The notes under the pieces were generated by a model that had not been told where the DNA came from, ran no database searches, and was given only the letters and a program-made list of their open reading frames with translations. Source: Candidatus Altimarinota bacterium (lineage in GTDB: Bacteria > Patescibacteriota > Gracilibacteria > UBA1369 > 2-02-FULL-48-14). From it: a DNA stretch of 64,000 nt. The position numbers and the translations under genes were made by a program. Shown here one piece after another: positions 1 through 64,000 of this stretch. Location of the stretch: positions 32,998-96,997 of the forward strand of contig WFTC01000002.1 of the NCBI GenBank assembly GCA_015485665.1, written 5' to 3'. The first letter of the stretch is position 1. Each line of letters begins with the position of its first letter.

Positions 1-260
1 TCGGAAATGAAAGTGATCAAGTATTCCTTGGTAAAGACTTGGCTCACACAAAAAGTTACTCTGAAAACCAAGCAATGGAAATAGATAAACAAGTGGCAAA
101 CTTTGTAAAAGAAGCTTATCAATTAGCTAAAAAGATTCTAACTGACAACAGAAAGCAGTTCATTAAACTGAGCAAAGAACTATTAAAACGTGAAACTCTA
201 AGCAGAGAGGAATTTATAGAACTGTTTGAAGGGAAAAAATTGAAGAAAAAAGCCTCTTAG
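1..260 (+). CDS. ftsH: FtsH ATP-dependent zinc metalloprotease, C-terminal end only
   Basis: The gene enters from the left edge, in frame from base 3. The ORF track begins at an internal TTG and misses the first residues. The visible 85 or so residues match the C-terminal helical part of the FtsH protease domain: the segment QVFLGKDLAH, then YSE followed by an EID helix, and a tail rich in LL-RETL-EEF. FtsH is a membrane-anchored hexameric AAA+ protease that degrades misfolded membrane and regulatory proteins. The ATPase and HEXXH parts lie outside the window. A small heat-shock gene follows 14 bases later, so the two may share a stress-linked transcript. Confidence 0.85.
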   Translation, partial: GNESDQVFLGKDLAHTKSYSENQAMEIDKQVANFVKEAYQLAKKILTDNRKQFIKLSKELLKRETLSREEFIELFEGKKLKKKAS

Positions 261-274
261 TTTAAGATTAAGCC

Positions 275-730
275 ATGAATCAAGTGGGAATAGGACAATT
301 AAAACATGCAAAAGCAAGTGGAACACCCACAATTCTTTCAGATACGCCAAGAAAAGTAAAAAAGCAATCAATTAAAAAAAACGTATCTAAAAGACAAGAA
401 GGGCAACTTGCTGTGGATATTTATCACAGCTCTGATGAAATGATAATAATCTGCCCAATAGCTGGCGTGGATAAAAGAGATCTTAAAGTGGCGATTCAAG
501 ATGACGTTCTTACAATTCGCGGTGAGCGTAAAAAACTTCCGATAAGTGAAGGTGGGAATGCTCTTGTTCGTGAACTTTACTGGGGAGTTTTTTCAAGATC
601 CATCGTGCTTCCTGATCATATAGATCGCAAAGGCATTCAGGCTCGTGTACATGAACACCTATTGATTGTGAGCATACCGAAAACCGAAGATTTCAAAACT
701 CGTATCATTCACATCAATGATGAGTCATGA
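275..730 (+). CDS. Small heat-shock protein, Hsp20/alpha-crystallin family
   Basis: The protein has 151 residues, with a basic disordered N-terminus of about 45 residues followed by an alpha-crystallin domain (about 50-140). Typical features are the DVYH-like start of the beta sandwich, PIAGVDKRDLKV, the LTIRGER strand and the final IVSIPK strand. A short C-terminal IIHI resembles the I-x-I motif that docks neighbouring subunits. Such proteins hold unfolded proteins without using ATP. The gene lies between ftsH and galU and overlaps galU by four bases (ATGA), so translation is probably coupled. No CIRCE operator was seen in front of it. Confidence 0.88.
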   Translation: MNQVGIGQLKHAKASGTPTILSDTPRKVKKQSIKKNVSKRQEGQLAVDIYHSSDEMIIICPIAGVDKRDLKVAIQDDVLTIRGERKKLPISEGGNALVRELYWGVFSRSIVLPDHIDRKGIQARVHEHLLIVSIPKTEDFKTRIIHINDES

Positions 731-1569
731 ATCCTGAACCTGTGGATACTGCCGTAATTCTATGCTCGGGCTTGGGCTCACGCTTTTTACCTATGACAAA
801 AGCAATACCGAAAGCCATGCTGCCGATTATTGATAAACCTGTGGTTGAATATTTGGTGGATGAAGCTGTAAAAAGTGGAATAAAACGCATCGTCATAGTA
901 ATTGGTCCGGAAATGGACATAATCAAAAAGCACTTTCAAGCAAACCCAAAACTTGAAGCGCAACTACGCAACAAAGGCAAAGAAGAATTAATTGCCTGCT
1001 TGAATCCTTTTGAGGAAGTAGAATTTTATTTTTGCTTACAAAATAAACCTCTTGGCGACGGGAATGCAATTTTACAAGCAAAACAATGGATAAACGGACC
1101 ATTTGCAGTACTGTTTGGAGATGAAATTGTGGCAAATCCAATTCCAGCTTTAAAACAACTAATTGAATTATATGAAGAAGTTGGAAATTCTGTATTGGCT
1201 ATACGAGAAGTCCCAAAAGAAAAATTGCATTTATACGGCATAATTGACCCTATCAACTCGGAAAGTCGCAATGTAAAAATTAAAAATCTAATTGAAAAAC
1301 CTTCAGTAGCCAAAGCACCTTCCAATCTTGGCATAATCGGGAAATATATATGCACAACCAATGTCTTAGATTATTTGGTGAAAGGAAATTTGGATAATAA
1401 TTATAATAGTGGTGAACATCGCTTAATTGATGCATTTAAATACATGATTGAAGATGGAAAAAAGCTAAGTGCCTTGAAAATAAAAGGTGAGCGCTTTGAT
1501 ACCGGAAATAAAGCCGGCTTGCTTGGTGCAAACTTATATTTTTCTCAAGATCATAAAGATTTTAAATAA
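727..1569 (+). CDS. galU: UTP--glucose-1-phosphate uridylyltransferase (GalU-like nucleotidyltransferase)
   Basis: The enzyme makes UDP-glucose from UTP and glucose 1-phosphate for surface polysaccharides. The 280 residues begin with the nucleotide-binding signature GLGSRFLPMTKAIPKAMLP, slightly altered from the usual G-x-G-TR. Next come the DKPVVEYLVDEAV helix and a metal-site FGDE motif near residue 137. The length fits bacterial GalU (about 280-300). It overlaps the Hsp20 gene by four bases. A sugar-phosphate transferase lies 1.3 kb downstream, consistent with envelope sugar synthesis. Related nucleotidyltransferases with other sugar substrates cannot be excluded. Confidence 0.88.
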   Translation: MNPEPVDTAVILCSGLGSRFLPMTKAIPKAMLPIIDKPVVEYLVDEAVKSGIKRIVIVIGPEMDIIKKHFQANPKLEAQLRNKGKEELIACLNPFEEVEFYFCLQNKPLGDGNAILQAKQWINGPFAVLFGDEIVANPIPALKQLIELYEEVGNSVLAIREVPKEKLHLYGIIDPINSESRNVKIKNLIEKPSVAKAPSNLGIIGKYICTTNVLDYLVKGNLDNNYNSGEHRLIDAFKYMIEDGKKLSALKIKGERFDTGNKAGLLGANLYFSQDHKDFK

Positions 1570-1582
1570 CATCACATTTAAA

Positions 1583-1702
1583 ATGAAACTTCTTCTTTCC
1601 ACATCTTTACTAGGTCTTTTACTTCTCACAGCATGCCAAACTCCATCTCCGGAAGATATACCTGAAGTTGGAAATACGGTTACAGCTCCGCAACTCAATT
1701 AA
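1583..1702 (+). CDS. Very small predicted lipoprotein
   Basis: The ORF track starts this frame at 1487, inside galU. The convincing start is the ATG at 1583, because it gives a perfect lipoprotein signal peptide: MKLLL, a hydrophobic run, then the lipobox LLTAC. Processing would leave about 22 residues beginning with the lipidated Cys, rich in Pro, Glu and Thr. It follows galU by 13 bases and is probably in the same transcript. No function can be assigned; it may be a small envelope spacer or simply a short secreted peptide. Confidence 0.6.
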   Translation: MKLLLSTSLLGLLLLTACQTPSPEDIPEVGNTVTAPQLN

Positions 1703-1711
1703 AATCTGCAA

Positions 1712-1738
1712 CCTTAAAGCTTTTATTTTAAGGATTTT
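1712..1738 (+). terminator. Weak terminator-like hairpin
   Basis: A perfect 7-bp stem, CCTTAAA with TTTAAGG and an 8-nt loop, is followed by ATTTTAT. It sits just after the small lipoprotein gene and before a good promoter. The stem is AT-rich, so termination would be weak. Confidence 0.4.
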
Positions 1739-1780
1739 ATAAGCAGCAACATCAAAGACGAAAATGCCAAGTCATGGATA

Positions 1781-1809
1781 TTGATAAAATAGAAGATTTT
1801 TGCTAAAAT
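1781..1809 (+). promoter_or_regulatory. Promoter for the TPR gene
   Basis: TTGATA and TAAAAT are separated by exactly 17 bp, a near-consensus housekeeping promoter. The predicted transcript would begin about 27 nt before the TPR start codon. No Shine-Dalgarno sequence lies in that A-rich leader. Confidence 0.65.
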
Positions 1810-1842
1810 AAAGAGATATCTCAAAAAATAAACACAAAAAAA

Positions 1843-2433
1843 ATGACTCTGGATTCATTGCTGAAAGAGGCAGATAAGCTCAAATTGCAAGGTCGTCATG
1901 ATGAAGCCATAAAGCTTTCTCAAAAAATGCTTATGATGGATTTGGACTTTGTGGATGCATATGAAGAACTTGGTGACAACTACCTTAGCCTCCATCAATA
2001 TGACGAAGCAAAAAAAGCTTTAAAGCATGCCTTAAAGCTTAATCCAAAAAGTCCCAATGCTCTATATCTGCTCGGATTTCTATACAGCTCTCTGGGTGAC
2101 TTTGAACGCTCTGTTGAAACTTTGGAGATTGCAAACAATGTTCAACCTCATCATCCGGAAATACTTAGATGTCTTGGTTGGTCTATTTTCCATAGCGGTG
2201 AACGTAAAAGAGGCTTAGTAATTCTTGAAAGAGCACGTGCAATGTCACCATACGACACTTTGATAATTTGTGATTTGGCAGTATGCTATTTGAATGACAG
2301 ACAGTTTGACACAACAATTGCTCTTCTTGAAAGCGCATTGAAAATTGAACCTGATAATGAAAAGGCAAAAGACTGCTTGTCAACAGCCAAATTCTTTAAA
2401 AAAGAATTTGAAAAATTGAAGAAAGAATCTTGA
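1843..2433 (+). CDS. Tetratricopeptide repeat (TPR) protein
   Basis: The 196 residues consist almost wholly of about five TPR units (roughly residues 1-34, 37-70, 71-104, 105-138 and 139-172). The repeats show the typical A/G-x-x-Y pattern and the recurring helix end ALKLNPKSPNAL. There is no signal peptide or membrane segment, so it is likely a cytoplasmic scaffold that binds a partner protein. It has its own promoter and is followed by RNase P RNA. The binding partner cannot be read from the sequence. Confidence 0.85.
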   Translation: MTLDSLLKEADKLKLQGRHDEAIKLSQKMLMMDLDFVDAYEELGDNYLSLHQYDEAKKALKHALKLNPKSPNALYLLGFLYSSLGDFERSVETLEIANNVQPHHPEILRCLGWSIFHSGERKRGLVILERARAMSPYDTLIICDLAVCYLNDRQFDTTIALLESALKIEPDNEKAKDCLSTAKFFKKEFEKLKKES

Positions 2434-2437
2434 TTCA

Positions 2438-2465
2438 TTTCCAAAAAATCGGTAGCTTTTACTAT
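2438..2465 (+). promoter_or_regulatory. Possible rnpB promoter
   Basis: A TACTAT -10 element at 2460-2465 lies just before the inferred 5' end of RNase P RNA. The -35 region (TTTCCA, 16 bp upstream) is poor. Position relative to the RNA end is the main support. Confidence 0.4.
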
Positions 2466-2469
2466 GCAA

Positions 2470-2845
2470 AAAATCTCTGAGTGACCGCAATGGGCGAAAT
2501 GGTATTCGCCCATTGAGGAAAGTCCGAGCAACAGAGGCAGGAACGTCGCTAACGGCGACCGCATGAGGATATCAAAAACCTCTTGCAGGGAAAGTGCCAC
2601 AGAGACGAGAGATGTGAAACGCCCCCTACAACTATAGTGTTGCGGGGCGCCCCCTCGCGAGAGGGTGTGCGTGGTAAACCCGTTCTGTTGCAAGGCAGGA
2701 ATGGAGCTTTGGAACCGGCCGGCCTCAGGCCCCTTTGCGCCTGCCGCACCGAGCTTATCAGTAATGATAAGCCCAGATAGATGGTCACAGCCGCAGCCCG
2801 CTAGCGGGCTGCGGACACAGAACTCGGCTTATGACGAGGTTTTTT
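2470..2845 (+). ncRNA. rnpB: RNase P RNA, bacterial type A
   Basis: This is the catalytic RNA that trims the 5' leader of pre-tRNAs. It carries the universal core blocks GAGGAAAGTCCGAGC near the 5' side, GGGAAAGTGCCACAGAGA in the middle, and AGATAGATGGTCACAG with ACAGAACTCGGCTTA near the 3' side. The ends were set by pairing of P1: AAAATCTC at 2470-2477 with GAGGTTTT at 2836-2843, allowing one G-U pair. The RNA is much more GC-rich than its surroundings. ORFs called across it on both strands are artefacts. The protein subunit gene rnpA is elsewhere in the window (29.7 kb). Confidence 0.96.
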
Positions 2846-2903
2846 GCCATTGGGTTCTATTCTTTACAATCTTCCAGATATAAATTAGAGTTTTCGCCGT
2901 ATT

Positions 2904-4355
2904 ATGAGCATGAAACGTTCAGAAATAACTTTCGGTCTGATAAAAATACCAATGGACTTTGGTCTTACTGTATTGGCTTTTTATTGGGGATACTTACTGC
3001 GCATCAAAAGCGATTTCATACCAAAAGTACAATTACCGCTTGATTTAAATACCTTCCCTCCTCTAAGTGAATATATAAAGTTAAGCTTACTCTTTGCATG
3101 CTTTTTAGTGATAATTTTCGCATTGAACGGACTTTACAAGCTTAAAAACACAATTTCTTTTTTTCAGGAAATACAAAGTATTTTGTGGCATTGGGCAGTT
3201 TGGCTGCTCATGATAATGTCCTATTTTTTCATAGTGCATGAAATATTCTTTTCAAGACTTGTGCTTGCTTTCAGTGTTGGACTTACATTGTTGTTTTTAA
3301 TAATTGCACGATTCATTTTAAAGGAAATGCAAAATATTTTTCTGCAAAAAGGTCAAGGTCGCCAAAGAGTCTTACTGATAGGAGCAAATAAAATCACTCA
3401 AAAAATCGCACAAACACTTGAAAAAGACCCTCATTATCATTTACTTGGATACTTGGCGGAAAACAATCAACAACTTGATATTTTAAAAAAATTGGGTTCA
3501 TTAAACGATATATCCGAAGTTACTAAAAAATACAAAGTGGATGAAATAATCCAAACAAGCCAAGCTTTCAGTGAAATACAAGACCACGAAATTCTGGCAT
3601 TTTGCCAAGAAAAACATTTAGATTATCGTTTTGTTCCTGATATTTTAGCGGTTGAACGAAGTAATATTGAAATAATACCTTTAGCCGGATTCCCTTTAAT
3701 ACACCTGAAACCCACAGCTTTGGATGGATGGGGTAAAGTTGCAAAACGCTTTATGGATGCGGTTTTATCAGCAATTGCATTGATTTTTTTAAGTCCGCTC
3801 ATGCTTGTAATTGCACTATGCATAAAACTGGATTCCAAAGGTCCGGTTTTATTTTGCAGGCTTAAAGACGGCAGCCCAGCAAACCGCATAGGTCAAGCGG
3901 GACGTGAATTTCAATTCTACAAGTTTCGCACCATGAAACATGACAGTCATGAACTTAGATACACAAAACTTGCCAATAAAAATCATCGCAAAGGCAGTCC
4001 TCTCGTAAAAATTAAAAATGATCCTCGCATAACTCGTTTTGGAAGATTTCTACGTCGCAGCAGTTTGGACGAACTGCCTCAACTTTGGAATGTCTTAAAA
4101 GGTGATATGAGTTTGGTTGGACCACGCCCACATTTACCTGAAGAAGTTGCAAACTATAAAAAACATCATAAATTCTTGCTAACAATAAAACCAGGCATAA
4201 CCGGTCTAAGTCAAATAAGCGGACGTAGCGATCTGGATTTTGAAGAAGAAGTACGGCTTGACAGCTACTACATCAAGCACTGGTCTTTATGGCAAGATTT
4301 CCGTATTCTACTGAAGACCGTTTTTGTTATTTTCAGTGGAAAAGCGGCAGATTAA
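2904..4355 (+). CDS. Polyprenyl-phosphate sugar-1-phosphate transferase (WcaJ/WbaP-like)
   Basis: The enzyme moves a sugar 1-phosphate from its nucleotide to undecaprenyl phosphate, the first membrane step of an exopolysaccharide or glycan. Of 483 residues, the first 140 or so hold four membrane helices. A CoA-binding-like Rossmann segment follows (VLLIGANKITQKI, near 150-270). After a fifth hydrophobic segment comes the bacterial sugar transferase domain, with FYKFRTMKHDS, SLDELPQLWNVLKGDMSLVG and GPRP. Length and layout match the long family form. GalU upstream could provide UDP-glucose, but the sugar used is not known. Confidence 0.92.
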   Translation: MSMKRSEITFGLIKIPMDFGLTVLAFYWGYLLRIKSDFIPKVQLPLDLNTFPPLSEYIKLSLLFACFLVIIFALNGLYKLKNTISFFQEIQSILWHWAVWLLMIMSYFFIVHEIFFSRLVLAFSVGLTLLFLIIARFILKEMQNIFLQKGQGRQRVLLIGANKITQKIAQTLEKDPHYHLLGYLAENNQQLDILKKLGSLNDISEVTKKYKVDEIIQTSQAFSEIQDHEILAFCQEKHLDYRFVPDILAVERSNIEIIPLAGFPLIHLKPTALDGWGKVAKRFMDAVLSAIALIFLSPLMLVIALCIKLDSKGPVLFCRLKDGSPANRIGQAGREFQFYKFRTMKHDSHELRYTKLANKNHRKGSPLVKIKNDPRITRFGRFLRRSSLDELPQLWNVLKGDMSLVGPRPHLPEEVANYKKHHKFLLTIKPGITGLSQISGRSDLDFEEEVRLDSYYIKHWSLWQDFRILLKTVFVIFSGKAAD

Positions 4356-4368
4356 TAACATTAAAAAG

Positions 4369-5082
4369 ATGCATTCTTTTCTGAAGAAACAACTGAAACG
4401 TAAGAAAGAAAGAAAAATTTTTGCCAAGTCCATACAAAACTTGCTGGAAGAAGAGCGACTTTCCATTCCTTTCATTCTATTCACTGTACTGTCATCCGCC
4501 ATTGCAACCTTGGGTATTGTCATGCACAGCTCTAGTATATTAATAGGTTCAATGCTTATAGCTCCTTTACTAATTCCTGTAATAGGACTTAGCATAGGTG
4601 TTGGATGCGGCAGCGTAAATTTGGTTTTAAAATCATTGCAATCTCTTTTTCTTGGAATGTTGGTCAGCATTGTGGTTTCTTACATACTTGCAAGACGTAT
4701 CATGCCAATTGAATTGGACGAAACGCTTTACAGAAATTTTTCAGACAGCTTCTTATATGCTCTTGTAGCCTTTTTTTCCGGCATTCTGGCGGTTTACAGT
4801 TGGCTCACACCTCGTAAAACAGACAAAATCATTCCAGGGGTTGGTGTTGCGGTGGCACTGGTACCTCCTCTCTCCTTTTTAGGAGTGGTTTTGGCAAGTG
4901 GAGAGTCAAAGTTTTTAACGGATATACTACAATTAATTTTTGTAAATCTGTTTGGGATTTTTATTGGAGGATACCTCACCTATCTGATTTCAACTCTATT
5001 AAGCAAACATTCGCACTTTGAAAGAGGCAAAGAAGTGGAAAAACAAATTGAAAAAATCTCTGAAGAGAATAAAACTCCTTGA
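4369..5082 (+). CDS. DUF389 family membrane protein
   Basis: The ORF track starts at 4324, inside the sugar transferase gene. The ATG at 4369 removes that overlap and gives a basic N-terminus (MHSFLKKQLKRKKERK) before about six membrane helices. The signature of DUF389 (TIGR00341-like) proteins is the block ATLGIVMHSSSILIGSMLIAP, followed by VALVPPL. The molecular function of this family is not established. The protein is 237 residues with a charged C-terminal tail. It sits just before secA but has no obvious link to it. Confidence 0.82.
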   Translation: MHSFLKKQLKRKKERKIFAKSIQNLLEEERLSIPFILFTVLSSAIATLGIVMHSSSILIGSMLIAPLLIPVIGLSIGVGCGSVNLVLKSLQSLFLGMLVSIVVSYILARRIMPIELDETLYRNFSDSFLYALVAFFSGILAVYSWLTPRKTDKIIPGVGVAVALVPPLSFLGVVLASGESKFLTDILQLIFVNLFGIFIGGYLTYLISTLLSKHSHFERGKEVEKQIEKISEENKTP

Positions 5083-5108
5083 ACGTTTTATTTTGATTCA
5101 AGCCGTGC

Positions 5109-5114
5109 TAAACT
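5109..5114 (+). promoter_or_regulatory. Putative -10 element for secA (leaderless)
   Basis: TAAACT ends seven bases before the secA ATG, placing the transcript start at or next to the start codon. No good -35 element was found at 16-18 bp, so support rests on the recurring spacing seen at other genes here. Confidence 0.35.
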
Positions 5115-5121
5115 GCCCGCA

Positions 5122-7509
5122 ATGAAGAAATTGATTGAAAAAATACTCGGAGATCCAAAAAAAAAGCAGATCAAAAAAATGCAAACTTTGATTGAAAAGA
5201 TCAATGAAATTGAAATTGATTTCCAATTAAAGCTAAGTGACGAAGATATTCCAAAAAAAACTGACGAATTTAAAAAACGTATTGCTGAAGGCGAATCCAC
5301 GGATGACTTGCTGCCTGAAGCCTTTGCTTTAGTCAAAAATGCTTGCAGAAGGCTTAAAGGGCGTACTTGGAAGGTACGTGGTGATGATTACACTTGGGAT
5401 ATGGTTCCTTACAATGTGCAGCTTGTGGGTGGCATAGTAATGCATAGATCAATGATAGCGGAAATGCGTACGGGTGAAGGAAAAACCTTGGTATGTACTT
5501 TGCCGATTTATTTAAATGCACTTACTGAGAAAGGTGTGCATGTAGTAACCGTAAACGATTACTTGGCTCAAAGGGATGCGGAATGGATGGGAGGGCTATA
5601 CAGGTTTTTAGGGCTTAGCACTGGAATCGTAATGAGAGGTCAATCAAAAGATGAAAAGAAAGAAGCTTATAAGGCAGATATAACCTACGGGACAAACAAT
5701 GAATTTGGCTTTGACTATTTAAGAGATAACATGGCAAGAGACAAAAAAGATATTGTCATGCGAGATTTACACTTTGCAATAATTGATGAAGTGGATTCCA
5801 TTTTGATAGATGAATCAAGAACACCTCTGATAATTTCAGCTCCGGGAGAAGAATCAACGGATAAATACCAACTTTACAACAAATTAGTGCAAGAACTGGA
5901 AGAAAACACTCATTACAACGTAGATGAAAAACAAAGAGTGGCAACTCTAAGTGAAGCCGGAATTGCAAAAATGGAAGAACTTATGGGGGTTGATAACATT
6001 TACACTGACAAAGGTTTTGGTGAAGTACATCATATTGAACAAGCTTTACGTGCAAACTACGTTTACAAACGTGATATTGATTATGTAATTCAAGACAATG
6101 CTGTTGTCATTGTAGATGAATTCACAGGAAGGCTCATGCCGGGTCGCAGATATGGACAAGGTTTACATCAAGCTGTAGAAGCTAAAGAAGGCGTTCCAAT
6201 CAGACGTGAAAGTCGCACTCTGGCAACAATCACTTTCCAAAATTATTTTAGAATGTATGAAAAAATAGCTGGAATGACAGGTACGGCGGATACCGAAGAA
6301 GAGGAGTTTGCCAGTATTTATGGTTTGAATGTAATTCCTATACCGACACATCGTCCAATTGCACGCCAAGATTTACCTGATGTTATATATAAAAACATCA
6401 ATGGAAAATTCAATGCCATTGCAGAGCAAGTAAAAGAGTTAAATAAAAAAGGACAACCTGTCTTAATTGGTACAATATCGGTAGAGAAATCGGAAGCTCT
6501 TTCCAAATTATTGAAAAAACGCAAAATTCCTCATCAGGTATTGAATGCGAAACATCACGAACGTGAAGCTGATATAATTGCACAAGCTGGGCAAAAAGGC
6601 GCTGTTACAATAGCAACAAACATGGCTGGACGCGGAACAGATATTAAGCTTGGAGAGGGGGTAAAAGAATTAGGTGGACTTTATGTGATAGGTTCTGAAC
6701 GCCATGAATCAAGACGCATTGACAATCAATTGCGAGGACGATCCGGTCGTCAAGGAGATCCGGGAAGCAGTCGTTTTTACGTATCAATGGAAGACGATTT
6801 AATGCGCATTTTTGGAGGAGAGAGGCTTAAAAATATGATGGAGAAAATGGGCTTCCCAGAAGACATGCCGATTGAAAACAGAATGATATCAAAACATATT
6901 GAAGGAGCTCAAAAAAAGGTTGAAGGACGCAATTTTGATGTAAGAAAACACCTTGTACAATATGACGATGTGATGAATAAGCATCGTGAAATAATATACA
7001 AGCGCAGACGCGATATTCTGGAAAAAGAAAGTTTAAAAAATGATGTTTTACTGCTAATTGAACAAGAAGTGGAAAAGATAGTTCTAAATCATCCGGATGA
7101 TAATAAAGAGATTGTGGAAATTATTAATGCTCTACATAGAAACGAAACAATGCCTCTTGCGATAGAAAGCATCAATTCCCTTTCTCCGGAAGAACAAATA
7201 GATCTTATCAAGGCTTATCTGGAAAAAGAATATGAAGCAAAAGAAAAAGAGTTGCCCAGCCCTGACATTTTAAGAAAAACCGAAAGAGCAATAATGCTGC
7301 GAGTGATAGATATACATTGGATGCGACATATTTCAGAACTTAAGGACTTGAGAAGTGCTGTTGCACTAAGTGGCTATGGACAAAGGGATCCTTTGATTGA
7401 ATATCAAAATGTTGCATTTCGTTCCTTCCAAGAAATGTTAGCTAAAATAGACCGTAACATAGTAAGCAATATGTTCCGTGTTAAAATCAAAATAAAAATT
7501 GCAGCCTAA
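5122..7509 (+). CDS. secA: Protein translocase ATPase SecA
   Basis: SecA is the cytoplasmic motor that pushes unfolded preproteins through SecYEG. The 795 residues contain Walker A MRTGEGKT near 110, the DEAD-like IIDEVDSILIDE near 215, the preprotein cross-linking region, motif NMAGRGTDIKLGEGV in NBD2, RGRSGRQGDPG, and the helical wing and scaffold regions. The protein ends at KIKIKIAA without the Cys-rich zinc domain found at the C-terminus of many SecA proteins, as in other short forms. Its stop codon overlaps the convergent downstream gene by four bases. Confidence 0.97.
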   Translation: MKKLIEKILGDPKKKQIKKMQTLIEKINEIEIDFQLKLSDEDIPKKTDEFKKRIAEGESTDDLLPEAFALVKNACRRLKGRTWKVRGDDYTWDMVPYNVQLVGGIVMHRSMIAEMRTGEGKTLVCTLPIYLNALTEKGVHVVTVNDYLAQRDAEWMGGLYRFLGLSTGIVMRGQSKDEKKEAYKADITYGTNNEFGFDYLRDNMARDKKDIVMRDLHFAIIDEVDSILIDESRTPLIISAPGEESTDKYQLYNKLVQELEENTHYNVDEKQRVATLSEAGIAKMEELMGVDNIYTDKGFGEVHHIEQALRANYVYKRDIDYVIQDNAVVIVDEFTGRLMPGRRYGQGLHQAVEAKEGVPIRRESRTLATITFQNYFRMYEKIAGMTGTADTEEEEFASIYGLNVIPIPTHRPIARQDLPDVIYKNINGKFNAIAEQVKELNKKGQPVLIGTISVEKSEALSKLLKKRKIPHQVLNAKHHEREADIIAQAGQKGAVTIATNMAGRGTDIKLGEGVKELGGLYVIGSERHESRRIDNQLRGRSGRQGDPGSSRFYVSMEDDLMRIFGGERLKNMMEKMGFPEDMPIENRMISKHIEGAQKKVEGRNFDVRKHLVQYDDVMNKHREIIYKRRRDILEKESLKNDVLLLIEQEVEKIVLNHPDDNKEIVEIINALHRNETMPLAIESINSLSPEEQIDLIKAYLEKEYEAKEKELPSPDILRKTERAIMLRVIDIHWMRHISELKDLRSAVALSGYGQRDPLIEYQNVAFRSFQEMLAKIDRNIVSNMFRVKIKIKIAA

Positions 7510-8153
7510 AAGTGACGGAAGCACGCATACAATGTGTTAAAAGCCAATTTACTATCTTCATGATCCACAAAAATCATGAACTCTGTGTAAGTTGAGAAAA
7601 CTTCTATCAAATTTACTCCTTGCAAAGTTGTTTTTTGCAATACCATATAAAGAAAACCCGGAATTTTTGTATAACTTGGATCAAATTGTAAACCTATACC
7701 TGTAATATTTTTCTTCAAAAATAGATGCTCATATGGAATATATTCCGGCAAGCGCTCCAGAAAAGACATTTCAGTAATCAATGTAACTTCTTTCGTAGAT
7801 TCTGAGATTGAAATAAAACCTTTATATCTTTGTATCCATTTATAATAATTATTTGCATGACGATGCAGATTCAAATTCTTAGTGAAAGTCACTGTAAAGA
7901 GATTTGCTTGAACTGAAATTTTTTCAATACAAAAAGGCTTTGTAAGCTTATATCCTCTCTCAAAAAAACTCTGCATACGAGACAAATTCATGAGAATCGC
8001 ACTAATTTTCACTTCTTTTTTAAGGCGCGCTTCAACAAGCGGACTTAAATAACGAGCTAACTGAGATAAATTAAAAAGGCGGTGAGACAAGCCAACCTTC
8101 AAGAAATCATTTGCATTTATAATGCTAGCAAGTGCATCTGAAATTTTCAACAT
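7506..8153 (-). CDS. ACT-like domain protein of unknown function
   Basis: The start was placed at the ATG giving MLKISDAL, because the six upstream residues (MLYIYI) look untranslated. The 215 residues are soluble. The first half is helical, with SQLARYLSPLVEARLKKEVK resembling an N-terminal DNA-binding or dimer helix pair. The second half repeats beta-alpha-beta patterns ending in GVNLIEVFSTYTEFMIFV, which resembles ACT small-molecule-binding domains. A regulatory role is inferred only from that fold resemblance. It is divergently transcribed from the GCS2-like gene and could respond to its product. Confidence 0.5.
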   Translation of the reverse strand: MLKISDALASIINANDFLKVGLSHRLFNLSQLARYLSPLVEARLKKEVKISAILMNLSRMQSFFERGYKLTKPFCIEKISVQANLFTVTFTKNLNLHRHANNYYKWIQRYKGFISISESTKEVTLITEMSFLERLPEYIPYEHLFLKKNITGIGLQFDPSYTKIPGFLYMVLQKTTLQGVNLIEVFSTYTEFMIFVDHEDSKLAFNTLYACFRHF

Positions 8154-8209
8154 AATATAAATATATAACAAAATTATTTAAAAATCCATATTTTTTATGA
8201 ATAAATTGC

Positions 8210-8237
8210 TTATTTTATAAGAAAAAAGATAATAAAA
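8210..8237 (+). promoter_or_regulatory. Possible promoter for the GCS2-like gene
   Basis: TTGCTT and GATAAT with a 16-bp spacer lie in the very AT-rich divergent intergenic region, about 21 bases before the start codon. AT-richness makes chance matches likely. Confidence 0.35.
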
Positions 8238-8258
8238 TCCCAGATTTAAATCAAAAAT

Positions 8259-9581
8259 ATGACTATAGGCATACAGTCTAAGGTGTACGTACTTCCGGAA
8301 ATGTATGGGATAAAGGAACAAAGAATAGTATCACGCCTAAACCTTGATCAGCCGCAAACTGATGGCAGTAATCAAGGTGCGGAAGTGGAAGCGGCAGTAG
8401 TTAAAAACACAAATCACACACCGGCAGACATACAAGCAATAATACAAGATATAAATGCAAAATTAAAAGAAAGAGGCTTACAAGCTGCTACGGAAGAAGT
8501 ATGCCCTGCAGTTGTGGAACAAGATATTCCTCATGGAACAGCAAAAGAATTGGAATATAACTTTTTAAGATATCAAGCAGCTTTAATGGATGTTTTAGGG
8601 GAAATGAATCTTACTCTAATGCCTTTCGGATTGTTACCTTATTCGGGAAGAGAAGAAGCTCAAAGACAAATGTTTGCTGCACTCAAAAGGCACACAGATG
8701 CTTTTTACCGAAAAGTACTTATACCAAGAGATGGAGAAAAAATAAAGGCTCTAACTCATACATCAGGTCTACAAATTCATGTAGAACAAAGACATGGTTT
8801 TACAGCAATAATGACTGTAAGAGCTTTATCTTTATTGTCACCACTATTCATTTCTATCTGGGCAAGTTCACCAATCATAGATGGGTTTTACAGAGGTTAT
8901 AATTCGGAAAGAATGCAGCAAAAAAGCTTATTACCTAATAATTTGACCGGCTTAATTCCGAATGAAGCCGTATCTTCATTTCATTCAATGCAAGATTGGC
9001 TTCAAAGAAATACAAATGATGCAAGATACCGTTCAATTTCACCGGGATATTTCTGGGTAAGACAACCACGAGTCAAACTTGGAACAGTTGAAAATTCAAC
9101 AATGGACATGAATCCGAATGTTGAACTTATCATACTTGGCATGCGCCTTACTTATGCAATTGCAATGGCGGTAGCTCGTGATATGAAAGATAATAAAGGT
9201 CTTCCTGAGGAAATTTTTGGCAGTGGTGACTTAACAGAAAATAATAGAAAATGGGTATATTCTTTAAATGATCAACTTCAAAGAAGTACTAATTTATTTA
9301 ACTACAGATTTACTGACATCAATGGAGTTAATATAAGCGTGCCTCAGTTCCTGAAAAAAGTGATGGATTGGTGTAATTTACCTATAAAAGATCAAAATGC
9401 CTTAATTAACTTTTTAGGTAAAGGTACAATAGCTGAAAGAATACTGCGTAAATTAAATATTCAAACTGGACAGGAAGAAGCAATAACTGGACAGAAAGAA
9501 AAAAGAATGAAAGATGTGTATCTTGAATTTGCCGAGATTTATAAAAATGCAATAACTGAGAAATATAATAAAAATGAATAA
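8259..9581 (+). CDS. Divergent glutamate-cysteine ligase (GCS2/YbdK)-like protein
   Basis: The 440 residues align by eye with carboxylate-amine ligases of the YbdK/GCS2 type. The block SGLQIHVEQRHG corresponds to the family's H-V-H-V-G region and is followed by LSPLFISIWASSP and GYNSERM (family: ALSAxSP...F-x-S-R). Then WVRQPRVKLGTVENSTMD corresponds to the D-x-R-P-x-x-x-GTVE-x-R-x-x-D motif. The family's N-terminal metal-binding GIExE appears here as GIQSK, and the TES motif is also altered, so the usual metal site seems changed. The gene overlaps the next one by eight bases. It may make a gamma-glutamyl-type amide or have lost activity; a fold search is needed to confirm. Confidence 0.55.
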   Translation: MTIGIQSKVYVLPEMYGIKEQRIVSRLNLDQPQTDGSNQGAEVEAAVVKNTNHTPADIQAIIQDINAKLKERGLQAATEEVCPAVVEQDIPHGTAKELEYNFLRYQAALMDVLGEMNLTLMPFGLLPYSGREEAQRQMFAALKRHTDAFYRKVLIPRDGEKIKALTHTSGLQIHVEQRHGFTAIMTVRALSLLSPLFISIWASSPIIDGFYRGYNSERMQQKSLLPNNLTGLIPNEAVSSFHSMQDWLQRNTNDARYRSISPGYFWVRQPRVKLGTVENSTMDMNPNVELIILGMRLTYAIAMAVARDMKDNKGLPEEIFGSGDLTENNRKWVYSLNDQLQRSTNLFNYRFTDINGVNISVPQFLKKVMDWCNLPIKDQNALINFLGKGTIAERILRKLNIQTGQEEAITGQKEKRMKDVYLEFAEIYKNAITEKYNKNE

Positions 9582-10266
9582 AAAGCCTATCATCGGCATT
9601 CTTGCCGCCCGTATGCAATCGGAGCTGGATATACTTGATAAAGTCGCCACAACTTATACCGACTCTATTGTATCTGCTGGAGGCATCCCAATTATATTAA
9701 GCAATATTGCAGCAATACTTCCACACTATATAAAATTGATTGATGGAGTTTTAATGATAGGAGGCAGTCAAGATATTGATCCATCTCTATATAATGAGAA
9801 AAATACAAATTCAAAAGATACAGACATTAAAAAAGACCGTTACGAGCTAAAACTAATCAAAGCATGCATCAATGCCTGTATTCCAATTTTTGGCATTTGC
9901 AGGGGGATGCAGCTCATAAATCTACACTTTGGTGGCAGTCTTATCCAAGACCTTCCAAACAGTCAAATAAATCATCTTCAATACCAAAAACAATTTCAAC
10001 ATGTGCACAAAATCAGCGTTAAAAAGAGTAGAGTTTTACTAAGCAGTGATTACTCGGTCAATTCCGTGCATCATCAAGCCATAAAAAAAACAGGTACAGA
10101 TCTTCAAGTGAGTGCTTACTCCGAAGATGGAATCATTGAAATGATTGAGCATAAATCTTTGCCAATCATAGGAGTACAATGGCATCCTGAATGTCTTTTT
10201 GATGATGAAATTTCTCAACAATTATTTCAATACTTCATAAATCACTCGGCCTCATCCTCAAAATGA
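9574..10266 (+). CDS. Class I glutamine-amidotransferase-like hydrolase (peptidase C26/PuuD-like)
   Basis: The 230 residues form a triad glutamine amidotransferase domain. The nucleophile elbow is FGICRGMQLIN (Cys near residue 109), the GGSQDIDPSLY oxyanion-side motif lies near 66, and the His-Glu pair is in VQWHPE near 202. The sequence NSVHHQAIK also matches gamma-glutamyl-GABA hydrolase and related C26 enzymes, which cut gamma-glutamyl amide bonds. The catalytic residues look intact. Its start lies within the end of the GCS2-like gene, so the two proteins are likely made together as a ligase/hydrolase pair. The substrate is unknown. Confidence 0.85.
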   Translation: MNKKPIIGILAARMQSELDILDKVATTYTDSIVSAGGIPIILSNIAAILPHYIKLIDGVLMIGGSQDIDPSLYNEKNTNSKDTDIKKDRYELKLIKACINACIPIFGICRGMQLINLHFGGSLIQDLPNSQINHLQYQKQFQHVHKISVKKSRVLLSSDYSVNSVHHQAIKKTGTDLQVSAYSEDGIIEMIEHKSLPIIGVQWHPECLFDDEISQQLFQYFINHSASSSK

Positions 10267-12509
10267 ACTTCTCTTGGCTTACTACCTCTTGCAGGACCAA
10301 CAATTCCACGCTCTTCCAACATATCTATAATACGAGCCGCCCGCGAATAACCTATTTTCAAATAACGCTGCATGGATGAAGTGGAAGCCGCTTTCCTGTT
10401 TTTACGCAAACACTCAATTGCAAGAGCCATCAGATCTTCATCTGTCTTTGCAGCTTCAGGCACATCAGGAACCCCAATTATCGTCTTCTTCTTAATCTCT
10501 TTAGAAGTAATATCCTCAATATAATCAGGTTCATTTTCCAGTGTAAGTTTCAATTTGTTTGTAACTCTCTCAACTTCTTCAGTGGAAATATAAATACCTT
10601 GTACACGAACAGGTTTACCCATTGTTCCGGAAAGGTAGAGCATATCCCCTGCTCCAAGCAGATCTTCCGCTCCAACAGCATCCAATACTGTTCTTGAATC
10701 AATGGAAGATGCAACGGTAAAGGCTATTCTTGCAGGAACATTTGCTTTAATAAGACCAGTAATAACATCAACCGATGGTCTTTGAGTGGCTATAATTAAA
10801 TGCATGCCAACCGCCCTCGCCATTTGAGCGATTCTGCAAATTGAAGCTTCAACTTCTTTTTGAGCAGTCATCATAAGATCTGCAAGTTCATCTATAACTA
10901 TCACAATCTTAGGCATGCGATCCACTTTTTTACGATGCTTGTTATATTCATCTATATTTCTTGCACCCGCCTCTGCACATACTTTGTAACGACGATTCAT
11001 TTCAGCCACAGCCCAACGAAGTGAAGTAGCAGCTTTTTCTGGATCAGTAATTACAGGTGTAAGTAAATGAGGCAAACCGTTATAAGGTCTAAGCTCAACT
11101 TGTTTTGGATCAATCATTATAAATTTAAGCTCACGAGGAGAGTTATTATAAAGCATTGAAATCAAAAAACTGTTCATACCAACGGATTTACCAGCTCCGG
11201 TAGCACCTGCAATTAATAAATGAGGCATCTTTGCCAAATCAGCCACAACCGCATTACCGGAAACATCACGCCCCAAAGCCAGTTTAAGGTCAGAACCCAT
11301 GCCTTTATATTCACGAGACTCCATCACCTCCCTCATATGAACACTTGCTCTGGCACTGTTTGGTATTTCTACGCCAACAAGAGATTTACCGGGAATGGGA
11401 GCTTCAATACGAACAGCCGGTGCAGCCAAAGCCAGAGCAAGATCATTCTTCAAAGAAGTTATTTTAGAAAGCTTAACTCCACTTGCTGGCTTTAAAGTAT
11501 ATTGAACCACAGTTGGACCAACATGCACTTCATGCATGTTCACTGCAATTCCAAACTGCTCAAGTTTATCCTTAATCAAAGCTGCCTGATCTTTCAGCTC
11601 AGCCTGATTTAAAGAAAATGTTTCTCTATTTGAATTCAATAAATCCAAATCGGGATATTCCCAATCCAAAGAAGCATCCGCCGGTTTTTGATCAACCATA
11701 ATAATTTCCCCATCATTTTTGCTTTTAACCTCTTTTTTGGATTCCTTCTTAGGCTCTTTTTTTAGCCTTTCTTCCACTTCCTCAGGTGAAACTTCTTTCA
11801 AAGTCATTGAAAACTCATCTTCCATAAATCCTGGTTTAACAATTTTCAACTCTTCAGGCTCTTCTTCTTTCAAAGAGCTCTGATCCACAACCTTAATTTC
11901 CGGAGTGGCAACCGAAATAGCCTTTTTTACAGTTTTTTTGGAAGGAATAACAGCTCGCAATATGTCTCCCAAGCTGATTTGCAAAGTCAATAAAATTCCA
12001 ACTAAAAAAGTCGCCGTAAGTAATACATAAGCTCCTCTCTCTCCAAAAGCGCTTGTAAAAATAAAACTAGAAACAAAACCTATATATCCCCCTTGCCCAC
12101 CAGCTTGCGCAATTTCCAAAGATTCTTTAATTGGAACTGACATATGAATAAATCCCAAAATGGAAACTGCCAAAGCCGCAAGTCCGGTAAAACGAGACAA
12201 ACCCCAATTAATCTTTTTTGAAAGAAAGACAGTTACACCCATGAAAACAAGAATGAATGGTATCACTTCCATTCCAATACCGAAAATCGGACTAAGAAAA
12301 CTCACCCATAACTCACCCAAAAAACCTAACTGTTTATTTAAAGAAAGCCATGTCAGTGCAGCCAAGGCAAGATATGCAACAGCCCAAATCTCTCTTGCAA
12401 TATGCTTTTCAACCTCAAAGGTCAAGATTTTGTTTTTCTTGCTGCTTCTACGTTTGCGAGTGGTGGTTGTGCGCCTTTTACTTACGCGCCGTCTTTTCTT
12501 TGGAGGCAT
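10242..12509 (-). CDS. ftsK: DNA translocase FtsK/SpoIIIE
   Basis: FtsK pumps chromosomal DNA through the division septum. The 755 residues start with a strongly basic tail, then about four membrane helices (residues 40-180). An acidic/basic linker follows, then the motor with Walker A GATGAGKS near 440, Walker B IVIVIDELADL, and ATQRPSVDVITG. A winged-helix gamma domain for KOPS-like DNA sites forms the end (GYSRAARIIDMLEERGIVGPARG). It is convergent with the amidotransferase gene and overlaps it by 25 bases. Confidence 0.95.
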   Translation of the reverse strand: MPPKKRRRVSKRRTTTTRKRRSSKKNKILTFEVEKHIAREIWAVAYLALAALTWLSLNKQLGFLGELWVSFLSPIFGIGMEVIPFILVFMGVTVFLSKKINWGLSRFTGLAALAVSILGFIHMSVPIKESLEIAQAGGQGGYIGFVSSFIFTSAFGERGAYVLLTATFLVGILLTLQISLGDILRAVIPSKKTVKKAISVATPEIKVVDQSSLKEEEPEELKIVKPGFMEDEFSMTLKEVSPEEVEERLKKEPKKESKKEVKSKNDGEIIMVDQKPADASLDWEYPDLDLLNSNRETFSLNQAELKDQAALIKDKLEQFGIAVNMHEVHVGPTVVQYTLKPASGVKLSKITSLKNDLALALAAPAVRIEAPIPGKSLVGVEIPNSARASVHMREVMESREYKGMGSDLKLALGRDVSGNAVVADLAKMPHLLIAGATGAGKSVGMNSFLISMLYNNSPRELKFIMIDPKQVELRPYNGLPHLLTPVITDPEKAATSLRWAVAEMNRRYKVCAEAGARNIDEYNKHRKKVDRMPKIVIVIDELADLMMTAQKEVEASICRIAQMARAVGMHLIIATQRPSVDVITGLIKANVPARIAFTVASSIDSRTVLDAVGAEDLLGAGDMLYLSGTMGKPVRVQGIYISTEEVERVTNKLKLTLENEPDYIEDITSKEIKKKTIIGVPDVPEAAKTDEDLMALAIECLRKNRKAASTSSMQRYLKIGYSRAARIIDMLEERGIVGPARGSKPREVHFEDEAE

Positions 12510-12524
12510 ATGGCATTTTAATGC

Positions 12525-12554
12525 TTGAAAAGCCTATCAAAATCGCTCTAGAAT
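12525..12554 (+). promoter_or_regulatory. Promoter giving a leaderless EEP-protein mRNA
   Basis: TTGAAA and TAGAAT are separated by 18 bp. The -10 overlaps the first ATG of the ORF track (12553) and lies seven bases before a second in-frame ATG at 12562, which argues that the second ATG is the real start. Confidence 0.5.
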
Positions 12555-12561
12555 GCCAAGC

Positions 12562-13461
12562 ATGAAAAGCTTTCGCTCACTTATTTTTCTATCCGCCATT
12601 TTATTTCAGTTCTTTATCATTATTGGAGATAGATACTGGTTTACAGAGCTTTGGACTCATTATTTGCACTATATCATTGTTTTTGACCTTATAGCTGTAT
12701 TTATTCTTATAAAAGGAAAAAAGTGGAAATCAGCCATGCTAATTCTAATTTTATTCCGTATTAATCTTTGGCAAATAGCACCTTTTTTGATAAAAAATCC
12801 GCCTTCAAACATTACAACAGAGAAAGCTGAGCTTAGCCTCCTTTCCATAAATTTTTTCTATGAAAACAATGACTTTGACTCTTTTATATTTTTAATGAAA
12901 GAATTAAATCCGGATATTTTATTCGTTCAAGAAGCAGGTCAAGGCTGGTTAAAGCGCATTTCTCAGGAGGAATATCCATATCAATACCTAACTAAAGCAA
13001 AGGGTGCGGATGGATTTTTCATAGCCAGTAAAATTCCGGGAGAATTTCAAGAAATCCCTTTGGGAAAGGAAAAAGCTCTGGAATTTAAAAATGATTATGG
13101 AACTTTCATATCTATACATCCTTTCCCATCACTGAATAAGCAAAGCGCAAAAGAAGGACGTGCATATTTTAAAGACCTAAATAAGTACATTGAAAATATA
13201 AAAAACCCAATCGTGCTTGGTGATTTCAATGCAGCTGTTTGGTCACCAAAACTCTATAAACTTTCCAAAGAAAGAAATTTGTCAGACGCAGCTCTGGGGT
13301 TTGGCATAAAAAAAACTTGGAAAAGTAAAAATCCCCTATTTTTTATCGCAATAGATCATGTACTTTTAAATCCAATGTGGAAAAGTGTTGACTTCAAAAC
13401 TTATTTTGTAGAGGGCAGTGATCATCTTGCCCTTTGGCTGGCTTTGGATAAAAAAGACTGA
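12562..13461 (+). CDS. Membrane-anchored endonuclease/exonuclease/phosphatase-fold protein
   Basis: Starting at 12562 gives MKSFRSLIFLS, leading straight into three membrane helices (to about residue 85). The rest matches the EEP superfamily: LSLLSINFFYENND, the metal-site DILFVQEAG near 120, VLGDFNA near 220, and the terminal SDHLALW. The outer-face catalytic domain could cleave phosphodiesters in DNA, RNA, lipids or phosphorylated sugars, and the family is too broad to choose. Its 3' end is followed by gltX after 13 bases, so the pair may be one transcript. Confidence 0.78.
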   Translation: MKSFRSLIFLSAILFQFFIIIGDRYWFTELWTHYLHYIIVFDLIAVFILIKGKKWKSAMLILILFRINLWQIAPFLIKNPPSNITTEKAELSLLSINFFYENNDFDSFIFLMKELNPDILFVQEAGQGWLKRISQEEYPYQYLTKAKGADGFFIASKIPGEFQEIPLGKEKALEFKNDYGTFISIHPFPSLNKQSAKEGRAYFKDLNKYIENIKNPIVLGDFNAAVWSPKLYKLSKERNLSDAALGFGIKKTWKSKNPLFFIAIDHVLLNPMWKSVDFKTYFVEGSDHLALWLALDKKD

Positions 13462-13474
13462 TAACTTAAAGCTA

Positions 13475-14959
13475 ATGATAAAAACCAGATTCGCCCCATC
13501 ACCAACAGGATACCTACACGTGGGAGGTCTTCGTACCGCTCTCTATGCATACCTATTCGCAAAAAAAGAAAAGGGCAAATTCATTCTTCGTATTGAAGAT
13601 ACGGATCAAAAAAGACTTGTTGAAGGAGCAGCTGAAAAACTTCAAGATACACTTCGCTATTTTGGTATTGAATGGGATGAAGGTCCTTATTTTCAATCTG
13701 AACGTAAAGAAAAATACAGACAATATGCTGAAAAATTAATTGAATCAGGTCATGCCTACAGATGTTATTGCAGTGCTGAAAGACTGCAAGATATGCGCAC
13801 CCTGCAACAAAAAAACAAAGTTGCCCCAAAATATGACAGGCATTGCTACAAGATTCCTGAAGAGGAGAAAGAAGCCTTGTTTAATCAAGGTAAATCTCAT
13901 GTTATTAGACTGCTTATCCCGAATGAAACAATATCTTTCCAAGATATTGTTAGAGGTAATCTGAATTTTCACGGAAAAGATTTGGACGACCAAATTTTAA
14001 TGAAGTCGGATGGATATCCAACATATCACCTTGCAGTTGTTGTTGATGACTACGAAATGGGAATAACTCATGTAATTAGAGGAGAAGAATGGCTTCCAAG
14101 CACTCCAAAACATATTTTGCTTTACAGGGCGCTAGGATGGGATTTGCCTACTTTTGCTCATTTACCATTGTTACTAAATCCTGACAAAAGCAAACTCAGC
14201 AAACGCCAAGGAGACGTTGCAGCTGAAGATTATATAAAAAAAGGATATCTTAAAGAGGCAATCATAAATTTCATAGCATTTTTAGGTTGGAATCCTGGAA
14301 GTGAAGAAGAGTTTTTTACACTTAAAAAGCTGCAAGAGGTATTCAGCTTGGAACGGGTACAAAAAGCAGGAGCAGTATTTAATACCGATAAACTAGACTG
14401 GATGAACGGACACTATTTGCGCAAAATGCACGCAGTGGATTTGGCAATAATGCTCCTTCCCAAACTTAAAAAAACGGTTTATTTCGCAAAAACTGACTAT
14501 TCAACCTTAACAGATGAATCAATTAAATCTTGTGAAGATGAAAAAGCGAATAACTTCATAAAATTTGTATCCTGTATTCAAAGCAGAATCAAAACTCTAA
14601 ATGAAGCGATGGAGCAACTTCGTCCATTTCTTATTGATGAACTTGAATATAGCGATCTTTTTTTCCATAAAAAAATGAAAGTTGACCGTGCCATTGCAAT
14701 AATGGCTTTGGAAGCCTGTATAAAAGCACTTGAACATCAAAAAGATTTTAAAAATGAAACTGCATTAAAAGAAAAAATTGTAACAGTTATTAAATCACTT
14801 GGCATGAAAAACGGTCAAGTAATGTGGCCGCTACGTGTTGCCCTAAGTAACGAAGAAAAATCAGCCGGTGCTTTTGAACTCATGTCCGTAATGGGAAAAG
14901 AAAAAACACTTAAAAGGTTAAAGTCAGCTTTAAACTGGCTCAACGAAACTTCTTCTTAA
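13475..14959 (+). CDS. gltX: Glutamyl-tRNA synthetase
   Basis: The enzyme charges tRNA-Glu with glutamate. The start chosen is the ATG of MIKTRFAPSPTGYLHVGG rather than the earlier GTG/ATG options inside the preceding gene. The 494 residues carry the class I HIGH-like motif LHVGG, FILRIEDTDQKR, the KLSKRQG form of KMSKS near residue 240, and a helical anticodon-binding C-terminal domain. The length is normal. A tRNA-Glu(UUC) gene is present at 34.5 kb. Whether it also charges tRNA-Gln cannot be told from the window. The 3' end overlaps the convergent 602-residue gene by 20 bases. Confidence 0.97.
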   Translation: MIKTRFAPSPTGYLHVGGLRTALYAYLFAKKEKGKFILRIEDTDQKRLVEGAAEKLQDTLRYFGIEWDEGPYFQSERKEKYRQYAEKLIESGHAYRCYCSAERLQDMRTLQQKNKVAPKYDRHCYKIPEEEKEALFNQGKSHVIRLLIPNETISFQDIVRGNLNFHGKDLDDQILMKSDGYPTYHLAVVVDDYEMGITHVIRGEEWLPSTPKHILLYRALGWDLPTFAHLPLLLNPDKSKLSKRQGDVAAEDYIKKGYLKEAIINFIAFLGWNPGSEEEFFTLKKLQEVFSLERVQKAGAVFNTDKLDWMNGHYLRKMHAVDLAIMLLPKLKKTVYFAKTDYSTLTDESIKSCEDEKANNFIKFVSCIQSRIKTLNEAMEQLRPFLIDELEYSDLFFHKKMKVDRAIAIMALEACIKALEHQKDFKNETALKEKIVTVIKSLGMKNGQVMWPLRVALSNEEKSAGAFELMSVMGKEKTLKRLKSALNWLNETSS

Positions 14960-16748
14960 ACCAAGAACTTATCTTTTTCTTAGTTCTTACCAGAGAAGCT
15001 CTTAATCCTTTATTCACGGGCTTTTGCTGCACAGGCTCTTGTTCTACAAATTCTTTATCATGAACCACACCCTTCACTGAATCTTTAGGTGACTGATCAA
15101 GTGATTGCTCATGTAAAGGTCTGATAAATCCAGGTTCAACTACATCTGTAGGTTCAACATCTGTATAAACCGGAACAAAAGCATCATTGCCACTTAGCTC
15201 AGATGCTAATTCGGTATTTATTCCACCACGCAAAGTATGATCAGTCCAATCTATTGATTTATGAGGGTTATCAGCAAGAGATGGAACGGTAGCTAAAGCG
15301 CTATCAATAAGTCTTGCCGTATCCTCGCCGCCCAATTGTTCATTGGAACGCAAATAATCAAGTAAATCTTGTATAGTTGCATTAGAACCCAAAGTACCTT
15401 CTACCAAACGACTCTCATTGAAAGCTGCAATCACAGCATCATAACCTCCCCACTCGGATAAATATCCAATACCAACATCTGCTGGTAGATCAGGATTAAC
15501 ATGTAAACCACTATCACTAACAAGACGATTTACATATCCTGCCACAAGCCTATCTCGCATCCGACCTGTCTGATTCACATCCAAATTTGCTGCCATATCA
15601 TAAACACTGGATACTGTATCCGATGCAACTGCGGGGCTTGAAGAGTCTTCAATAGCTCTATCATTACTGCTTGATCCAGAATTTTTTGAAGCCGTACTTG
15701 ATGCAACAACTGTTATATCAAGTGTAGGATCTTGCTCTTTAGGCATAGCTAATACCGCCATTGCCACTCCTGCAAATAATCCAAGATATGTTGCAATCTG
15801 TTTTGACACTGAAGGCTTAAACAAATCAGGATTCGGCGCACCAAGCTCTGGCACATCAACCTCTGTAGGTGCATATTCTCTTACAAAATCTTCCACTTTA
15901 TCAGATACACTTAGTTTTTTCAATAAATTTAAAATATGTATTCCTAGACTATCACTTAACTCAATCAACTTACGAAGATTATTTACATCAGAGTATGAAA
16001 GTAAAAGATATTCTTCACGCATACTCAACTTAGTTAAATCATCAATATGCCATTTATTAATCATCATATTTAAAAAATTTTGCCTACTTTGTTCACTTTC
16101 CTTAGTATTTTCAAGAAAACAATTAAAAGCTTCCTCATTTAAAGTGATAATACTTGAAATCTTCCTATTCAAACCATCCATATTTAAGGCACGTAATCTT
16201 GCAATGTAAGACTCACACGCAAATACCTGTTCCAAGCGTTGAATTCTATTTGAAATAAAATGATTATCAATAGTTACATTTCCACAAATTTGCGCCTGTG
16301 CACTTCCTGCAGAATCTCTTGTATATTTTCCATCAGTATTTTCAGTCGGTAGAGGAGAAGAATTGCTTATATATGCTTTCAACTGTAATGCGAAAACTGT
16401 AACAATTGTATCATCAGTATTCAGTACAGCTGATTGATTAATACTATCATTCACTTCTCTATGTAACTCCTCAACCGATTTGGAAGTTTGATTCAATGCA
16501 CGATTATATTTTTCCCTGAAATGTTGTTTTGCTTCTTTAGTAAACTCTTCTATTCTCAATAAATTACTAAATTTTGCTGCCAACTCCGATTTCTGATATG
16601 CATCAGGACAACTTGCATAGTCCCTGCATGCTGCATAAAAATCCTCACACAATCCACAAAGAAATGCTCTTCTTTCATATGACACCTCAGAAGTTAAAAA
16701 ATTCTCATTAAAACTCTCACATCCATTATCGCCAATATCTTCAAGCAT
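14940..16748 (-). CDS. Large membrane-anchored protein, family not recognised
   Basis: I do not recognise this 602-residue protein. Residues 1-310 are helical and charged, with several Cys in the first 50 residues (FLCGLCEDFYAACRDYASC). A single membrane segment (TYLGLFAGVAMAVLAMP) lies near 320-340. After it comes a Ser/Thr/Ala/Asp-rich linker, a more globular segment with SEWGGYDAVIAAFNESR and two further helical stretches, and a Pro/Gln/Lys-rich tail ending in the basic SWFKKKFR. There is no signal peptide, so the N-terminal half is probably cytoplasmic. It is divergent from another orphan gene. Confidence 0.6.
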   Translation of the reverse strand: MLEDIGDNGCESFNENFLTSEVSYERRAFLCGLCEDFYAACRDYASCPDAYQKSELAAKFSNLLRIEEFTKEAKQHFREKYNRALNQTSKSVEELHREVNDSINQSAVLNTDDTIVTVFALQLKAYISNSSPLPTENTDGKYTRDSAGSAQAQICGNVTIDNHFISNRIQRLEQVFACESYIARLRALNMDGLNRKISSIITLNEEAFNCFLENTKESEQSRQNFLNMMINKWHIDDLTKLSMREEYLLLSYSDVNNLRKLIELSDSLGIHILNLLKKLSVSDKVEDFVREYAPTEVDVPELGAPNPDLFKPSVSKQIATYLGLFAGVAMAVLAMPKEQDPTLDITVVASSTASKNSGSSSNDRAIEDSSSPAVASDTVSSVYDMAANLDVNQTGRMRDRLVAGYVNRLVSDSGLHVNPDLPADVGIGYLSEWGGYDAVIAAFNESRLVEGTLGSNATIQDLLDYLRSNEQLGGEDTARLIDSALATVPSLADNPHKSIDWTDHTLRGGINTELASELSGNDAFVPVYTDVEPTDVVEPGFIRPLHEQSLDQSPKDSVKGVVHDKEFVEQEPVQQKPVNKGLRASLVRTKKKISSWFKKKFR

Positions 16749-16777
16749 AATCTTTAAATTTTAATTGAGTAGAGTTT

Positions 16778-16807
16778 ATTCTTAACCCTTAAAACTTGCG
16801 CTGTCAA
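16778..16807 (-). promoter_or_regulatory. Promoter for the 602-residue orphan
   Basis: On the minus strand TTGACA and AAGAAT are 18 bp apart (alternatively TAAGAA at 17 bp). The consensus -35 makes this credible. The predicted leader is about 20-25 nt. Confidence 0.5.
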
Positions 16808-16855
16808 TATTATAGTTTTTAATGTACTATATAAATGAATATTTACCAAAAAAAT

Positions 16856-17632
16856 ATGAACTCTCAAGAAATACATGCTCAAACAGAAGAATTTGCGAAT
16901 GATGGAGGAGTAAAAGATAGAGTTATAAATCTTGCACAACGCAGATTAAAAAAAGAATTGGCAAGCAATCAAATATCTGCAGCTATGCGAATTATAGCAC
17001 CTTATATTCTGAAGGCACGTGAAGTATCTTTTATTGCAGATAGACATCAAAATCTTATGGATATGCCACAAGAACTTAGAAATGAATTTATAGATAATCT
17101 GGCAAGAGAGACTGTAAATCCAACTTTACTTGATAGACTCAAAAAATCGGCTCTAAAAAGCTTACCCGGCATGCAATTTTTTGTAACTCTTGAAGATGTA
17201 AAAAACGGATCATTGGCAATTATGCTGCTTTCAGGAATGATAGGAGATGAAGAAACTCAAGAACGTTTTGCAACGCATACCAATCCAGGAAAAATTGAAT
17301 TATTAATGCAAAAGGCTTTGCCTTGGCTTGCAAAACTGGATATTGAGCCTGACACTCGCGCTATTCTTGAAATGCTAATCATTGCATTTAAAGCGAAAAC
17401 AGTAACGATAGATGCTTTAAAAAAACTTCGTGAAGAAGTAAAAAAGGCTGAATCTGATCCGGAATCAAGAGCTGCAATCAAAAATACCCTTGAGCAAACA
17501 GAATGTGATGCTAATTATGCAGCTCTTATGCCTGCGACAAACAATAAAAAAACTGCGCCTGAAATTAATATGGATAATTCACTTGGACCTATAAACCATG
17601 ATTTAAAAGAAAGATCAAATCAAGCTGAATAA
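16856..17632 (+). CDS. Helical protein of unknown function
   Basis: The ORF track begins at 16835, but a TACTAT -10-like element ends only four bases before that ATG. I therefore prefer the next in-frame ATG at 16856, giving 258 residues. The protein is soluble and mainly helical, with repeated amphipathic segments. The middle resembles a small TPR/HEAT-like bundle (KSLPGMQFFVTLEDVKNGS, then LLMQKALPWLAKL), and the last 40 residues are disordered and polar. There is no signal peptide or motif that I recognise. It is divergent from the 602-residue gene, so a shared function is possible but unproven. Confidence 0.55.
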   Translation: MNSQEIHAQTEEFANDGGVKDRVINLAQRRLKKELASNQISAAMRIIAPYILKAREVSFIADRHQNLMDMPQELRNEFIDNLARETVNPTLLDRLKKSALKSLPGMQFFVTLEDVKNGSLAIMLLSGMIGDEETQERFATHTNPGKIELLMQKALPWLAKLDIEPDTRAILEMLIIAFKAKTVTIDALKKLREEVKKAESDPESRAAIKNTLEQTECDANYAALMPATNNKKTAPEINMDNSLGPINHDLKERSNQAE

Positions 17633-17701
17633 AAAATAAATGCTCTTTTCAAGAGATATCCAAATCGGTAGAATTGAGACTGACTTAAGCATCTTTCATA
17701 T

Positions 17702-18040
17702 ATGAATTTTCAAGATCTTCGCATCATAGTCGGTCAAATTAAAAAAAATGTAAAATGCCCAAAATGCAATACGCGCTATAATGATCAAGATATTGAATTG
17801 ATAGGAGGGCTCGGAGATGAACAACATTTTTTTCATACAACTTGTTCAAAATGCAATTCTGAATCTATAGTCAACGTAAGCTTGCAAATGAGTGATAATT
17901 TCTTTATTCCAAACGAACTGAAAAAATTAGGTTCAGCTCCACGAATGGGTCATATTTCAGCGGATGAAGTTTTAGATATGCACAATTTTTTGAAAAATTT
18001 TGATGGTGATTTTAATCGCATTTTCAAAAAGACCGACTAA
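17702..18040 (+). CDS. Small zinc-ribbon protein
   Basis: The 112 residues contain two Cys pairs, CPKC near 19-22 and CSKC near 48-51, plus an extra HTTC just before the second pair. This is a typical one-zinc ribbon. The rest is a short beta-rich segment and a C-terminal helix (ADEVLDMHNFLKNFDGDF). Such proteins bind nucleic acid or protein partners; nothing here decides which. It precedes a small lipoprotein gene by 18 bases and may share its transcript. Confidence 0.65.
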   Translation: MNFQDLRIIVGQIKKNVKCPKCNTRYNDQDIELIGGLGDEQHFFHTTCSKCNSESIVNVSLQMSDNFFIPNELKKLGSAPRMGHISADEVLDMHNFLKNFDGDFNRIFKKTD

Positions 18041-18058
18041 ACTTCATCTCGCCAAGCT

Positions 18059-18328
18059 ATGAGAAAGTTTTTATTTCCATTGAGCCTCAGTGTATTGTTT
18101 CTAACTGGCTGCAGCACTTTAAATACTGTAACAACAGAAACAATACAAGCTGTAGAGAATTTAAACAATGAAGCTATTCGCATTAAAAACAATGTCACAA
18201 CTCAAGCGATACAAATACAAGAAGTATATGAGGCTGTAAATGCCGTATTGGATGCAACACAAGAAGCAATGAATAGCATTAATGAAATAAGCGATACAAA
18301 TGAACCACCCATTTCTTCAGAAGATTAA
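18059..18328 (+). CDS. Small predicted lipoprotein
   Basis: The 89-residue product has a clear lipoprotein signal: MRKF, a hydrophobic core and the lipobox LFLTGC at about residues 14-19. The mature part is a single long polar helix rich in Asn, Thr, Glu and Val, of coiled-coil type. It would be anchored to the outer face of the membrane. The last 29 bases overlap the start of pta, so translation of the two may be linked. Its function is unknown. Confidence 0.75.
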   Translation: MRKFLFPLSLSVLFLTGCSTLNTVTTETIQAVENLNNEAIRIKNNVTTQAIQIQEVYEAVNAVLDATQEAMNSINEISDTNEPPISSED

Positions 18329-19235
18329 AAATGAAGCTAAAAAAAATCCATCTCCTATAATTTTTGCAGAGGGAAAAGAAAAAAGAGTAAAAGCTGCAGC
18401 AAAAATAATAGAAAAGGAAGGCTTGGCTGTACCTATTTTATTGGAGGATACACAAAGTCATCCACAATTTGAAAATATGCTAAAGCTCTATAAAAAAATG
18501 CGAAACACATCTGAAGAAGCAGCTTACAAAGCAACATCTGATCCTCATGTTTTATCCGCTTTGCTTGTGAAAAGTGGTGAAGCAAAAGCAATGATTAGCG
18601 GACCGAGCGCATCTTCAAAAGAACGTATCTTGCCTGCTCTTCAAATCATTCGCAGTAAACATGAAAATCATAAAGCATCTTCTTACTTTATAATGTTACT
18701 ACCTGAAACTGTAAATGTTGATGCGGCAAACGGAGGTGTGCTTTTTTTTGCCGATTGTGCTGTAAATGTATCTCCTAGTGTGCAAGAACTGGCTAATATC
18801 GCAATAGATACGGCAGACAGTGCGCAAAGTCTAGGTCTTCAAGCAAAAGTTGCCATGCTGACTTTTTCAACTGAAGGAAGCTCATTACACCCCGCCGTCA
18901 AAAAAGTACGTAAAGCTGCATCATTAATTCATAAAAAACGGTCGGACTTGCAGGTTTCAAATGATATGCAAGCAGATGCAGCACTCATAGATTCAATCGG
19001 TGAATGCAAAGCTCATGAAAATAAAATTGCCGGACATGCAAATGTACTTATATTTCCAAGTCTGGAAGCCGGAAATATAGCATATAAATTGGTTGAAAGA
19101 TTATGCGGAGCAAAAGTTATAGGGCCGGTATTGCAAGGACTAAACAAAACTGTTGCAGAACTTTCACGTGGATCTGACGAAGCAGATATTGTAAACTTGG
19201 CAGCGTTGATCTCTGTCTTAACCTCAAAACAATGA
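18300..19235 (+). CDS. pta: Phosphate acetyltransferase
   Basis: The enzyme interconverts acetyl phosphate and acetyl-CoA. The 311 residues match the short single-domain Pta form. It opens with FLQKIKNEAKKNPSPIIFAEG, then has the VSGPSASSKERILPALQII-like region, NVDAANGGVLFFADCAVN, MLTFSTEGSS and NVLIFPSLEAGNIAYKL. The family member phosphate butyryltransferase is similar, but the phosphoketolase and acetate kinase genes nearby favour acetyl phosphate. It overlaps the lipoprotein gene upstream by 29 bases and the next gene by four (ATGA). Confidence 0.9.
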   Translation: MNHPFLQKIKNEAKKNPSPIIFAEGKEKRVKAAAKIIEKEGLAVPILLEDTQSHPQFENMLKLYKKMRNTSEEAAYKATSDPHVLSALLVKSGEAKAMISGPSASSKERILPALQIIRSKHENHKASSYFIMLLPETVNVDAANGGVLFFADCAVNVSPSVQELANIAIDTADSAQSLGLQAKVAMLTFSTEGSSLHPAVKKVRKAASLIHKKRSDLQVSNDMQADAALIDSIGECKAHENKIAGHANVLIFPSLEAGNIAYKLVERLCGAKVIGPVLQGLNKTVAELSRGSDEADIVNLAALISVLTSKQ

Positions 19236-19645
19236 AAAAAATTGATAAAAAAGTGAAACAAGCTTTCATTGAGCGCTTTGGCAGAGCTCCAAAATATATT
19301 GGATATATTGTTCAAAATGCTAATGGATGGCTTTTTTTTCTTTCGGCAATCGGCGGGCTTACTGGTCTGTTTTTGCAAAAACATTGGATAATTGGAATAT
19401 ATGAAGGACGCTTAAACTTCATTAAAGTCAATCAGTGGAAGAGAGATATACTTCAAGAAGAAAAAATGACCATAAACACAGCTGATATTCAGAAACATAC
19501 AACTCAACAAGTAAGATTCAGACATCACTTCAAACTAAAAATGAAAGACGGTAACATCTTTAATTTTATGATGTATCAAACCAACAGCATTTTATACGGG
19601 CACGCAAATTGCTTGGAAGAAATGGAACAATTATTCCAATCTTAA
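19232..19645 (+). CDS. Small membrane-associated protein of unknown function
   Basis: The product has 137 residues. One hydrophobic segment (GWLFFLSAIGGLTGLFL, near 31-48) is followed by a beta-rich domain with alternating hydrophobic residues (IYEGRLNFIKVN, HHFKLKMKDGNIFNFMMYQ). That pattern resembles bacterial PH-like domains, but the evidence is weak. Its start overlaps the stop of pta by four bases, so it is translated with Pta. It is convergent with ndh. Confidence 0.5.
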   Translation: MKKIDKKVKQAFIERFGRAPKYIGYIVQNANGWLFFLSAIGGLTGLFLQKHWIIGIYEGRLNFIKVNQWKRDILQEEKMTINTADIQKHTTQQVRFRHHFKLKMKDGNIFNFMMYQTNSILYGHANCLEEMEQLFQS

Positions 19646-19649
19646 TGTG

Positions 19650-20921
19650 CTAATCGTCATTTTGCATCCAAATTTCTTTTCCAAGGCGAAATTTTTCCCA
19701 AGCCTTTCTTGGTGGGAGGATACTGAGAGCATATTTAAAGGTGATAATGGGTTTCAAAAAAGGTGTAAAAATATTATTAAAAATTCTCTCTCCACATCTA
19801 AAAAGTGCAAAGTGAAAACCTACAGGCAACACATATAAAAGCTTTCCCATCTTAAATTTTTTAAGCTTACGCCCATTGATAAGTCTCAAAATATTCTCTG
19901 CCACAATATCTCCCTCTTTCATTGCATATTGTGCCATCATTGGCACATAAGAATCTTTATCAGAAGCAACCCGCAATAAGGCACAATCACCAAGTGCAAA
20001 GATATTTTCTTGTTTTATTGCCTGTAAACTTTGATTAAGCAAAATAGCTCCTCCATGTTTTTTATCGCCCAAACTGTCGGCAACTACAGGATTCACTTTC
20101 ACACCACAAGTCCAAATAAGCATGTTGCATCCCAAAGTCAGTAAAATGTCATCACTTTGACGCAAAAGTTTCACTTTATTTCTTAAAACTCTTGAAACTC
20201 TATGCCCCAAATACAACTCAACACCAATTCGTTCAAGTTCTTCCTGAATAGATAAGCTTACTGTCTCATTAAAGCCTGCCAAAGACGAACCAGATTGCAT
20301 TAAACGCACAGTAACTTTACTTCTATCATAATGATATTTTTCACATAATTTATTTAATGTACCCATAAGCTCACCCGCTACTTCCACACCTGTTGCTCCA
20401 CCACCTGCAATACATATATTAATCGGCTCATGTACAATCTGCTCATATCTATCCAAAAAAAGTTTTTCCAGATTACTATTTACAGCCAAAGCATCCTCAA
20501 GGGTTTTAAATGAAAATGCATATTTTTTAGCACCTGCAACATTAAAAAAATTGCTTACACTTCCAAGCGCTACAACCAAAATATCATAACTCAGTGCTTC
20601 ATTATTTTTCAAAACAACACTTTTAATCTTAGTATTAATAGATAACACTTCATCTCTGATGAAAATAACTCTGCGAGTATCTATCAAAGTTCTAATTGGC
20701 GTGGCTATACTATCTTTTAAACGAGCCAAGCAAGATGCACTTATCTTCTTACTGAAAACAGTTGCAACTTGATACAAATCCGGTGTAAAAATGTGCAGAT
20801 AATTTTTATCAAGCAATATGATTTCATAATCAGTCGGTAGAGATTTTTGCAAACGCCTAACGACCCTCATCCCCCCTATACCTGCACCTAAAACAAGAAC
20901 GGTTTTTTTTGTATAAGACAT
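19650..20921 (-). CDS. ndh: Type II NADH dehydrogenase (NDH-2)
   Basis: This is a single-subunit flavoprotein that moves electrons from NADH to quinone without pumping protons. The 423 residues have two dinucleotide-binding motifs: VLVLGAGIGGMRVVRRL at the N-terminus for FAD and ICIAGGGATGVEVAGEL near 165 for NADH. They also have ALGDCALLR near 310 and the AQYAMKEG helix. The C-terminal 60 or so residues are amphipathic or hydrophobic and could bind the membrane. It starts three bases after the phosphoketolase stop, so the pair forms an operon. No terminal oxidase or complex I is seen in the window. Confidence 0.88.
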   Translation of the reverse strand: MSYTKKTVLVLGAGIGGMRVVRRLQKSLPTDYEIILLDKNYLHIFTPDLYQVATVFSKKISASCLARLKDSIATPIRTLIDTRRVIFIRDEVLSINTKIKSVVLKNNEALSYDILVVALGSVSNFFNVAGAKKYAFSFKTLEDALAVNSNLEKLFLDRYEQIVHEPINICIAGGGATGVEVAGELMGTLNKLCEKYHYDRSKVTVRLMQSGSSLAGFNETVSLSIQEELERIGVELYLGHRVSRVLRNKVKLLRQSDDILLTLGCNMLIWTCGVKVNPVVADSLGDKKHGGAILLNQSLQAIKQENIFALGDCALLRVASDKDSYVPMMAQYAMKEGDIVAENILRLINGRKLKKFKMGKLLYVLPVGFHFALFRCGERIFNNIFTPFLKPIITFKYALSILPPRKAWEKFRLGKEIWMQNDD

Positions 20922-20924
20922 AAT

Positions 20925-23309
20925 TTAATCCCTCCACTTCATTGTTTTAACCTCAATGGGATCATCTCCATGCTTGCGTATATAGGCTTGATGCCTATCA
21001 ATCATGGATTGCAATTTTTTAAACATAGACTCACGTTTTTTTGCCACTGTTTTATTAGTTTGAGCAGCTTTATCAATCAAGTCCATTGCCAGATGATAAC
21101 AACTCACTTTATTTGCAACTTTCATATCAAAAGGTGTGGTTGTTGAACCTTCTTCCCTATATCCATGCAAGCTGAACCGCTTGGAGTCAGCAAGAGGCCA
21201 TAGTATTTGCTCTATATCATTCACATAACCATGATAATTGAATACAACAGGTTTATCCTTTGTAAAAAAATATTCTAAAGAGTGAGGACTCATACAACTG
21301 CCTTTATGGGCATAACGGCAATAATCGCCCAAACACAGTGATGTCAATTCCGAAATATTCACATAACGCACTTTTATTTCAGGTGCCATATCTTTAAGCA
21401 TCTTAACCGCAAAAAGAGCTTCTTGAGTAATATAATCTCCGGCGGAAGCCATCACAACATCCGGATTTTCAGAAGCTTCCTCACCCCCTACCCATTCCCA
21501 AATCGCAATCCCGCATTTAGCTTGCTCACGAGCTTCTTCCAAAGTAAGCCATTGAGGTAAATCTCGTTTTCCGGCAACAACAACGCAAATACTGTCTTTA
21601 CGACTCCATATTTCTTCAAGAGCAACAAGCATACTGTTTGCATCTGCAGGATAATAAATTTGACAAAACTCACCATGTTTTTGAAGTACATTACTTACAA
21701 AACTTGGATTTTGATGAGAATAGCCGTTATGATCCTGACGCCACCCAACACTTGATTGCAAATAAAGAGCCGAACTAACCGGTTTGCGCCAATTAACACG
21801 AAAAGCTTGCTTTAAGAATTTCGCATACTGATCCACCATACTTGTAATAATTGTTGTAAAAGCTTCATAACTGACAAACAATCCATGTCTGCCGGTTAAT
21901 AAATAACCCATATACCACCCTTGCAATGTATGCTCACTAAGCATCTCCATAACTCTTCCTTCAGGATCCATGTGCTCATCATTTTTGGCTAAAGGCCACA
22001 TAAAAGCTCGCTCCGTCGCTTCAAAAACTGCACTCAGTTTATTTGACTCCAATTCATCGGGACAAAATAACCTGAAATTCTTTTTATTAGACTTATAAAT
22101 ATCTCTAATCATCTGTCCTGCTTGTTTCAAACTGCTTGCACGCAAAGTTCCACGCTCAGAAGTATCCACATTTACAGCATACTTATTCAAGCTTGGCAGT
22201 TTTAACTCTTTCAAGATATTGCCCCCGATAGTATGCTTATTCATCCCCATACGCAGTGCACCTCTCGGAACAAATTCCATCACTTCATCTGAAGGTCCTC
22301 CTTTTGCGTTCAACAATTTATGAATTTTATAACTTTTAAGCCATTTTTCAATAGCCTTCAAAGCTTCAGGATCATTTTTTGGATGAGTAACAGGAATACC
22401 ATGCGCATGAAAAGAATTCTCAATAGCAATTCCATGCAATTTTTTAATGCCTCGCCAACCTTTTGGAGAACGAAGCAAAATCACAGGCATTTTTGGTTTA
22501 AGCAAAGACTTTTTTGAAAATCGTGCACACTCTTGCACACGACGGATCTGTTGATAAGATTTCTCAAGTGCAGACATCATGGATCGTCCCATAAAATGCC
22601 CTGAAACAATATATGGTGTATATCCAAGACCTACAAAATAAGATTTTATTTCACTATCGGACATACGTCCAAAAAGAGTTGGATTGGATATTTTATAACC
22701 GTTAATATGCACAATCGGTAAAACGGCACCACAAGTTTTCGGGTTCATAAATTTATTGCTCTGCCAAGCAGCTGCAATAGGTCCTGTTTCCGATTCTCCG
22801 TCTCCTATAACAACCGCCGCAATTAAATCCGGATTATCCATAACAGCTCCATAAGCAGTGGACAAACTGTAACCAAGCTCACCCCCTTCCAAAATAGAAC
22901 CCGGAACAGTGGGAGTCACATGACTCGGAAATGGCGAATGAGGCCAACTGAAATCTTTAACCAAAGCTCCAAATCCTTTTTTATCATGAGTATATTGCTT
23001 GTAAAAAGCATGCATGGTTTTTTCGGTATATAAATTTGCCAAAACGGAAGGTGCACCATGACCGGGACCAGCTATAAACAGCATTTTACATTGATGCTTA
23101 CATATAAGATAATTTAACTGCGCATAAATAAAGTTTAATCCAGGTACAGTACCCCAATGCCCCAAAATACGCTCTTTAAAATGTTCCAACTTCAAAGGTT
23201 TTTCCAATAAAAAATTGTCTTTCAAATAAAGCTGCGCTGCTCCCATATAATCAACGTAGCGTAGATATTTTTTGAGCCATTTAAGAGCTCTGGAATCGGT
23301 ACTGACCAT
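20925..23309 (-). CDS. xfp: Phosphoketolase (xylulose-5-P/fructose-6-P)
   Basis: This thiamine-diphosphate enzyme cleaves xylulose 5-phosphate (and often fructose 6-phosphate) with phosphate to give acetyl phosphate. At 794 residues it is full length. It shows GHWGTVPGLNFIYAQLN near 50, AGPGHGAPSVLANLY, the ThDP-binding VIGDGESETGPIAAAWQSN near 170, HINGYKISNPT, SSVGWRQDHNGYSHQNP near 560, and a C-terminal transketolase-like domain. It has its own promoter and an mRNA leader of only about nine bases. ndh follows in the same operon. Confidence 0.96.
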   Translation of the reverse strand: MVSTDSRALKWLKKYLRYVDYMGAAQLYLKDNFLLEKPLKLEHFKERILGHWGTVPGLNFIYAQLNYLICKHQCKMLFIAGPGHGAPSVLANLYTEKTMHAFYKQYTHDKKGFGALVKDFSWPHSPFPSHVTPTVPGSILEGGELGYSLSTAYGAVMDNPDLIAAVVIGDGESETGPIAAAWQSNKFMNPKTCGAVLPIVHINGYKISNPTLFGRMSDSEIKSYFVGLGYTPYIVSGHFMGRSMMSALEKSYQQIRRVQECARFSKKSLLKPKMPVILLRSPKGWRGIKKLHGIAIENSFHAHGIPVTHPKNDPEALKAIEKWLKSYKIHKLLNAKGGPSDEVMEFVPRGALRMGMNKHTIGGNILKELKLPSLNKYAVNVDTSERGTLRASSLKQAGQMIRDIYKSNKKNFRLFCPDELESNKLSAVFEATERAFMWPLAKNDEHMDPEGRVMEMLSEHTLQGWYMGYLLTGRHGLFVSYEAFTTIITSMVDQYAKFLKQAFRVNWRKPVSSALYLQSSVGWRQDHNGYSHQNPSFVSNVLQKHGEFCQIYYPADANSMLVALEEIWSRKDSICVVVAGKRDLPQWLTLEEAREQAKCGIAIWEWVGGEEASENPDVVMASAGDYITQEALFAVKMLKDMAPEIKVRYVNISELTSLCLGDYCRYAHKGSCMSPHSLEYFFTKDKPVVFNYHGYVNDIEQILWPLADSKRFSLHGYREEGSTTTPFDMKVANKVSCYHLAMDLIDKAAQTNKTVAKKRESMFKKLQSMIDRHQAYIRKHGDDPIEVKTMKWRD

Positions 23310-23324
23310 GGCATGGTGGATTAA

Positions 23325-23353
23325 TTTATATCCATAATAAAGAACAGGTTCAA
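23325..23353 (-). promoter_or_regulatory. Promoter of the xfp-ndh operon
   Basis: On the minus strand TTGAAC and TATAAA are separated by 17 bp. The -10 lies about 16 bases before the xfp ATG, giving a leader of roughly nine nucleotides without a Shine-Dalgarno sequence. Confidence 0.65.
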
Positions 23354-23516
23354 TCTTGGCAAACCAACAAAATACTTGACAAAAATTACAATCAGGAGGA
23401 AAATCGGCACACTTATATCAAAAAAATATGTTGCCATCCAGCACAACTCAACTGCAAAGAAGCACAATTCTAGCTGCTTTTTGGGTGGTAAACATTATTC
23501 TATACGTCTTTACCTA

Positions 23517-23574
23517 AGCGCCACGTTACAAGAAAATGTAACTTTTGGCGCTCTGAGTGAAGAGCTGCTTTTTT
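23517..23574 (+). promoter_or_regulatory. Strong hairpin in the leader before the ATP-grasp gene
   Basis: AGCGCCA and TGGCGCT (7 bp) plus an inner GTTACA and TGTAAC (6 bp) form a two-part stem at 23517-23552 with a loop AGAAAA. About 17 bases later comes a T-run (CTGCTTTTTT) that ends 22 bases before the ATP-grasp start. It could be a terminator/attenuator or a structured leader. The rest of the 286-base gap holds no gene I can support. Confidence 0.5.
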
Positions 23575-23595
23575 AATTACTAAACACAATTCTAT

Positions 23596-25416
23596 ATGAG
23601 CATAGAAATATCATCACATTCAATCAATACACCAATCAATACAACACATGCTCCAATCACAGCAAATATTGAAACAAGAAGTCAAATAATAGATATAAAC
23701 TTAAAAAGGAACATGGAGGATGCCCTAAATGAAATTTTAGAAGATTTACATATGACTCAGGAAGAAAAAGTTGCGTTTAAAACAGAATTCAATACTTTAA
23801 CTGATTATTTACAAGGTAATGCAAAGCGGATCCGAAATCATGCTGCAGATTTCATCAAAGATATGATTGGACGCTTTGATGAAAATCAAAATAATGCGCC
23901 GGAAAATAATGCGCCGGAAAGTCATGGAATTAATGCAAATAATGATATATTTGATAATCTTGCATTACTGATAAGCAATATTGTTGAAGAGATAATTGGC
24001 CCGAACAATCACTTGCTTGGTTTGTTTGCATATGAATTACGGCAAATATTAATTGCCAATGAAGATACTATTGTGCCTGTTTCAAGAATCTGGCGTGTAA
24101 CAGAACATGATGCCGAAAAACATGCAGAGTGTGTTTATGACATGACCGCTTATGCCAAAGAACTTATTGCATATTGGGAAAGTCTTGGTTTTCCTAATGT
24201 GATTAGAGAGGAAAATTTAATTCCTATAGATTACGTCTTATCTGAGGATAATAATTTAATGACAACTCTCTCAAGTTTAGAAGATGAAGATGAAATATTC
24301 AGAGCTATAAAAAGCAAAATAAATGAAGGAGACGAGGGTCGTTTGATTGCATTTATAAACACATTCACAATTGAAAGAATTGCTCGTCTAATGAAGCTAA
24401 AGACAGATCGATCTGTAAGTGTTACGGAAAGTATGAATAACAAAGGGCAATTCTTAGCTGCCTTGAGTAAAAATGGTGTAAGCTCTCCAATCAATATTCG
24501 CATCCAGAGTTTAGTTCAAGCATTTATAGCCGCCTGCATGATTCAATACAAAGTAACAGGTAAAATAGATATAAACGCAGATATGGGTGCCAGATTAAAG
24601 TTTAATAGAGGTGCTTCAGGTTATGGCAACTTAGCTGAAAGCACACTCTTACAACTATTAAAAGTGCTAGTAAAGAAAAATGCCTACTTGCATGAAGTTA
24701 AAAATGGACATGGCGCCTCAATAATGGAATGGGTAGAGTTTGATGAATCTCCAGGTGTATTGTTACATATAGGAAGATCTCCTCATGCAGACCGTGTTCT
24801 GGGTATTGCAGAGCAAGTATTAAAAGAAACTGTCTATGTTGGAAGTCTCGGTTGCACTAATATTGATCTTTTGGAGGAGAAATATCCGGGGATAAAAGAA
24901 TATATTCAGAATCTTTGCAATGCACTACGTCAACAAGGTTCTTTTGGCTTTCAAGGTATAGATTTGGTGGTGAAAAACAATAAAAACGAAGAAAATGGAG
25001 AAAATACTTTGGAGATTAAAGCAATTGAAAACAATTGTCGCCTCACCGGTCAAACTCATGTTGCATATATAGCATCCAAACTTGGATTTGAATTTTACGG
25101 TGTACACAATAGCGTAGTTGTTCCAAAGAATATGCCATTGCAAGAGTTTATAAATTTACTTCAAAAGCAAAACATCCATTATGAACCTCATAAAGGAGGT
25201 ATATTTGTCACTAATCATAGCAATGCTAGAAACGGGAGAATGATGATTGGTATACTTGCAAGGAACAAAGGTGATCTTGATAGATTCTTTCAAGAAGTAA
25301 TGGAAATTTCAAAGAAATATGCAAGTAATCCTGAAACCACTACACCGGAAAATCAAGTTGATAACTGTATAAATATAACTCGTGAAGAATTATTGAGTTT
25401 AATAAATATAAAATAA
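23596..25416 (+). CDS. ATP-grasp carboxylate-amine ligase-like protein
   Basis: The protein has 606 residues. The N-terminal 270 or so are helical, charged and not recognised. From about 280 it reads as an ATP-grasp enzyme: NNKGQFLAALSKNGV, the glycine-rich ATP loop LKFNRGASGYGNLAES near 335, the hinge-like IMEWVEF, and FGFQGIDLVV leading to the metal-site block LEIKAIENNCRLTGQTH near 490. ATP-grasp enzymes join a carboxylate to an amine via an acyl phosphate. The closest resemblance is to peptide ligases of the PGM1 type. An AstE/AspA-like deacylase follows after 57 bases. Its substrates are unknown. Confidence 0.72.
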   Translation: MSIEISSHSINTPINTTHAPITANIETRSQIIDINLKRNMEDALNEILEDLHMTQEEKVAFKTEFNTLTDYLQGNAKRIRNHAADFIKDMIGRFDENQNNAPENNAPESHGINANNDIFDNLALLISNIVEEIIGPNNHLLGLFAYELRQILIANEDTIVPVSRIWRVTEHDAEKHAECVYDMTAYAKELIAYWESLGFPNVIREENLIPIDYVLSEDNNLMTTLSSLEDEDEIFRAIKSKINEGDEGRLIAFINTFTIERIARLMKLKTDRSVSVTESMNNKGQFLAALSKNGVSSPINIRIQSLVQAFIAACMIQYKVTGKIDINADMGARLKFNRGASGYGNLAESTLLQLLKVLVKKNAYLHEVKNGHGASIMEWVEFDESPGVLLHIGRSPHADRVLGIAEQVLKETVYVGSLGCTNIDLLEEKYPGIKEYIQNLCNALRQQGSFGFQGIDLVVKNNKNEENGENTLEIKAIENNCRLTGQTHVAYIASKLGFEFYGVHNSVVVPKNMPLQEFINLLQKQNIHYEPHKGGIFVTNHSNARNGRMMIGILARNKGDLDRFFQEVMEISKKYASNPETTTPENQVDNCINITREELLSLINIK

Positions 25417-25456
25417 TAAAAATTCACACTGAAACAATTTCCAAAACATTAAATAA

Positions 25457-25462
25457 TATAAT
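25457..25462 (+). promoter_or_regulatory. Possible -10 element before the deacylase gene
   Basis: A perfect TATAAT lies 11 bases before the ATG, but no -35 is visible and the region is very AT-rich. The gene may be read either from here or from the upstream ATP-grasp gene. Confidence 0.3.
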
Positions 25463-25473
25463 AAACTTACAAT

Positions 25474-26340
25474 ATGATAGAAGGATTGAGAACAATAAAA
25501 GGAAAATCAGATGGACCAAAAGTGGTGATAATCGCCAGTATTCATGGCAATGAACCTGCCGGAATGGCTGCATACGCACTATTGAAACGATATTTTATTG
25601 ATGAAGGCAATGAACTTGTAAAAGGTGAAATACGTCTTTTGAAGGGTAATATTAAAGCAAGGGAAAAAGGTGTGCGCTTTCTTAAGTATGACTTAAATCG
25701 TATGTTTTTTGATGAATATCCTCAAGGGATTGATCAAAATTCTTACGAATATCAAAGAGCTCAAGAAATAAAAAAAACAATAGAGGGTGCAAACTACATC
25801 CTTGATTTACATTCAACAACATCGGAAAGTGAGCCTTTCAGTATATTGGCTGATAGACACGCAAATTACTCTGATGCAATCATGAATATTCCGGTTGCAT
25901 TTACATCTGACGGATGGGGTAGTTTCTTAAAAGGTCCATTAATGAACTGGGTTATTCCGAGAGGAATGGAATATGTTGCGGTGGAATGTGGAATGAATGA
26001 TACGAAAAGTGCAGATGAAACAGCCAGAAAAGTAGCTATGGCATTTCTTAACTCACTGGGCATGAGTAATTTTAATATCCAATTTGATCGCCCTAAAAAA
26101 CATCTTAAACTACTTGACTGCATCAGTGTGGAAGACTACAAAAGTTATTATTATCCGGAAGGACACTTCGCTTCTTTTGATAAGCTGGAAGCAAATCAAC
26201 TCATTGCAAAAGATGCAAAAAGAGAATACAGAGCTCCAAACATGGATAATTTGGTAATAATCATGCCTGGCTCTGAAGAGAGCATAAGACAAGGAGTAAA
26301 TAAAGACGCTTACTTTTTGGGTCAGTTTGTAGATCTCTGA
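25474..26340 (+). CDS. Zinc deacylase/carboxypeptidase, succinylglutamate desuccinylase/aspartoacylase (AstE/AspA) family
   Basis: The 288 residues carry the M14-type zinc site: IASIHGNEPAG (H-x-x-E) near 22-30 and the later His in ILDLHSTTSES near 110. Also present are the family's KYDLNRMF substrate-binding motif near 75 and the general-base Glu in VAVECGMND near 172. Known members remove an N-acyl group from an amino acid (N-acetylaspartate, N-succinylglutamate). The site looks complete. It follows the ATP-grasp ligase gene and precedes ackA by 30 bases. The acyl group removed is not known. Confidence 0.85.
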   Translation: MIEGLRTIKGKSDGPKVVIIASIHGNEPAGMAAYALLKRYFIDEGNELVKGEIRLLKGNIKAREKGVRFLKYDLNRMFFDEYPQGIDQNSYEYQRAQEIKKTIEGANYILDLHSTTSESEPFSILADRHANYSDAIMNIPVAFTSDGWGSFLKGPLMNWVIPRGMEYVAVECGMNDTKSADETARKVAMAFLNSLGMSNFNIQFDRPKKHLKLLDCISVEDYKSYYYPEGHFASFDKLEANQLIAKDAKREYRAPNMDNLVIIMPGSEESIRQGVNKDAYFLGQFVDL

Positions 26341-26370
26341 TAAAATACAAGAGCGCATCACTTTGACCTT

Positions 26371-27528
26371 ATGATTCTCACAATAAATGCAGGCTCTTCA
26401 TCTCTTCGCTTCAGTCTTTTTGATGGAAATCTAAATCAAATATACAAAGCTCACATAGATGCAATAGCACAAAAAAATTGCATATATAAAGCATACTATG
26501 ACAAAGGAAAAGAAGAAGTTTTTGCAATTAAAGTCAAAGATCATAAAAAAGCAATTCTTTTTGCCTTGGAAGAATTAAATACGAAAAAGCTGATAGAGAA
26601 CAAGAATGCAATACAGATGGTTGCACATAGAGTAGTACATGGAGGAGAAAAATTCAAAAAACCGGCAAAACTTAATCTTTCAAGCATAAGAAGTATTAAA
26701 AAATTGTCAGCACTGGCACCACTGCACAATCCCGCAAATTTAGCAGGAATAAAAGCAGCAAAAAAAGCTCTCCCAAAATCAACTCATTGGGCGGTATTTG
26801 ACACATCTTTTCATTCTACTTTACCTGAACATGCATATCTTTACGGTCTCCCATACTCTCTCTACAAAAAACAAGGTATTCGCAGATACGGTTTTCATGG
26901 CAGTAGCCACAAATACGTTTCTCAACGTGCCACCGAAATTTTAAAACAAAAAAAATTGAAATTAATTACATGCCACATGGGCAATGGCGTGAGTATCGCA
27001 GCAGTAAAAAACGGAATATGCAAAGATACATCCATGGGATTCACTCCACTTGAAGGACCAATGATGGGTACACGTTCAGGAAGTTTTGATCCTGCAATTA
27101 TTTTTCATTTAGCGGAAAAAAAATCACTTGAAAGCATTGAGAGAATCGTTCAAAAAAAATCAGGATTTTTAGGCTTATCAACTCTAAGTTCAGATGTAAG
27201 AGAACTGAAAAAAAACATGAAAAGCAAAAATACCACTCGCTGTTTTTCTCTATTTAGCTATCAAGTGGCAAAACTTATTTTAAGCTATTGCGCAGCATTG
27301 AATGGAGCGCCTGATGCCATTGTTTTTACAGCTGGCATAGGGGAAAATGCATATTATTTGAGAGAAAGTATCTGCAAACATCTATCTGTATTGAACGTAA
27401 GATTAAGCAAAGCTAAAAACAAAGCAAACGCCTCAGTGATATCTTCACCTGCATCAAGTGTAAAAGTGCTTGTCATACCAACTAACGAAGAACTGCAGAT
27501 GGCAACAGAAATAAAAGCACTCAGTTAA
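26371..27528 (+). CDS. ackA: Acetate kinase
   Basis: The enzyme makes acetate and ATP from acetyl phosphate and ADP. The 385 residues have the two family signatures, ILTINAGSSSLRFSLFD at the start and YGFHGSSHKYVSQRA near 175. They also have VAHRVVHGGE near 88, the catalytic-Arg-containing FDTSFH/GTRSG segments and FTAGIGENA near 320. The length is slightly below the usual 400. With phosphoketolase and Pta it completes acetyl-phosphate use. A TAAAAT with TTGGGT 18 bp upstream may drive it separately, but read-through from the deacylase gene is equally possible. Confidence 0.96.
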   Translation: MILTINAGSSSLRFSLFDGNLNQIYKAHIDAIAQKNCIYKAYYDKGKEEVFAIKVKDHKKAILFALEELNTKKLIENKNAIQMVAHRVVHGGEKFKKPAKLNLSSIRSIKKLSALAPLHNPANLAGIKAAKKALPKSTHWAVFDTSFHSTLPEHAYLYGLPYSLYKKQGIRRYGFHGSSHKYVSQRATEILKQKKLKLITCHMGNGVSIAAVKNGICKDTSMGFTPLEGPMMGTRSGSFDPAIIFHLAEKKSLESIERIVQKKSGFLGLSTLSSDVRELKKNMKSKNTTRCFSLFSYQVAKLILSYCAALNGAPDAIVFTAGIGENAYYLRESICKHLSVLNVRLSKAKNKANASVISSPASSVKVLVIPTNEELQMATEIKALS

Positions 27529-29435
27529 AGCTCATACAGCGCTTGTGTTGTAGATATTACAAGTACATTTCTGTCTTTATCCATATATAAGTCAGTGAGC
27601 CTACCCTTTAAATTTTCAAAGACATATTGTTGACTGTAAGTAATATCATTTGAACGTCCGCTTTTGTCATAAATTAAAATCCTGTTTCTATCCGGATCCA
27701 AAACATAAATTTGAGAAATTTCCAATTCAGTATAAATATCACTTGCCCCTTCAAGAGAAGTAATTGGGGCTTTTAATATGTTAAAATCCACCTTCTCACC
27801 GCTTAAGAGCCTTAAAATTGACCCATCTTCATTCAAAAGCCACACGCTGCCGTCAATTGCCATTGAAATTGCATTTGAAATATCAATATCTTCACTCAAA
27901 TAAGGCAGGGCAGAGCCATAAGAATTTGTGCCGCGAGTATATTTCCAAATCTCCCCTTCTTCAGGATCAAGAAGATAAATTCTTGATGAATAGCTTGCCA
28001 CATCCACTGCGAATTTAAAACTTCCATCAGCCGTATCTGCAAACTGTGCATTGCCATCTGCATATTCAATTACATTCCCTTCATCTGTAACATAGACTAT
28101 TAAATCTCTATCTTTAAAATATGCCCCTGCCCGCACCTGCTCACGAGCATCCAAAATATCCGGCTCTTGAACATCCCCAAGCAATACCTGATAAGCTTCA
28201 TTTGCAGTGTAAACAACAAGCCTGTCACTCACAGGTTGAACTCCAACAATCTCCGAATCACCCAAGAAATCGGAAAAATCTGCAAGCAAATTTATCCCAT
28301 CATCCATAACTTTTATGTTATCAAGAAAATTGCGCTGCTCACGAATATCATCCAATAATTGACTGGCAGGACCTCCAAAATAACCGGAATCAAGCACTTC
28401 AATTGCAAAAGCTTCTGCCTCAGACAAGAGCTCTCGCGCCTCATTTTTATCAAAAGCACCCCGAGTTGCCGCTTGCGTAACATTATCTTCCGCAATTTTA
28501 AGTTTGGACTCCAAATCTTCCAATTTTTTAGTACGAGTCAAACTTACATTCAAGACAAAAACTCCCACAAACAACAGTCCAAGCACAGCACTGATTGCGG
28601 TAATCAAACGCTTCCTGTCCCAAGCTTTTATACGATTCAGATAAGCCCATCGTTCTTTCTTAAGCAGCCATTTTCTGAGCACAGCCAAAGATTTTTCCAA
28701 AGTTTTTTTATCTGAATATAAATTCGTAGTCGGATCTACATTTATACCGTCAGACTGCACATTTACAGGTACATGAGATTTTTCCAAAACTTCAAAACTC
28801 AACAAAGCAATTTGATCTTCCAAGTCTTGATTTAAAAGCTCCGACAATTCCTTCACCGCATTTTGCAAATTTTCTTCAGTAAAAATTTTAGAAAGATCAC
28901 TTGGTGTTATGTATTTGACCAAGTTGCCGGTTGCAAATATCACACTATCGCCAACCTCCAATAAACCACTTGCAATATTCTGAAACAGATCTTCTTTGCT
29001 TAATTGATCGGAAAGTCCGTCCGTAATTGAACTGACATGACGCTTACGCAATAAATAACCTTGTGCAGCACCCCTTTGTGACAAAAACAACATATCTTTT
29101 TGAATCACTCCAGCAACAACATTCATATTTGGAATGAACTTCAAATCCAATTCCTTCTCCTTTTCATGTACCATCAAATTTATTTCTTGCAAAGCAGCTT
29201 CAAATCTATCATAAGGATCACCTGTCAGATCATCCAAAAAATGATCTTGCAAAAGTTGAAATGCCTCCTTGCCGATCTCAGACCCTGGAACTTGTGTGCT
29301 GTCAATGGAAAGCAAAAAAAACAAAGATATTTTTTCTTTACCAAGACCGTCATCCCATTCAGTGTAATAATGCTTGATAAAGCCTGTAGGTCTGCGACCA
29401 ATAAGAGTGGACTGTTGTTGAAGTTCCAGATACAT
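27525..29435 (-). CDS. Membrane protein with degenerate PP2C-like domain and C-terminal beta-propeller
   Basis: Residues 1-230 of 636 resemble a PP2C/SpoIIE phosphatase fold: NVVAGVIQKDMLFLSQRG, then SITDGLSDQLSKED and LLEVGDSVIFATGNLV. The family's metal-binding Asp positions are largely replaced (for example ATGN where SDG is expected), so it is probably inactive. A membrane helix lies near 275-297, a coiled coil near 300-345, and then about 270 residues of repeated strands ending in YVTDEGNVIEY- and YVLDPDRNRILIYDKSG-like motifs, as in propellers. It ends four bases into ackA (convergent). Confidence 0.6.
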   Translation of the reverse strand: MYLELQQQSTLIGRRPTGFIKHYYTEWDDGLGKEKISLFFLLSIDSTQVPGSEIGKEAFQLLQDHFLDDLTGDPYDRFEAALQEINLMVHEKEKELDLKFIPNMNVVAGVIQKDMLFLSQRGAAQGYLLRKRHVSSITDGLSDQLSKEDLFQNIASGLLEVGDSVIFATGNLVKYITPSDLSKIFTEENLQNAVKELSELLNQDLEDQIALLSFEVLEKSHVPVNVQSDGINVDPTTNLYSDKKTLEKSLAVLRKWLLKKERWAYLNRIKAWDRKRLITAISAVLGLLFVGVFVLNVSLTRTKKLEDLESKLKIAEDNVTQAATRGAFDKNEARELLSEAEAFAIEVLDSGYFGGPASQLLDDIREQRNFLDNIKVMDDGINLLADFSDFLGDSEIVGVQPVSDRLVVYTANEAYQVLLGDVQEPDILDAREQVRAGAYFKDRDLIVYVTDEGNVIEYADGNAQFADTADGSFKFAVDVASYSSRIYLLDPEEGEIWKYTRGTNSYGSALPYLSEDIDISNAISMAIDGSVWLLNEDGSILRLLSGEKVDFNILKAPITSLEGASDIYTELEISQIYVLDPDRNRILIYDKSGRSNDITYSQQYVFENLKGRLTDLYMDKDRNVLVISTTQALYEL

Positions 29436-29508
29436 AAGTGATATTAAACTGGAAAGAGTTTACTATCTCAAGAGAGTATTGTAAAAGAAAAGTAAAAGAA
29501 AAGAAAGC

Positions 29509-29538
29509 TTGACTTTACTCCAAAGCCTCCCCTAAAAT
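29509..29538 (+). promoter_or_regulatory. Promoter of the rpmH-rnpA-yidC cluster
   Basis: TTGACT and TAAAAT are 18 bp apart, giving a leader of about 16 nucleotides before rpmH. It suits a highly expressed ribosomal protein gene. Confidence 0.6.
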
Positions 29539-29560
29539 CCCCGAGCTAACGAAACAAGCT

Positions 29561-29713
29561 ATGTTAGGAAAACTCAAAAAACGCAAAAGAGCACGCACCC
29601 ACGGTTTTCGCGCACGCAGCGCATCCAAAGGAGGTAGAAATGTGCTTAAAGCCCGTCGCCGCAAAGGAAGACATAATCTTACCGTATCTGTTCCACGTGT
29701 TAAGAGGAAATAA
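29561..29713 (+). CDS. rpmH: 50S ribosomal protein L34
   Basis: The gene is too short for the ORF track. It encodes 50 residues, very basic, with the L34 pattern [20 protein letters not shown] followed by [18 protein letters not shown]34 is a structural protein of the large subunit. The order rpmH-rnpA-yidC-khpB is the widely conserved bacterial cluster. A strong promoter lies just upstream, and there is no Shine-Dalgarno sequence before this gene. Confidence 0.95.
29628..29634 (+). promoter_or_regulatory. Shine-Dalgarno sequence inside rpmH, placed for an rnpA start
   Basis: AAGGAGG lies inside rpmH and ends five bases before an ATG (29640) in the rnpA frame. The same bases encode the conserved Lys-Gly-Gly of L34, so it could be coincidence. 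Such sequences are otherwise almost absent before genes in this window. Confidence 0.45.
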
Positions 29714-30047
29714 GCGAATTTCAGGACGCTCACGCATAGAATCGGTAATGAAAGAAGGAGATCGGCTAAAAGGCCGATCTATACTTATGCTCAGAAAAGA
29801 AAACTCGCTTGATTCTCATTGCTTCGGCGTGATCGTTTCAAAAAAAGTGCATAAATCTGCAGTAAAACGTAACAGATTGCGCCGACAAATTTACGAGATA
29901 ATCCGCATTTTGAATAAAGAAGGAATAGTGCCAAAAGGTCCATCATCTGATATAGTGCTCCTCGCCCGGAGAGCCTTAATGGGAAAAGATTTCTCCGCAA
30001 TTCAAAAGGAAATACGCATATTGTTCACCCAATCACATGACAGATAA
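29640..30047 (+). CDS. rnpA: Ribonuclease P protein component
   Basis: This is the protein subunit that helps RNase P RNA bind pre-tRNA. The core has [49 protein letters not shown] (the RNR signature) and [13 protein letters not shown]. Two starts are possible. The ATG at 29640 has a good Shine-Dalgarno and gives 135 residues with a 19-residue extension, overlapping rpmH by 74 bases. The GTG at 29697 gives the usual 116-residue protein beginning [10 protein letters not shown]. Extensive rpmH/rnpA overlap is known from Thermus. The end overlaps yidC by 11 bases. Confidence 0.88.
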
Positions 30048-31296
30048 AAAATCATTCAGTTTAATGCCATATTTACTTGTTTTCTTGGGAACATTCTTGG
30101 CTTTGCAAATTTTCATTCCAAAGGAAGATGTTAATGTCAAAAACGCCAATATGGGAGATCTATATCTTGAAACAACAAAAAATGAATATGTGATTGGAAA
30201 AGACATCAAAGTAAGCATATATAACAATACGGACGAAAGGCTTAATATTGACGCTCCGCGCTACGTTCTGGACTGTGAGCAAAGCTTTATCATTTACAAA
30301 TACAGAAGTGATGGTTTTATTGAAAAAACAAATCCGGATAAAGAATGTGAATCAGAGGGTTTTTGGCTTAGCATTGAACCAGGTCAAAAACAAATTGTAA
30401 GCTTGCTTAACTATACTTACACGGAATTTGGAGAGTCCGGTCGCTATAAATTGGCATTGGATGTGCAAGGTGTCAAATATGAATCTCCTGAATTTGAAGT
30501 AAAAGAACCAGGTCTTTTAACACGTTTGTGGCGCAATATGATTTACCGCCCCATGTTGAATGCTTTGGTTTCAATAATATCTTATATGCCGGGTCATCAC
30601 CTTGGACTTGCGGTTATAGTTCTAACTTTGATAATACGCAGCATACTTTTAATTCCCTCACAAAAAGGATTTGAAGCGCAGATGCGCATGCAAGAATTGC
30701 AACCTGAACTTGAAAAAATAAAAGAAAAATACAAAGACGACCAAACAAGACTGGCACAAGAGACCATGTTACTTTGGAAAAAGCATCAAGTGCATCCTTT
30801 TTCCAGCTGCCTTCCCATGCTCATCCAACTGCCGGTATTTTTGGCGCTTTACTACTCCATACGTGGAGGATTAAGCCCAGATAGAGCAATTTTTATATAT
30901 CCTTTTTTATCTGATTTTGATCTCAGTGCTGTAGACCCAATGTTTCTTGGAATAAATCTTTTTGAAAGAAGTTTGATTGCTCTACCTTTGATTGTAGGTT
31001 CACTGCAATTTATTCAAATGCAAATCATGATGCGTAAAAATAAGACTTCCAAAAATAAAATGGCTTCTGAAGTTGAAAGTGCACAAAAGATGATGCGATA
31101 CATGATGCCGCTTATGATTACATTTTTCACAGCACAACTCCCTGCAGCGGTTGGCATTTACTGGGCTACAAACACAAGCTATGGCATTATTCAGCAGCTT
31201 GTGGTAAAAAAGTTTCGTCCCAATCCCGCAAAATCGAGCGGAAATGAGGATGTAAGCGTTAGAGTAATTAATAAAAAACATGGAAAAAAACATTAA
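30037..31296 (+). CDS. yidC: Membrane protein insertase YidC/Oxa1
   Basis: YidC inserts membrane proteins alone or with SecYEG. The 419 residues start with a membrane helix, followed by an outside beta domain shorter than in proteobacteria (about 35-165). The conserved insertase core comes next, with the helical hairpin MQELQPELEKIKEKYKDD and FSSCLPMLIQLPVFLALYY, then further helices and a basic tail that suits ribosome docking. It is translationally coupled to rnpA upstream and overlaps khpB by 17 bases. Confidence 0.95.
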   Translation: MTDKKSFSLMPYLLVFLGTFLALQIFIPKEDVNVKNANMGDLYLETTKNEYVIGKDIKVSIYNNTDERLNIDAPRYVLDCEQSFIIYKYRSDGFIEKTNPDKECESEGFWLSIEPGQKQIVSLLNYTYTEFGESGRYKLALDVQGVKYESPEFEVKEPGLLTRLWRNMIYRPMLNALVSIISYMPGHHLGLAVIVLTLIIRSILLIPSQKGFEAQMRMQELQPELEKIKEKYKDDQTRLAQETMLLWKKHQVHPFSSCLPMLIQLPVFLALYYSIRGGLSPDRAIFIYPFLSDFDLSAVDPMFLGINLFERSLIALPLIVGSLQFIQMQIMMRKNKTSKNKMASEVESAQKMMRYMMPLMITFFTAQLPAAVGIYWATNTSYGIIQQLVVKKFRPNPAKSSGNEDVSVRVINKKHGKKH

Positions 31297-31735
31297 ACGT
31301 TTCATTCAAGAATTTCTTGTACATCTTGGTATAGACTTCACAGACATAGAGCTGGAATCACTCTCCGACAACAAAATCCGCATAAATGTGGTTTCAGACC
31401 AACCCAGTCTATTGATTGGTCATCATGGAGAAAATCTAATAGCAATGCAAAAACTTATTAAAGTCGTCATTCATAAAAACTATGGTGAAAATGTAGATGT
31501 TGCCTTTGATGTAGATAATTACAGAAAACGACAAGAAGAAAATGTACTAACAATCACAAAACAAAAAATTGAAGAGGTGCGTGCTACCGGAATTCAAGCT
31601 GCACTTCCTCCAATGTCACCATATTTTCGCCGTATTGTTCATCTTTTTGTGAGAGAGTCAGGATACAAAGATCTGGAAACCCAGAGTATGGGCCAAGGAA
31701 ATTACAGACAAGTCATAATCAAGATGAAGAATTAA
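31280..31735 (+). CDS. khpB: RNA-binding protein KhpB/Jag (KH and R3H domains)
   Basis: The 151 residues hold a KH domain with LLIGHHGENLIAMQKLI (near 45-62) and an R3H domain with SPYFRRIVHLFVRES (near 113-127). The N-terminal Jag domain found in Firmicutes is absent. KhpB binds RNA and influences cell elongation and division in other bacteria. The yidC-khpB order is conserved widely. Its first 17 bases overlap yidC. Confidence 0.9.
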   Translation: MEKNIKRFIQEFLVHLGIDFTDIELESLSDNKIRINVVSDQPSLLIGHHGENLIAMQKLIKVVIHKNYGENVDVAFDVDNYRKRQEENVLTITKQKIEEVRATGIQAALPPMSPYFRRIVHLFVRESGYKDLETQSMGQGNYRQVIIKMKN

Positions 31736-31738
31736 AAT

Positions 31739-32629
31739 ATGAAAAATAAAATAATACTACTTGCCTTCTTTCTTGGTTTATATTCCCCCACCAATACACT
31801 TGCAAATATAATTATGTATGCAGATGTTCCGGAGAATCATATTTACGCTCCTGCAATTGAATATTTTACTGAAAAAGGGCTTCTGAAAGGTTACGACGAT
31901 GGAGAGTTCGGTGTTGACTCTGAAATAAATAGAGTAGAAGCACTTAAAATAATTATGGATTATTGGGGCGTGGAAGCTGCAACAGAAGAAGTTGCACTTA
32001 ACTTCAGCGATATTGAAAAAGGTGCTTGGTATGAAAACTCATTAAAGCAAGCTTTTACACTGAACATAATTCAAGGCTATCCGGATGGTACTTTTCTACC
32101 GAATCAAAGTGTAAATAGAGTGGAAGCACTTAAAATGATACTACAAAGCGGAGGATATGAAATTCCAAGCAGTAATGATGAATTTTGGTACGCTGGTTAT
32201 TTGGATTATGCAATACAAAATGACCTTTTAAACTCCGGAAATGAAGGTGATTACAATCCTGAAGCAACCTTAACAAGAGGTGAATTTGTAGATCTTCTAT
32301 ATAGACTGGAAAACAATCCATACACAGGTGAAGATGAATATGGTATTGCAAGCTATTACAGCTACTCTTTTGACGGCGCAAATACAGCATCAGGCACCCC
32401 GCTTGAAGCATACGGATTTATGGCTGCTCATAAGAACTTGGAATTTGGTACTTGGGTACGCGTAACAAATTTGAACAACAATGAATATGTTGATGTTAAA
32501 ATAGTGGATAGAGGTCCATACGTTGAAGGACGCATCATTGATCTGACTCCAGCAGCTTTTGAATCCATAGCTTCACTTGGAAGCGGAATTATAAATGTAA
32601 GAATTGAAATTCTAGCCAATAAGAAGTAA
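31739..32629 (+). CDS. Secreted SLH-repeat protein with RlpA-like double-psi beta-barrel
   Basis: The 296 residues begin with a signal peptide (MKNKIILLAFFLGLYSPTNTLA). Three S-layer-homology-like repeats follow (about 28-195), each with a motif such as GYPDGTFLPNQSVNRVEALKM, which usually bind cell-wall polymers. The end (205-296) is an RlpA-like domain: YGIASYYSYSFDGANTASG, FGTWVRVTNL, VDRGPYVEGRIIDLT. RlpA domains act on or bind septal glycan. The catalytic Asp of lytic RlpA proteins appears to be present in DRGP, so enzyme activity is possible. Confidence 0.9.
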   Translation: MKNKIILLAFFLGLYSPTNTLANIIMYADVPENHIYAPAIEYFTEKGLLKGYDDGEFGVDSEINRVEALKIIMDYWGVEAATEEVALNFSDIEKGAWYENSLKQAFTLNIIQGYPDGTFLPNQSVNRVEALKMILQSGGYEIPSSNDEFWYAGYLDYAIQNDLLNSGNEGDYNPEATLTRGEFVDLLYRLENNPYTGEDEYGIASYYSYSFDGANTASGTPLEAYGFMAAHKNLEFGTWVRVTNLNNNEYVDVKIVDRGPYVEGRIIDLTPAAFESIASLGSGIINVRIEILANKK

Positions 32630-32639
32630 AATACGCGCA

Positions 32640-33005
32640 ATGATGGATCCTCTTACACGCCAAATCCAACCAATAAAACGCAGAATACGAAAAACACCTC
32701 TTTCTGTACGAATACAGCAAAGTTTTCGTGTTTTGGTAGCTTTACTTATATTAATTGGAGGTACATCCATGACTCTGTTTTTATATACTAACAGCCTGAA
32801 ACCTGCCAAAGGCTATATATTGAAACAACTTCAATTGAACTATGAAAAACTTTCTTCTGAATCACGCAATTTGGAATACAAAATGATTGAAGCACAGTCT
32901 TATATTAATCTGGAAGAAAAGGATAGTATAAAATATATGGAAGAAATGAATTCAGAAAACTTCAAATATGCTGAATCTGAATCGGGCTTTGCTTACAATG
33001 AATAA
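32640..33005 (+). CDS. Small single-pass membrane protein with coiled coil
   Basis: The protein has 121 residues with a basic N-terminal region (about 1-27), one membrane helix (VLVALLILIGGTSMTLFLY, near 30-50) and then a predicted coiled coil up to residue 90. This layout is that of FtsL/DivIC-like division proteins, but such simple architectures are common and no specific motif supports it. It overlaps nth by eight bases. Confidence 0.6.
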   Translation: MMDPLTRQIQPIKRRIRKTPLSVRIQQSFRVLVALLILIGGTSMTLFLYTNSLKPAKGYILKQLQLNYEKLSSESRNLEYKMIEAQSYINLEEKDSIKYMEEMNSENFKYAESESGFAYNE

Positions 33006-33630
33006 AAATAAAATATTAAAAATACTTTCCATACTCAAAAAGGAATTTCCAGATCTGCAAGTTCCTTTAAGGCATCGCAACGCTTTTGAACTACTGATAG
33101 CTGTAATTTTATCAGCTCAATGTACAGATAAACGTGTAAATCAAGTTACATTAAAACTATTCCCTCAAAATAGAGCTTGCACCCCTAAAGATATTATTTC
33201 TTTGGGGGAAAATAGTTTAAAAAAAATCATATACCCTTGCGGATATTATAATACTAAAAGCAAGGCTATAATCGGCACAACACGTGCTTTACTTGGAAAA
33301 GAAGTACCTGAAAATTTCGAAGATTTAATAAAATTACCAGGTGTTGGGCCAAAAACAGCTCAAGTGGTGCAAGCTCAATGGTTCGGCAAAGATGCCTTCC
33401 CTGTTGATACTCATATACATCGTGTATGTAATCGCATCGGTCTTGTAAATTCCGGAAAGAATAGAAGAAAAACGGAAAAACAAATCAAAACTTTTATTCC
33501 AAAAAAATATTGGAGCAATCTCCATCTGCAACTGATTTATCACGGACGCAAAACTTGTACAGCTTACAAACCAAAATGCAAAAACTGTCCTCTCTATGAT
33601 TTATGCGAATGGAAAGATAAAAAGATTTAA
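32998..33630 (+). CDS. nth: Endonuclease III (DNA glycosylase/AP lyase)
   Basis: The enzyme removes oxidised pyrimidines and nicks abasic sites. The start at 32998 (MNKNKILKIL) was chosen over the 32968 start. The 210 residues carry the helix-hairpin-helix with the catalytic Lys in LPGVGPKTAQVV, the catalytic Asp in FPVDTHIHRV, and the [4Fe-4S] pattern C-x6-C-x2-C-x5-C at the end (CTAYKPKCKNCPLYDLC). All key residues are present. Confidence 0.95.
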   Translation: MNKNKILKILSILKKEFPDLQVPLRHRNAFELLIAVILSAQCTDKRVNQVTLKLFPQNRACTPKDIISLGENSLKKIIYPCGYYNTKSKAIIGTTRALLGKEVPENFEDLIKLPGVGPKTAQVVQAQWFGKDAFPVDTHIHRVCNRIGLVNSGKNRRKTEKQIKTFIPKKYWSNLHLQLIYHGRKTCTAYKPKCKNCPLYDLCEWKDKKI

Positions 33631-33641
33631 AGAGTAAATAC

Positions 33642-34508
33642 TTATTGCCTCTTTTTAATATTCGGACGCCATCTCCATATAAAATATAATATGATAAGTA
33701 ATGGCCATCCGAATATCAAAATATAAATAATGATATCTAACAAAGACTGAAGGAATATGAGCCAATCTTTAAAGGCATTTGAAAATGTAGATAAAGGGCG
33801 CCATTTTTCAGCTATAGCACTTACCCTTTCATCTTCAGTTAAAGATAGGTCAATCGTGGCATAAGCAATACGATCATCATAATAAGCAATACGCCCTTCC
33901 ATAGATTCAATATCTGCTCTGATATTGGAAAGAGCCTTTGTAACTTCCAAAACCTCAGAAATACTACCGGCTTTATCCATTAAATTTATATAAGCAGCTT
34001 CTTCCGCATAGGCGTTATTAAGGCGAGCTTCAAGATCCAAATAAATATCACTGATATCGTCGGAATTACTCCATTCATTCTCAACATAAAGCCCAATTTC
34101 AGACAAATCTTTCATCCTTATGTCAAAATCTTGTGCCGGCACTTGAATCTGTAAATTTGCATAATAAGAAGCAGAACCCCTATTTAAATTTAAATAGAGC
34201 AAATTCGCCCTCCAATCAGACAACAATGCTTCAAGAGCATCAATTGTTTCACGCACATCCTCCACTCTTACAGTCAATGATCCAGATTTAATAATCTTAT
34301 TATCATCCGATTCAAAATTTAAAGAGGAAAGCAAATCATTGCTGGCTCTTGTTACTTGAGATAATGGTGCTTCCTGAGAAATAAGAGTATAATCTTCTTT
34401 ATATTCTTCCACCTCCCTTGAAAATTTTGCTAACTTAACAGAATAAGCAGCCAAAACAATCATAGCTACAAGCAAAAGAAAGCCTGCAAATTTTCTCAAC
34501 AATGACAT
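33642..34508 (-). CDS. DUF4349 membrane protein
   Basis: The 288 residues start with a membrane helix (FAGFLLLVAMIVLAAYSVKLA). A central DUF4349 region follows, with KIIKSGSLTVRVEDVRETID, a coiled-coil stretch (residues 150-220) and LSLTEDERVSAI. It ends with a hydrophobic pair near 240-275 and a basic tail. The family is widespread but its role is not known. It lies just downstream of the tRNA-Glu gene on the same strand. Confidence 0.82.
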   Translation of the reverse strand: MSLLRKFAGFLLLVAMIVLAAYSVKLAKFSREVEEYKEDYTLISQEAPLSQVTRASNDLLSSLNFESDDNKIIKSGSLTVRVEDVRETIDALEALLSDWRANLLYLNLNRGSASYYANLQIQVPAQDFDIRMKDLSEIGLYVENEWSNSDDISDIYLDLEARLNNAYAEEAAYINLMDKAGSISEVLEVTKALSNIRADIESMEGRIAYYDDRIAYATIDLSLTEDERVSAIAEKWRPLSTFSNAFKDWLIFLQSLLDIIIYILIFGWPLLIILYFIWRWRPNIKKRQ

Positions 34509-34530
34509 GTGGAAGGTAGTTTATATATGG

Positions 34531-34605
34531 TGGTGACCCCAAGGGGAATCGAACCCCTATTTCCAGGATGAAAACCTGGTGTCCTAACCGTTAGACGATG
34601 GGGCC
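34531..34605 (-). tRNA. tRNA-Glu (anticodon UUC), CCA encoded
   Basis: On the minus strand the gene reads GGCCCCATCGTC, with D arm, anticodon loop TTTTCAT (anticodon TTC) on a CCAGG/CCTGG stem, T arm GGGGTTCGATTCCCC, and acceptor end TGGGGTC-A followed by an encoded CCA. All arms pair, with one G-U in the acceptor stem. It matches the glutamyl-tRNA synthetase at 13.5 kb. Confidence 0.97.
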
Positions 34606-34623
34606 ACATTAAAAGTGGCTCAC

Positions 34624-34650
34624 TTAAAACATATGAAGTATATGTTTTAA
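34624..34650. repeat. Perfect 11-bp inverted repeat over the tRNA-Glu promoter
   Basis: TTAAAACATAT and ATATGTTTTAA flank a 5-base centre. The dyad covers the -10 element of the tRNA-Glu promoter on the minus strand. It has no T-run, so an operator is more likely than a terminator. Confidence 0.6.
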
Positions 34651-34664
34651 AGCTCCAAAGTCAA
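34637..34664 (-). promoter_or_regulatory. Promoter of tRNA-Glu
   Basis: On the minus strand TTGACT and TATACT are separated by 16 bp, about 30 bases upstream of the mature tRNA 5' end. Confidence 0.6.
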
Positions 34665-34699
34665 GATATTGTCAGATTTTAAATGTAAATTTTCACTCC

Positions 34700-34725
34700 T
34701 TTTTCAGGTTAGCAAACCTGAAAAG
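34700..34725. repeat. Perfect inverted repeat in the tRNA/65-residue-gene gap
   Basis: TTTTCAGGTT and AACCTGAAAA form a 10-bp stem around AGCA. It lies 35 bases before the next promoter. It could be a terminator for either strand because both flanks are T- or A-rich, or a binding site. Confidence 0.5.
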
Positions 34726-34760
34726 AGCAACAATATGGAAGAAACGCAAGAGCAAGCCTC

Positions 34761-34790
34761 TTGTCCAACCTGATAACAGGTGCATATAAT
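34761..34790 (+). promoter_or_regulatory. Promoter for the 65-residue protein
   Basis: TTGTCC and a perfect TATAAT are 18 bp apart. The -35 coincides with the TTG that the ORF track used as start (34761), so that start cannot be on this transcript. The ATG at 34824 is supported instead. Confidence 0.65.
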
Positions 34791-34823
34791 CGGTACAGAT
34801 TTATATCTTTAATCCCCTTAACA

Positions 34824-35021
34824 ATGGCTTATGCTGTAACCAATAGTAAAGGACAAGAATACTTTCTTCACGGAAAGATGGTAACTCTCAGAGGAGGTCG
34901 CAAACAACAAATATATTACTTTGCTCGTGAAGAAAAAGCCGATGCCCTTGACGCGCTTCCGGATGGATACATTGTAACGGAAAACAAGCGAACAGGTCTA
35001 CCAATGCTGAAAAAAGGCTAG
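34824..35021 (+). CDS. Small conserved-looking basic protein
   Basis: From the ATG at 34824 the product has 65 residues: a GQEYFLHGKMVTLRGGRKQ strand-turn segment, then IYYFAREEKADALDALPDGY and VTENKRTGLPMLKK. The composition suggests a small folded protein that binds nucleic acid or a protein partner. I recall similar short hypothetical proteins from other CPR genomes but cannot name a function. A good promoter precedes it and a strong terminator follows, so it is a single-gene unit. Confidence 0.7.
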   Translation: MAYAVTNSKGQEYFLHGKMVTLRGGRKQQIYYFAREEKADALDALPDGYIVTENKRTGLPMLKKG

Positions 35022-35044
35022 AAACTTGCTCTTTATAATAAAAG

Positions 35045-35074
35045 GAGCCCTTTCTCAGTGGAAGGGCTCTTTTT
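35045..35074 (+). terminator. Rho-independent terminator
   Basis: GAGCCCTT pairs with AAGGGCTC around a short loop and is followed by TTTTT. It closes the 65-residue gene. Confidence 0.88.
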
Positions 35075-35123
35075 ATGTATATTTTTCAGTATACAATTAA
35101 ACCTTACAAGGCATTACTTTAAA

Positions 35124-35516
35124 TTACTGTATCAACAAGTCATCCACATTATTTACAGCAGAAGCATCACCATTCAACAGCATAAACAAAGCTGCAATCA
35201 GCAGAATCAAAACTATCATCCACAGCAAAGCGTAAATAAGAATTTGGAAACCTGTCATATGGCTCTTTTTATCATTCGCATAATGAAGAGGAAATCCGAA
35301 AAGCAATAAAGCTTGCACCGCTAAAAAAAGCGTGATCATGAAACCAAGAAGGAAAAAATCCATTCCGTATATTCCCTGCGCATTTAAAAGTGCTCCAAAG
35401 CGTGGAAATCCATAAGTGATAACTGCGTTTGTAAGCAATGACATAACAGCCAAAACAAAACCAATCACCGAGCATTGCTTATGATTTAATTTTTTGTGTC
35501 GTCGGAATAAAAACAT
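35124..35516 (-). CDS. Three-helix membrane protein of unknown function
   Basis: The 130 residues start with a basic stretch (RRHKKLNHKQ), followed by three membrane helices (SVIGFVLAVMSLLTNAVITYG near 15-35, MDFFLLGFMITLFLAVQALLLF near 52-73, and ILIYALLWMIVLILLIAALFML near 92-113) and an acidic tail. No family recognised. The gene start overlaps a 32-residue single-helix ORF upstream. Confidence 0.6.
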   Translation of the reverse strand: MFLFRRHKKLNHKQCSVIGFVLAVMSLLTNAVITYGFPRFGALLNAQGIYGMDFFLLGFMITLFLAVQALLLFGFPLHYANDKKSHMTGFQILIYALLWMIVLILLIAALFMLLNGDASAVNNVDDLLIQ

Positions 35517-35584
35517 TCTTGAATGAGGTTAAGAGTATAAGGAATGCCCAGAACAATGAACACAATGATAATAAGATAGATCAT
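35486..35584 (-). CDS. Possible 32-residue single-helix membrane peptide
   Basis: The ORF is too short for the track. It begins MIYLIIIVFIVLGIPYTLNL and ends SDDTKN, i.e. one membrane helix and a polar tail. It overlaps the start of the three-helix membrane protein gene by 31 bases in another frame. Hydrophobic peptides of this size are sometimes accessory subunits of membrane complexes, but chance ORFs also look like this. Confidence 0.4.
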   Translation of the reverse strand: MIYLIIIVFIVLGIPYTLNLIQECFYSDDTKN

Positions 35585-35630
35585 AGCATGGGATTTACTA
35601 TATCCTAGCAGCATATAAACTCATTTTGCA

Positions 35631-36242
35631 ATGATACTCTTGGAAATTTTAAAAATGTTCTTCATAGAACTTTTCACTTTTGAAAAACTTGAATTATTTA
35701 TAATTCTACTATTCACAGGTCCAACACTCTATGCCATGCTGTCCGGCGCACCTTTTGTTCCGACTCAAATGAAACAAGTAAATAGAATGCTAAGCGCAGT
35801 ACCCCTAAAAAGTGGCATGAAATTATATGATCTTGGCTCAGGTGACGGCAGATTGGTTTATAAAGCCAACAAAGATTATGGAGTGAAATCCATAGGTTAT
35901 GAATTCTCACCTTTTGTTTGGATGTTATCCAAATTACTACAAAAAACACTATGGCGAAGCAAAGCTCAACTTATTTATGGCAATTTTTGGGATAAAGATC
36001 TAAGCGACGCAGATGTTATAGTTTGCTACCTCCTACCTAGCAGCATGAAAAAAATGAAAGAAAAAATATTTCCAAAACTGCGCCAAGGAACACTTATTAT
36101 TTCACATGCTTTTTCAATTCCGGATCTAAAAGCAATAAAAATTTTGGAAGGTGATTCCGCACAAAAGCTCGGACCAGTATATGTTTATAGTATCTCATTG
36201 AAATCCAAGCCAAAATCAAATTCAAAAACAAAAAAGCGGTAA
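35631..36242 (+). CDS. Membrane-anchored class I SAM-dependent methyltransferase
   Basis: The 203 residues have an N-terminal membrane helix (IILLFTGPTLYAMLSGA near 22-40). A Rossmann methyltransferase domain follows, with motif I MKLYDLGSGDGRLVY near 65, an acidic Glu in GYEFSPF near 88, and DVIVCYLLPSSM near 125. The layout resembles the lysine methyltransferases of the FAM173/ATPSCKMT kind, but substrate cannot be decided. The last 146 bases overlap the convergent comEC gene. Confidence 0.82.
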   Translation: MILLEILKMFFIELFTFEKLELFIILLFTGPTLYAMLSGAPFVPTQMKQVNRMLSAVPLKSGMKLYDLGSGDGRLVYKANKDYGVKSIGYEFSPFVWMLSKLLQKTLWRSKAQLIYGNFWDKDLSDADVIVCYLLPSSMKKMKEKIFPKLRQGTLIISHAFSIPDLKAIKILEGDSAQKLGPVYVYSISLKSKPKSNSKTKKR

Positions 36243-37533
36243 AAGATAAAGTCATTGGAATCTCAATCCAAGGTAAAGCTGAAAGCCACAATGCAATTAA
36301 CTCTACAAGCCTCAAATTAACCCACGCAATCATTGCCACTGGTGCTCCGAAGATAATAGATGCTGCAGAGAAAAACATAGCGGGAGCCAAAAAAGGTGCA
36401 GCAAGAACATTTGCAATTGGAGAAATCCATGAAAAGCGACCAAAGTGAAACAAAATAAGAGGTGTGGTTGAAATTTGTGCTGCAAGTGTCAGTAGTAAAG
36501 CCTCTCTAAGAATTGGGATTCTGTTCCATTTTGGAACAAGCTCTTCAAGCATTGGAACAAAAATTAAAAGTCCCATTGTGGACGCAAAACTGAGCTGGAA
36601 TCCAACATCATACAAAAGAATATATGGATTTATAAATACCATAATAAACGCACTCCAAAGCAAAGCGAAAAAAACTTGGCTCTTTCGTCCCGTAAACAAA
36701 GCCCATAAAGCCAATGCTCCCATAATACCGGCACGCACAACAGCAGCAGATGCACCAACTAAAATAACAAAGAGAAAAATTGCAAGCGTAGTAATAATCA
36801 CTCTGGATTTTAAATGTAGAAAAGAAAAAAATGTGAACATAATGGCAATAATCAAACTTATATTATAACCCGAAATTGCAACGATATGGGTTAAACCCAC
36901 AGCTTGAAATGCCTGAGCCAAATCTTCAGGCATTCCTCTACGACTACCAAGTATTAAGCCTGCTGCAAAAGAAGATTCCGGCTCCATATAGAGCTCATTT
37001 AAACGAATTTCAACCCAATTCTTTAAATCGTAAAGAAAAGCACGGATAGATACAGAATCACGTTCATTTATTACATCAACATTGGCACGATTCATAACCC
37101 ACCATATCCTGTAACGAGACAAATGAGCAGCATAATTAAAACCATTAATATCTGTGGAGGGCGACTCAATTACACCTTTCACATTAAGTAAATCTCCATA
37201 ATGTAATTCTTGATAAAGATTTACTTTCAGTAATACACGCCCATATTTCGTAAGTACGGTTATTTTTTGATGATCTTGCCTTACATCTATTTCTTCAACG
37301 ATCTCCCCTGAAATTTCCACAAATTCCCCTTCTGGCGCTCTAATGCGCTGAGCTTCAAAAAACTCAACTCGCCATAACCCCAAGAAAAAAGCAAGTAAAA
37401 ATAAAAATGCTTTATATCTCCTGAAAAGGAGTAAAAGCAATAATACAAAAGGAGCATAACTTGGCAAAGACCAAGCTAAAGCAACACCTAAAAAGAAAGA
37501 TAAGACCACAAAAATAACACTTGCCATAGTCAC
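36097..37533 (-). CDS. comEC: ComEC/Rec2-family DNA uptake channel
   Basis: ComEC carries single-stranded DNA across the inner membrane during transformation. The 478 residues have N-terminal helices, then an OB-like DUF4131 region (about 60-150). The Competence domain follows with GLTHIVAISGYNISLII near 210, VRAGIMGALALWA and further helices. The C-terminal metallo-beta-lactamase domain of longer ComEC proteins is absent. The final helix and basic tail are encoded opposite the methyltransferase gene. No other uptake genes are in the window. Confidence 0.9.
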   Translation of the reverse strand: MTMASVIFVVLSFFLGVALAWSLPSYAPFVLLLLLLFRRYKAFLFLLAFFLGLWRVEFFEAQRIRAPEGEFVEISGEIVEEIDVRQDHQKITVLTKYGRVLLKVNLYQELHYGDLLNVKGVIESPSTDINGFNYAAHLSRYRIWWVMNRANVDVINERDSVSIRAFLYDLKNWVEIRLNELYMEPESSFAAGLILGSRRGMPEDLAQAFQAVGLTHIVAISGYNISLIIAIMFTFFSFLHLKSRVIITTLAIFLFVILVGASAAVVRAGIMGALALWALFTGRKSQVFFALLWSAFIMVFINPYILLYDVGFQLSFASTMGLLIFVPMLEELVPKWNRIPILREALLLTLAAQISTTPLILFHFGRFSWISPIANVLAAPFLAPAMFFSAASIIFGAPVAMIAWVNLRLVELIALWLSALPWIEIPMTLSFTAFLFLNLILAWISMRYYKHILVRAFVRNHLPKFLLLLDPELKKHVK

Positions 37534-37550
37534 AAGCTACATAAAAAGAC

Positions 37551-37578
37551 CTGACATTTTTCTGAAAAAAAGTAGAAT
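37551..37578 (+). promoter_or_regulatory. Promoter giving a leaderless LCP mRNA
   Basis: CTGACA and TAGAAT are 16 bp apart, and the -10 ends nine bases before the LCP ATG. The transcript would start within about three bases of the start codon. Confidence 0.55.
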
Positions 37579-37587
37579 GGTGCTCGT

Positions 37588-39000
37588 ATGAACGGATTCC
37601 AAAAAAAACCACTCTACTCAAAATGGGAGAAAAAGGCCTCACACTGGATTAAAGGTCATATAATACTAACTGTCATCATTTTAATCTTGGGCGCCTTCAC
37701 AATAAAAGGAGTGGTTGGTGCTATCAAAATTGGTGAGCCATTTTCCGTAAAACAAATTGTTATTTCAGCAATAAGCAACGGTATAGAAACAGATTCCTAC
37801 GGACGTACAAACATATTGCTGCTCGGTATAGGCGGCGAAGGGCACGATGGTGCAAATTTAACGGATACAATGATTGTTGCTTCAATAGATTATAAAAATA
37901 ATTTACTTCCAATGCTTTCAATTCCACGCGACCTTTACGTGGAAAATGAAAAGGTTGGATGGGGTACTAGACTGAACGGAATTTATGAGCTCATTTTGGA
38001 TGATACAGGAGATCAGGAACAAGCTATTGAGGAATTACGAAGTGAAATTGAAAAAATATTAGGCATTGAAATTCAGTATTATGCGATGGTAGATTTTCAA
38101 GGTTTTGAAGATATTGTGGATGCAATTGGTGGAATTAGCATAGATGTTGAATCAGAACTTTACGACCCTTTCTACCCAGGCCCCGATGGAAGCGGCATCA
38201 CATACGATCCTTTTTATGTCAGTGCCGGTACACAAGAAATGGATGGAGAAACAGCACTTAAATATGCACGTAGCAGAAGCACAAGTTCCGATTTTGATAG
38301 AGCTCGACGCCAACAAAAAGTTATAAACGCAATCAAGGAAAAAGCCTTGAATCTTGGATTTGTACTAAAACCTGGAAAAATTACAGACACCATCAAAGCA
38401 ATATCAAATAATTTTAAAACAAACCTAAGTATAAAAGAAATAATTACCCTAGCTGGCATGGCTGATAAATTCAATAGTGATTCCATGATTTCAGAAGTAA
38501 TCAATGACCTTGCCTATGAAAGAGCAGGCTTTCTTTACACACCTGAACGAGAAGCATACGGTGGCGCTTTCGTTTTAGTACCTTACGCAGGTAGCTTTGA
38601 TGAAATAAATATGTTTGCTAAACTATTCTTCTACAATCCTGAAGTCTATAAAAAACAAACACCTATTCAAATTTTAAACGGAACAAAAACAGAAAGTTTA
38701 GCCGGCCTTAGCAAAATGTATTTGCATCGTTACGGATTTAATGTAATTGAATATGGTAATGCCATTGAAAAAAATGTGGAAAAAACCAAAATTTACATCT
38801 TGGACAAAGAAAGTTCTGAAGAAGATAAAACTGCTGAAATTCTACCAAGCCTTACTTTTGGTGAAATCAGCTATGAAGTTCCTGAGAAATACCAATCTCC
38901 AAATTGGGAAACTGAAGCAAGCATTATTATTGAATTGGGAGAAGATTTTGCAAAGTATTACAAGGAAAATAAAGACCTGTTTTATATAGGATTTTACTAG
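37588..39000 (+). CDS. LytR-CpsA-Psr (LCP) family glycopolymer ligase
   Basis: LCP proteins transfer polyprenyl-linked glycopolymers to peptidoglycan on the outer face. The 470 residues have a cytoplasmic basic tail and a membrane helix (HIILTVIILILGAFTIKGVV). The LCP domain (70-270) has NILLLGIGGEGHDGANLTDTM, LPMLSIPRDLYV, GGISIDVE and LKYARSRSTSSDFDRARRQQ with the conserved Arg residues. A LytR_C-like domain (about 355-470) closes it, with IQILNGTKTESLAGL. It may attach the glycan begun by the sugar transferase at 2.9 kb. Confidence 0.93.
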   Translation: MNGFQKKPLYSKWEKKASHWIKGHIILTVIILILGAFTIKGVVGAIKIGEPFSVKQIVISAISNGIETDSYGRTNILLLGIGGEGHDGANLTDTMIVASIDYKNNLLPMLSIPRDLYVENEKVGWGTRLNGIYELILDDTGDQEQAIEELRSEIEKILGIEIQYYAMVDFQGFEDIVDAIGGISIDVESELYDPFYPGPDGSGITYDPFYVSAGTQEMDGETALKYARSRSTSSDFDRARRQQKVINAIKEKALNLGFVLKPGKITDTIKAISNNFKTNLSIKEIITLAGMADKFNSDSMISEVINDLAYERAGFLYTPEREAYGGAFVLVPYAGSFDEINMFAKLFFYNPEVYKKQTPIQILNGTKTESLAGLSKMYLHRYGFNVIEYGNAIEKNVEKTKIYILDKESSEEDKTAEILPSLTFGEISYEVPEKYQSPNWETEASIIIELGEDFAKYYKENKDLFYIGFY

Positions 39001-39012
39001 AGCCTCATTTAA

Positions 39013-39720
39013 ATGCCTATCCGTATAAATAAAGCTATTGCAGATGCAGGGTTTTGTTCACGTCGCAAAGCGGATGAACTTATTGCATCCGGAAAAGTTA
39101 CTATAAACGGGGAAATAGCAAAAATAGGACAGATGGTAAAATCAAAAGATTGTATCAGAATAAACAACAAACTTTTAAAAAAACACGAGCAAATTACACT
39201 TATGCTAAATAAGCCTGCCGGAATAATCACATCAAAATCCGACCCTCATCATAAAATGACTGTCATGTCATTACTACCGAAAGAATTGCAACATCTAAAA
39301 CCGGCTGGGCGTTTGGATAAAGAAAGTGAAGGATTACTTATTTTAAGTTCTGACGGTGATATAATACAAAAACTCACCCACCCCAAACATGCTCATAAAA
39401 AAATTTATGAAATAATAGTAAAAGGTCATGCAAAAACAAGTGATCTAGAGGTTCTAGGCTTGGGAAAATTAAAATTGGACGGATACACATTGAAAGCAAT
39501 GAAATTTAGAATTATGGGAAAAGTAAAAAATGGCAAAACTCGCATAAGCTTGGAATTAAGTGAAGGGCGCAACAGGCAAATCAGACGTGTAATGGATAAA
39601 CTCGGCTTTCCCGTGCTATATTTACGCCGCACTCAAATAGGATCATTACATTTGAAAAATCTGCCATCCGGACATTACAAAATACTATCTCAAGAAGAAC
39701 TCTCTCTGGCTCTATCATAG
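39013..39720 (+). CDS. rluB: RluB/RsuA-family pseudouridine synthase
   Basis: The 235 residues have an N-terminal S4 RNA-binding domain (IRINKAIADAGFCSRRKADELI, near 3-60). The catalytic domain follows, with the active Asp in PAGRLDKESEGLLILSSDGD near 100 and GRNRQIRRVMDKLG near 195. The family modifies 23S rRNA U2605 (RluB) or 16S U516 (RsuA). Length and motifs do not fully separate these, so the symbol is a best guess. Confidence 0.88.
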   Translation: MPIRINKAIADAGFCSRRKADELIASGKVTINGEIAKIGQMVKSKDCIRINNKLLKKHEQITLMLNKPAGIITSKSDPHHKMTVMSLLPKELQHLKPAGRLDKESEGLLILSSDGDIIQKLTHPKHAHKKIYEIIVKGHAKTSDLEVLGLGKLKLDGYTLKAMKFRIMGKVKNGKTRISLELSEGRNRQIRRVMDKLGFPVLYLRRTQIGSLHLKNLPSGHYKILSQEELSLALS

Positions 39721-39741
39721 CTTTACTGACAAAAGACACAA

Positions 39742-40614
39742 ATGTTAAACGGTTTATTATCTCTCTTGATTGCCGGCAATTTATCCGCTTCAAATGTGAA
39801 TGTTAAATCTGATTTAAGCACTTTTGATGATAGAAAGTTATTGAAGGTAGAGCCATTGCCTCAACAAAAGGAATACATCCTACCCGATGATGTAAGTGCG
39901 AAATCAGTATTTATAATAGATCTGAAATCAAAAAGTCGTCTTTACACATATAATGAAGAAGCAAAACGTCCAATCGCCAGCCTGACCAAATTAATGACTG
40001 CAGATATCATTCTTGAAGAAAATGATCTGAGCGCAATTGTAAAAATAAATTCTCAAGCGGCAAATAGCATAGGATCAAAAATGGGGCTCTCGGATGGTGA
40101 AGAAATTAGCGTTAAAGATCTCTTGAAAGGTATGCTGATAAATTCAGGGAACGATGCAGCCACAGCCTTGGCAATTTACAATGCAGGTGATGTAATGACA
40201 TTCGTAAATAAAATGAATGAACATGCCGCATTACTTGGCATGAAAAACACTATATATAAAAACCCAACGGGATTGGATTCAAACGGCGCAGTATCCACGG
40301 CATATGATCAAGGATTGTTAGCTTCTCATCTTTTGGATGATGACTTAATAAGAACATTCATCAATATACAAAGCACTGAAGTCCTAAGTGAATCAGGCAA
40401 TATTCACACATTGCAAAATACAAATAAACTTCTAGGTGAAATGGGAGTAAAAGGCATGAAAACCGGTCGCACCGATGCTGCAGGCGAATGTTTGATTACA
40501 TTATCTGAAAGTCCAGATGGAAATGAAGTATTGACCATAGTTCTTGGAAGCCAAAGACGTTTTAAAGATACAAAGACACTGCTTGACTGGGTTTATCAAA
40601 CATTTACATGGTAA
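39742..40614 (+). CDS. D-alanyl-D-alanine carboxypeptidase (peptidase S11)
   Basis: The enzyme trims the terminal D-Ala from peptidoglycan stems. The 290 residues start with a short hydrophobic segment (LLSLLIAGNLSAS) that acts as signal or anchor. Catalytic motifs are ASLTKLM (SxxK) near 76-82, NSGNDAA (SxN) near 133 and MKTGRTDAAG (KTG) near 240. The C-terminal PBP5 beta domain is missing. It follows the pseudouridine synthase gene by 21 bases. Confidence 0.92.
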   Translation: MLNGLLSLLIAGNLSASNVNVKSDLSTFDDRKLLKVEPLPQQKEYILPDDVSAKSVFIIDLKSKSRLYTYNEEAKRPIASLTKLMTADIILEENDLSAIVKINSQAANSIGSKMGLSDGEEISVKDLLKGMLINSGNDAATALAIYNAGDVMTFVNKMNEHAALLGMKNTIYKNPTGLDSNGAVSTAYDQGLLASHLLDDDLIRTFINIQSTEVLSESGNIHTLQNTNKLLGEMGVKGMKTGRTDAAGECLITLSESPDGNEVLTIVLGSQRRFKDTKTLLDWVYQTFTW

Positions 40615-40649
40615 AAAGCTAAGTTATTAGTCTAAAAATTAACACAAAT

Positions 40650-40670
40650 TATTGACTTTTACAGTCAATA
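40650..40670. repeat. Perfect 8-bp inverted repeat over the ccdA promoter
   Basis: TATTGACT and AGTCAATA flank TTTAC. The left arm includes the -35 hexamer TTGACT of the predicted ccdA promoter (-10 TAACCT 17 bp later). This suits a repressor or activator operator. A second dyad-like stretch, CCTAGGTGGTAGG, follows it. Confidence 0.6.
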
Positions 40671-40680
40671 CCTGTAACCT
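40652..40680 (+). promoter_or_regulatory. Predicted promoter for ccdA and the thioredoxin-like gene
   Basis: TTGACT and TAACCT are separated by 17 bp. The -10 is imperfect, which is usual for regulated promoters. A perfect inverted repeat covers the -35. Confidence 0.5.
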
Positions 40681-40733
40681 AGGTGGTAGGTAGAATAGTG
40701 CTAAAGTAAATAATCCAATAAAATTAATGTCAT

Positions 40734-41735
40734 ATGAATAGTAACAATATTAAAAAATACTTGGTGCTACTCGCATCTATATTGTTTTCAGTTTTGCTCT
40801 TGGGTGGAGTCTATCTTTTTACAACACCGGGGCAAACTGTTAATTTTGCATTTGCTTATGTCGTTGGTTTATCAATGATTGTATTGCCATGCACATTACC
40901 TCTTGCATTTGTTATTGTACCTTTAGCAATGGGCAAAAATCCTAAAAAAGGACTCTTAATGTCTTTATTTTTCGGGCTGGGGTTATCAATAACCTTGTCA
41001 ATATACGGTCTTTTTATAGCATTCGTAGGTAGTTCCATAGGATTGGATCAAGCAGCAAGCGATGCTGGTGCAATAAGTAAAATACTATTCATTATAGGAG
41101 GACTTGCAGCCTTTATTTTCGGACTATCAGAACTGAATCTGATTAAATTTAAAATTCCAAGTTACAGTGGTGCTTATCCTGAATTCATTCAAAAACAAGG
41201 AGATTATTTAAAGGCATTTTTCTTAGGATTATTTCTTGGAAATGCAGGTGTAGGCTGTCCAAACCCATTGTTTTACGTTTTATTGGGCGACATAGCCATA
41301 AGTGGTAGTTTATTGAATGGATTGGGGCTGGGTTTTATACACGGTGTGGGAAGAGCTACTCCATTGATTTTCTTGGCAATACTCGGCTTACTCGGAGTGA
41401 ATGCAGTGGGAAGTATTGCATCCAAATCTGCAGCAGTTAAGAAAATCAGTGGCATTGTACTAATAATCTTAGGTTCTTTTATATTCATATCCGGCACTTC
41501 TCATCAATGGTTTGAAGAAACGCCTATACACAAAGGCTGGAATCAAGCGGTTGAATTCGTAATGGGAGACACTGTAACTGAAATACAAGATGCAAAAGAT
41601 ACTGAAACAACTCAAGCAACTGAAGAAAAAGATCACACGGATGCAGATGATTACATCCCGGCACCTTGGTCATGGATTGTATTTTTCAGTATGATAATAG
41701 CTCCTTTAAGTTGGTATAAACTAAAGAAAAAATAA
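40734..41735 (+). CDS. CcdA/DsbD-type thiol-electron transporter
   Basis: Such proteins carry reducing equivalents across the membrane to periplasmic thiol proteins. The 333 residues contain about seven membrane helices. The two key Cys residues sit in VLPCTLPLAF near 55 and VGCPNPLFYVLLGD near 180, as in CcdA. A C-terminal polar Glu/Thr/Asp-rich loop near 285-310 and a last helix follow. A small CxxC protein is encoded 26 bases downstream and is a natural partner. No cytochrome c genes are visible. Confidence 0.85.
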   Translation: MNSNNIKKYLVLLASILFSVLLLGGVYLFTTPGQTVNFAFAYVVGLSMIVLPCTLPLAFVIVPLAMGKNPKKGLLMSLFFGLGLSITLSIYGLFIAFVGSSIGLDQAASDAGAISKILFIIGGLAAFIFGLSELNLIKFKIPSYSGAYPEFIQKQGDYLKAFFLGLFLGNAGVGCPNPLFYVLLGDIAISGSLLNGLGLGFIHGVGRATPLIFLAILGLLGVNAVGSIASKSAAVKKISGIVLIILGSFIFISGTSHQWFEETPIHKGWNQAVEFVMGDTVTEIQDAKDTETTQATEEKDHTDADDYIPAPWSWIVFFSMIIAPLSWYKLKKK

Positions 41736-41761
41736 CTTTTATTCTATAACACTTTAAAGTT

Positions 41762-42013
41762 ATGAAAACCATACAATTTCTCACTATGGAAGGTTGTCAC
41801 AGTTGCGCCGAAGCTAAAGCAATTTTTGATGAAGCTTTAACAAATTATCCGAATATTAAAATAGAGGAAATTGATATTGCATCTGAAGAAGGACAAGCCT
41901 TAGCATCAAAATATAGTGTAATGGCTTCACCAGGCATTATTATTGAAGGAGAATTATTTTCTACAGGCGGAGTAGATAAAGATAAGTTGCTATCCAAGCT
42001 TGCATCCATGTAG
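41762..42013 (+). CDS. Small thioredoxin/glutaredoxin-like protein
   Basis: The 83 residues form a thioredoxin fold with the active site GCHSC near 11-15 and the cis-proline loop in MASPGIIIEGE near 58. It lacks a signal peptide, so it is cytoplasmic and could reduce the neighbouring CcdA-like protein from inside. Redox partners are inferred from position only. Confidence 0.85.
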   Translation: MKTIQFLTMEGCHSCAEAKAIFDEALTNYPNIKIEEIDIASEEGQALASKYSVMASPGIIIEGELFSTGGVDKDKLLSKLASM

Positions 42014-42036
42014 ATGAAAGATTTATCATTTCCCAC

Positions 42037-42065
42037 TTGAATATAAAATGGGTGTTCAATAAAAT
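42037..42065 (+). promoter_or_regulatory. Promoter giving a leaderless mraY mRNA
   Basis: TTGAAT and TAAAAT are 17 bp apart; the -10 ends eight bases before the mraY ATG. This is one of the clearest leaderless arrangements in the window. Confidence 0.65.
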
Positions 42066-42073
42066 GGTGGAAA

Positions 42074-43138
42074 ATGAATATCTTTCCAATAACTGAACAG
42101 GTGCGCCACATGATCCTCATTCTTGGATCCGGCTTTCTGTCCTTTGCTATCAGCATGACATTAGCTCCTTGGTTCATTAGACAACTTCGCAAGTATAAGA
42201 TAGGAAAAAGCATCAGAGAAATTGCAAGTGACGGCAAAGCCGCAGCACTTTTCCACAAACTGCATGCAAAAAAAGCCGGTACACCAACAATGGGTGGCTT
42301 GTTAATTTGGGGCAGCAGTATGGCTGTTATACTGCTGAGTCGCTTCCTGTCTTACATTGGAGTCTTTGAAAGCTCACTATTAAACCGTAAAGAAACCTAT
42401 CTTCCCATTTTTACTCTCATTACAGTTGGTCTGCTAGGAGCGGTTGATGATTGGTTTAATATTAAAGAAATTGGTAAAAACAAAGGTATAAACATCAAAC
42501 CTAAATTCCTATTGCTCACAATTTTTGCCATACTTGGATCTTTATGGTTCTATTTTAAACTTGGATACGATCAAATTCATATACCAGGCGTTGGAGATTT
42601 CTTTATTGGAATATGGTACATACCTCTATTTATTTTTATCATCCAAGCAAGTGCAAATTCTGTCAATTTCAGTGATGGATTGGATGGCCTTGCAGGCGGA
42701 TTACTGATAATAGCATTCGGCGCATACGGTGTGCTGGCTTATGCTCAAGGATTACTTATTTTAGCTGCTTTATGTGCCGTTATTTTTGGATCCACCTTGG
42801 CATTTTTATGGTTCAACATTCCACCTGCTAGTTTTTACATGGGAGATACGGGCTCCTTTGCTTTAGGTGCTACTTTAGGTGTCATGGCAATGATGACAGA
42901 TACAATTCTCATTCTACCTTTCATAGCTTTCATACCTGTTATAGAAACTTTATCCGTAATTATTCAGCTCACTTCCAAAAAACTTTTCGGCAAAAAAGTA
43001 TTTCATATCGCACCTATTCATCATCATTTTGAGCACTTGGGTTGGCCAGAAGCTCAAGTAGTAATGCGTTTCTGGATTGTTGGAGGACTGCTTGCCTCAG
43101 CCGGTCTTATTTTAGGATTGATAGGATTGGGCACTTAA
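42074..43138 (+). CDS. mraY: Phospho-N-acetylmuramoyl-pentapeptide transferase
   Basis: MraY makes lipid I from UDP-MurNAc-pentapeptide and undecaprenyl phosphate. The 354 residues have about ten membrane helices. Active-site blocks are KKAGTPTMGGLLIW near 73, LLGAVDDWFNI near 120, NSVNFSDGLDGLAGG near 197, FYMGDTGS near 256 and the HHHFEHLGW segment near 317. It stands alone here, away from rsmH and the ftsL-like gene at 50 kb, so the usual division/cell-wall cluster is broken up. Confidence 0.96.
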   Translation: MNIFPITEQVRHMILILGSGFLSFAISMTLAPWFIRQLRKYKIGKSIREIASDGKAAALFHKLHAKKAGTPTMGGLLIWGSSMAVILLSRFLSYIGVFESSLLNRKETYLPIFTLITVGLLGAVDDWFNIKEIGKNKGINIKPKFLLLTIFAILGSLWFYFKLGYDQIHIPGVGDFFIGIWYIPLFIFIIQASANSVNFSDGLDGLAGGLLIIAFGAYGVLAYAQGLLILAALCAVIFGSTLAFLWFNIPPASFYMGDTGSFALGATLGVMAMMTDTILILPFIAFIPVIETLSVIIQLTSKKLFGKKVFHIAPIHHHFEHLGWPEAQVVMRFWIVGGLLASAGLILGLIGLGT

Positions 43139-43173
43139 TTCTTACAAATCATTCAATTTCTATTAATAAGTCT

Positions 43174-44040
43174 TTAAATAATCAAATTCAAAAAGTCAAA
43201 AATAACATAAGCTAGAAAAAGAGAAATCAATCCTGTCAAAAAATAACGAAAATAAGGGAATACTTGCCTTAAATAAATAAAAGCTCCAAAGAAATAAAAT
43301 ATAAGAGCATAACGGAAAAAGGCAGACCCTGAATCCAAAATGAAACTCTGAAGAGTTTCCGGTGCAGGTAAGCTAAATGCAATACTACCCATAATGCTGC
43401 CTGAGATGACTAAAAGAAGCAAAGCTATTCCTATTTGGAATATTTGTTGCATAAATTGCTTAGCTTTCACTTCAAGCCTTTCATCAAAAGCCAATAGCCC
43501 TTTTACACTGAAAGCCAAAGTGAAAACAATGAATAAAAACCCGAATAAAGGTAAGTAAAAATAGGCAAATTCAGCAAAAAATCTATAAATATTCCCACCA
43601 AAAGAAACTACGCTATCAATCATCTGAATCAATATATAAATAAAACCTATAGCAAAAAGTAACTCTCCAAGATATCTTAAAAGCTTCCATAAACTGGAAA
43701 GCATGATTAAAAAACCGGAAGCAAAGAAAAAAGAAGCACTAATCATTTCGGCAGTTTCCAATGCTACAGATCCTTGAGGGATCACAGTGGAAACAGATAA
43801 AAAACCTGAAGCAAAATTGAAGCTGAAAGTGGAAATAAGCAGCCCTATCAATAAACGCCATAATGCACGCCGCCTCTTCGCATTTTTTTCAATTGCATAC
43901 TTTTGCATGGATAATCCGAATTTCTTTGGATTATTGCGAATAAATGCAAAAATATGCCAAATAAGAATTAAAACCGCAGATAGCGTTAAAACTTGGAACC
44001 AAAACTCCATTGTCTGAACAAATAATTCTTTATTCATCAT
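43174..44040 (-). CDS. Eight-helix membrane protein of unknown function
   Basis: The 288 residues hold about eight membrane helices joined by short loops, with a basic loop AKRRRALWR near 55. No motif or family is recognised. It overlaps the FecR/DUF5667 gene by 11 bases and is the third gene of an operon led by a sigma factor, so it may be an output or sensor of that system. Confidence 0.6.
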   Translation of the reverse strand: MMNKELFVQTMEFWFQVLTLSAVLILIWHIFAFIRNNPKKFGLSMQKYAIEKNAKRRRALWRLLIGLLISTFSFNFASGFLSVSTVIPQGSVALETAEMISASFFFASGFLIMLSSLWKLLRYLGELLFAIGFIYILIQMIDSVVSFGGNIYRFFAEFAYFYLPLFGFLFIVFTLAFSVKGLLAFDERLEVKAKQFMQQIFQIGIALLLLVISGSIMGSIAFSLPAPETLQSFILDSGSAFFRYALIFYFFGAFIYLRQVFPYFRYFLTGLISLFLAYVIFDFLNLII

Positions 44041-45820
44041 CTTGGGTTATAAAACGTGAATCCATAACCTCTATATCCACCACAACTTCCTCGTTCGCCG
44101 CATCTTCAAGTGCATCTTCCATAGCATTGAATTGCTGAACAATTTCAGGTTTAAGAGAGGTCTCGTCTTTCAGTTTAGCATAAAGAGCATATTGAGTTTC
44201 AAGATCATAATCAGTATTTACAAAAAACTCACTCAATCTTTGCAAAGCACGCTCTCTTAAAGAGAGTACCATCATGCTCATTTCTTGCACTATTTGTGAA
44301 TCTATACTTACATCATTAAGAGCCTTAAATTCAGGTATAACTGCAATTATTCGCAACATTTGCAAATCTTGAAGTTTCTGCTCAAGCAGATCTGAAACCA
44401 GTCCTTCCCTTTCCTCTATAGGCACTTCTTCAAGTTGCTCTAGGATTGATAAAGATTCTTTTTGATAAGCTTTCAAATAATAAAGTGCCTGCTCATAATC
44501 TTGTGCTTCAAGCAAAGAAGGCACTCGACTTAATTTCTGTGAAGCAGAGAGCATACGAATTTCGTTTTTTTCACTTAAACTGCCAGCCGCCAACTCCGAA
44601 GTCTGTTCAATCTGATCTTCCAACAATTTACTGCCGGCATCCATATCAATCTTGGCAAGTAATTCTTTTTTTACTTCTTCAACATGATCTTCAAGTATTT
44701 CCGGACCTGATACTTCCAAACTTCGCTCAACCGCTTCCCTATAAGCCGTCAATGCCTGAGTAGCTTCCTGAGTTTTACCCTGCTCAATTAACATTTGAGC
44801 TTCATTTAAGCGTAATTCCATATGTTGAGCCAAAACTTCTTTCTTAGCTTCATCAGAGATGGTCAAAGCCTCTTGAATGTCCTCTCGCCACGCTTTTAAA
44901 AAATAAAGCGGATTGTCAGGCAAAATCGCAATGCCTGATAAACGATCTTTTCTATAATTGTCATTTAAATCCGATATATATTTACTGCCGTAAGACTCAT
45001 TGAAAGCCCACCAAATATCTTTCTCAACACTTTCAGGAATAGCTTCAACTTGCAAGTCATCATTCAATATCAAACGTGCTCCTTGACCGAGAGTTCCCTC
45101 ATAAAGCGCATTTTTTGTAAGAGATACGGCAATAAGATTTTCAGCAACTTGCACTTCAATTTCATCATCATTTATACGAATATCAAAACTAGACTTTTGA
45201 TTGGCAAGTACGCTTCCAGAGTCAAAATAGATCTCCATCGCTCCTTTTCTATCTACCGGATTTACAACTTGAGTCCAAACTCGTCCGTATTCCTGATAAA
45301 TACGCAAAGCTGATTTTGTAGATTCCAACCTTACTTCCGTGCTTGGAGCCAATGTCAATCTTGTATCGTCAGATAACTGAATATGAGCCATAGCAGCTTT
45401 ACCAGTAATAATATCATCCCCCTCTTGAATCAAAGCCGTATCTTGCACTACAATTCCGTTTACCAGCACTTCCCCCTGTACCACTTTCAAAACATTAACT
45501 GCAAGAGCAGATGGCACGCTCAAAGAAAAAACAGGTGTTATAAAAAAGCCTACAAAAACAGATAATGTTATTCCGGCCCAAATACGTCGATTCATAAAAA
45601 ATGATACTTTATTGCGTTCCGGCAAATTATCCAGCATCCTTTCTTTTAAAATGACCTTTTCCAGACGGGTAGATGTAGAAACGCTATTTCGCAGTTGAGA
45701 TAAAAGCCCACTGAAAGGACTCAAATCTCTATCAGGCAATTTAGATTGCAGTTTATTCCATACACGCTTCTTTGCCTGCTTGATTGCATGATCCGACAAA
45801 AATGGAATATAATCTTTCAT
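44030..45820 (-). CDS. FecR-domain, DUF5667-like membrane protein, probable sigma-factor partner
   Basis: The protein has 596 residues. The first 80 or so are cytoplasmic and helical, and could bind the sigma factor. A membrane helix (IWAGITLSVFVGFFITPVFSL) follows near 79-100. Outside lies a FecR-like domain (about 110-240: VLKVVQGEVLVNG, GDDIITGKAAMAHIQLSDDT, DIRI). Then comes a DUF5667-like helical region starting LPDNPLYFLKAWREDIQEAL near 292, with long coiled coils to the end. It starts in the sigma gene's stop codon (TAATG). An anti-sigma role is inferred. Confidence 0.72.
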   Translation of the reverse strand: MKDYIPFLSDHAIKQAKKRVWNKLQSKLPDRDLSPFSGLLSQLRNSVSTSTRLEKVILKERMLDNLPERNKVSFFMNRRIWAGITLSVFVGFFITPVFSLSVPSALAVNVLKVVQGEVLVNGIVVQDTALIQEGDDIITGKAAMAHIQLSDDTRLTLAPSTEVRLESTKSALRIYQEYGRVWTQVVNPVDRKGAMEIYFDSGSVLANQKSSFDIRINDDEIEVQVAENLIAVSLTKNALYEGTLGQGARLILNDDLQVEAIPESVEKDIWWAFNESYGSKYISDLNDNYRKDRLSGIAILPDNPLYFLKAWREDIQEALTISDEAKKEVLAQHMELRLNEAQMLIEQGKTQEATQALTAYREAVERSLEVSGPEILEDHVEEVKKELLAKIDMDAGSKLLEDQIEQTSELAAGSLSEKNEIRMLSASQKLSRVPSLLEAQDYEQALYYLKAYQKESLSILEQLEEVPIEEREGLVSDLLEQKLQDLQMLRIIAVIPEFKALNDVSIDSQIVQEMSMMVLSLRERALQRLSEFFVNTDYDLETQYALYAKLKDETSLKPEIVQQFNAMEDALEDAANEEVVVDIEVMDSRFITQDDE

Positions 45821-46383
45821 TAAAAATCCATGCTTAAATTTTTTTCCTCCAAAATTTGCTTTAGCTTTTTAAGCGCCCTAAATTGCATGACACGAATATT
45901 ACCTTCTCGCTGACTCATTATTTCAGCAATTTCAGAATTGGAAAGACCTATTAAAAATTTTAAAGTTACAAGCTGCCTGTAAGGTTCTTTTAATGAACGA
46001 ATTGCATTTCTGACAGCTTCACTCCTAAGACTCTGTTCCGTTCTCATTTTAGGGGCGGCATTCAAAGATTCGTCTTCAATACGTGGATCAATAGGTAAAA
46101 ATTTGCGTTGTGCTCTTCTATAATCAATAACAGCATTGTGAGCCACTCTAAAAAGCCACGAACTGAATTTAACATCCTTTTTCTCATATCTATCCATATT
46201 GCTCCAAGCTTTAATAAAAATTGTTTCCACAACATCTTCAACATCGTCAATCGACACCCTAAAATAAACATAACGGTAAATTTTATCAAAAAAATGATCG
46301 TAAAGCTGTGCAAATGCAGATTTATCACCTTCTTTGGAAGCTTCAACGTAGGTATCAATATCTGTTTCGTTCAAAGATGACAT
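45820..46383 (-). CDS. ECF-type RNA polymerase sigma factor
   Basis: The ORF track starts 18 codons earlier; the ATG of MSSLNETDIDTYV is preferred. The 187 residues have region 2 (FAQLYDHFFDKIYRYVYFRV, then DVEDVVETIFIKAWSNMDRY and SWLFRVAHNAVIDYRR) and region 4 (EPYRQLVTLKFLIGLSNSEIAEIM, ending with REGNIRVMQFRALKKLK). This is the domain set of extracytoplasmic-function sigma factors. Its stop codon shares a base with the FecR gene start, so the two are co-translated. The target promoter sequence is not evident. Confidence 0.93.
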   Translation of the reverse strand: MSSLNETDIDTYVEASKEGDKSAFAQLYDHFFDKIYRYVYFRVSIDDVEDVVETIFIKAWSNMDRYEKKDVKFSSWLFRVAHNAVIDYRRAQRKFLPIDPRIEDESLNAAPKMRTEQSLRSEAVRNAIRSLKEPYRQLVTLKFLIGLSNSEIAEIMSQREGNIRVMQFRALKKLKQILEEKNLSMDF

Positions 46384-46465
46384 AAAAGGCGTGGTATACA
46401 AACCTAGCATACACTTTATTAGAACGTTGCGCATCAAAATTCATTACAGAAAATGACTGGACATT

Positions 46466-47359
46466 TTAAGAAAGTCGTTCCAAGGCCGATTCAACTTGCT
46501 TTGCGGAACCTATAAAAATAGGTGTTGTTTGCAGCAATGAGTCTATAGTCATATCAAGAATCGGAATCTTACCGTTACTTGCAAGTCCACCTGCTTGTTC
46601 AACAATAAAAGCCATTGGAGCGCATTCATATAACAAACGTAATTTCCCATTTGGCTTTTCAATGTCTGCAGGATACATGAAAATACCGCTTCCTTTTTTC
46701 AAAATATGATTAATATCAGGCACCATACCCCCTGAATAACGCAAAGTATATTTATTCTCAATGTAAAATTTGACCAAATCATAATAATCCCGCCTATCCC
46801 CACAAGCACGTAAATTTCCCGGAGCAAAATATTTATTACCCTCAGAAATACATATATTCTCTGATGTCAACTCCCATACTTCTTCTTTAAGAGTAAACTC
46901 CATTACACCATTCCCGAAAGTGAGCACCAAAGTGGTGCGCGGTCCATATTGAGCATATAAAGCAGCAATCTGATCACCAGCTTTCATACCTATAGCATCT
47001 TTACTTTCATAAATTCCAATAATTGTACCGACAACACCGTTTACATCCAAAAGGCTGGATCCATCCAAAGGATCATAAAACACACTGAAGCAGCCTTCAT
47101 AATTCACTCTCTCCAAACTATCAGATTCTTCACTGGAAAAAGCGGCAACAAAAGGACAAGTGCGTAAATGTGCGTGCATAATCTCTTCAGCTTTAATGTC
47201 CATAACCGCCTGCTCTTCACCAAAAGCGTTTTGGGTGCCAATCTTGCCGGCACTCGTCATAATAATTGCCAAAGAAATTTCTCTCACTGCATCCGCCATC
47301 TCAAAAATCAATTCCGCAAGCCTAATATCCGCACCTTTATCAATAAGCGTTTTAATCAT
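46466..47359 (-). CDS. fbp: Fructose-1,6-bisphosphatase, class I
   Basis: The enzyme hydrolyses fructose 1,6-bisphosphate to fructose 6-phosphate. The 297 residues have the metal/phosphate motif VFYDPLDGSSLLDVNG near 94, FSSEESDSLE near 75, the substrate-binding YIENKYTLRYSGGMVPD near 195, and IFMYPADIEKPNGKLRLLYE near 225. It overlaps the aldolase gene by eight bases, and together they run aldol condensation followed by dephosphorylation, the gluconeogenic direction. The product suits the phosphoketolase. Confidence 0.94.
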   Translation of the reverse strand: MIKTLIDKGADIRLAELIFEMADAVREISLAIIMTSAGKIGTQNAFGEEQAVMDIKAEEIMHAHLRTCPFVAAFSSEESDSLERVNYEGCFSVFYDPLDGSSLLDVNGVVGTIIGIYESKDAIGMKAGDQIAALYAQYGPRTTLVLTFGNGVMEFTLKEEVWELTSENICISEGNKYFAPGNLRACGDRRDYYDLVKFYIENKYTLRYSGGMVPDINHILKKGSGIFMYPADIEKPNGKLRLLYECAPMAFIVEQAGGLASNGKIPILDMTIDSLLQTTPIFIGSAKQVESALERLS

Positions 47360-48371
47360 CTATTGAGGGGTCATATTTACCAAGAGTAGCTAATGCGTTC
47401 ATCTTGGCACGATGCAGAAGTTTTTCTTGAGCTTCTGAGATCGCTTGTGGATTTTTAGCCCATGCCTCAAGTGCAGGACCTTGAATGCTTCTTCCATAAG
47501 AAAAACTTAAAGGCCAAGGCAAAGCTCCAGCTTTATTCATTAAGTCAAGATGCAAAGTGGACTCCTTGGGACTTTGACCTCCGGATAAAAATACCACAGC
47601 CGCCAACTCATCCGGCACAGCCTCTTTAAGACCTTTGAGCGTCATTTGAGAAACCTGCAGAGCATCCGCTCTTTGTGAAGCCGATTTACCTGAAAGAATC
47701 ATGCTGGTTTTTAAGATTGTAGCCTGAAGTTCAACACCCTGTTCCCTCAATTGATCAAAAAGCACATTCCATACTTCCACACTAACTTCATAGCAATGCT
47801 CAATACTATGATCTCCATCAAGGAGTATTTCCGGCTCCACAATAGGTACCAAATTTGCCTCTTGACAAAGAGCGGCATACCTTGCCAAAGCATGTGCATT
47901 TGCAACTATACAAGCACGACTCGGTAAATTTTCATTTCTATCAATTGCAATAACTGCTCGCCACTTCGCAAAACGTGCCCCAAGCTCAAAATATTCCAAC
48001 AATCTTTCACGCAACCCATCCAGTCCTTCCGTAACTTTTTCTCCGGTATGAAGTGCCAAATCTTTAGCGCCTTTATCGACTTTAATCCCCGGAATAATAC
48101 CTTTATCCGCCAGCACTTTTGTGAAAGCAATACCTTCCTCCGTCTCTTGTCTAAGAGTTTCATCAAATAAAATATAAGCGGAAACATAATCTTCAATACC
48201 TTGAGCCCCAACTAACAAAGATCTGTAAGCACGCCTGCTGTCTTCATTACATTCAACTCCAAGCGCCTCAAATCGTTTTGTGCAAGTACCATGACTTTCG
48301 TCAATAGCTAAAATGCCCTTCCCCGAAGCCACCATAGCCATAGCGGTGGACTTTAAAATATCAAGATCCAT
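47352..48371 (-). CDS. Fructose-bisphosphate aldolase, class I
   Basis: This Schiff-base aldolase joins or cleaves triose phosphates and fructose 1,6-bisphosphate. The 339 residues show GKGILAIDESHGTCTKRFE near 18, AKWRAVIAID near 135, the VPIVEPEILLDGDHS block near 180, and the catalytic Lys in QATILKTSMILSGK near 225. FLSGGQSPKEST lies near 262. This is the eukaryote-type class I family. It leads a two-gene operon with fbp and has a clear promoter. Confidence 0.95.
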   Translation of the reverse strand: MDLDILKSTAMAMVASGKGILAIDESHGTCTKRFEALGVECNEDSRRAYRSLLVGAQGIEDYVSAYILFDETLRQETEEGIAFTKVLADKGIIPGIKVDKGAKDLALHTGEKVTEGLDGLRERLLEYFELGARFAKWRAVIAIDRNENLPSRACIVANAHALARYAALCQEANLVPIVEPEILLDGDHSIEHCYEVSVEVWNVLFDQLREQGVELQATILKTSMILSGKSASQRADALQVSQMTLKGLKEAVPDELAAVVFLSGGQSPKESTLHLDLMNKAGALPWPLSFSYGRSIQGPALEAWAKNPQAISEAQEKLLHRAKMNALATLGKYDPSIDD

Positions 48372-48397
48372 GAATCATGATGGTTAATGTTGAGGCG

Positions 48398-48426
48398 ATT
48401 GTATATCTGACTTATATAAAATTCAA
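48398..48426 (-). promoter_or_regulatory. Promoter of the aldolase-fbp operon
   Basis: On the minus strand TTGAAT and TACAAT are separated by 17 bp, about 27 bases before the aldolase ATG. It is divergent from the next promoter. Confidence 0.65.
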
Positions 48427-48445
48427 TTTTACTCAGTGATGCAAC

Positions 48446-48474
48446 TTGCTAATGCACCTATTTTATGCTATAAT
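48446..48474 (+). promoter_or_regulatory. Promoter of the 381-residue orphan
   Basis: TTGCTA and a perfect TATAAT are 17 bp apart, 35 bases before the ATG. The leader is AT-rich with no Shine-Dalgarno. Confidence 0.7.
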
Positions 48475-48509
48475 TACAAGATTTATTTTTATTTTAACCA
48501 CATTAAAAT

Positions 48510-49655
48510 ATGCAAGAAGAATCTTTACACTTTGACTACATTACAAAAACTCCGGATGGATTTCAATCCACAGAAAAAGCAAGAGAAGTAGCTGAAAAGG
48601 CAAAGGCGGAATTAGATAATCTCAATGAGAGTATAATAGATCAACTGCCTGACAGAGAAGCACTAAATACAGATCTGATTGAAATAAAGGAGCAAACGGA
48701 AACAAGCCAAAAAGGATTGTTGGCGATTTTAGCTGAAGCAAGTCCCGCTCTTAACAATGCATTTATGCAAAATCCACATCTTGCACATTATGCTTACGGT
48801 GAAATGTTCACTCAAATGGAAAAATATGGCTTAGACGCAAACGTATTGATTGTAAACGCAAATATGCCGGTACGAATTAAAATGACAAATGGAGCAATAG
48901 ATATTCAAGTTCCTCAAAAAAAACCGGATGGAACATGGGAATATGTACAAGCCAAATTTAATCTTTTTCCTTGGGATATGAATGAAACAGATACTGTGAA
49001 TAAAATTGAAGAAAGTAGGCCTGAAGTAGAACCTGAAGTAGAACCTGAAGTAGAACCTGAAGTAAAACCTGAAATGGAAGTAAATGACGCATCATCACCT
49101 ATCCGCACACAATTAGCACCTCCTGTATCGGATATTCCATATCCATCTATATCTGAGAAATCTGAAGCAACAGCTACAACTAAAGAAAATACCACTGATG
49201 AAGAAACTGAAAGCGATAAAATCATGGAGACTGAAGAGAGTATTCAATTTAGAGAACGCATCAATGAGTTAAAAAATGAAAAAAGCATACTTCTGCAAAA
49301 TTTACACAAAAGTATTAGTTCCTTGACCTCACTAAAAACAAATATACAACCTTTTCTTCCTGATGCACTTGGCAGAAAAGGTGAAATAAATTTAACAATC
49401 AACTCAAGAAAAGTTGGGGAAAGCATACTTGTAAAAGCAACACCACTCATAAAGCAAATGAAGATAGGCAGCAAGGAATCCTTAGCCATGCAAGACACTG
49501 CAACATATTACCCTATCAATGGAATGGAATTGATAGGCAAAAATAGTATTCAAAGATTACGTGAAGCTAAACTAATTGCAGAAATTAAATTCATTAAAAA
49601 TTTTAATGTAGAAGCTTTTGCAAACAAAGTACGCAATGCCTTGGATACAAAATAA
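48510..49655 (+). CDS. Protein of unknown function with Pro-Glu-Val-Glu repeats
   Basis: I do not recognise this 381-residue protein. An N-terminal helical region (1-160) contains a coiled-coil-like stretch and a small domain (ANVLIVNANMPVRIKM). An acidic linker of PEVE units (about 170-190) and a Ser/Thr/Glu-rich stretch follow, then a helical C-terminal half (260-381). There is no signal peptide or membrane helix. A good promoter and a terminator make it a single-gene unit. Confidence 0.65.
   Translation: MQEESLHFDYITKTPDGFQSTEKAREVAEKAKAELDNLNESIIDQLPDREALNTDLIEIKEQTETSQKGLLAILAEASPALNNAFMQNPHLAHYAYGEMFTQMEKYGLDANVLIVNANMPVRIKMTNGAIDIQVPQKKPDGTWEYVQAKFNLFPWDMNETDTVNKIEESRPEVEPEVEPEVEPEVKPEMEVNDASSPIRTQLAPPVSDIPYPSISEKSEATATTKENTTDEETESDKIMETEESIQFRERINELKNEKSILLQNLHKSISSLTSLKTNIQPFLPDALGRKGEINLTINSRKVGESILVKATPLIKQMKIGSKESLAMQDTATYYPINGMELIGKNSIQRLREAKLIAEIKFIKNFNVEAFANKVRNALDTK
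49020..49079 (+). repeat. Five 12-bp tandem units encoding PEVE
   Basis: The unit CCTGAAGTAGAA repeats three times exactly and twice with one or two changes. It lies in the linker of the 381-residue orphan and probably varies in copy number between strains. Confidence 0.85.
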
Positions 49656-49663
49656 TGAAAAAC

Positions 49664-49692
49664 AAAAGACCTCCTTTGTCGGAAGGTCTTTT
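49664..49692. terminator. Bidirectional rho-independent terminator
   Basis: AAAAGACCT and AGGTCTTTT form a perfect 9-bp stem, with T-runs on either side in each orientation. It separates the convergent 381-residue gene and the ftsL-like gene. Confidence 0.82.
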
Positions 49693-49744
49693 GTGATTTC
49701 CCCTTAACCCATTAACGGGTTTCATAAGTAAATTATAAAAACGC

Positions 49745-50089
49745 TTATTCCTTTACCGCAACCGCGCTTGCTGGCAATACATAATAAATGTCCTCACTCC
49801 CAGCTTTTACCATTTGAGTTGTAGATTGCTCTATGTTCTTCATAGACTGAGCACGCAAAATAAGAGTATCGCTTATTTCCAAATCGGTAATCAAAGCCTG
49901 CCTTTCATTTTCCAATTCATTAAGCTTATAACCTTTTGTTGCTTTTGTATTCAACATTGCCAAAGAAACGGCACCCATACCAACAATGGCAAGAAGCATA
50001 ATACCTCCCAAAGAAAGCAAACTGAGTCTCTCATTTTTCAGAAAGATCAGATGCAATTTGTCGTAAATATTATAAATGAAATTTTCCAT
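49745..50089 (-). CDS. FtsL-like septum membrane protein
   Basis: The start was placed at the ATG 50089 (MENFIYNIYDKL), seven bases after the rsmH stop. The 114 residues have a cytoplasmic basic segment, one membrane helix (LSLGGIMLLAIVGMGAVSLAML, near 25-46) and a coiled coil (near 50-80). This is FtsL layout in the conserved position right after rsmH. The sequence is too plain for certain naming. Confidence 0.65.
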   Translation of the reverse strand: MENFIYNIYDKLHLIFLKNERLSLLSLGGIMLLAIVGMGAVSLAMLNTKATKGYKLNELENERQALITDLEISDTLILRAQSMKNIEQSTTQMVKAGSEDIYYVLPASAVAVKE

Positions 50090-50096
50090 AATCGGT

Positions 50097-51047
50097 TTAA
50101 AGTTTTTCAGCTGCTCTGAGCCTAGCACTGCGAGCACGTTTATTTTTATTTATCTCCTCATCCGAAGGAATGATCGGCTTTTTTGTCAGGAGGGAAAGGG
50201 TCTTTGAAACAAGAACTCTCGATCCAAATGGGTCAGTCGGATCACGAAGGTCAGTGGACCTAAACTTGAAGTGACGTTTTACAATACGATCTTCAAGAGA
50301 ATGATAAGAAAGCACGACCACGTGTCCGTGAGGAGCTAAACACTCAACCGCTTGATCAAGACCAAGCTCCAAAGCGCTAAGTTCCTCATTCACAGCAATA
50401 CGAAGTGCCTGAAAAATTTTAGTAGCCCTATGTTTTCCGGGTCTTCCACGCCCAAGCACTCTTTCCACATAGCGAGCAAATTGCAGAGTTGAATTAAACT
50501 CAATACGACTACGGTCTTCCACAATCGCCTTGGCAAGCTTCCTTGAAGCACGTTCTTCGCCATATTTATAAAATATATCCGCCAATTCCTTCTCCGGAGT
50601 GGTTCTAAGAAGGTCTGCAGCCATTAAGCCCGAAGAGGCATCAAAGCGCATATCCAATGGTCCATCATGCAAAAATGAAAAACCACGGCAAGGATCATCT
50701 ATGTGTGGGGATGAGAGTCCAAGATCAAATAAAACCGCATTGACCTGCGAAACCCCTTCCCTCCTGAGCCGATCTGTCAAAGAAGCAAAAGAATCATGAA
50801 AGATTCTGAAATTATCTCCTATTTTCCGAAGCCGAGACTCCGCTACTGCAATGTTTCGCTCATCGAGATCAAAAGCATACAACATTCCTTCAGACCCTAT
50901 TGCCTTCAAAATGTGTGATGCATGACCTCCCAATCCAAGATTGCAATCCACCACGGTCATACCGGAGCAAAGACTTAGAAAGTGCAAGCATTCATTGAGC
51001 ATGACTGGCTCATGAACTAGTGAATCAGATGAACACTTTTCTTGCAC
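50097..51047 (-). CDS. rsmH: 16S rRNA (cytosine-1402-N4) methyltransferase RsmH
   Basis: The enzyme methylates C1402 in the 30S decoding centre using SAM. The 316 residues carry HEPVMLNECLHFL at the start, motif I TVVDCNLGLGGHASHIL near 33, LFDLGLSSPHIDDPCRGFSF near 102, and HVVVLSYHSLEDRIVKRHF near 240. All family blocks are present. It begins a short operon with the ftsL-like gene. No mraZ gene precedes it. Confidence 0.97.
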   Translation of the reverse strand: MQEKCSSDSLVHEPVMLNECLHFLSLCSGMTVVDCNLGLGGHASHILKAIGSEGMLYAFDLDERNIAVAESRLRKIGDNFRIFHDSFASLTDRLRREGVSQVNAVLFDLGLSSPHIDDPCRGFSFLHDGPLDMRFDASSGLMAADLLRTTPEKELADIFYKYGEERASRKLAKAIVEDRSRIEFNSTLQFARYVERVLGRGRPGKHRATKIFQALRIAVNEELSALELGLDQAVECLAPHGHVVVLSYHSLEDRIVKRHFKFRSTDLRDPTDPFGSRVLVSKTLSLLTKKPIIPSDEEINKNKRARSARLRAAEKL

Positions 51048-51395
51048 AACTATTGGATAAAAATTTTGAACGAACGTGGAGAGTAAATCAAAGCTAAGCT
51101 CTCAAAATAGAGCCGTCAAGATTTTCAATCAAATCAAGCAATAAGTGCATACATTTTTTATGCAAAACTCGGCGCTTAAGGCATAAAGTAAACCTGTTAG
51201 ATGTGTAATTTAAATAACTTCCAAAACCACTTGCTAAAACTGCTTTGAATTGTACAATTTATTTATACAAAAGGGCTTGCTTGTGGCAAGCTTCATAATC
51301 ACCACACAATATATCGTGGTGAAGTTTCACTCACCTTGCCGCAAGAGAAACAAAAAATCAGTGACATTTTAATAGCTATGCACTAGTCTGCAAGT
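51048..51395. other. 348-base gap with inverted repeats, no gene seen
   Basis: No supported reading frame lies here. A minus-strand promoter candidate (TTGACG and TAGCTT, 17 bp) could serve rsmH. Two perfect stems stand out: GCTTGC/GCAAGC at 51275-51291 and TCACCAC/GTGGTGA at 51299-51322. The second is about 40 bases before the next promoter. They could be part of a small RNA or protein-binding sites. Confidence 0.45.
51361..51389 (+). promoter_or_regulatory. Promoter giving a leaderless exporter mRNA
   Basis: GTGACA and TAGTCT are 17 bp apart and the -10 ends six bases before the ATG at 51396, so the mRNA should start at its start codon. Confidence 0.5.
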
Positions 51396-51881
51396 ATGCA
51401 GGAACTAATCCCCCCACAGCTTCAAGTTTTTATTTTATCTATGATGCCCGTTTTGGAATTACGTTTTGCAATTCCATACGGCATAGCGGCACTGGGAATG
51501 AAACCGTGGATTGCTTTAACTTGGGCACTGCTTGGCAATATCACGATAAGCATTTTTCTTTTATGGGCTTTGGATTTTATCGTAAAATTACTTGAAAGAC
51601 ATTCCTCAAAAATACAGACATGGATGAACAAGCTTTTCAGTCATACTCGCAGTAAACATAAAAAACGCATGAGTGAACTTGGTCATTTAGCACTATTTGT
51701 TTTTGTAGCAATACCTTTGCCCGGAAGTGGAGCTTGGTCCGGAAGTCTTGTAGCTTATTTATTTGGAGTGAAAAAGAAAACCGCTCTATTTTGGATAAGT
51801 ACGGGATTAAGCACACTGGCAGTAATTCTAACTTTTGGAACAACAGGGATAATCAAAGGCATTGAAGGTATTTTCTTCTAA
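51396..51881 (+). CDS. Small multidrug export family (COG2426) membrane protein
   Basis: The 161 residues show four to five membrane helices and the family signature MPVLELRFAIPYGIAALG near 17-34, repeated in part by FVFVAIPLPGSGAWSGSLVAY near 108-128. The basic loop THTRSKHKKRM separates the two halves. The family name comes from an early annotation, and its real substrate is uncertain. Confidence 0.85.
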   Translation: MQELIPPQLQVFILSMMPVLELRFAIPYGIAALGMKPWIALTWALLGNITISIFLLWALDFIVKLLERHSSKIQTWMNKLFSHTRSKHKKRMSELGHLALFVFVAIPLPGSGAWSGSLVAYLFGVKKKTALFWISTGLSTLAVILTFGTTGIIKGIEGIFF

Positions 51882-51883
51882 GA

Positions 51884-52462
51884 TTAAAATTCATTTAACT
51901 TTATAGGTCCTTTACGAATAATCTGCACATCTTCACCTTCAATCTTTACAATCGTGGAGGGAAGTGTTGATCCTATTTGTCCGCTATCTATTATAAAATC
52001 CGGCATCAAACCTTGATCCAAGACATCTTGAACTTTATGAGCACAAGGCAAACCATGTAAATTTGCACTGGTAGTTGTTAATGGTCCTCCAAAACTTTCA
52101 ACCAAAATACGAGTTTTTTTATTGGAAGAAACACGTATTCCAATACTGTCTAAGCCATAATTAATCCATTTAGGCAACAAGTCACGCCTCGCTACGATTA
52201 TGGTTAAAGGACCAGGCCAATATTTACGGGCAAGATACCTTGCCTTCTCATTAAAATATCCATAAAGTTCAGCCTCTTCATGATCACGCAGTAAGATACT
52301 TACCGGTTTATCAAATGGCATTTTCTTAAGTTTGTAAAGCTTGCAAACAGCTTCCTTGTTAAATATATCCACAGCTAAGCCATAACAAGTTTCCGTGGGA
52401 TGAAGTACCACCCCTCCTTTCAACAACTCTTGAACTGCAAGTTTTGTAAGGGTTGCATTCAT
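51884..52462 (-). CDS. tsaC: L-threonylcarbamoyladenylate synthase (Sua5/YrdC/YciO family)
   Basis: The enzyme makes threonylcarbamoyl-AMP for the t6A37 modification of ANN-reading tRNAs. The 192 residues have GGVVLHPTETCYGLAVD near 15, YKLKKMPFDKPVSILL near 42, WPGPLTII near 87, DSIGIRVS near 105 and TTSANLHGLP near 129. This is the catalytic domain alone, without the extra Sua5 domain. The TsaB/D/E partners are not in the window. It lies 14 bases behind the TrmB gene, so they are co-transcribed. Confidence 0.9.
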   Translation of the reverse strand: MNATLTKLAVQELLKGGVVLHPTETCYGLAVDIFNKEAVCKLYKLKKMPFDKPVSILLRDHEEAELYGYFNEKARYLARKYWPGPLTIIVARRDLLPKWINYGLDSIGIRVSSNKKTRILVESFGGPLTTTSANLHGLPCAHKVQDVLDQGLMPDFIIDSGQIGSTLPSTIVKIEGEDVQIIRKGPIKLNEF

Positions 52463-52475
52463 AAAAGTAATCTCA

Positions 52476-53270
52476 TTAAGAGTAGTTAAACTCTTTTTTA
52501 TGTTCCTCTGACAAAATCTGTGGCTCTAAAATTTTTGCATACTCAAATGCAAATTTGAAAATTGACCTTTGGGCACTTGCAATCGCTTCATTTTGCATGA
52601 TTACTCCAACCTTATCTTTATGTGAAATAATACTCATCTTGTCATCATAGATATTTATTTCATTATCAAAAGGAAAACGTGAAGATGGTATTAAATAAAT
52701 TTCTCGTTTCTCTTTGGCGCCTTTACGCTTTAATGCAAGTCCGACTTCATCATATTGAAACAAGCCTCGCACCCAAATACCTCTACGATTCTTATTTTTC
52801 ACATAATTAGCATGGTACTCTCTAAATTCCTTGCATTCATAAGCCACTTCTCCAGCTGACCAGCAGTAAATCTCACCCTTGGTTGTCAAAGAATCTTCCA
52901 TAATTTGAATTATGCCATTTATTCCTTCAAATACTTCCATTTGAGGTTTAATAGCATGCTGTACCCGCAAAGATCTAAGATCAGGCAAAGCCTTTTCCAA
53001 ACGCTTATAACGCTGCTTTTGATCATCAAGCAATAAATGTGGATCCACAGCGGTAAAATATGTAGCTGCTTTGCTACGATTATGACTGACCAAAGCTTTA
53101 TTTTTCAGCTGCTCCAATATTACATAAACCGTGGAACGCTTTAATCCAGAATGACGAGCAATTGAGCTTGGTAAAGATCTGCCAAGCCCCAAAAGAGTTA
53201 AATAGACAAGAGCTTGTTTTTGAGTGAAACCCAAGTCTGTTAATAATTGTTGATATTTATGCCTATACAT
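52476..53270 (-). CDS. TrmB-family transcriptional regulator
   Basis: The 264 residues begin with a winged helix (QLLTDLGFTQKQALVYLTLLGLG, then SSIARHSGLKRSTVYVILEQLKNKALV, near 7-60). A coiled linker and a PLD-like effector domain follow (about 110-250, with EIYCWSAGEV and NEINIYDDKMSIIS). TrmB regulators usually respond to sugars. The 379-residue orphan upstream ends eight bases before it, so this is likely a three-gene operon with tsaC. Confidence 0.85.
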   Translation of the reverse strand: MYRHKYQQLLTDLGFTQKQALVYLTLLGLGRSLPSSIARHSGLKRSTVYVILEQLKNKALVSHNRSKAATYFTAVDPHLLLDDQKQRYKRLEKALPDLRSLRVQHAIKPQMEVFEGINGIIQIMEDSLTTKGEIYCWSAGEVAYECKEFREYHANYVKNKNRRGIWVRGLFQYDEVGLALKRKGAKEKREIYLIPSSRFPFDNEINIYDDKMSIISHKDKVGVIMQNEAIASAQRSIFKFAFEYAKILEPQILSEEHKKEFNYS

Positions 53271-53278
53271 AACTATGT

Positions 53279-54418
53279 TTAAACATTATTAAGATCTTGT
53301 ATCAACGCATGATTCTCAAGAAAAAAAGCTTCTACTAGTGGCAGAGCTTCTGAATCGGGATAATTCTGCGAGGCACGCAGCATAGCCCAACGTCCTTCCG
53401 GCAATTTCTTAAGAGCTCGCAACAAATCCTCAATTTCGCTACGCTCCAATCCATTCGCCAACTGAACAAGATCAGGCTCACCTGATAATCTTCTTGGTCC
53501 ATTATAAGCAGGATGCCTTGAATGCACTCCGTTCATAGTCAGCAAGTAAGCCATATTTAACGGCTTCAAATTATCGTAATACCCTACTTTATGCAAACAT
53601 CTATCCGCATCTTGCACAAATGGCAAATCGCTAGCCCCAGCCATAACAAGTCTATTCACAAAACTGTTACAATCTCCAATATAATCAGGTGATAAATGCC
53701 AAGCCAAATACCTAAGCGCTCTATCAAGAATTACTTCTGCATTGCGTTTATCATCCTTTTTTCTTGCCAAAGAGCAATACATATTCTTTCTATCATCAGA
53801 TAAGTTATCCATAAACCAATTACATACATTGTTCACATCAGAAAAATCTCTCATGTCATCATCAAAAGCAATATACCGTGTGGAAATATCACTCATATCC
53901 ATAAATTTTAGCCAATGATCAAAAACTATCCTCTGCATCTTATGATGCTTTGCAATCAAAGATTTATCAGCTCCATCAATAATATGATGTACAGATCCAA
54001 AAGCTGTAACACTCAAGTTAATATCTGCATGTGGCAATAACTCTTTAAGAGTATTTACAGTCAAAGCAGGTCTATCCAACCACGCAAAAAACAAAAGTCC
54101 CGGTGCTCTATCAGCACTGGCTGAAAGTCCGGTTCTAACATTTAAAATCCTGTTTGCGGAATCATCCTTACTTAAATCACATGCAATTCTCAATAAATCA
54201 TTTCCATTAAAAAATTGATTAGGTGGTGGAGTCTGGCTTGAATTTCTTTTACTTGCAAGCATTTTCTTAAAATCAAGTTCAATAGATGGACTGAGTATTG
54301 CTTCAAGTACAGAAAGTAAACGACTTCGCATATCATCTGAAATCGCAACAACACTAACACCATCTACAGTGCTGAGTCGCCCATCAACTGCATGTGAAGT
54401 GGGAATCAAATCAGGCAA
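53279..54418 (-). CDS. Protein of unknown function, TTG start
   Basis: I do not recognise this 379-residue soluble protein. It is helical and rich in Asp and Asn, with notable segments RAPGLLFFAWLDRPAL near 108, RYIAFDDDMRDFSDVNN near 185, LRYLAWHLSPDYIGDCNSFVN near 240 and GPRRLSGEPDLVQLANGL near 320. The only start upstream of the conserved-looking part is a TTG at 54418; the first ATG lies 30 codons in. It has a strong promoter and leads an operon with the TrmB regulator and tsaC. Confidence 0.6.
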   Translation of the reverse strand: MPDLIPTSHAVDGRLSTVDGVSVVAISDDMRSRLLSVLEAILSPSIELDFKKMLASKRNSSQTPPPNQFFNGNDLLRIACDLSKDDSANRILNVRTGLSASADRAPGLLFFAWLDRPALTVNTLKELLPHADINLSVTAFGSVHHIIDGADKSLIAKHHKMQRIVFDHWLKFMDMSDISTRYIAFDDDMRDFSDVNNVCNWFMDNLSDDRKNMYCSLARKKDDKRNAEVILDRALRYLAWHLSPDYIGDCNSFVNRLVMAGASDLPFVQDADRCLHKVGYYDNLKPLNMAYLLTMNGVHSRHPAYNGPRRLSGEPDLVQLANGLERSEIEDLLRALKKLPEGRWAMLRASQNYPDSEALPLVEAFFLENHALIQDLNNV

Positions 54419-54483
54419 TCTAAAATCTGAAATGGGTATATTAAAAGATAATGCTTGAACGTAGTATCTGTAATTTGGTGGAA

Positions 54484-54512
54484 ATTATCTAAGTGTAAAG
54501 CTATTATGTCAA
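54484..54512 (-). promoter_or_regulatory. Promoter of the 379-residue orphan operon
   Basis: On the minus strand the consensus TTGACA and GATAAT are 17 bp apart. The leader would be about 60 bases, longer than most here. Confidence 0.7.
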
Positions 54513-54560
54513 TACATAATGAGAAATTGCGAAGCTCTTTTTGATTCTTTATATTGATGG

Positions 54561-54566
54561 TATAAT
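54561..54566 (+). promoter_or_regulatory. -10 element for vanW
   Basis: A perfect TATAAT lies 25 bases before the ATG at 54592. The -35 side (TTTTTG at 17 bp) is weak. Its position excludes the ORF-track start at 54541. Confidence 0.5.
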
Positions 54567-54591
54567 TCAAAAATGCTTGTACATTAAACAA

Positions 54592-56121
54592 ATGCCAAAA
54601 AAAATATTCTTCATATTGGGAGCATTGCTTGTACTTGGAATCAATGCAGCCGCTTTCCATAATGAAGACACATTACAACCGCCGACAAATATTGAATTTG
54701 AAATAAGGAACTCAGATATGAGTCAGTACTTTACTTTAGCGGACCTTGGAGTCAGCATAAAGGAAAATAGCACATTCAAACCATCTAAAATTCACTTTTT
54801 AAGCAGCATTTTCGGCACAAATAATCGCTATGAATACTCTTGGGATGAATCAAAAACGGAAGATATTTTGCGAAGTGTATTTCAAATTAAAAAGCCTGAA
54901 AATGCCAAATTTATAGAGCAAAACGGTATTTTAAACATTACAAAGGAACAAAAAGGCACAAATTTAAAAACAAATGAATTGCTAAAAAAAATCATATCGG
55001 ATGCACCACATTTCAAGAGTTACAAACTTGAAACAAAGGACGCTCCAATAATCAAGAAAGCAGATCTGAATCCTTATTTTGATCAAGTTGCACGCTTGCT
55101 TGAAGAAGGTTTCATAGTGCGAACGGATGAGGAAATCTACACCTTCCCTTCTCAAATAAAAGACATCATTGCAAAATTGGAAGAAAATGAAGTCAAATTG
55201 AGCTTGAATGATCCTTACCTAAGCTACATATTGGACAGCTTAGATACTTTAACTTATCAAAAAAGAAGCGATCTCATAATAAAAGAGGTGCCTCAAGGAG
55301 TTGGAAAGGCAACAATTCAAGGACGTTTTCAAAATGGGCGTAGTTTGGATAGAGAGCTAACAAAACAACTCATAAAAAATGCACTTACTTATGGCTCAAA
55401 TGAAACAGTGGGTGCATTTAAAAATGAAGAAGGACGAATTATTAATGAAAGTGGCACGGATCTTGGGGAAATGGAGCTTTTATCTACTGGACTCTCCGAC
55501 TTTGCTGGTTCAAGTTATGGACGTGACTTTAATGTACGAAAAACACTCAATGAACATTATAACGGTGTTATTATTCCGGCAGGAGAAAGTTTTAAGTTCA
55601 ATGATTTTCTGGGACCTGTAACCTATTCTGCTGGCTGGAAAGGCTCTCTTGCAATTTTTAATGGAAATGAACTAAAAACAGTGCCTGGCGGTGGAATTTG
55701 TCAAATTTCAACTACGGTTTACAGAGCTGCAATCAATGCCGGACTAAATATTGAAGAGCAAAGAAATCACAGCCTCTACATTGATTATTATGAAGCTTAC
55801 GGAGAAGGTCTGGATGCAACCATTTACCCAGGATATCAAGATCTTATTTTCACAAACGATACTGAAAACCCGATTTTAATTGAAGCCTATGCCGACGACA
55901 CTTTGGCTGTAGTGAATTTTTACGGAACAGATGACGGACGATCTGTGGAACTCTACGGTCCTTACACGCAAAGCAAACAAAATGATGAAGTAATCAAAGC
56001 TCTAGGTGGTCTGGATTACAATCAAATTGCTTGGAAACAAATTATCAAATGGCCAGATGGAAGCATAAAAGAATATTGGCGAGTTTCAACATACAATGGA
56101 TCTGTACCACAAACTCAATAA
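54592..56121 (+). CDS. VanW-family protein with peptidoglycan-binding-like domain
   Basis: The start at 54592 gives MPKKIFFILGALLVLGINAAA, a signal anchor. The 509 residues then hold a PG_binding_4-like domain (about 60-250) and the VanW domain (about 300-440: FNVRKTLNEHYNGVIIPAGESFKFNDFLGPV, TVPGGGICQISTTVYRAAINAGL, ERNHS). A beta-rich tail of G5-like type follows. VanW occurs in some glycopeptide-resistance clusters, but its function is not known; here it is most likely an ordinary wall protein. Confidence 0.9.
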   Translation: MPKKIFFILGALLVLGINAAAFHNEDTLQPPTNIEFEIRNSDMSQYFTLADLGVSIKENSTFKPSKIHFLSSIFGTNNRYEYSWDESKTEDILRSVFQIKKPENAKFIEQNGILNITKEQKGTNLKTNELLKKIISDAPHFKSYKLETKDAPIIKKADLNPYFDQVARLLEEGFIVRTDEEIYTFPSQIKDIIAKLEENEVKLSLNDPYLSYILDSLDTLTYQKRSDLIIKEVPQGVGKATIQGRFQNGRSLDRELTKQLIKNALTYGSNETVGAFKNEEGRIINESGTDLGEMELLSTGLSDFAGSSYGRDFNVRKTLNEHYNGVIIPAGESFKFNDFLGPVTYSAGWKGSLAIFNGNELKTVPGGGICQISTTVYRAAINAGLNIEEQRNHSLYIDYYEAYGEGLDATIYPGYQDLIFTNDTENPILIEAYADDTLAVVNFYGTDDGRSVELYGPYTQSKQNDEVIKALGGLDYNQIAWKQIIKWPDGSIKEYWRVSTYNGSVPQTQ

Positions 56122-56194
56122 TACGTGACTTTAACTACCACTGATAAAGCAATTCATTTATACTGCGCGCGATTAACGCTTAACTACAGAAAAT

Positions 56195-57196
56195 ATGAGA
56201 GTCGCCATAAACGGCTTCGGGAGAATAGGTAGATCGGTATTCCGAGCCAACCTTTTAGACCCCAGAATTGATATTATCGCAATTAATGATGTTGGAGATC
56301 AAGCTCAATCAGCACATCTTCTAAAATATGATACGAATTACGGCATACTCCCACACAATGTAAAAAGTGTAGATGGCTCTCTGATTGTAGATAATAAAGA
56401 ATACATTTTAGTGAGCAACAGAAATCCTGAAGAACTTCCATGGGAAGAACTTGAAATTGATCTTGTACTGGAATGCACAGGTGTATTCAGAACAAAAGAA
56501 AAAGCTGGCATGCACATTAAAGCAGGTGCTAAAAAAGTGATGATTTCGGCACCGGCAAAAAATGAAGTAGATCTGACTACGGTATTCGGCGTTAATCATG
56601 AACTATATAATCCGGAAACCGACCACATAATTTCAAATGCAAGTTGCACCACAAATTGTTTAGCTCCGCTCCTGAAAGTAATACAGGAAAATTTCGGTAT
56701 AAAAAATGGTCTTATGACAACCATTCATTCTTATACAACTTCACAAAATATTCTTGATAACTCACATAAAGACTGGCGGCGTGCAAGAACCGCAGCTGAA
56801 AACATGATTCCCACATCTACAGGTGCAGCAAAAGCAATAGGCATGGTTCTACCGGAACTTGAAGGCAAACTGAATGGTATGGCAATTCGTGTACCAATGC
56901 CGGTTGTATCCTTGGTGGATTGTGTATTGAACTTGGAAAAAGAAAGCACCGTAGAAAATGTTAATCAAAGCATTAAAAGAGCCTCTGAAAATGAAATGTT
57001 AAATATTTTGGGCTATTCTGAACTTCCATTGGTATCAAGCGATTACAAAGAAGACCCTCGCTCCTCCGTTTTTGATGCACTCAGTACACAAATGATAGAT
57101 GGAAAAACTCTCAAAGTTTTAGCTTGGTACGACAACGAATGGGGTTACTCTAACCGCTGCATAGACTTGGCTGCTTATATGGCTACCAAATCTTAA
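56195..57196 (+). CDS. gap: Glyceraldehyde-3-phosphate dehydrogenase
   Basis: The enzyme oxidises glyceraldehyde 3-phosphate with NAD to 1,3-bisphosphoglycerate, or runs backward. The 333 residues have VAINGFGRIGRSVFRA at the start, ECTGVFRTKEKAGMHIKAGAKKV near 90, the catalytic-Cys motif SNASCTTNCLAPL near 148, and the C-terminal YDNEWGYSNR. The DVGD pattern near 33 suggests NAD binding. A TATACT lies 30 bases upstream without a clear -35. Confidence 0.97.
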   Translation: MRVAINGFGRIGRSVFRANLLDPRIDIIAINDVGDQAQSAHLLKYDTNYGILPHNVKSVDGSLIVDNKEYILVSNRNPEELPWEELEIDLVLECTGVFRTKEKAGMHIKAGAKKVMISAPAKNEVDLTTVFGVNHELYNPETDHIISNASCTTNCLAPLLKVIQENFGIKNGLMTTIHSYTTSQNILDNSHKDWRRARTAAENMIPTSTGAAKAIGMVLPELEGKLNGMAIRVPMPVVSLVDCVLNLEKESTVENVNQSIKRASENEMLNILGYSELPLVSSDYKEDPRSSVFDALSTQMIDGKTLKVLAWYDNEWGYSNRCIDLAAYMATKS

Positions 57197-57224
57197 ACTT
57201 AGAGAGCAAAATCTCTTCATAAAA

Positions 57225-57253
57225 TTGCAATAAGCTCTGTTTAATGTTATAAT
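57225..57253 (+). promoter_or_regulatory. Promoter of the 98-residue membrane protein
   Basis: TTGCAA and a perfect TATAAT are 17 bp apart, about 50 bases before the ATG. Confidence 0.7.
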
Positions 57254-57304
57254 TAAGGGAATGGAATATTTTATTTAATGAAAATACTTAATTAACCATT
57301 AAAA

Positions 57305-57601
57305 ATGAAAAAGAAAGATAAAAAAAATTTATTAATTGCAATTGCGGTTTTAGCTACATTAATTTTGGCGGGACTTGGAATTTGGAATTACGCTATTGGC
57401 GAAGGAAGTATTTTCAGATACAACCAAAAGTCAAAACTGCCAAATGTAGCGCCTATCAAATACACTCCAATTGAAAATGTAATTGAAGATGCTAAAACAA
57501 GAAATGCAGACCCAACAGAAGCTCCGGATTTAATCGAAATTCCGGATGCAATAGAGATTCCGGATTCAACAGAAGTACAAGACTCCGGTATGGATGGGTA
57601 A
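57305..57601 (+). CDS. Small single-pass membrane protein with acidic repeats
   Basis: The 98 residues comprise a Lys-rich start (MKKKDKKN), a membrane helix (LLIAIAVLATLILAGLGIWNYAIG) and an outside tail with imperfect IEIPD/TEVQD repeats. It is probably an extracellular-facing anchor or spacer. No family recognised. It is convergent with the large cyclase-like gene, with 9 bases between. Confidence 0.6.
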   Translation: MKKKDKKNLLIAIAVLATLILAGLGIWNYAIGEGSIFRYNQKSKLPNVAPIKYTPIENVIEDAKTRNADPTEAPDLIEIPDAIEIPDSTEVQDSGMDG

Positions 57602-57610
57602 ATCTCATTT

Positions 57611-60600
57611 CTATTCTTGTGTTTTTACAGCATTATAAGCCTTGTCCATATCTCGCATGGCACTTGTTATGAGCCTATCAACACGCTCAGGATCTTCACC
57701 TGCACGAATCATAACATTCCTTTGCTCTTCTAGTACAGATTGCCCAAATCTATAAAAACTATTTGCCTTTTGTAAGATTTTATCTACAGAAAAATATTGG
57801 CAAACATATTGCAAATAAATTTCACAGCAATTTGCCATAACAATCAAACTTTTTTTCCAATTACGGAGGTCACCTTTCTCAATGCAAGATTTTTTTAAAT
57901 TTAAAGCTCCACTCATAATAACTTGAAACTGCAGTTCATATGTATCAGTATTTGACTCTTTATTTATTCCACGACATTCCTCATAAAAGTTTTTGAAGTC
58001 AAGCCATAAAATACCAAACATTGCATCATGTATTTGTTTGTAATCCGGTAAAGGCGCACGCTCATAAGCATTTTGCGCCAAGAAAAAATACTCTTTTGTT
58101 TTTTCTATCTTCTTTAAATGAGAAAAACAACCAGCCATCAAACGAAAAAAGGTTGGTATAATTTCCCTGTAAATATCAAATTTTCGAATTTCATCTATAT
58201 TCCGAGTTAAAAAATTGTTTATTACAGTAAAATCTTCTAAAAGTTTATTTTTGTTGAAGGGAAATCTTCCTGCTGTATTAGGCACTACATATTGTAAAAG
58301 CTCAAAAGATATGAAAGTTTTTACCAAAAAAAGCATATGATAAACTAAATCCCAACTTAAACTCTCTTCCCTTTCCAAACTATGCGGAAAGTCTTTCATA
58401 AGATTAAATAAGGCTTCATGTGCACCAAGCTCATTACACAAATTGTATGCACGGTGATATTTTGACTCACTTAAAAAATCCTTAAACTGAATTGGAAGAT
58501 GTCTTGCTGTCACTGCATACCTTGTATGCTGCTTACCATCAGGGTTAAAACGTCCACGAGCAACTATACGAGATAAAAATGCAAAAGCTCGTGCCTTATA
58601 TATTGTGGAAACCTTTGAATTGCTAATCAAAGCAGAACAAATTTTTTCAGCTAAATCATGATCTTTCATCTCTTCACTTTGAAGCATTATCTGAACTATT
58701 TTCAAATAAAAGTCTTGCTCACTCAAATCCAACTTTTCTGAAAAATACACACCTCTCATTGCATCAACACTTTCAATATAATCCCAAAACACTCTCCTAG
58801 CATCCGTCAAACGCCCCTGCAAAAAATATTCTTCTGCAATTTGCGCCGCCAAAATACGCATGCATTCATATTTTGACTCATCAGTGATTCCGCCGGTTAC
58901 CGCCAACAAATGTTCATACGCAAAAACTTGATATTTAAAATCACTTGGCAGGCATTCAGAGTTCAAAGGAATAATGCCACCAGTGCTAATCAATAAATTC
59001 GGTATCACACCATAATCAAAACTATGTAAAGCAATAGCTGCTTCTCTTTGCTGCATATCTGCCAAACAATATTTATCTCCATCACAGTTCAGCCATCCAA
59101 TATCAATTAAACGGTCCAATTCTTCTCTAAGCCTCTGAATGGAAAGCGTCATATTAATACGGCTTACGCACATATGAAGCGAATTAAAAGAAACAGGTAG
59201 TGCAATTTTTGCAATCAATCCGTAAAGCCACCGTGCGACAGAAGAAAGATGAAGTTCTTCAGCCAAAGCCGCCAGTTCACCTGGCTCTCGAACATTTCTC
59301 AAATTATCTACATCAAAATCAATCCTAATAATTGATTCACCTTGCCTTAAAATTCGCATGGATTTAGCCAAAACATGGATTACAAAACGAACTTTCAATT
59401 TGATATTTAATGAGCGCAGACGAACTCCCACCATTTCCCTCAATGTATTATTTGTATGATCCAATCCATGCATTTGCAGCAGAAGCCGTGCCGCATCTTT
59501 AATGCGCATATGGGATAAATGCTCTTTCACATCTCCTTCACCATTAACCCACAACATTAAAGACTTACGCCCCTTAAAAGACTCTTTTGTTTCCTTCAAA
59601 ATATTATACTCAATTTCAGGCAAAGGACCCATAGGATCAATTACAAGCAAATCACCATCAAATATTTCAATATTTTCTGCAATCAAAGTTCTATATTTGT
59701 AAATAATCTCAACATCAGGCCACTGCTCATTATAATCTGCAAGATATAAACTGAGAATGCGCCTCAAAATACTGCCACGCAAAGGCAAGATCAGCCGACC
59801 TTTCAATTGACTCTCATCTTCTTTCAAGCTCTCCACCAAGCGACGTGCAAGAGCGGAACTTCCATAACCCTTCCCTTTCGGATCAGATTCAGGTGGAAGC
59901 AAGGCAATGGACCCATAATTCTCAGCTTGATTTACATATACAAGCAACCTCTTCAGAAGTGCATCAACTCCAAAAAGATCTTGTGCCATTATCCTTTTAT
60001 GCACTTCTTCATCTGACAATGAATCCGGCTTTAGCGCCAAAAATTGTACCACTCCTATACCTTTAAAAATGTGTTTCATCATTTCTTGCAAAGCCAAGCT
60101 TCCTGATGCACGAAGACATACACTACTATGAATACACACCATATCTTCAGGCATGCCTTTCACAAGGCGTGCGGCAGTAACTACATCACCCCAAATAAAT
60201 TCTTCAGCTACCCTATCATGTTCCGGAATGGAAAAGCGAGTATGTGCACCTGCGGCAGCTATGCGAACAGGCAAATTATTCTTCTTCAACAAAGAAGCAA
60301 GCATAAGCAAATAATCAATTAAAAGCCTTACATCAGCTTCAACTTTCAAATCCAAACGCTGAGCATTTTTACGTGAACTTACAATCATCCACCCTTCATC
60401 TTGCTTCAAAACTTCAAAACGGGATGCAAATTTATCTTCACTGATGCACTTATAATATTCTGCATAAAAGCGCTTATATTTTTCAGGATCTTTAACTTCA
60501 TCCTTAGCAGAGCCAACTTGAAATCCGATACAAATTAAACCAGGCTCAGCTGATAAACCATCCACACATTCATTTCTATTTAAGTAGCGAGATAAAGCTC

Positions 60601-61681
60601 CATCTTGAACAGAAGCTTGTGCAGCGGCAGCAAGAGCATATACGCGCACATCATCAGCATAATCAACTTCGGAATAAGAAAATGGACCCCTTCTGTCAAC
60701 ATTAAATGGATCTACCTCTGTCGGCGAAAATTCACTATTATCATCAATCTCAACAAAGTCTCCGAGAGCATTCACTAAAGAAGAACATACTTTAATACGA
60801 CCTTTCGTTACGCCAGGTTTTGCATTTTCAATATCCAAAACTTTAGCAAAAGCCTCGCCTCGCAGCCTGACATGACCTTGTCCGGAACGAAAATCACCGG
60901 TGTGTAAAGTGGCTTTCACACTACCCTCTGGAGCATCAACCACTACTGCCGTACCTTTAAAATAACATTTATCTTGATTACATTTGTAAAGACTTTCTCC
61001 CTTTTCACTGCAAGCATCTTTGATTGCATGAACCGGCATTTCAATGCTTTCAACTTTTTTCAAAATCTTACTTACAACAGCAATCAAATCACTATTATTA
61101 CATCCATCTTTCAACAAACCCCAAACATAGCAATCTCCTGCACGAGCCTTGAGCGGAAAAACACCAAACTCACGTTCAGCATATATTGATACTTCTTCCA
61201 AAGCTTTTTGAACTTGAATTTTTTGACTCGCAGTTGAATTGTCATCAAACATGGCAAAAGCCCCCAAATCCACTGAAATAATCCACATATCAGGATATTG
61301 CAATTCAATATCTAAATAAGATAATTTCTCATTATCCAAAGGGCCATCACATTTTGACGATGCAAAATACCTTAGAAGAATATCTCTAAAAGGCGCCACA
61401 CCAGGGCCAAATACGGCTGCCTCCGCAGCACTCAGCTTTTCTTTATAGTCATTCCCCGACATTTGATTTACAAAATTTTCCATTTGTTTTAATAAGCTGT
61501 GTGATGCCACACCGTCTATGGATTTATGAAAATGATTTTGTAAAGGATGAATATCACCCCCATCCCCATCACCAGTATCAGCTCTACAGGTATTAACTTC
61601 AACAGGAGATAAACCTTGAAGATCAGCTTGATCAGCTTGATCTAAATCACCCATTTTATTCTCATGTCCGTCTTCAGGCAT
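57611..61681 (-). CDS. Large soluble-adenylyl-cyclase-like protein (two cyclase domains, NTPase-like, helical repeats)
   Basis: The protein has 1356 residues. A first class III cyclase-like domain (about 120-330) keeps both metal Asp positions, in IISVDLGAFAMF and KARAGDCYVWGLL. A second (about 380-570) has EEFIWGDVVTAARLVKGMPED, like G-D-x-V-N-x-A-A-R but with the Asn replaced. Next is a STAND-NTPase-like region whose P-loop reads GKGYGSSALARRL and lacks the Lys. The last 500 residues are helical TPR-like repeats. The order matches animal and bacterial soluble adenylyl cyclases. Whether it makes cAMP is uncertain. Confidence 0.62.
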   Translation of the reverse strand: MPEDGHENKMGDLDQADQADLQGLSPVEVNTCRADTGDGDGGDIHPLQNHFHKSIDGVASHSLLKQMENFVNQMSGNDYKEKLSAAEAAVFGPGVAPFRDILLRYFASSKCDGPLDNEKLSYLDIELQYPDMWIISVDLGAFAMFDDNSTASQKIQVQKALEEVSIYAEREFGVFPLKARAGDCYVWGLLKDGCNNSDLIAVVSKILKKVESIEMPVHAIKDACSEKGESLYKCNQDKCYFKGTAVVVDAPEGSVKATLHTGDFRSGQGHVRLRGEAFAKVLDIENAKPGVTKGRIKVCSSLVNALGDFVEIDDNSEFSPTEVDPFNVDRRGPFSYSEVDYADDVRVYALAAAAQASVQDGALSRYLNRNECVDGLSAEPGLICIGFQVGSAKDEVKDPEKYKRFYAEYYKCISEDKFASRFEVLKQDEGWMIVSSRKNAQRLDLKVEADVRLLIDYLLMLASLLKKNNLPVRIAAAGAHTRFSIPEHDRVAEEFIWGDVVTAARLVKGMPEDMVCIHSSVCLRASGSLALQEMMKHIFKGIGVVQFLALKPDSLSDEEVHKRIMAQDLFGVDALLKRLLVYVNQAENYGSIALLPPESDPKGKGYGSSALARRLVESLKEDESQLKGRLILPLRGSILRRILSLYLADYNEQWPDVEIIYKYRTLIAENIEIFDGDLLVIDPMGPLPEIEYNILKETKESFKGRKSLMLWVNGEGDVKEHLSHMRIKDAARLLLQMHGLDHTNNTLREMVGVRLRSLNIKLKVRFVIHVLAKSMRILRQGESIIRIDFDVDNLRNVREPGELAALAEELHLSSVARWLYGLIAKIALPVSFNSLHMCVSRINMTLSIQRLREELDRLIDIGWLNCDGDKYCLADMQQREAAIALHSFDYGVIPNLLISTGGIIPLNSECLPSDFKYQVFAYEHLLAVTGGITDESKYECMRILAAQIAEEYFLQGRLTDARRVFWDYIESVDAMRGVYFSEKLDLSEQDFYLKIVQIMLQSEEMKDHDLAEKICSALISNSKVSTIYKARAFAFLSRIVARGRFNPDGKQHTRYAVTARHLPIQFKDFLSESKYHRAYNLCNELGAHEALFNLMKDFPHSLEREESLSWDLVYHMLFLVKTFISFELLQYVVPNTAGRFPFNKNKLLEDFTVINNFLTRNIDEIRKFDIYREIIPTFFRLMAGCFSHLKKIEKTKEYFFLAQNAYERAPLPDYKQIHDAMFGILWLDFKNFYEECRGINKESNTDTYELQFQVIMSGALNLKKSCIEKGDLRNWKKSLIVMANCCEIYLQYVCQYFSVDKILQKANSFYRFGQSVLEEQRNVMIRAGEDPERVDRLITSAMRDMDKAYNAVKTQE

Positions 61682-61715
61682 AAAGCTCTTAAATAATCTT
61701 AACTAAAGGAGTGAG

Positions 61716-61744
61716 ATCCTAACTAAATATCTACTTTTTGGCAA
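61716..61744 (-). promoter_or_regulatory. Promoter of the cyclase-like gene
   Basis: On the minus strand TTGCCA and TAGGAT are separated by 17 bp, giving a leader of about 28 nt. Confidence 0.55.
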
Positions 61745-61801
61745 GCCCTACTCAACCTGATAAAAACATACCAAACAATAAATATAAAAATTTACAAAAA
61801 C

Positions 61802-61830
61802 TTGCCTGATTGAATGCGCAAGGGTATAAA
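61802..61830 (+). promoter_or_regulatory. Promoter giving a leaderless hrcA mRNA
   Basis: TTGCCT and TATAAA are 17 bp apart. The -10 ends seven bases before the ATG at 61838 and lies downstream of the ORF-track start at 61814, which therefore cannot be used from this promoter. Confidence 0.6.
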
Positions 61831-61837
61831 CAAAGAT

Positions 61838-62563
61838 ATGAGTGAAGATAGAAAAATACAAATTCTCGGAAAAGTTATTGAGCATTTCATTCAAACAGCT
61901 CAACCTGTTGGATCTAAAACCATAATTGTAACTTATAACTTTGATGTCAGTCCGGCAACGGTACGCAACGACATGGCAGCCCTTGAAAAAGCAGGCTTCA
62001 TTATGCAACCTCACACATCTGCGGGAAGAGTGCCTACAGATAAAGGCTACCGTCTTTACGTAGACAAATTGGCTGACTTTAAAAAAGCTCAAGATAAAGC
62101 TGCGGCAACCCTTTCCTCTTTGCGCACTCAAAGCAAAAAACACCACGCCAAACAAAAAGTACAAGAAGCTGTTCAACTCTTAAACCGTGCCACACCAAAT
62201 CTGACTTTCGCCACAATACCGGCAAATGATCGAACTTTTTTCATGGGATTTTCCAAACTGCTACGTCAACCTGAATTCATGGACTCACCAATGCAAGCTT
62301 GTCAAGTTATGGAAGTGGTTGAAGATCGTCAACAATTTATTCAAGGCTTGCGAAGAATAAAATCAGGACATGAAACAAAAATTTTGATAGGTCCGGAAAA
62401 TATCTTGCAAGGCATTGAAAGTTGCAGCATGATTGTGACAGAATATGAAGTAGAAGGTTATAAAGGACACATGGGAGTGTTAGGATCAAAACGTATGCCT
62501 TACGCCTTTAACAGCTCTCTTGTAAGTCAAGTGCGAGACCTGCTTGAATCTAATCAAATCTAA
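61838..62563 (+). CDS. hrcA: Heat-inducible transcription repressor HrcA, short form
   Basis: HrcA binds CIRCE sites and turns off chaperone genes. From 61838 the product has 241 residues. The N-terminal winged helix is clear (KVIEHFIQTAQPVGSKTI, DVSPATVRNDMAALEKAGFIMQPHTSAGRVPTDKGYRLYVD). The rest keeps GAF-like parts (ILIGPENILQGIESCSMI) and the final GHMGVLGSKRMPY, but it is about 100 residues shorter than usual HrcA, with much of the insert domain missing. It directly precedes grpE (TAAATG). Confidence 0.92.
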   Translation: MSEDRKIQILGKVIEHFIQTAQPVGSKTIIVTYNFDVSPATVRNDMAALEKAGFIMQPHTSAGRVPTDKGYRLYVDKLADFKKAQDKAAATLSSLRTQSKKHHAKQKVQEAVQLLNRATPNLTFATIPANDRTFFMGFSKLLRQPEFMDSPMQACQVMEVVEDRQQFIQGLRRIKSGHETKILIGPENILQGIESCSMIVTEYEVEGYKGHMGVLGSKRMPYAFNSSLVSQVRDLLESNQI

Positions 62564-63106
62564 ATGAAAGACACGAATCAAAGTTCAAAAAAAGTAAATC
62601 CCCCTTCCTCTGAAGCTGAAGAAGCCATGGAGAAATTAAAAAGGGAACTTGAACAAATGACTGATCTGGCGAAACGAACAGCTGCGGATTTTGCAAATTA
62701 TAAGCGGCAAATTGATGAAGAGAGAAAAGAACTTACTGCTACCGCCAATTTTAAACTGCTCAATGCCATATTTCCCGCTATTGACAATTTAAAACGTGCA
62801 AGTGAAAACCTTCCCAAAGAACTTGAACAGCATGATTGGGTCAAAGGAGTTCTTTCAACCGAAAAGGCCTTGATGGACGCCCTCGCTTCGCTCGGGCTTT
62901 ACTCAATAGAAGAAATCGGCGTGGATATGAATCCTCATCAACATGAGGTGCTAATGGAGGGCCCGGGAGAGAAAGGGAAGGTTGTCCAAATATTTGAAAA
63001 AGGCTACCGTTTCAATGAAAAGACAATCAGACCCGCTAAAGTTCAAGTTGGAAATGGAGAAAGTGAAAATGAAGAAGACAAAAAAACATCTGCTGATTCA
63101 GCTTGA
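62564..63106 (+). CDS. grpE: Nucleotide exchange factor GrpE
   Basis: GrpE releases ADP from DnaK. The 180 residues have a long N-terminal helix (EAEEAMEKLKRELEQMTDLAK), the ADFANYKRQIDEERKEL dimer helix and the C-terminal beta domain with MNPHQHEVLMEGPGEKGKVVQIFEKGY. It starts right after the hrcA stop. The dnaK promoter begins inside its last codons. Confidence 0.96.
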   Translation: MKDTNQSSKKVNPPSSEAEEAMEKLKRELEQMTDLAKRTAADFANYKRQIDEERKELTATANFKLLNAIFPAIDNLKRASENLPKELEQHDWVKGVLSTEKALMDALASLGLYSIEEIGVDMNPHQHEVLMEGPGEKGKVVQIFEKGYRFNEKTIRPAKVQVGNGESENEEDKKTSADSA

Positions 63107-63131
63107 CCTCTCACATTTAGCACTGTAGACT
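63103..63131 (+). promoter_or_regulatory. dnaK promoter
   Basis: TTGACC and TAGACT are separated by exactly 17 bp. The -35 overlaps the grpE stop codon and the -10 lies inside the CIRCE spacer, so HrcA binding would block polymerase directly. Confidence 0.75.
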
Positions 63132-63143
63132 TGTGAGTGCTAA
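63117..63143. promoter_or_regulatory. CIRCE operator (HrcA-binding site)
   Basis: TTAGCACTG, nine bases, then GAGTGCTAA: this differs from the CIRCE consensus (TTAGCACTC-N9-GAGTGCTAA) at one base. It overlaps the dnaK promoter and lies downstream of hrcA, whose product should bind it. Confidence 0.93.

Positions 63144-64000
<857 letters not shown>

Follow-up and report, generated by a model that had tools for sequence, protein, structure and literature searches.

ATP-grasp proteins encoded beside a protein that cuts peptides or amides have been described as the RimK-RimB system and in the RloABC operon of Pseudomonas aeruginosa, where RloC is 24% identical to RimK and cleavage is the task of a secreted aspartic protease (PMC12239564). 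The gene pair analysed here resembles these systems in that an ATP-grasp gene shares an apparent operon with a peptide or amide cutter, but its cutter is a zinc deacylase with no obvious signal peptide and it has no membrane partner (no 7TM_transglut match was found beside it among the Pfam-scanned genes at 16835-29435). Among relatives of the ligase in the phylum, the likeness to RloABC extends to 7TM_transglut neighbours in two loci only, L061 (4884-10514) and L157 (573-5084), where a PGM1-like ligase adjoins a membrane protein with PKD and 7TM_transglut domains that recalls RloB; in L061 this protein is followed by a further ATP-grasp-like gene, recognised by eye. Amide-forming and amide-cutting genes also lie side by side in PuuA-PuuD, another ligase/hydrolase couple. 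Its gene layout is like that of the pair although the enzyme folds differ, and the same is true of a second couple within the window (the whole stretch of 64,000 nucleotides that was analysed), formed by a YbdK/GCS2-type carboxylate-amine ligase (8259-9581) that overlaps a C26 gamma-glutamyl-hydrolase-like gene (9574-10266). This second couple, already pointed out in an earlier note on this DNA, is real; the two genes are also neighbours in another genome (G007, contig C6), with C26 proteins that are 48% identical, and the GCS2 gene occurs in 2 of the 89 genomes of the order. A limited literature search found no paper mentioning both ATP-grasp and succinylglutamate desuccinylase, nor a published description of the ligase-deacylase pair.

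The window belongs to an assembly of 860 kb from Candidatus Altimarinota bacterium. The order of this genome includes Candidatus Peregrinibacteria bacterium SI047_bin117 (locus L064), and code-25 genomes of Gracilibacteria type occur in the same class; in one code-25 locus (L112, 921-2198) the ligase frame contains one internal TAA. Both open reading frames of the pair were confirmed, and the features of the locus, all on the plus strand except the first, are:

20925-23309, minus strand, divergent: phosphoketolase, upstream neighbour of the ligase
23596-25416, plus strand: predicted ATP-grasp amide (peptide) ligase of the PGM1/BesA/LdmS group, 606 residues (ORF, profile, Foldseek)
23596-23949, plus strand: ligase residues 1-118, extension (AF2 pLDDT by block; mostly a gap in relatives)
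23950-24408, plus strand: ligase residues ~119-271, pre-ATP-grasp-like (alignment with relatives; Foldseek)
24607-24630, plus strand: RGASGYGN, putative nucleotide-binding loop, residues 338-345 (conservation in 22 relatives)
25027-25059, plus strand: ENNCRLTGQTH, putative metal/phosphate block, residues 478-488 (conservation in 22 relatives)
25474-26340, plus strand: predicted AstE/AspA-type zinc amidohydrolase, 288 residues (PF24827, human aspartoacylase, Foldseek)
25543-25554, plus strand: HGNE, predicted zinc ligands H24 and E27
25675-25701, plus strand: R68 and N75-R76 (RFLKYDLNR), alignment equivalents of aspartoacylase TRYIDCDLNR
25810-25812, plus strand: H113, predicted third zinc ligand
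25984-25986, plus strand: E171, expected catalytic glutamate (ECG)
26371-27528, plus strand: acetate kinase (ackA), downstream neighbour of the deacylase

The arrangement that the earlier note had described, with both reading frames, their motifs and a position between phosphoketolase and acetate kinase, is borne out. The ligase is separated from the deacylase by 57 bp and the deacylase from ackA by 30 bp, a spacing compatible with a single transcript, and a consensus scan (weak evidence by nature) found no terminator-like sites between the three genes.

Taken alone, the ligase gives a weak ATP-grasp match in Pfam (E = 0.047, under the cut-off) and no match in NCBIfam. It was therefore the alignments, one with 4 homologues from the same order and one of 22 sequences, and the predicted structure that placed it. 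The profile of 22 relatives matched in the PDB BesA (8yi6, 3e-25), the Streptomyces ATP-grasp peptide ligase 8ynd (8e-22), 7r8p (3e-21) and PGM1 (3wvq, 5e-16); 7r8p/7r8q is SAOUHSC_02373, which we take to be the L-aspartate--L-methionine ligase LdmS. The NCBIfam models of LdmS and BesA are matched by 11 and 10 of the 22 relatives, respectively, and the Pfam domains PF18604 (PreAtp-grasp) and PF18105 (PGM1_C) by 6 and 2; the window ligase itself reaches neither Pfam domain, although its corresponding region aligns with the relatives and the fold matches. The AF2 model (pLDDT 77, pTM 0.77) has 8ynd as its best Foldseek match (7e-19), and ranks 1-20 are taken by 8ynd/8ynq, 8yi6, 3wvq/3wvr and 7r8q in alignments of ~490 columns, which span whole PGM1-type chains at 12-16% identity. 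Because the profile and the predicted fold agree, the assignment of the 606-residue protein to the ATP-grasp fold is secure, and the core that the earlier note had read from motifs is recovered by structure prediction. A RimK-like affiliation, which that note had set against a PGM1-like one, was rejected since PGM1, BesA and LdmS come first by both profile and fold.

With these enzymes and 8ynd the ligase shares, besides the fold, what looks like the pre-ATP-grasp plus ATP-grasp layout, and the metal/phosphate residues: the conserved E-x-N-x-R residues are present as E478, N480 and R482, which align with the E-N-R of BesA, PGM1 and 8ynd in HMMER alignments, N480 and R482 being invariant across the 22 relatives and K335, G342 and G344 invariant or nearly so. 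It differs from them, in addition to the low identity, in its zinc deacylase neighbour and in an extra N-terminal extension of 118 residues. The N-terminal 270 residues had been considered unrecognised; this holds for residues 1-118, which are modelled with low to moderate confidence (helices at 34-50 and 55-94), and lack a counterpart in the relatives, but not for residues ~120-270, which align with the pre-ATP-grasp region of this group. As fold and profile group the protein with enzymes that join free amino acids, it probably forms an amide bond between two small molecules.

The second protein matches PF24827 (1e-17, 64.7 bits against a curated cut-off of 25) and human aspartoacylase (5e-6), and its best Foldseek match is DoeB/EutE (4e-15), followed by AstE, ASPA and CphZ. 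With these members of the AstE/AspA family it shares the catalytic domain and the active-site residues, and the set claimed in the earlier note (H-x-x-E, H and ECG) is complete and conserved in homologues: H24, E27 and H113 are invariant in both deacylase alignments, and E171 is invariant in one and nearly so in the other. N75-R76, the equivalent of an asparagine-arginine motif that presumably binds the substrate carboxylate in aspartoacylase, is invariant in both alignments and R68 in the first. The deacylase probably cuts amide bonds, to judge from these residues and the fold. It scores, however, far under the NCBIfam equivalog cut-offs (62.6 against 180 for aspartoacylase, 44.9 against 305.65 for AstE), so that its substrate is not readable from the sequence and its specificity, by this measure, is that of none of the named equivalogs. 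Within the order, the relatives of the deacylase mostly lie elsewhere in the genome, unpaired; in four loci (L036, L040, L041 and L042) an AspA-like deacylase is found between argB-like and argH-like genes (named by eye), and it may serve as an acetylornithine deacetylase in place of ArgE.

The neighbourhoods of ligase homologues were surveyed at class level in a set of 643 ORFs, with the window deacylase picked as probe before the neighbours were looked at. The probe has three relatives in this set and each lies directly downstream of a ligase (L112, L115 and L119; gaps of -11, 2 and 9 bp). This corresponds to 3 of the 33 ligases that are closely followed by a gene on the same strand, against 0 of 204 control genes, i.e., other genes of the same loci (p = 0.0025). 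A more distant AspA-type protein occupies the same slot in L055, so the two families, which the earlier note had allowed might never be neighbours in homologues, do recur together. In further loci the slot downstream of the ligase holds other amide hydrolases, namely M20 (L045, L046, L052, L060 and L117, with an M20 domain fused to the ligase in L062), Asparaginase_2 (L056 and L063), GATase/C26 (L114, L116 and L120), FGase (L104), C39 (L053) and, in one case, a beta-lactamase-like protein. Taken together, an amide hydrolase fills the slot in 17/33 ligases and in 2/204 controls, a difference that is strong in direction and carries no exact probability, the hydrolase labels having been set post hoc and related genomes being included. 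A fresh sample of the phylum, small as it is (12 loci), points in the same direction, with C39, M20 and a weak NlpC/P60 match in the slot; it also contains one arginine deiminase ~145 bp downstream of a ligase. The pairing of ligase and deacylase exceeds chance.

It could still be argued that the gene order is largely fortuitous, with a ligase of general amino-acid use and a deacylase for scavenging that have come to lie in one operon in certain lineages. Ligase homologues often have no hydrolase beside them (L047, L048, L054, L059, L098, L102 and L148), approximately half of the genes close behind a ligase encode something other than a hydrolase, and the deacylase relatives within the order are, as said, mostly unpaired; the ligase homologues of the order are themselves patchy, and neither the family nor the order of this genome yielded an ortholog of the window pair. 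We nevertheless give this explanation rather little credence against the difference between 17/33 and 2/204, the independent pairings and the gene fusion in L062. Carriers of the ligase are a minority of the sampled genomes spread over many genera (24/380 in the phylum sample at E 1e-20; 47/353 in the class at E 1e-12); a profile scan of genome contigs yielded no locus beyond the Peregrinibacteria one already found, and a scan of viral contigs gave no match.

Several other arrangements were observed around PGM1-like ligases. In a sub-group (L106-L111) the downstream slot is occupied by a PLP decarboxylase instead of a hydrolase, and L100, L107-L111 and L049 share a conserved cluster of 2-4 ATP-grasp ligases, a PLP decarboxylase and a protein of ~800 residues, which in L107 and L111 itself gives a weak match to the ligase profile; a dipeptide epimerase-like gene, recognised by eye, is added in L049 and L106. 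This cluster looks like a peptide metabolite pathway. A D-Ala-D-Ala-ligase-like gene (a label with a Pfam basis in L149 only) accompanies a PGM1-like ligase and a C39 peptidase in two genera (L053, 5994-8863; L149, 3535-6389), and an arginase-family gene lies on the opposite strand beside the ligase in two families (L146, 2242-3129; L147, 3630-4496).

The explanation that we favour, with a probability of about 0.55, is that ligase and hydrolase work as a module on one small amide, which is built up and then released. The ATP-grasp enzyme would spend ATP on activating a small molecule, probably an amino acid, at its carboxylate and would join it to the amino group of an amino acid whose own carboxylate stays free, giving a dipeptide or an N-acyl amino acid; the AstE/AspA-type zinc enzyme would hydrolyse this product, or something closely derived from it, and the compound could thus be accumulated and later freed again. 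The adjacency, the single fusion and the exchange of hydrolase families lead us to infer that the two enzymes share one compound and serve its turnover. Synthesis and turnover of an N-acyl amino acid or small peptide had been proposed in the earlier note, and the proposal is strengthened by the unrelated amide hydrolases found at this position beside relatives of the ligase. By eye, neither protein carries an obvious signal for secretion; without regulation, making and cutting the amide in the same compartment would therefore waste ATP. A compatible solute, a reserve, a signal or an antimetabolite are candidate roles for the compound. In a broader and more tentative version, which is possible yet doubtful, this would be a widespread and so far undescribed amide-cycling module of Patescibacteria, in which a PGM1-like ligase makes a dipeptide or N-acyl amino acid particular to the lineage, perhaps through a beta or gamma linkage, and an interchangeable hydrolase, drawn from one of five or more unrelated families, cuts the bond again.

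The two enzymes could instead act in sequence, the deacylase freeing the amino group of an N-acyl amino acid of external origin or from another pathway and the ligase using it for a different product. The best fold matches (DoeB, AstE and ASPA) do act on N-acyl amino acids, and the same-order deacylases between argB-like and argH-like genes look biosynthetic. This order of events appears unlikely, given that the partner is swapped among Asparaginase_2, C26, FGase and M20 enzymes, whose typical substrates are very different, and that such swaps fit a match to the product of each ligase at least as well as a common precursor. C26-type and M20-type enzymes are the hydrolases of the routes through gamma-glutamylated putrescine and the LysW carrier. 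Their presence beside ligases, and the match of the window's own C26 gene to the gamma-glutamyl-GABA hydrolase model (1e-31, under the curated cut-off), would agree with a protecting-group chemistry in the style of these routes, in which a group put on by the ligase would be taken off by the hydrolase once a third enzyme has modified the intermediate; with no further route enzyme lying between the two genes in the window, L112, L115 or L119, we regard such a chemistry as improbable.

In the ligase tree, which has long branches and several joins flagged as unsure, AspA-paired ligases appear in four places, and descent of the five AspA-paired loci from one ancestral ligase-AspA pair was rejected with a constrained tree (p = 2e-74); the association therefore probably arose, or was exchanged, more than once. 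A clade of the window, L112, L119 and the unpaired L059 was not rejected (p = 0.059), and thus the window pair may share its origin with that of L112 and L119. The deacylase tree is weakly resolved and adds nothing on the origin of the pair.

The earlier note had also suggested, as a speculation, that acetate released by an aspartoacylase could feed the adjacent acetate kinase. The start of ackA lies 30 bp past the deacylase, with the phosphoketolase and a phosphate acetyltransferase-like gene nearby; these genes, however, make sense together as a route from phosphoketolase to acetate, with no need of the pair. This link is unsupported, and to us very unlikely, because no ackA or phosphoketolase homologue was found among the 643 ORFs around other ligases.

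Both enzymes come from known families, and what appears to be undescribed, within a limited literature search, is the recurrent coupling of a PGM1-like ligase to an interchangeable hydrolase in Patescibacteria. The recurrence of amide-cutting partners, often from unrelated families, suggests an unrecognised small-molecule cycle in the phylum. These bacteria have very small genomes and few biosynthetic genes, yet a minority of the genomes sampled keep the ligase, often with a hydrolase beside it. The Asparaginase_2, C26, FGase and AspA partners may each hint at a particular type of amide and so narrow the chemistry. If it is true that the module makes and frees one compound, the identity of that compound would be a concrete piece of physiology for a large uncultured group.
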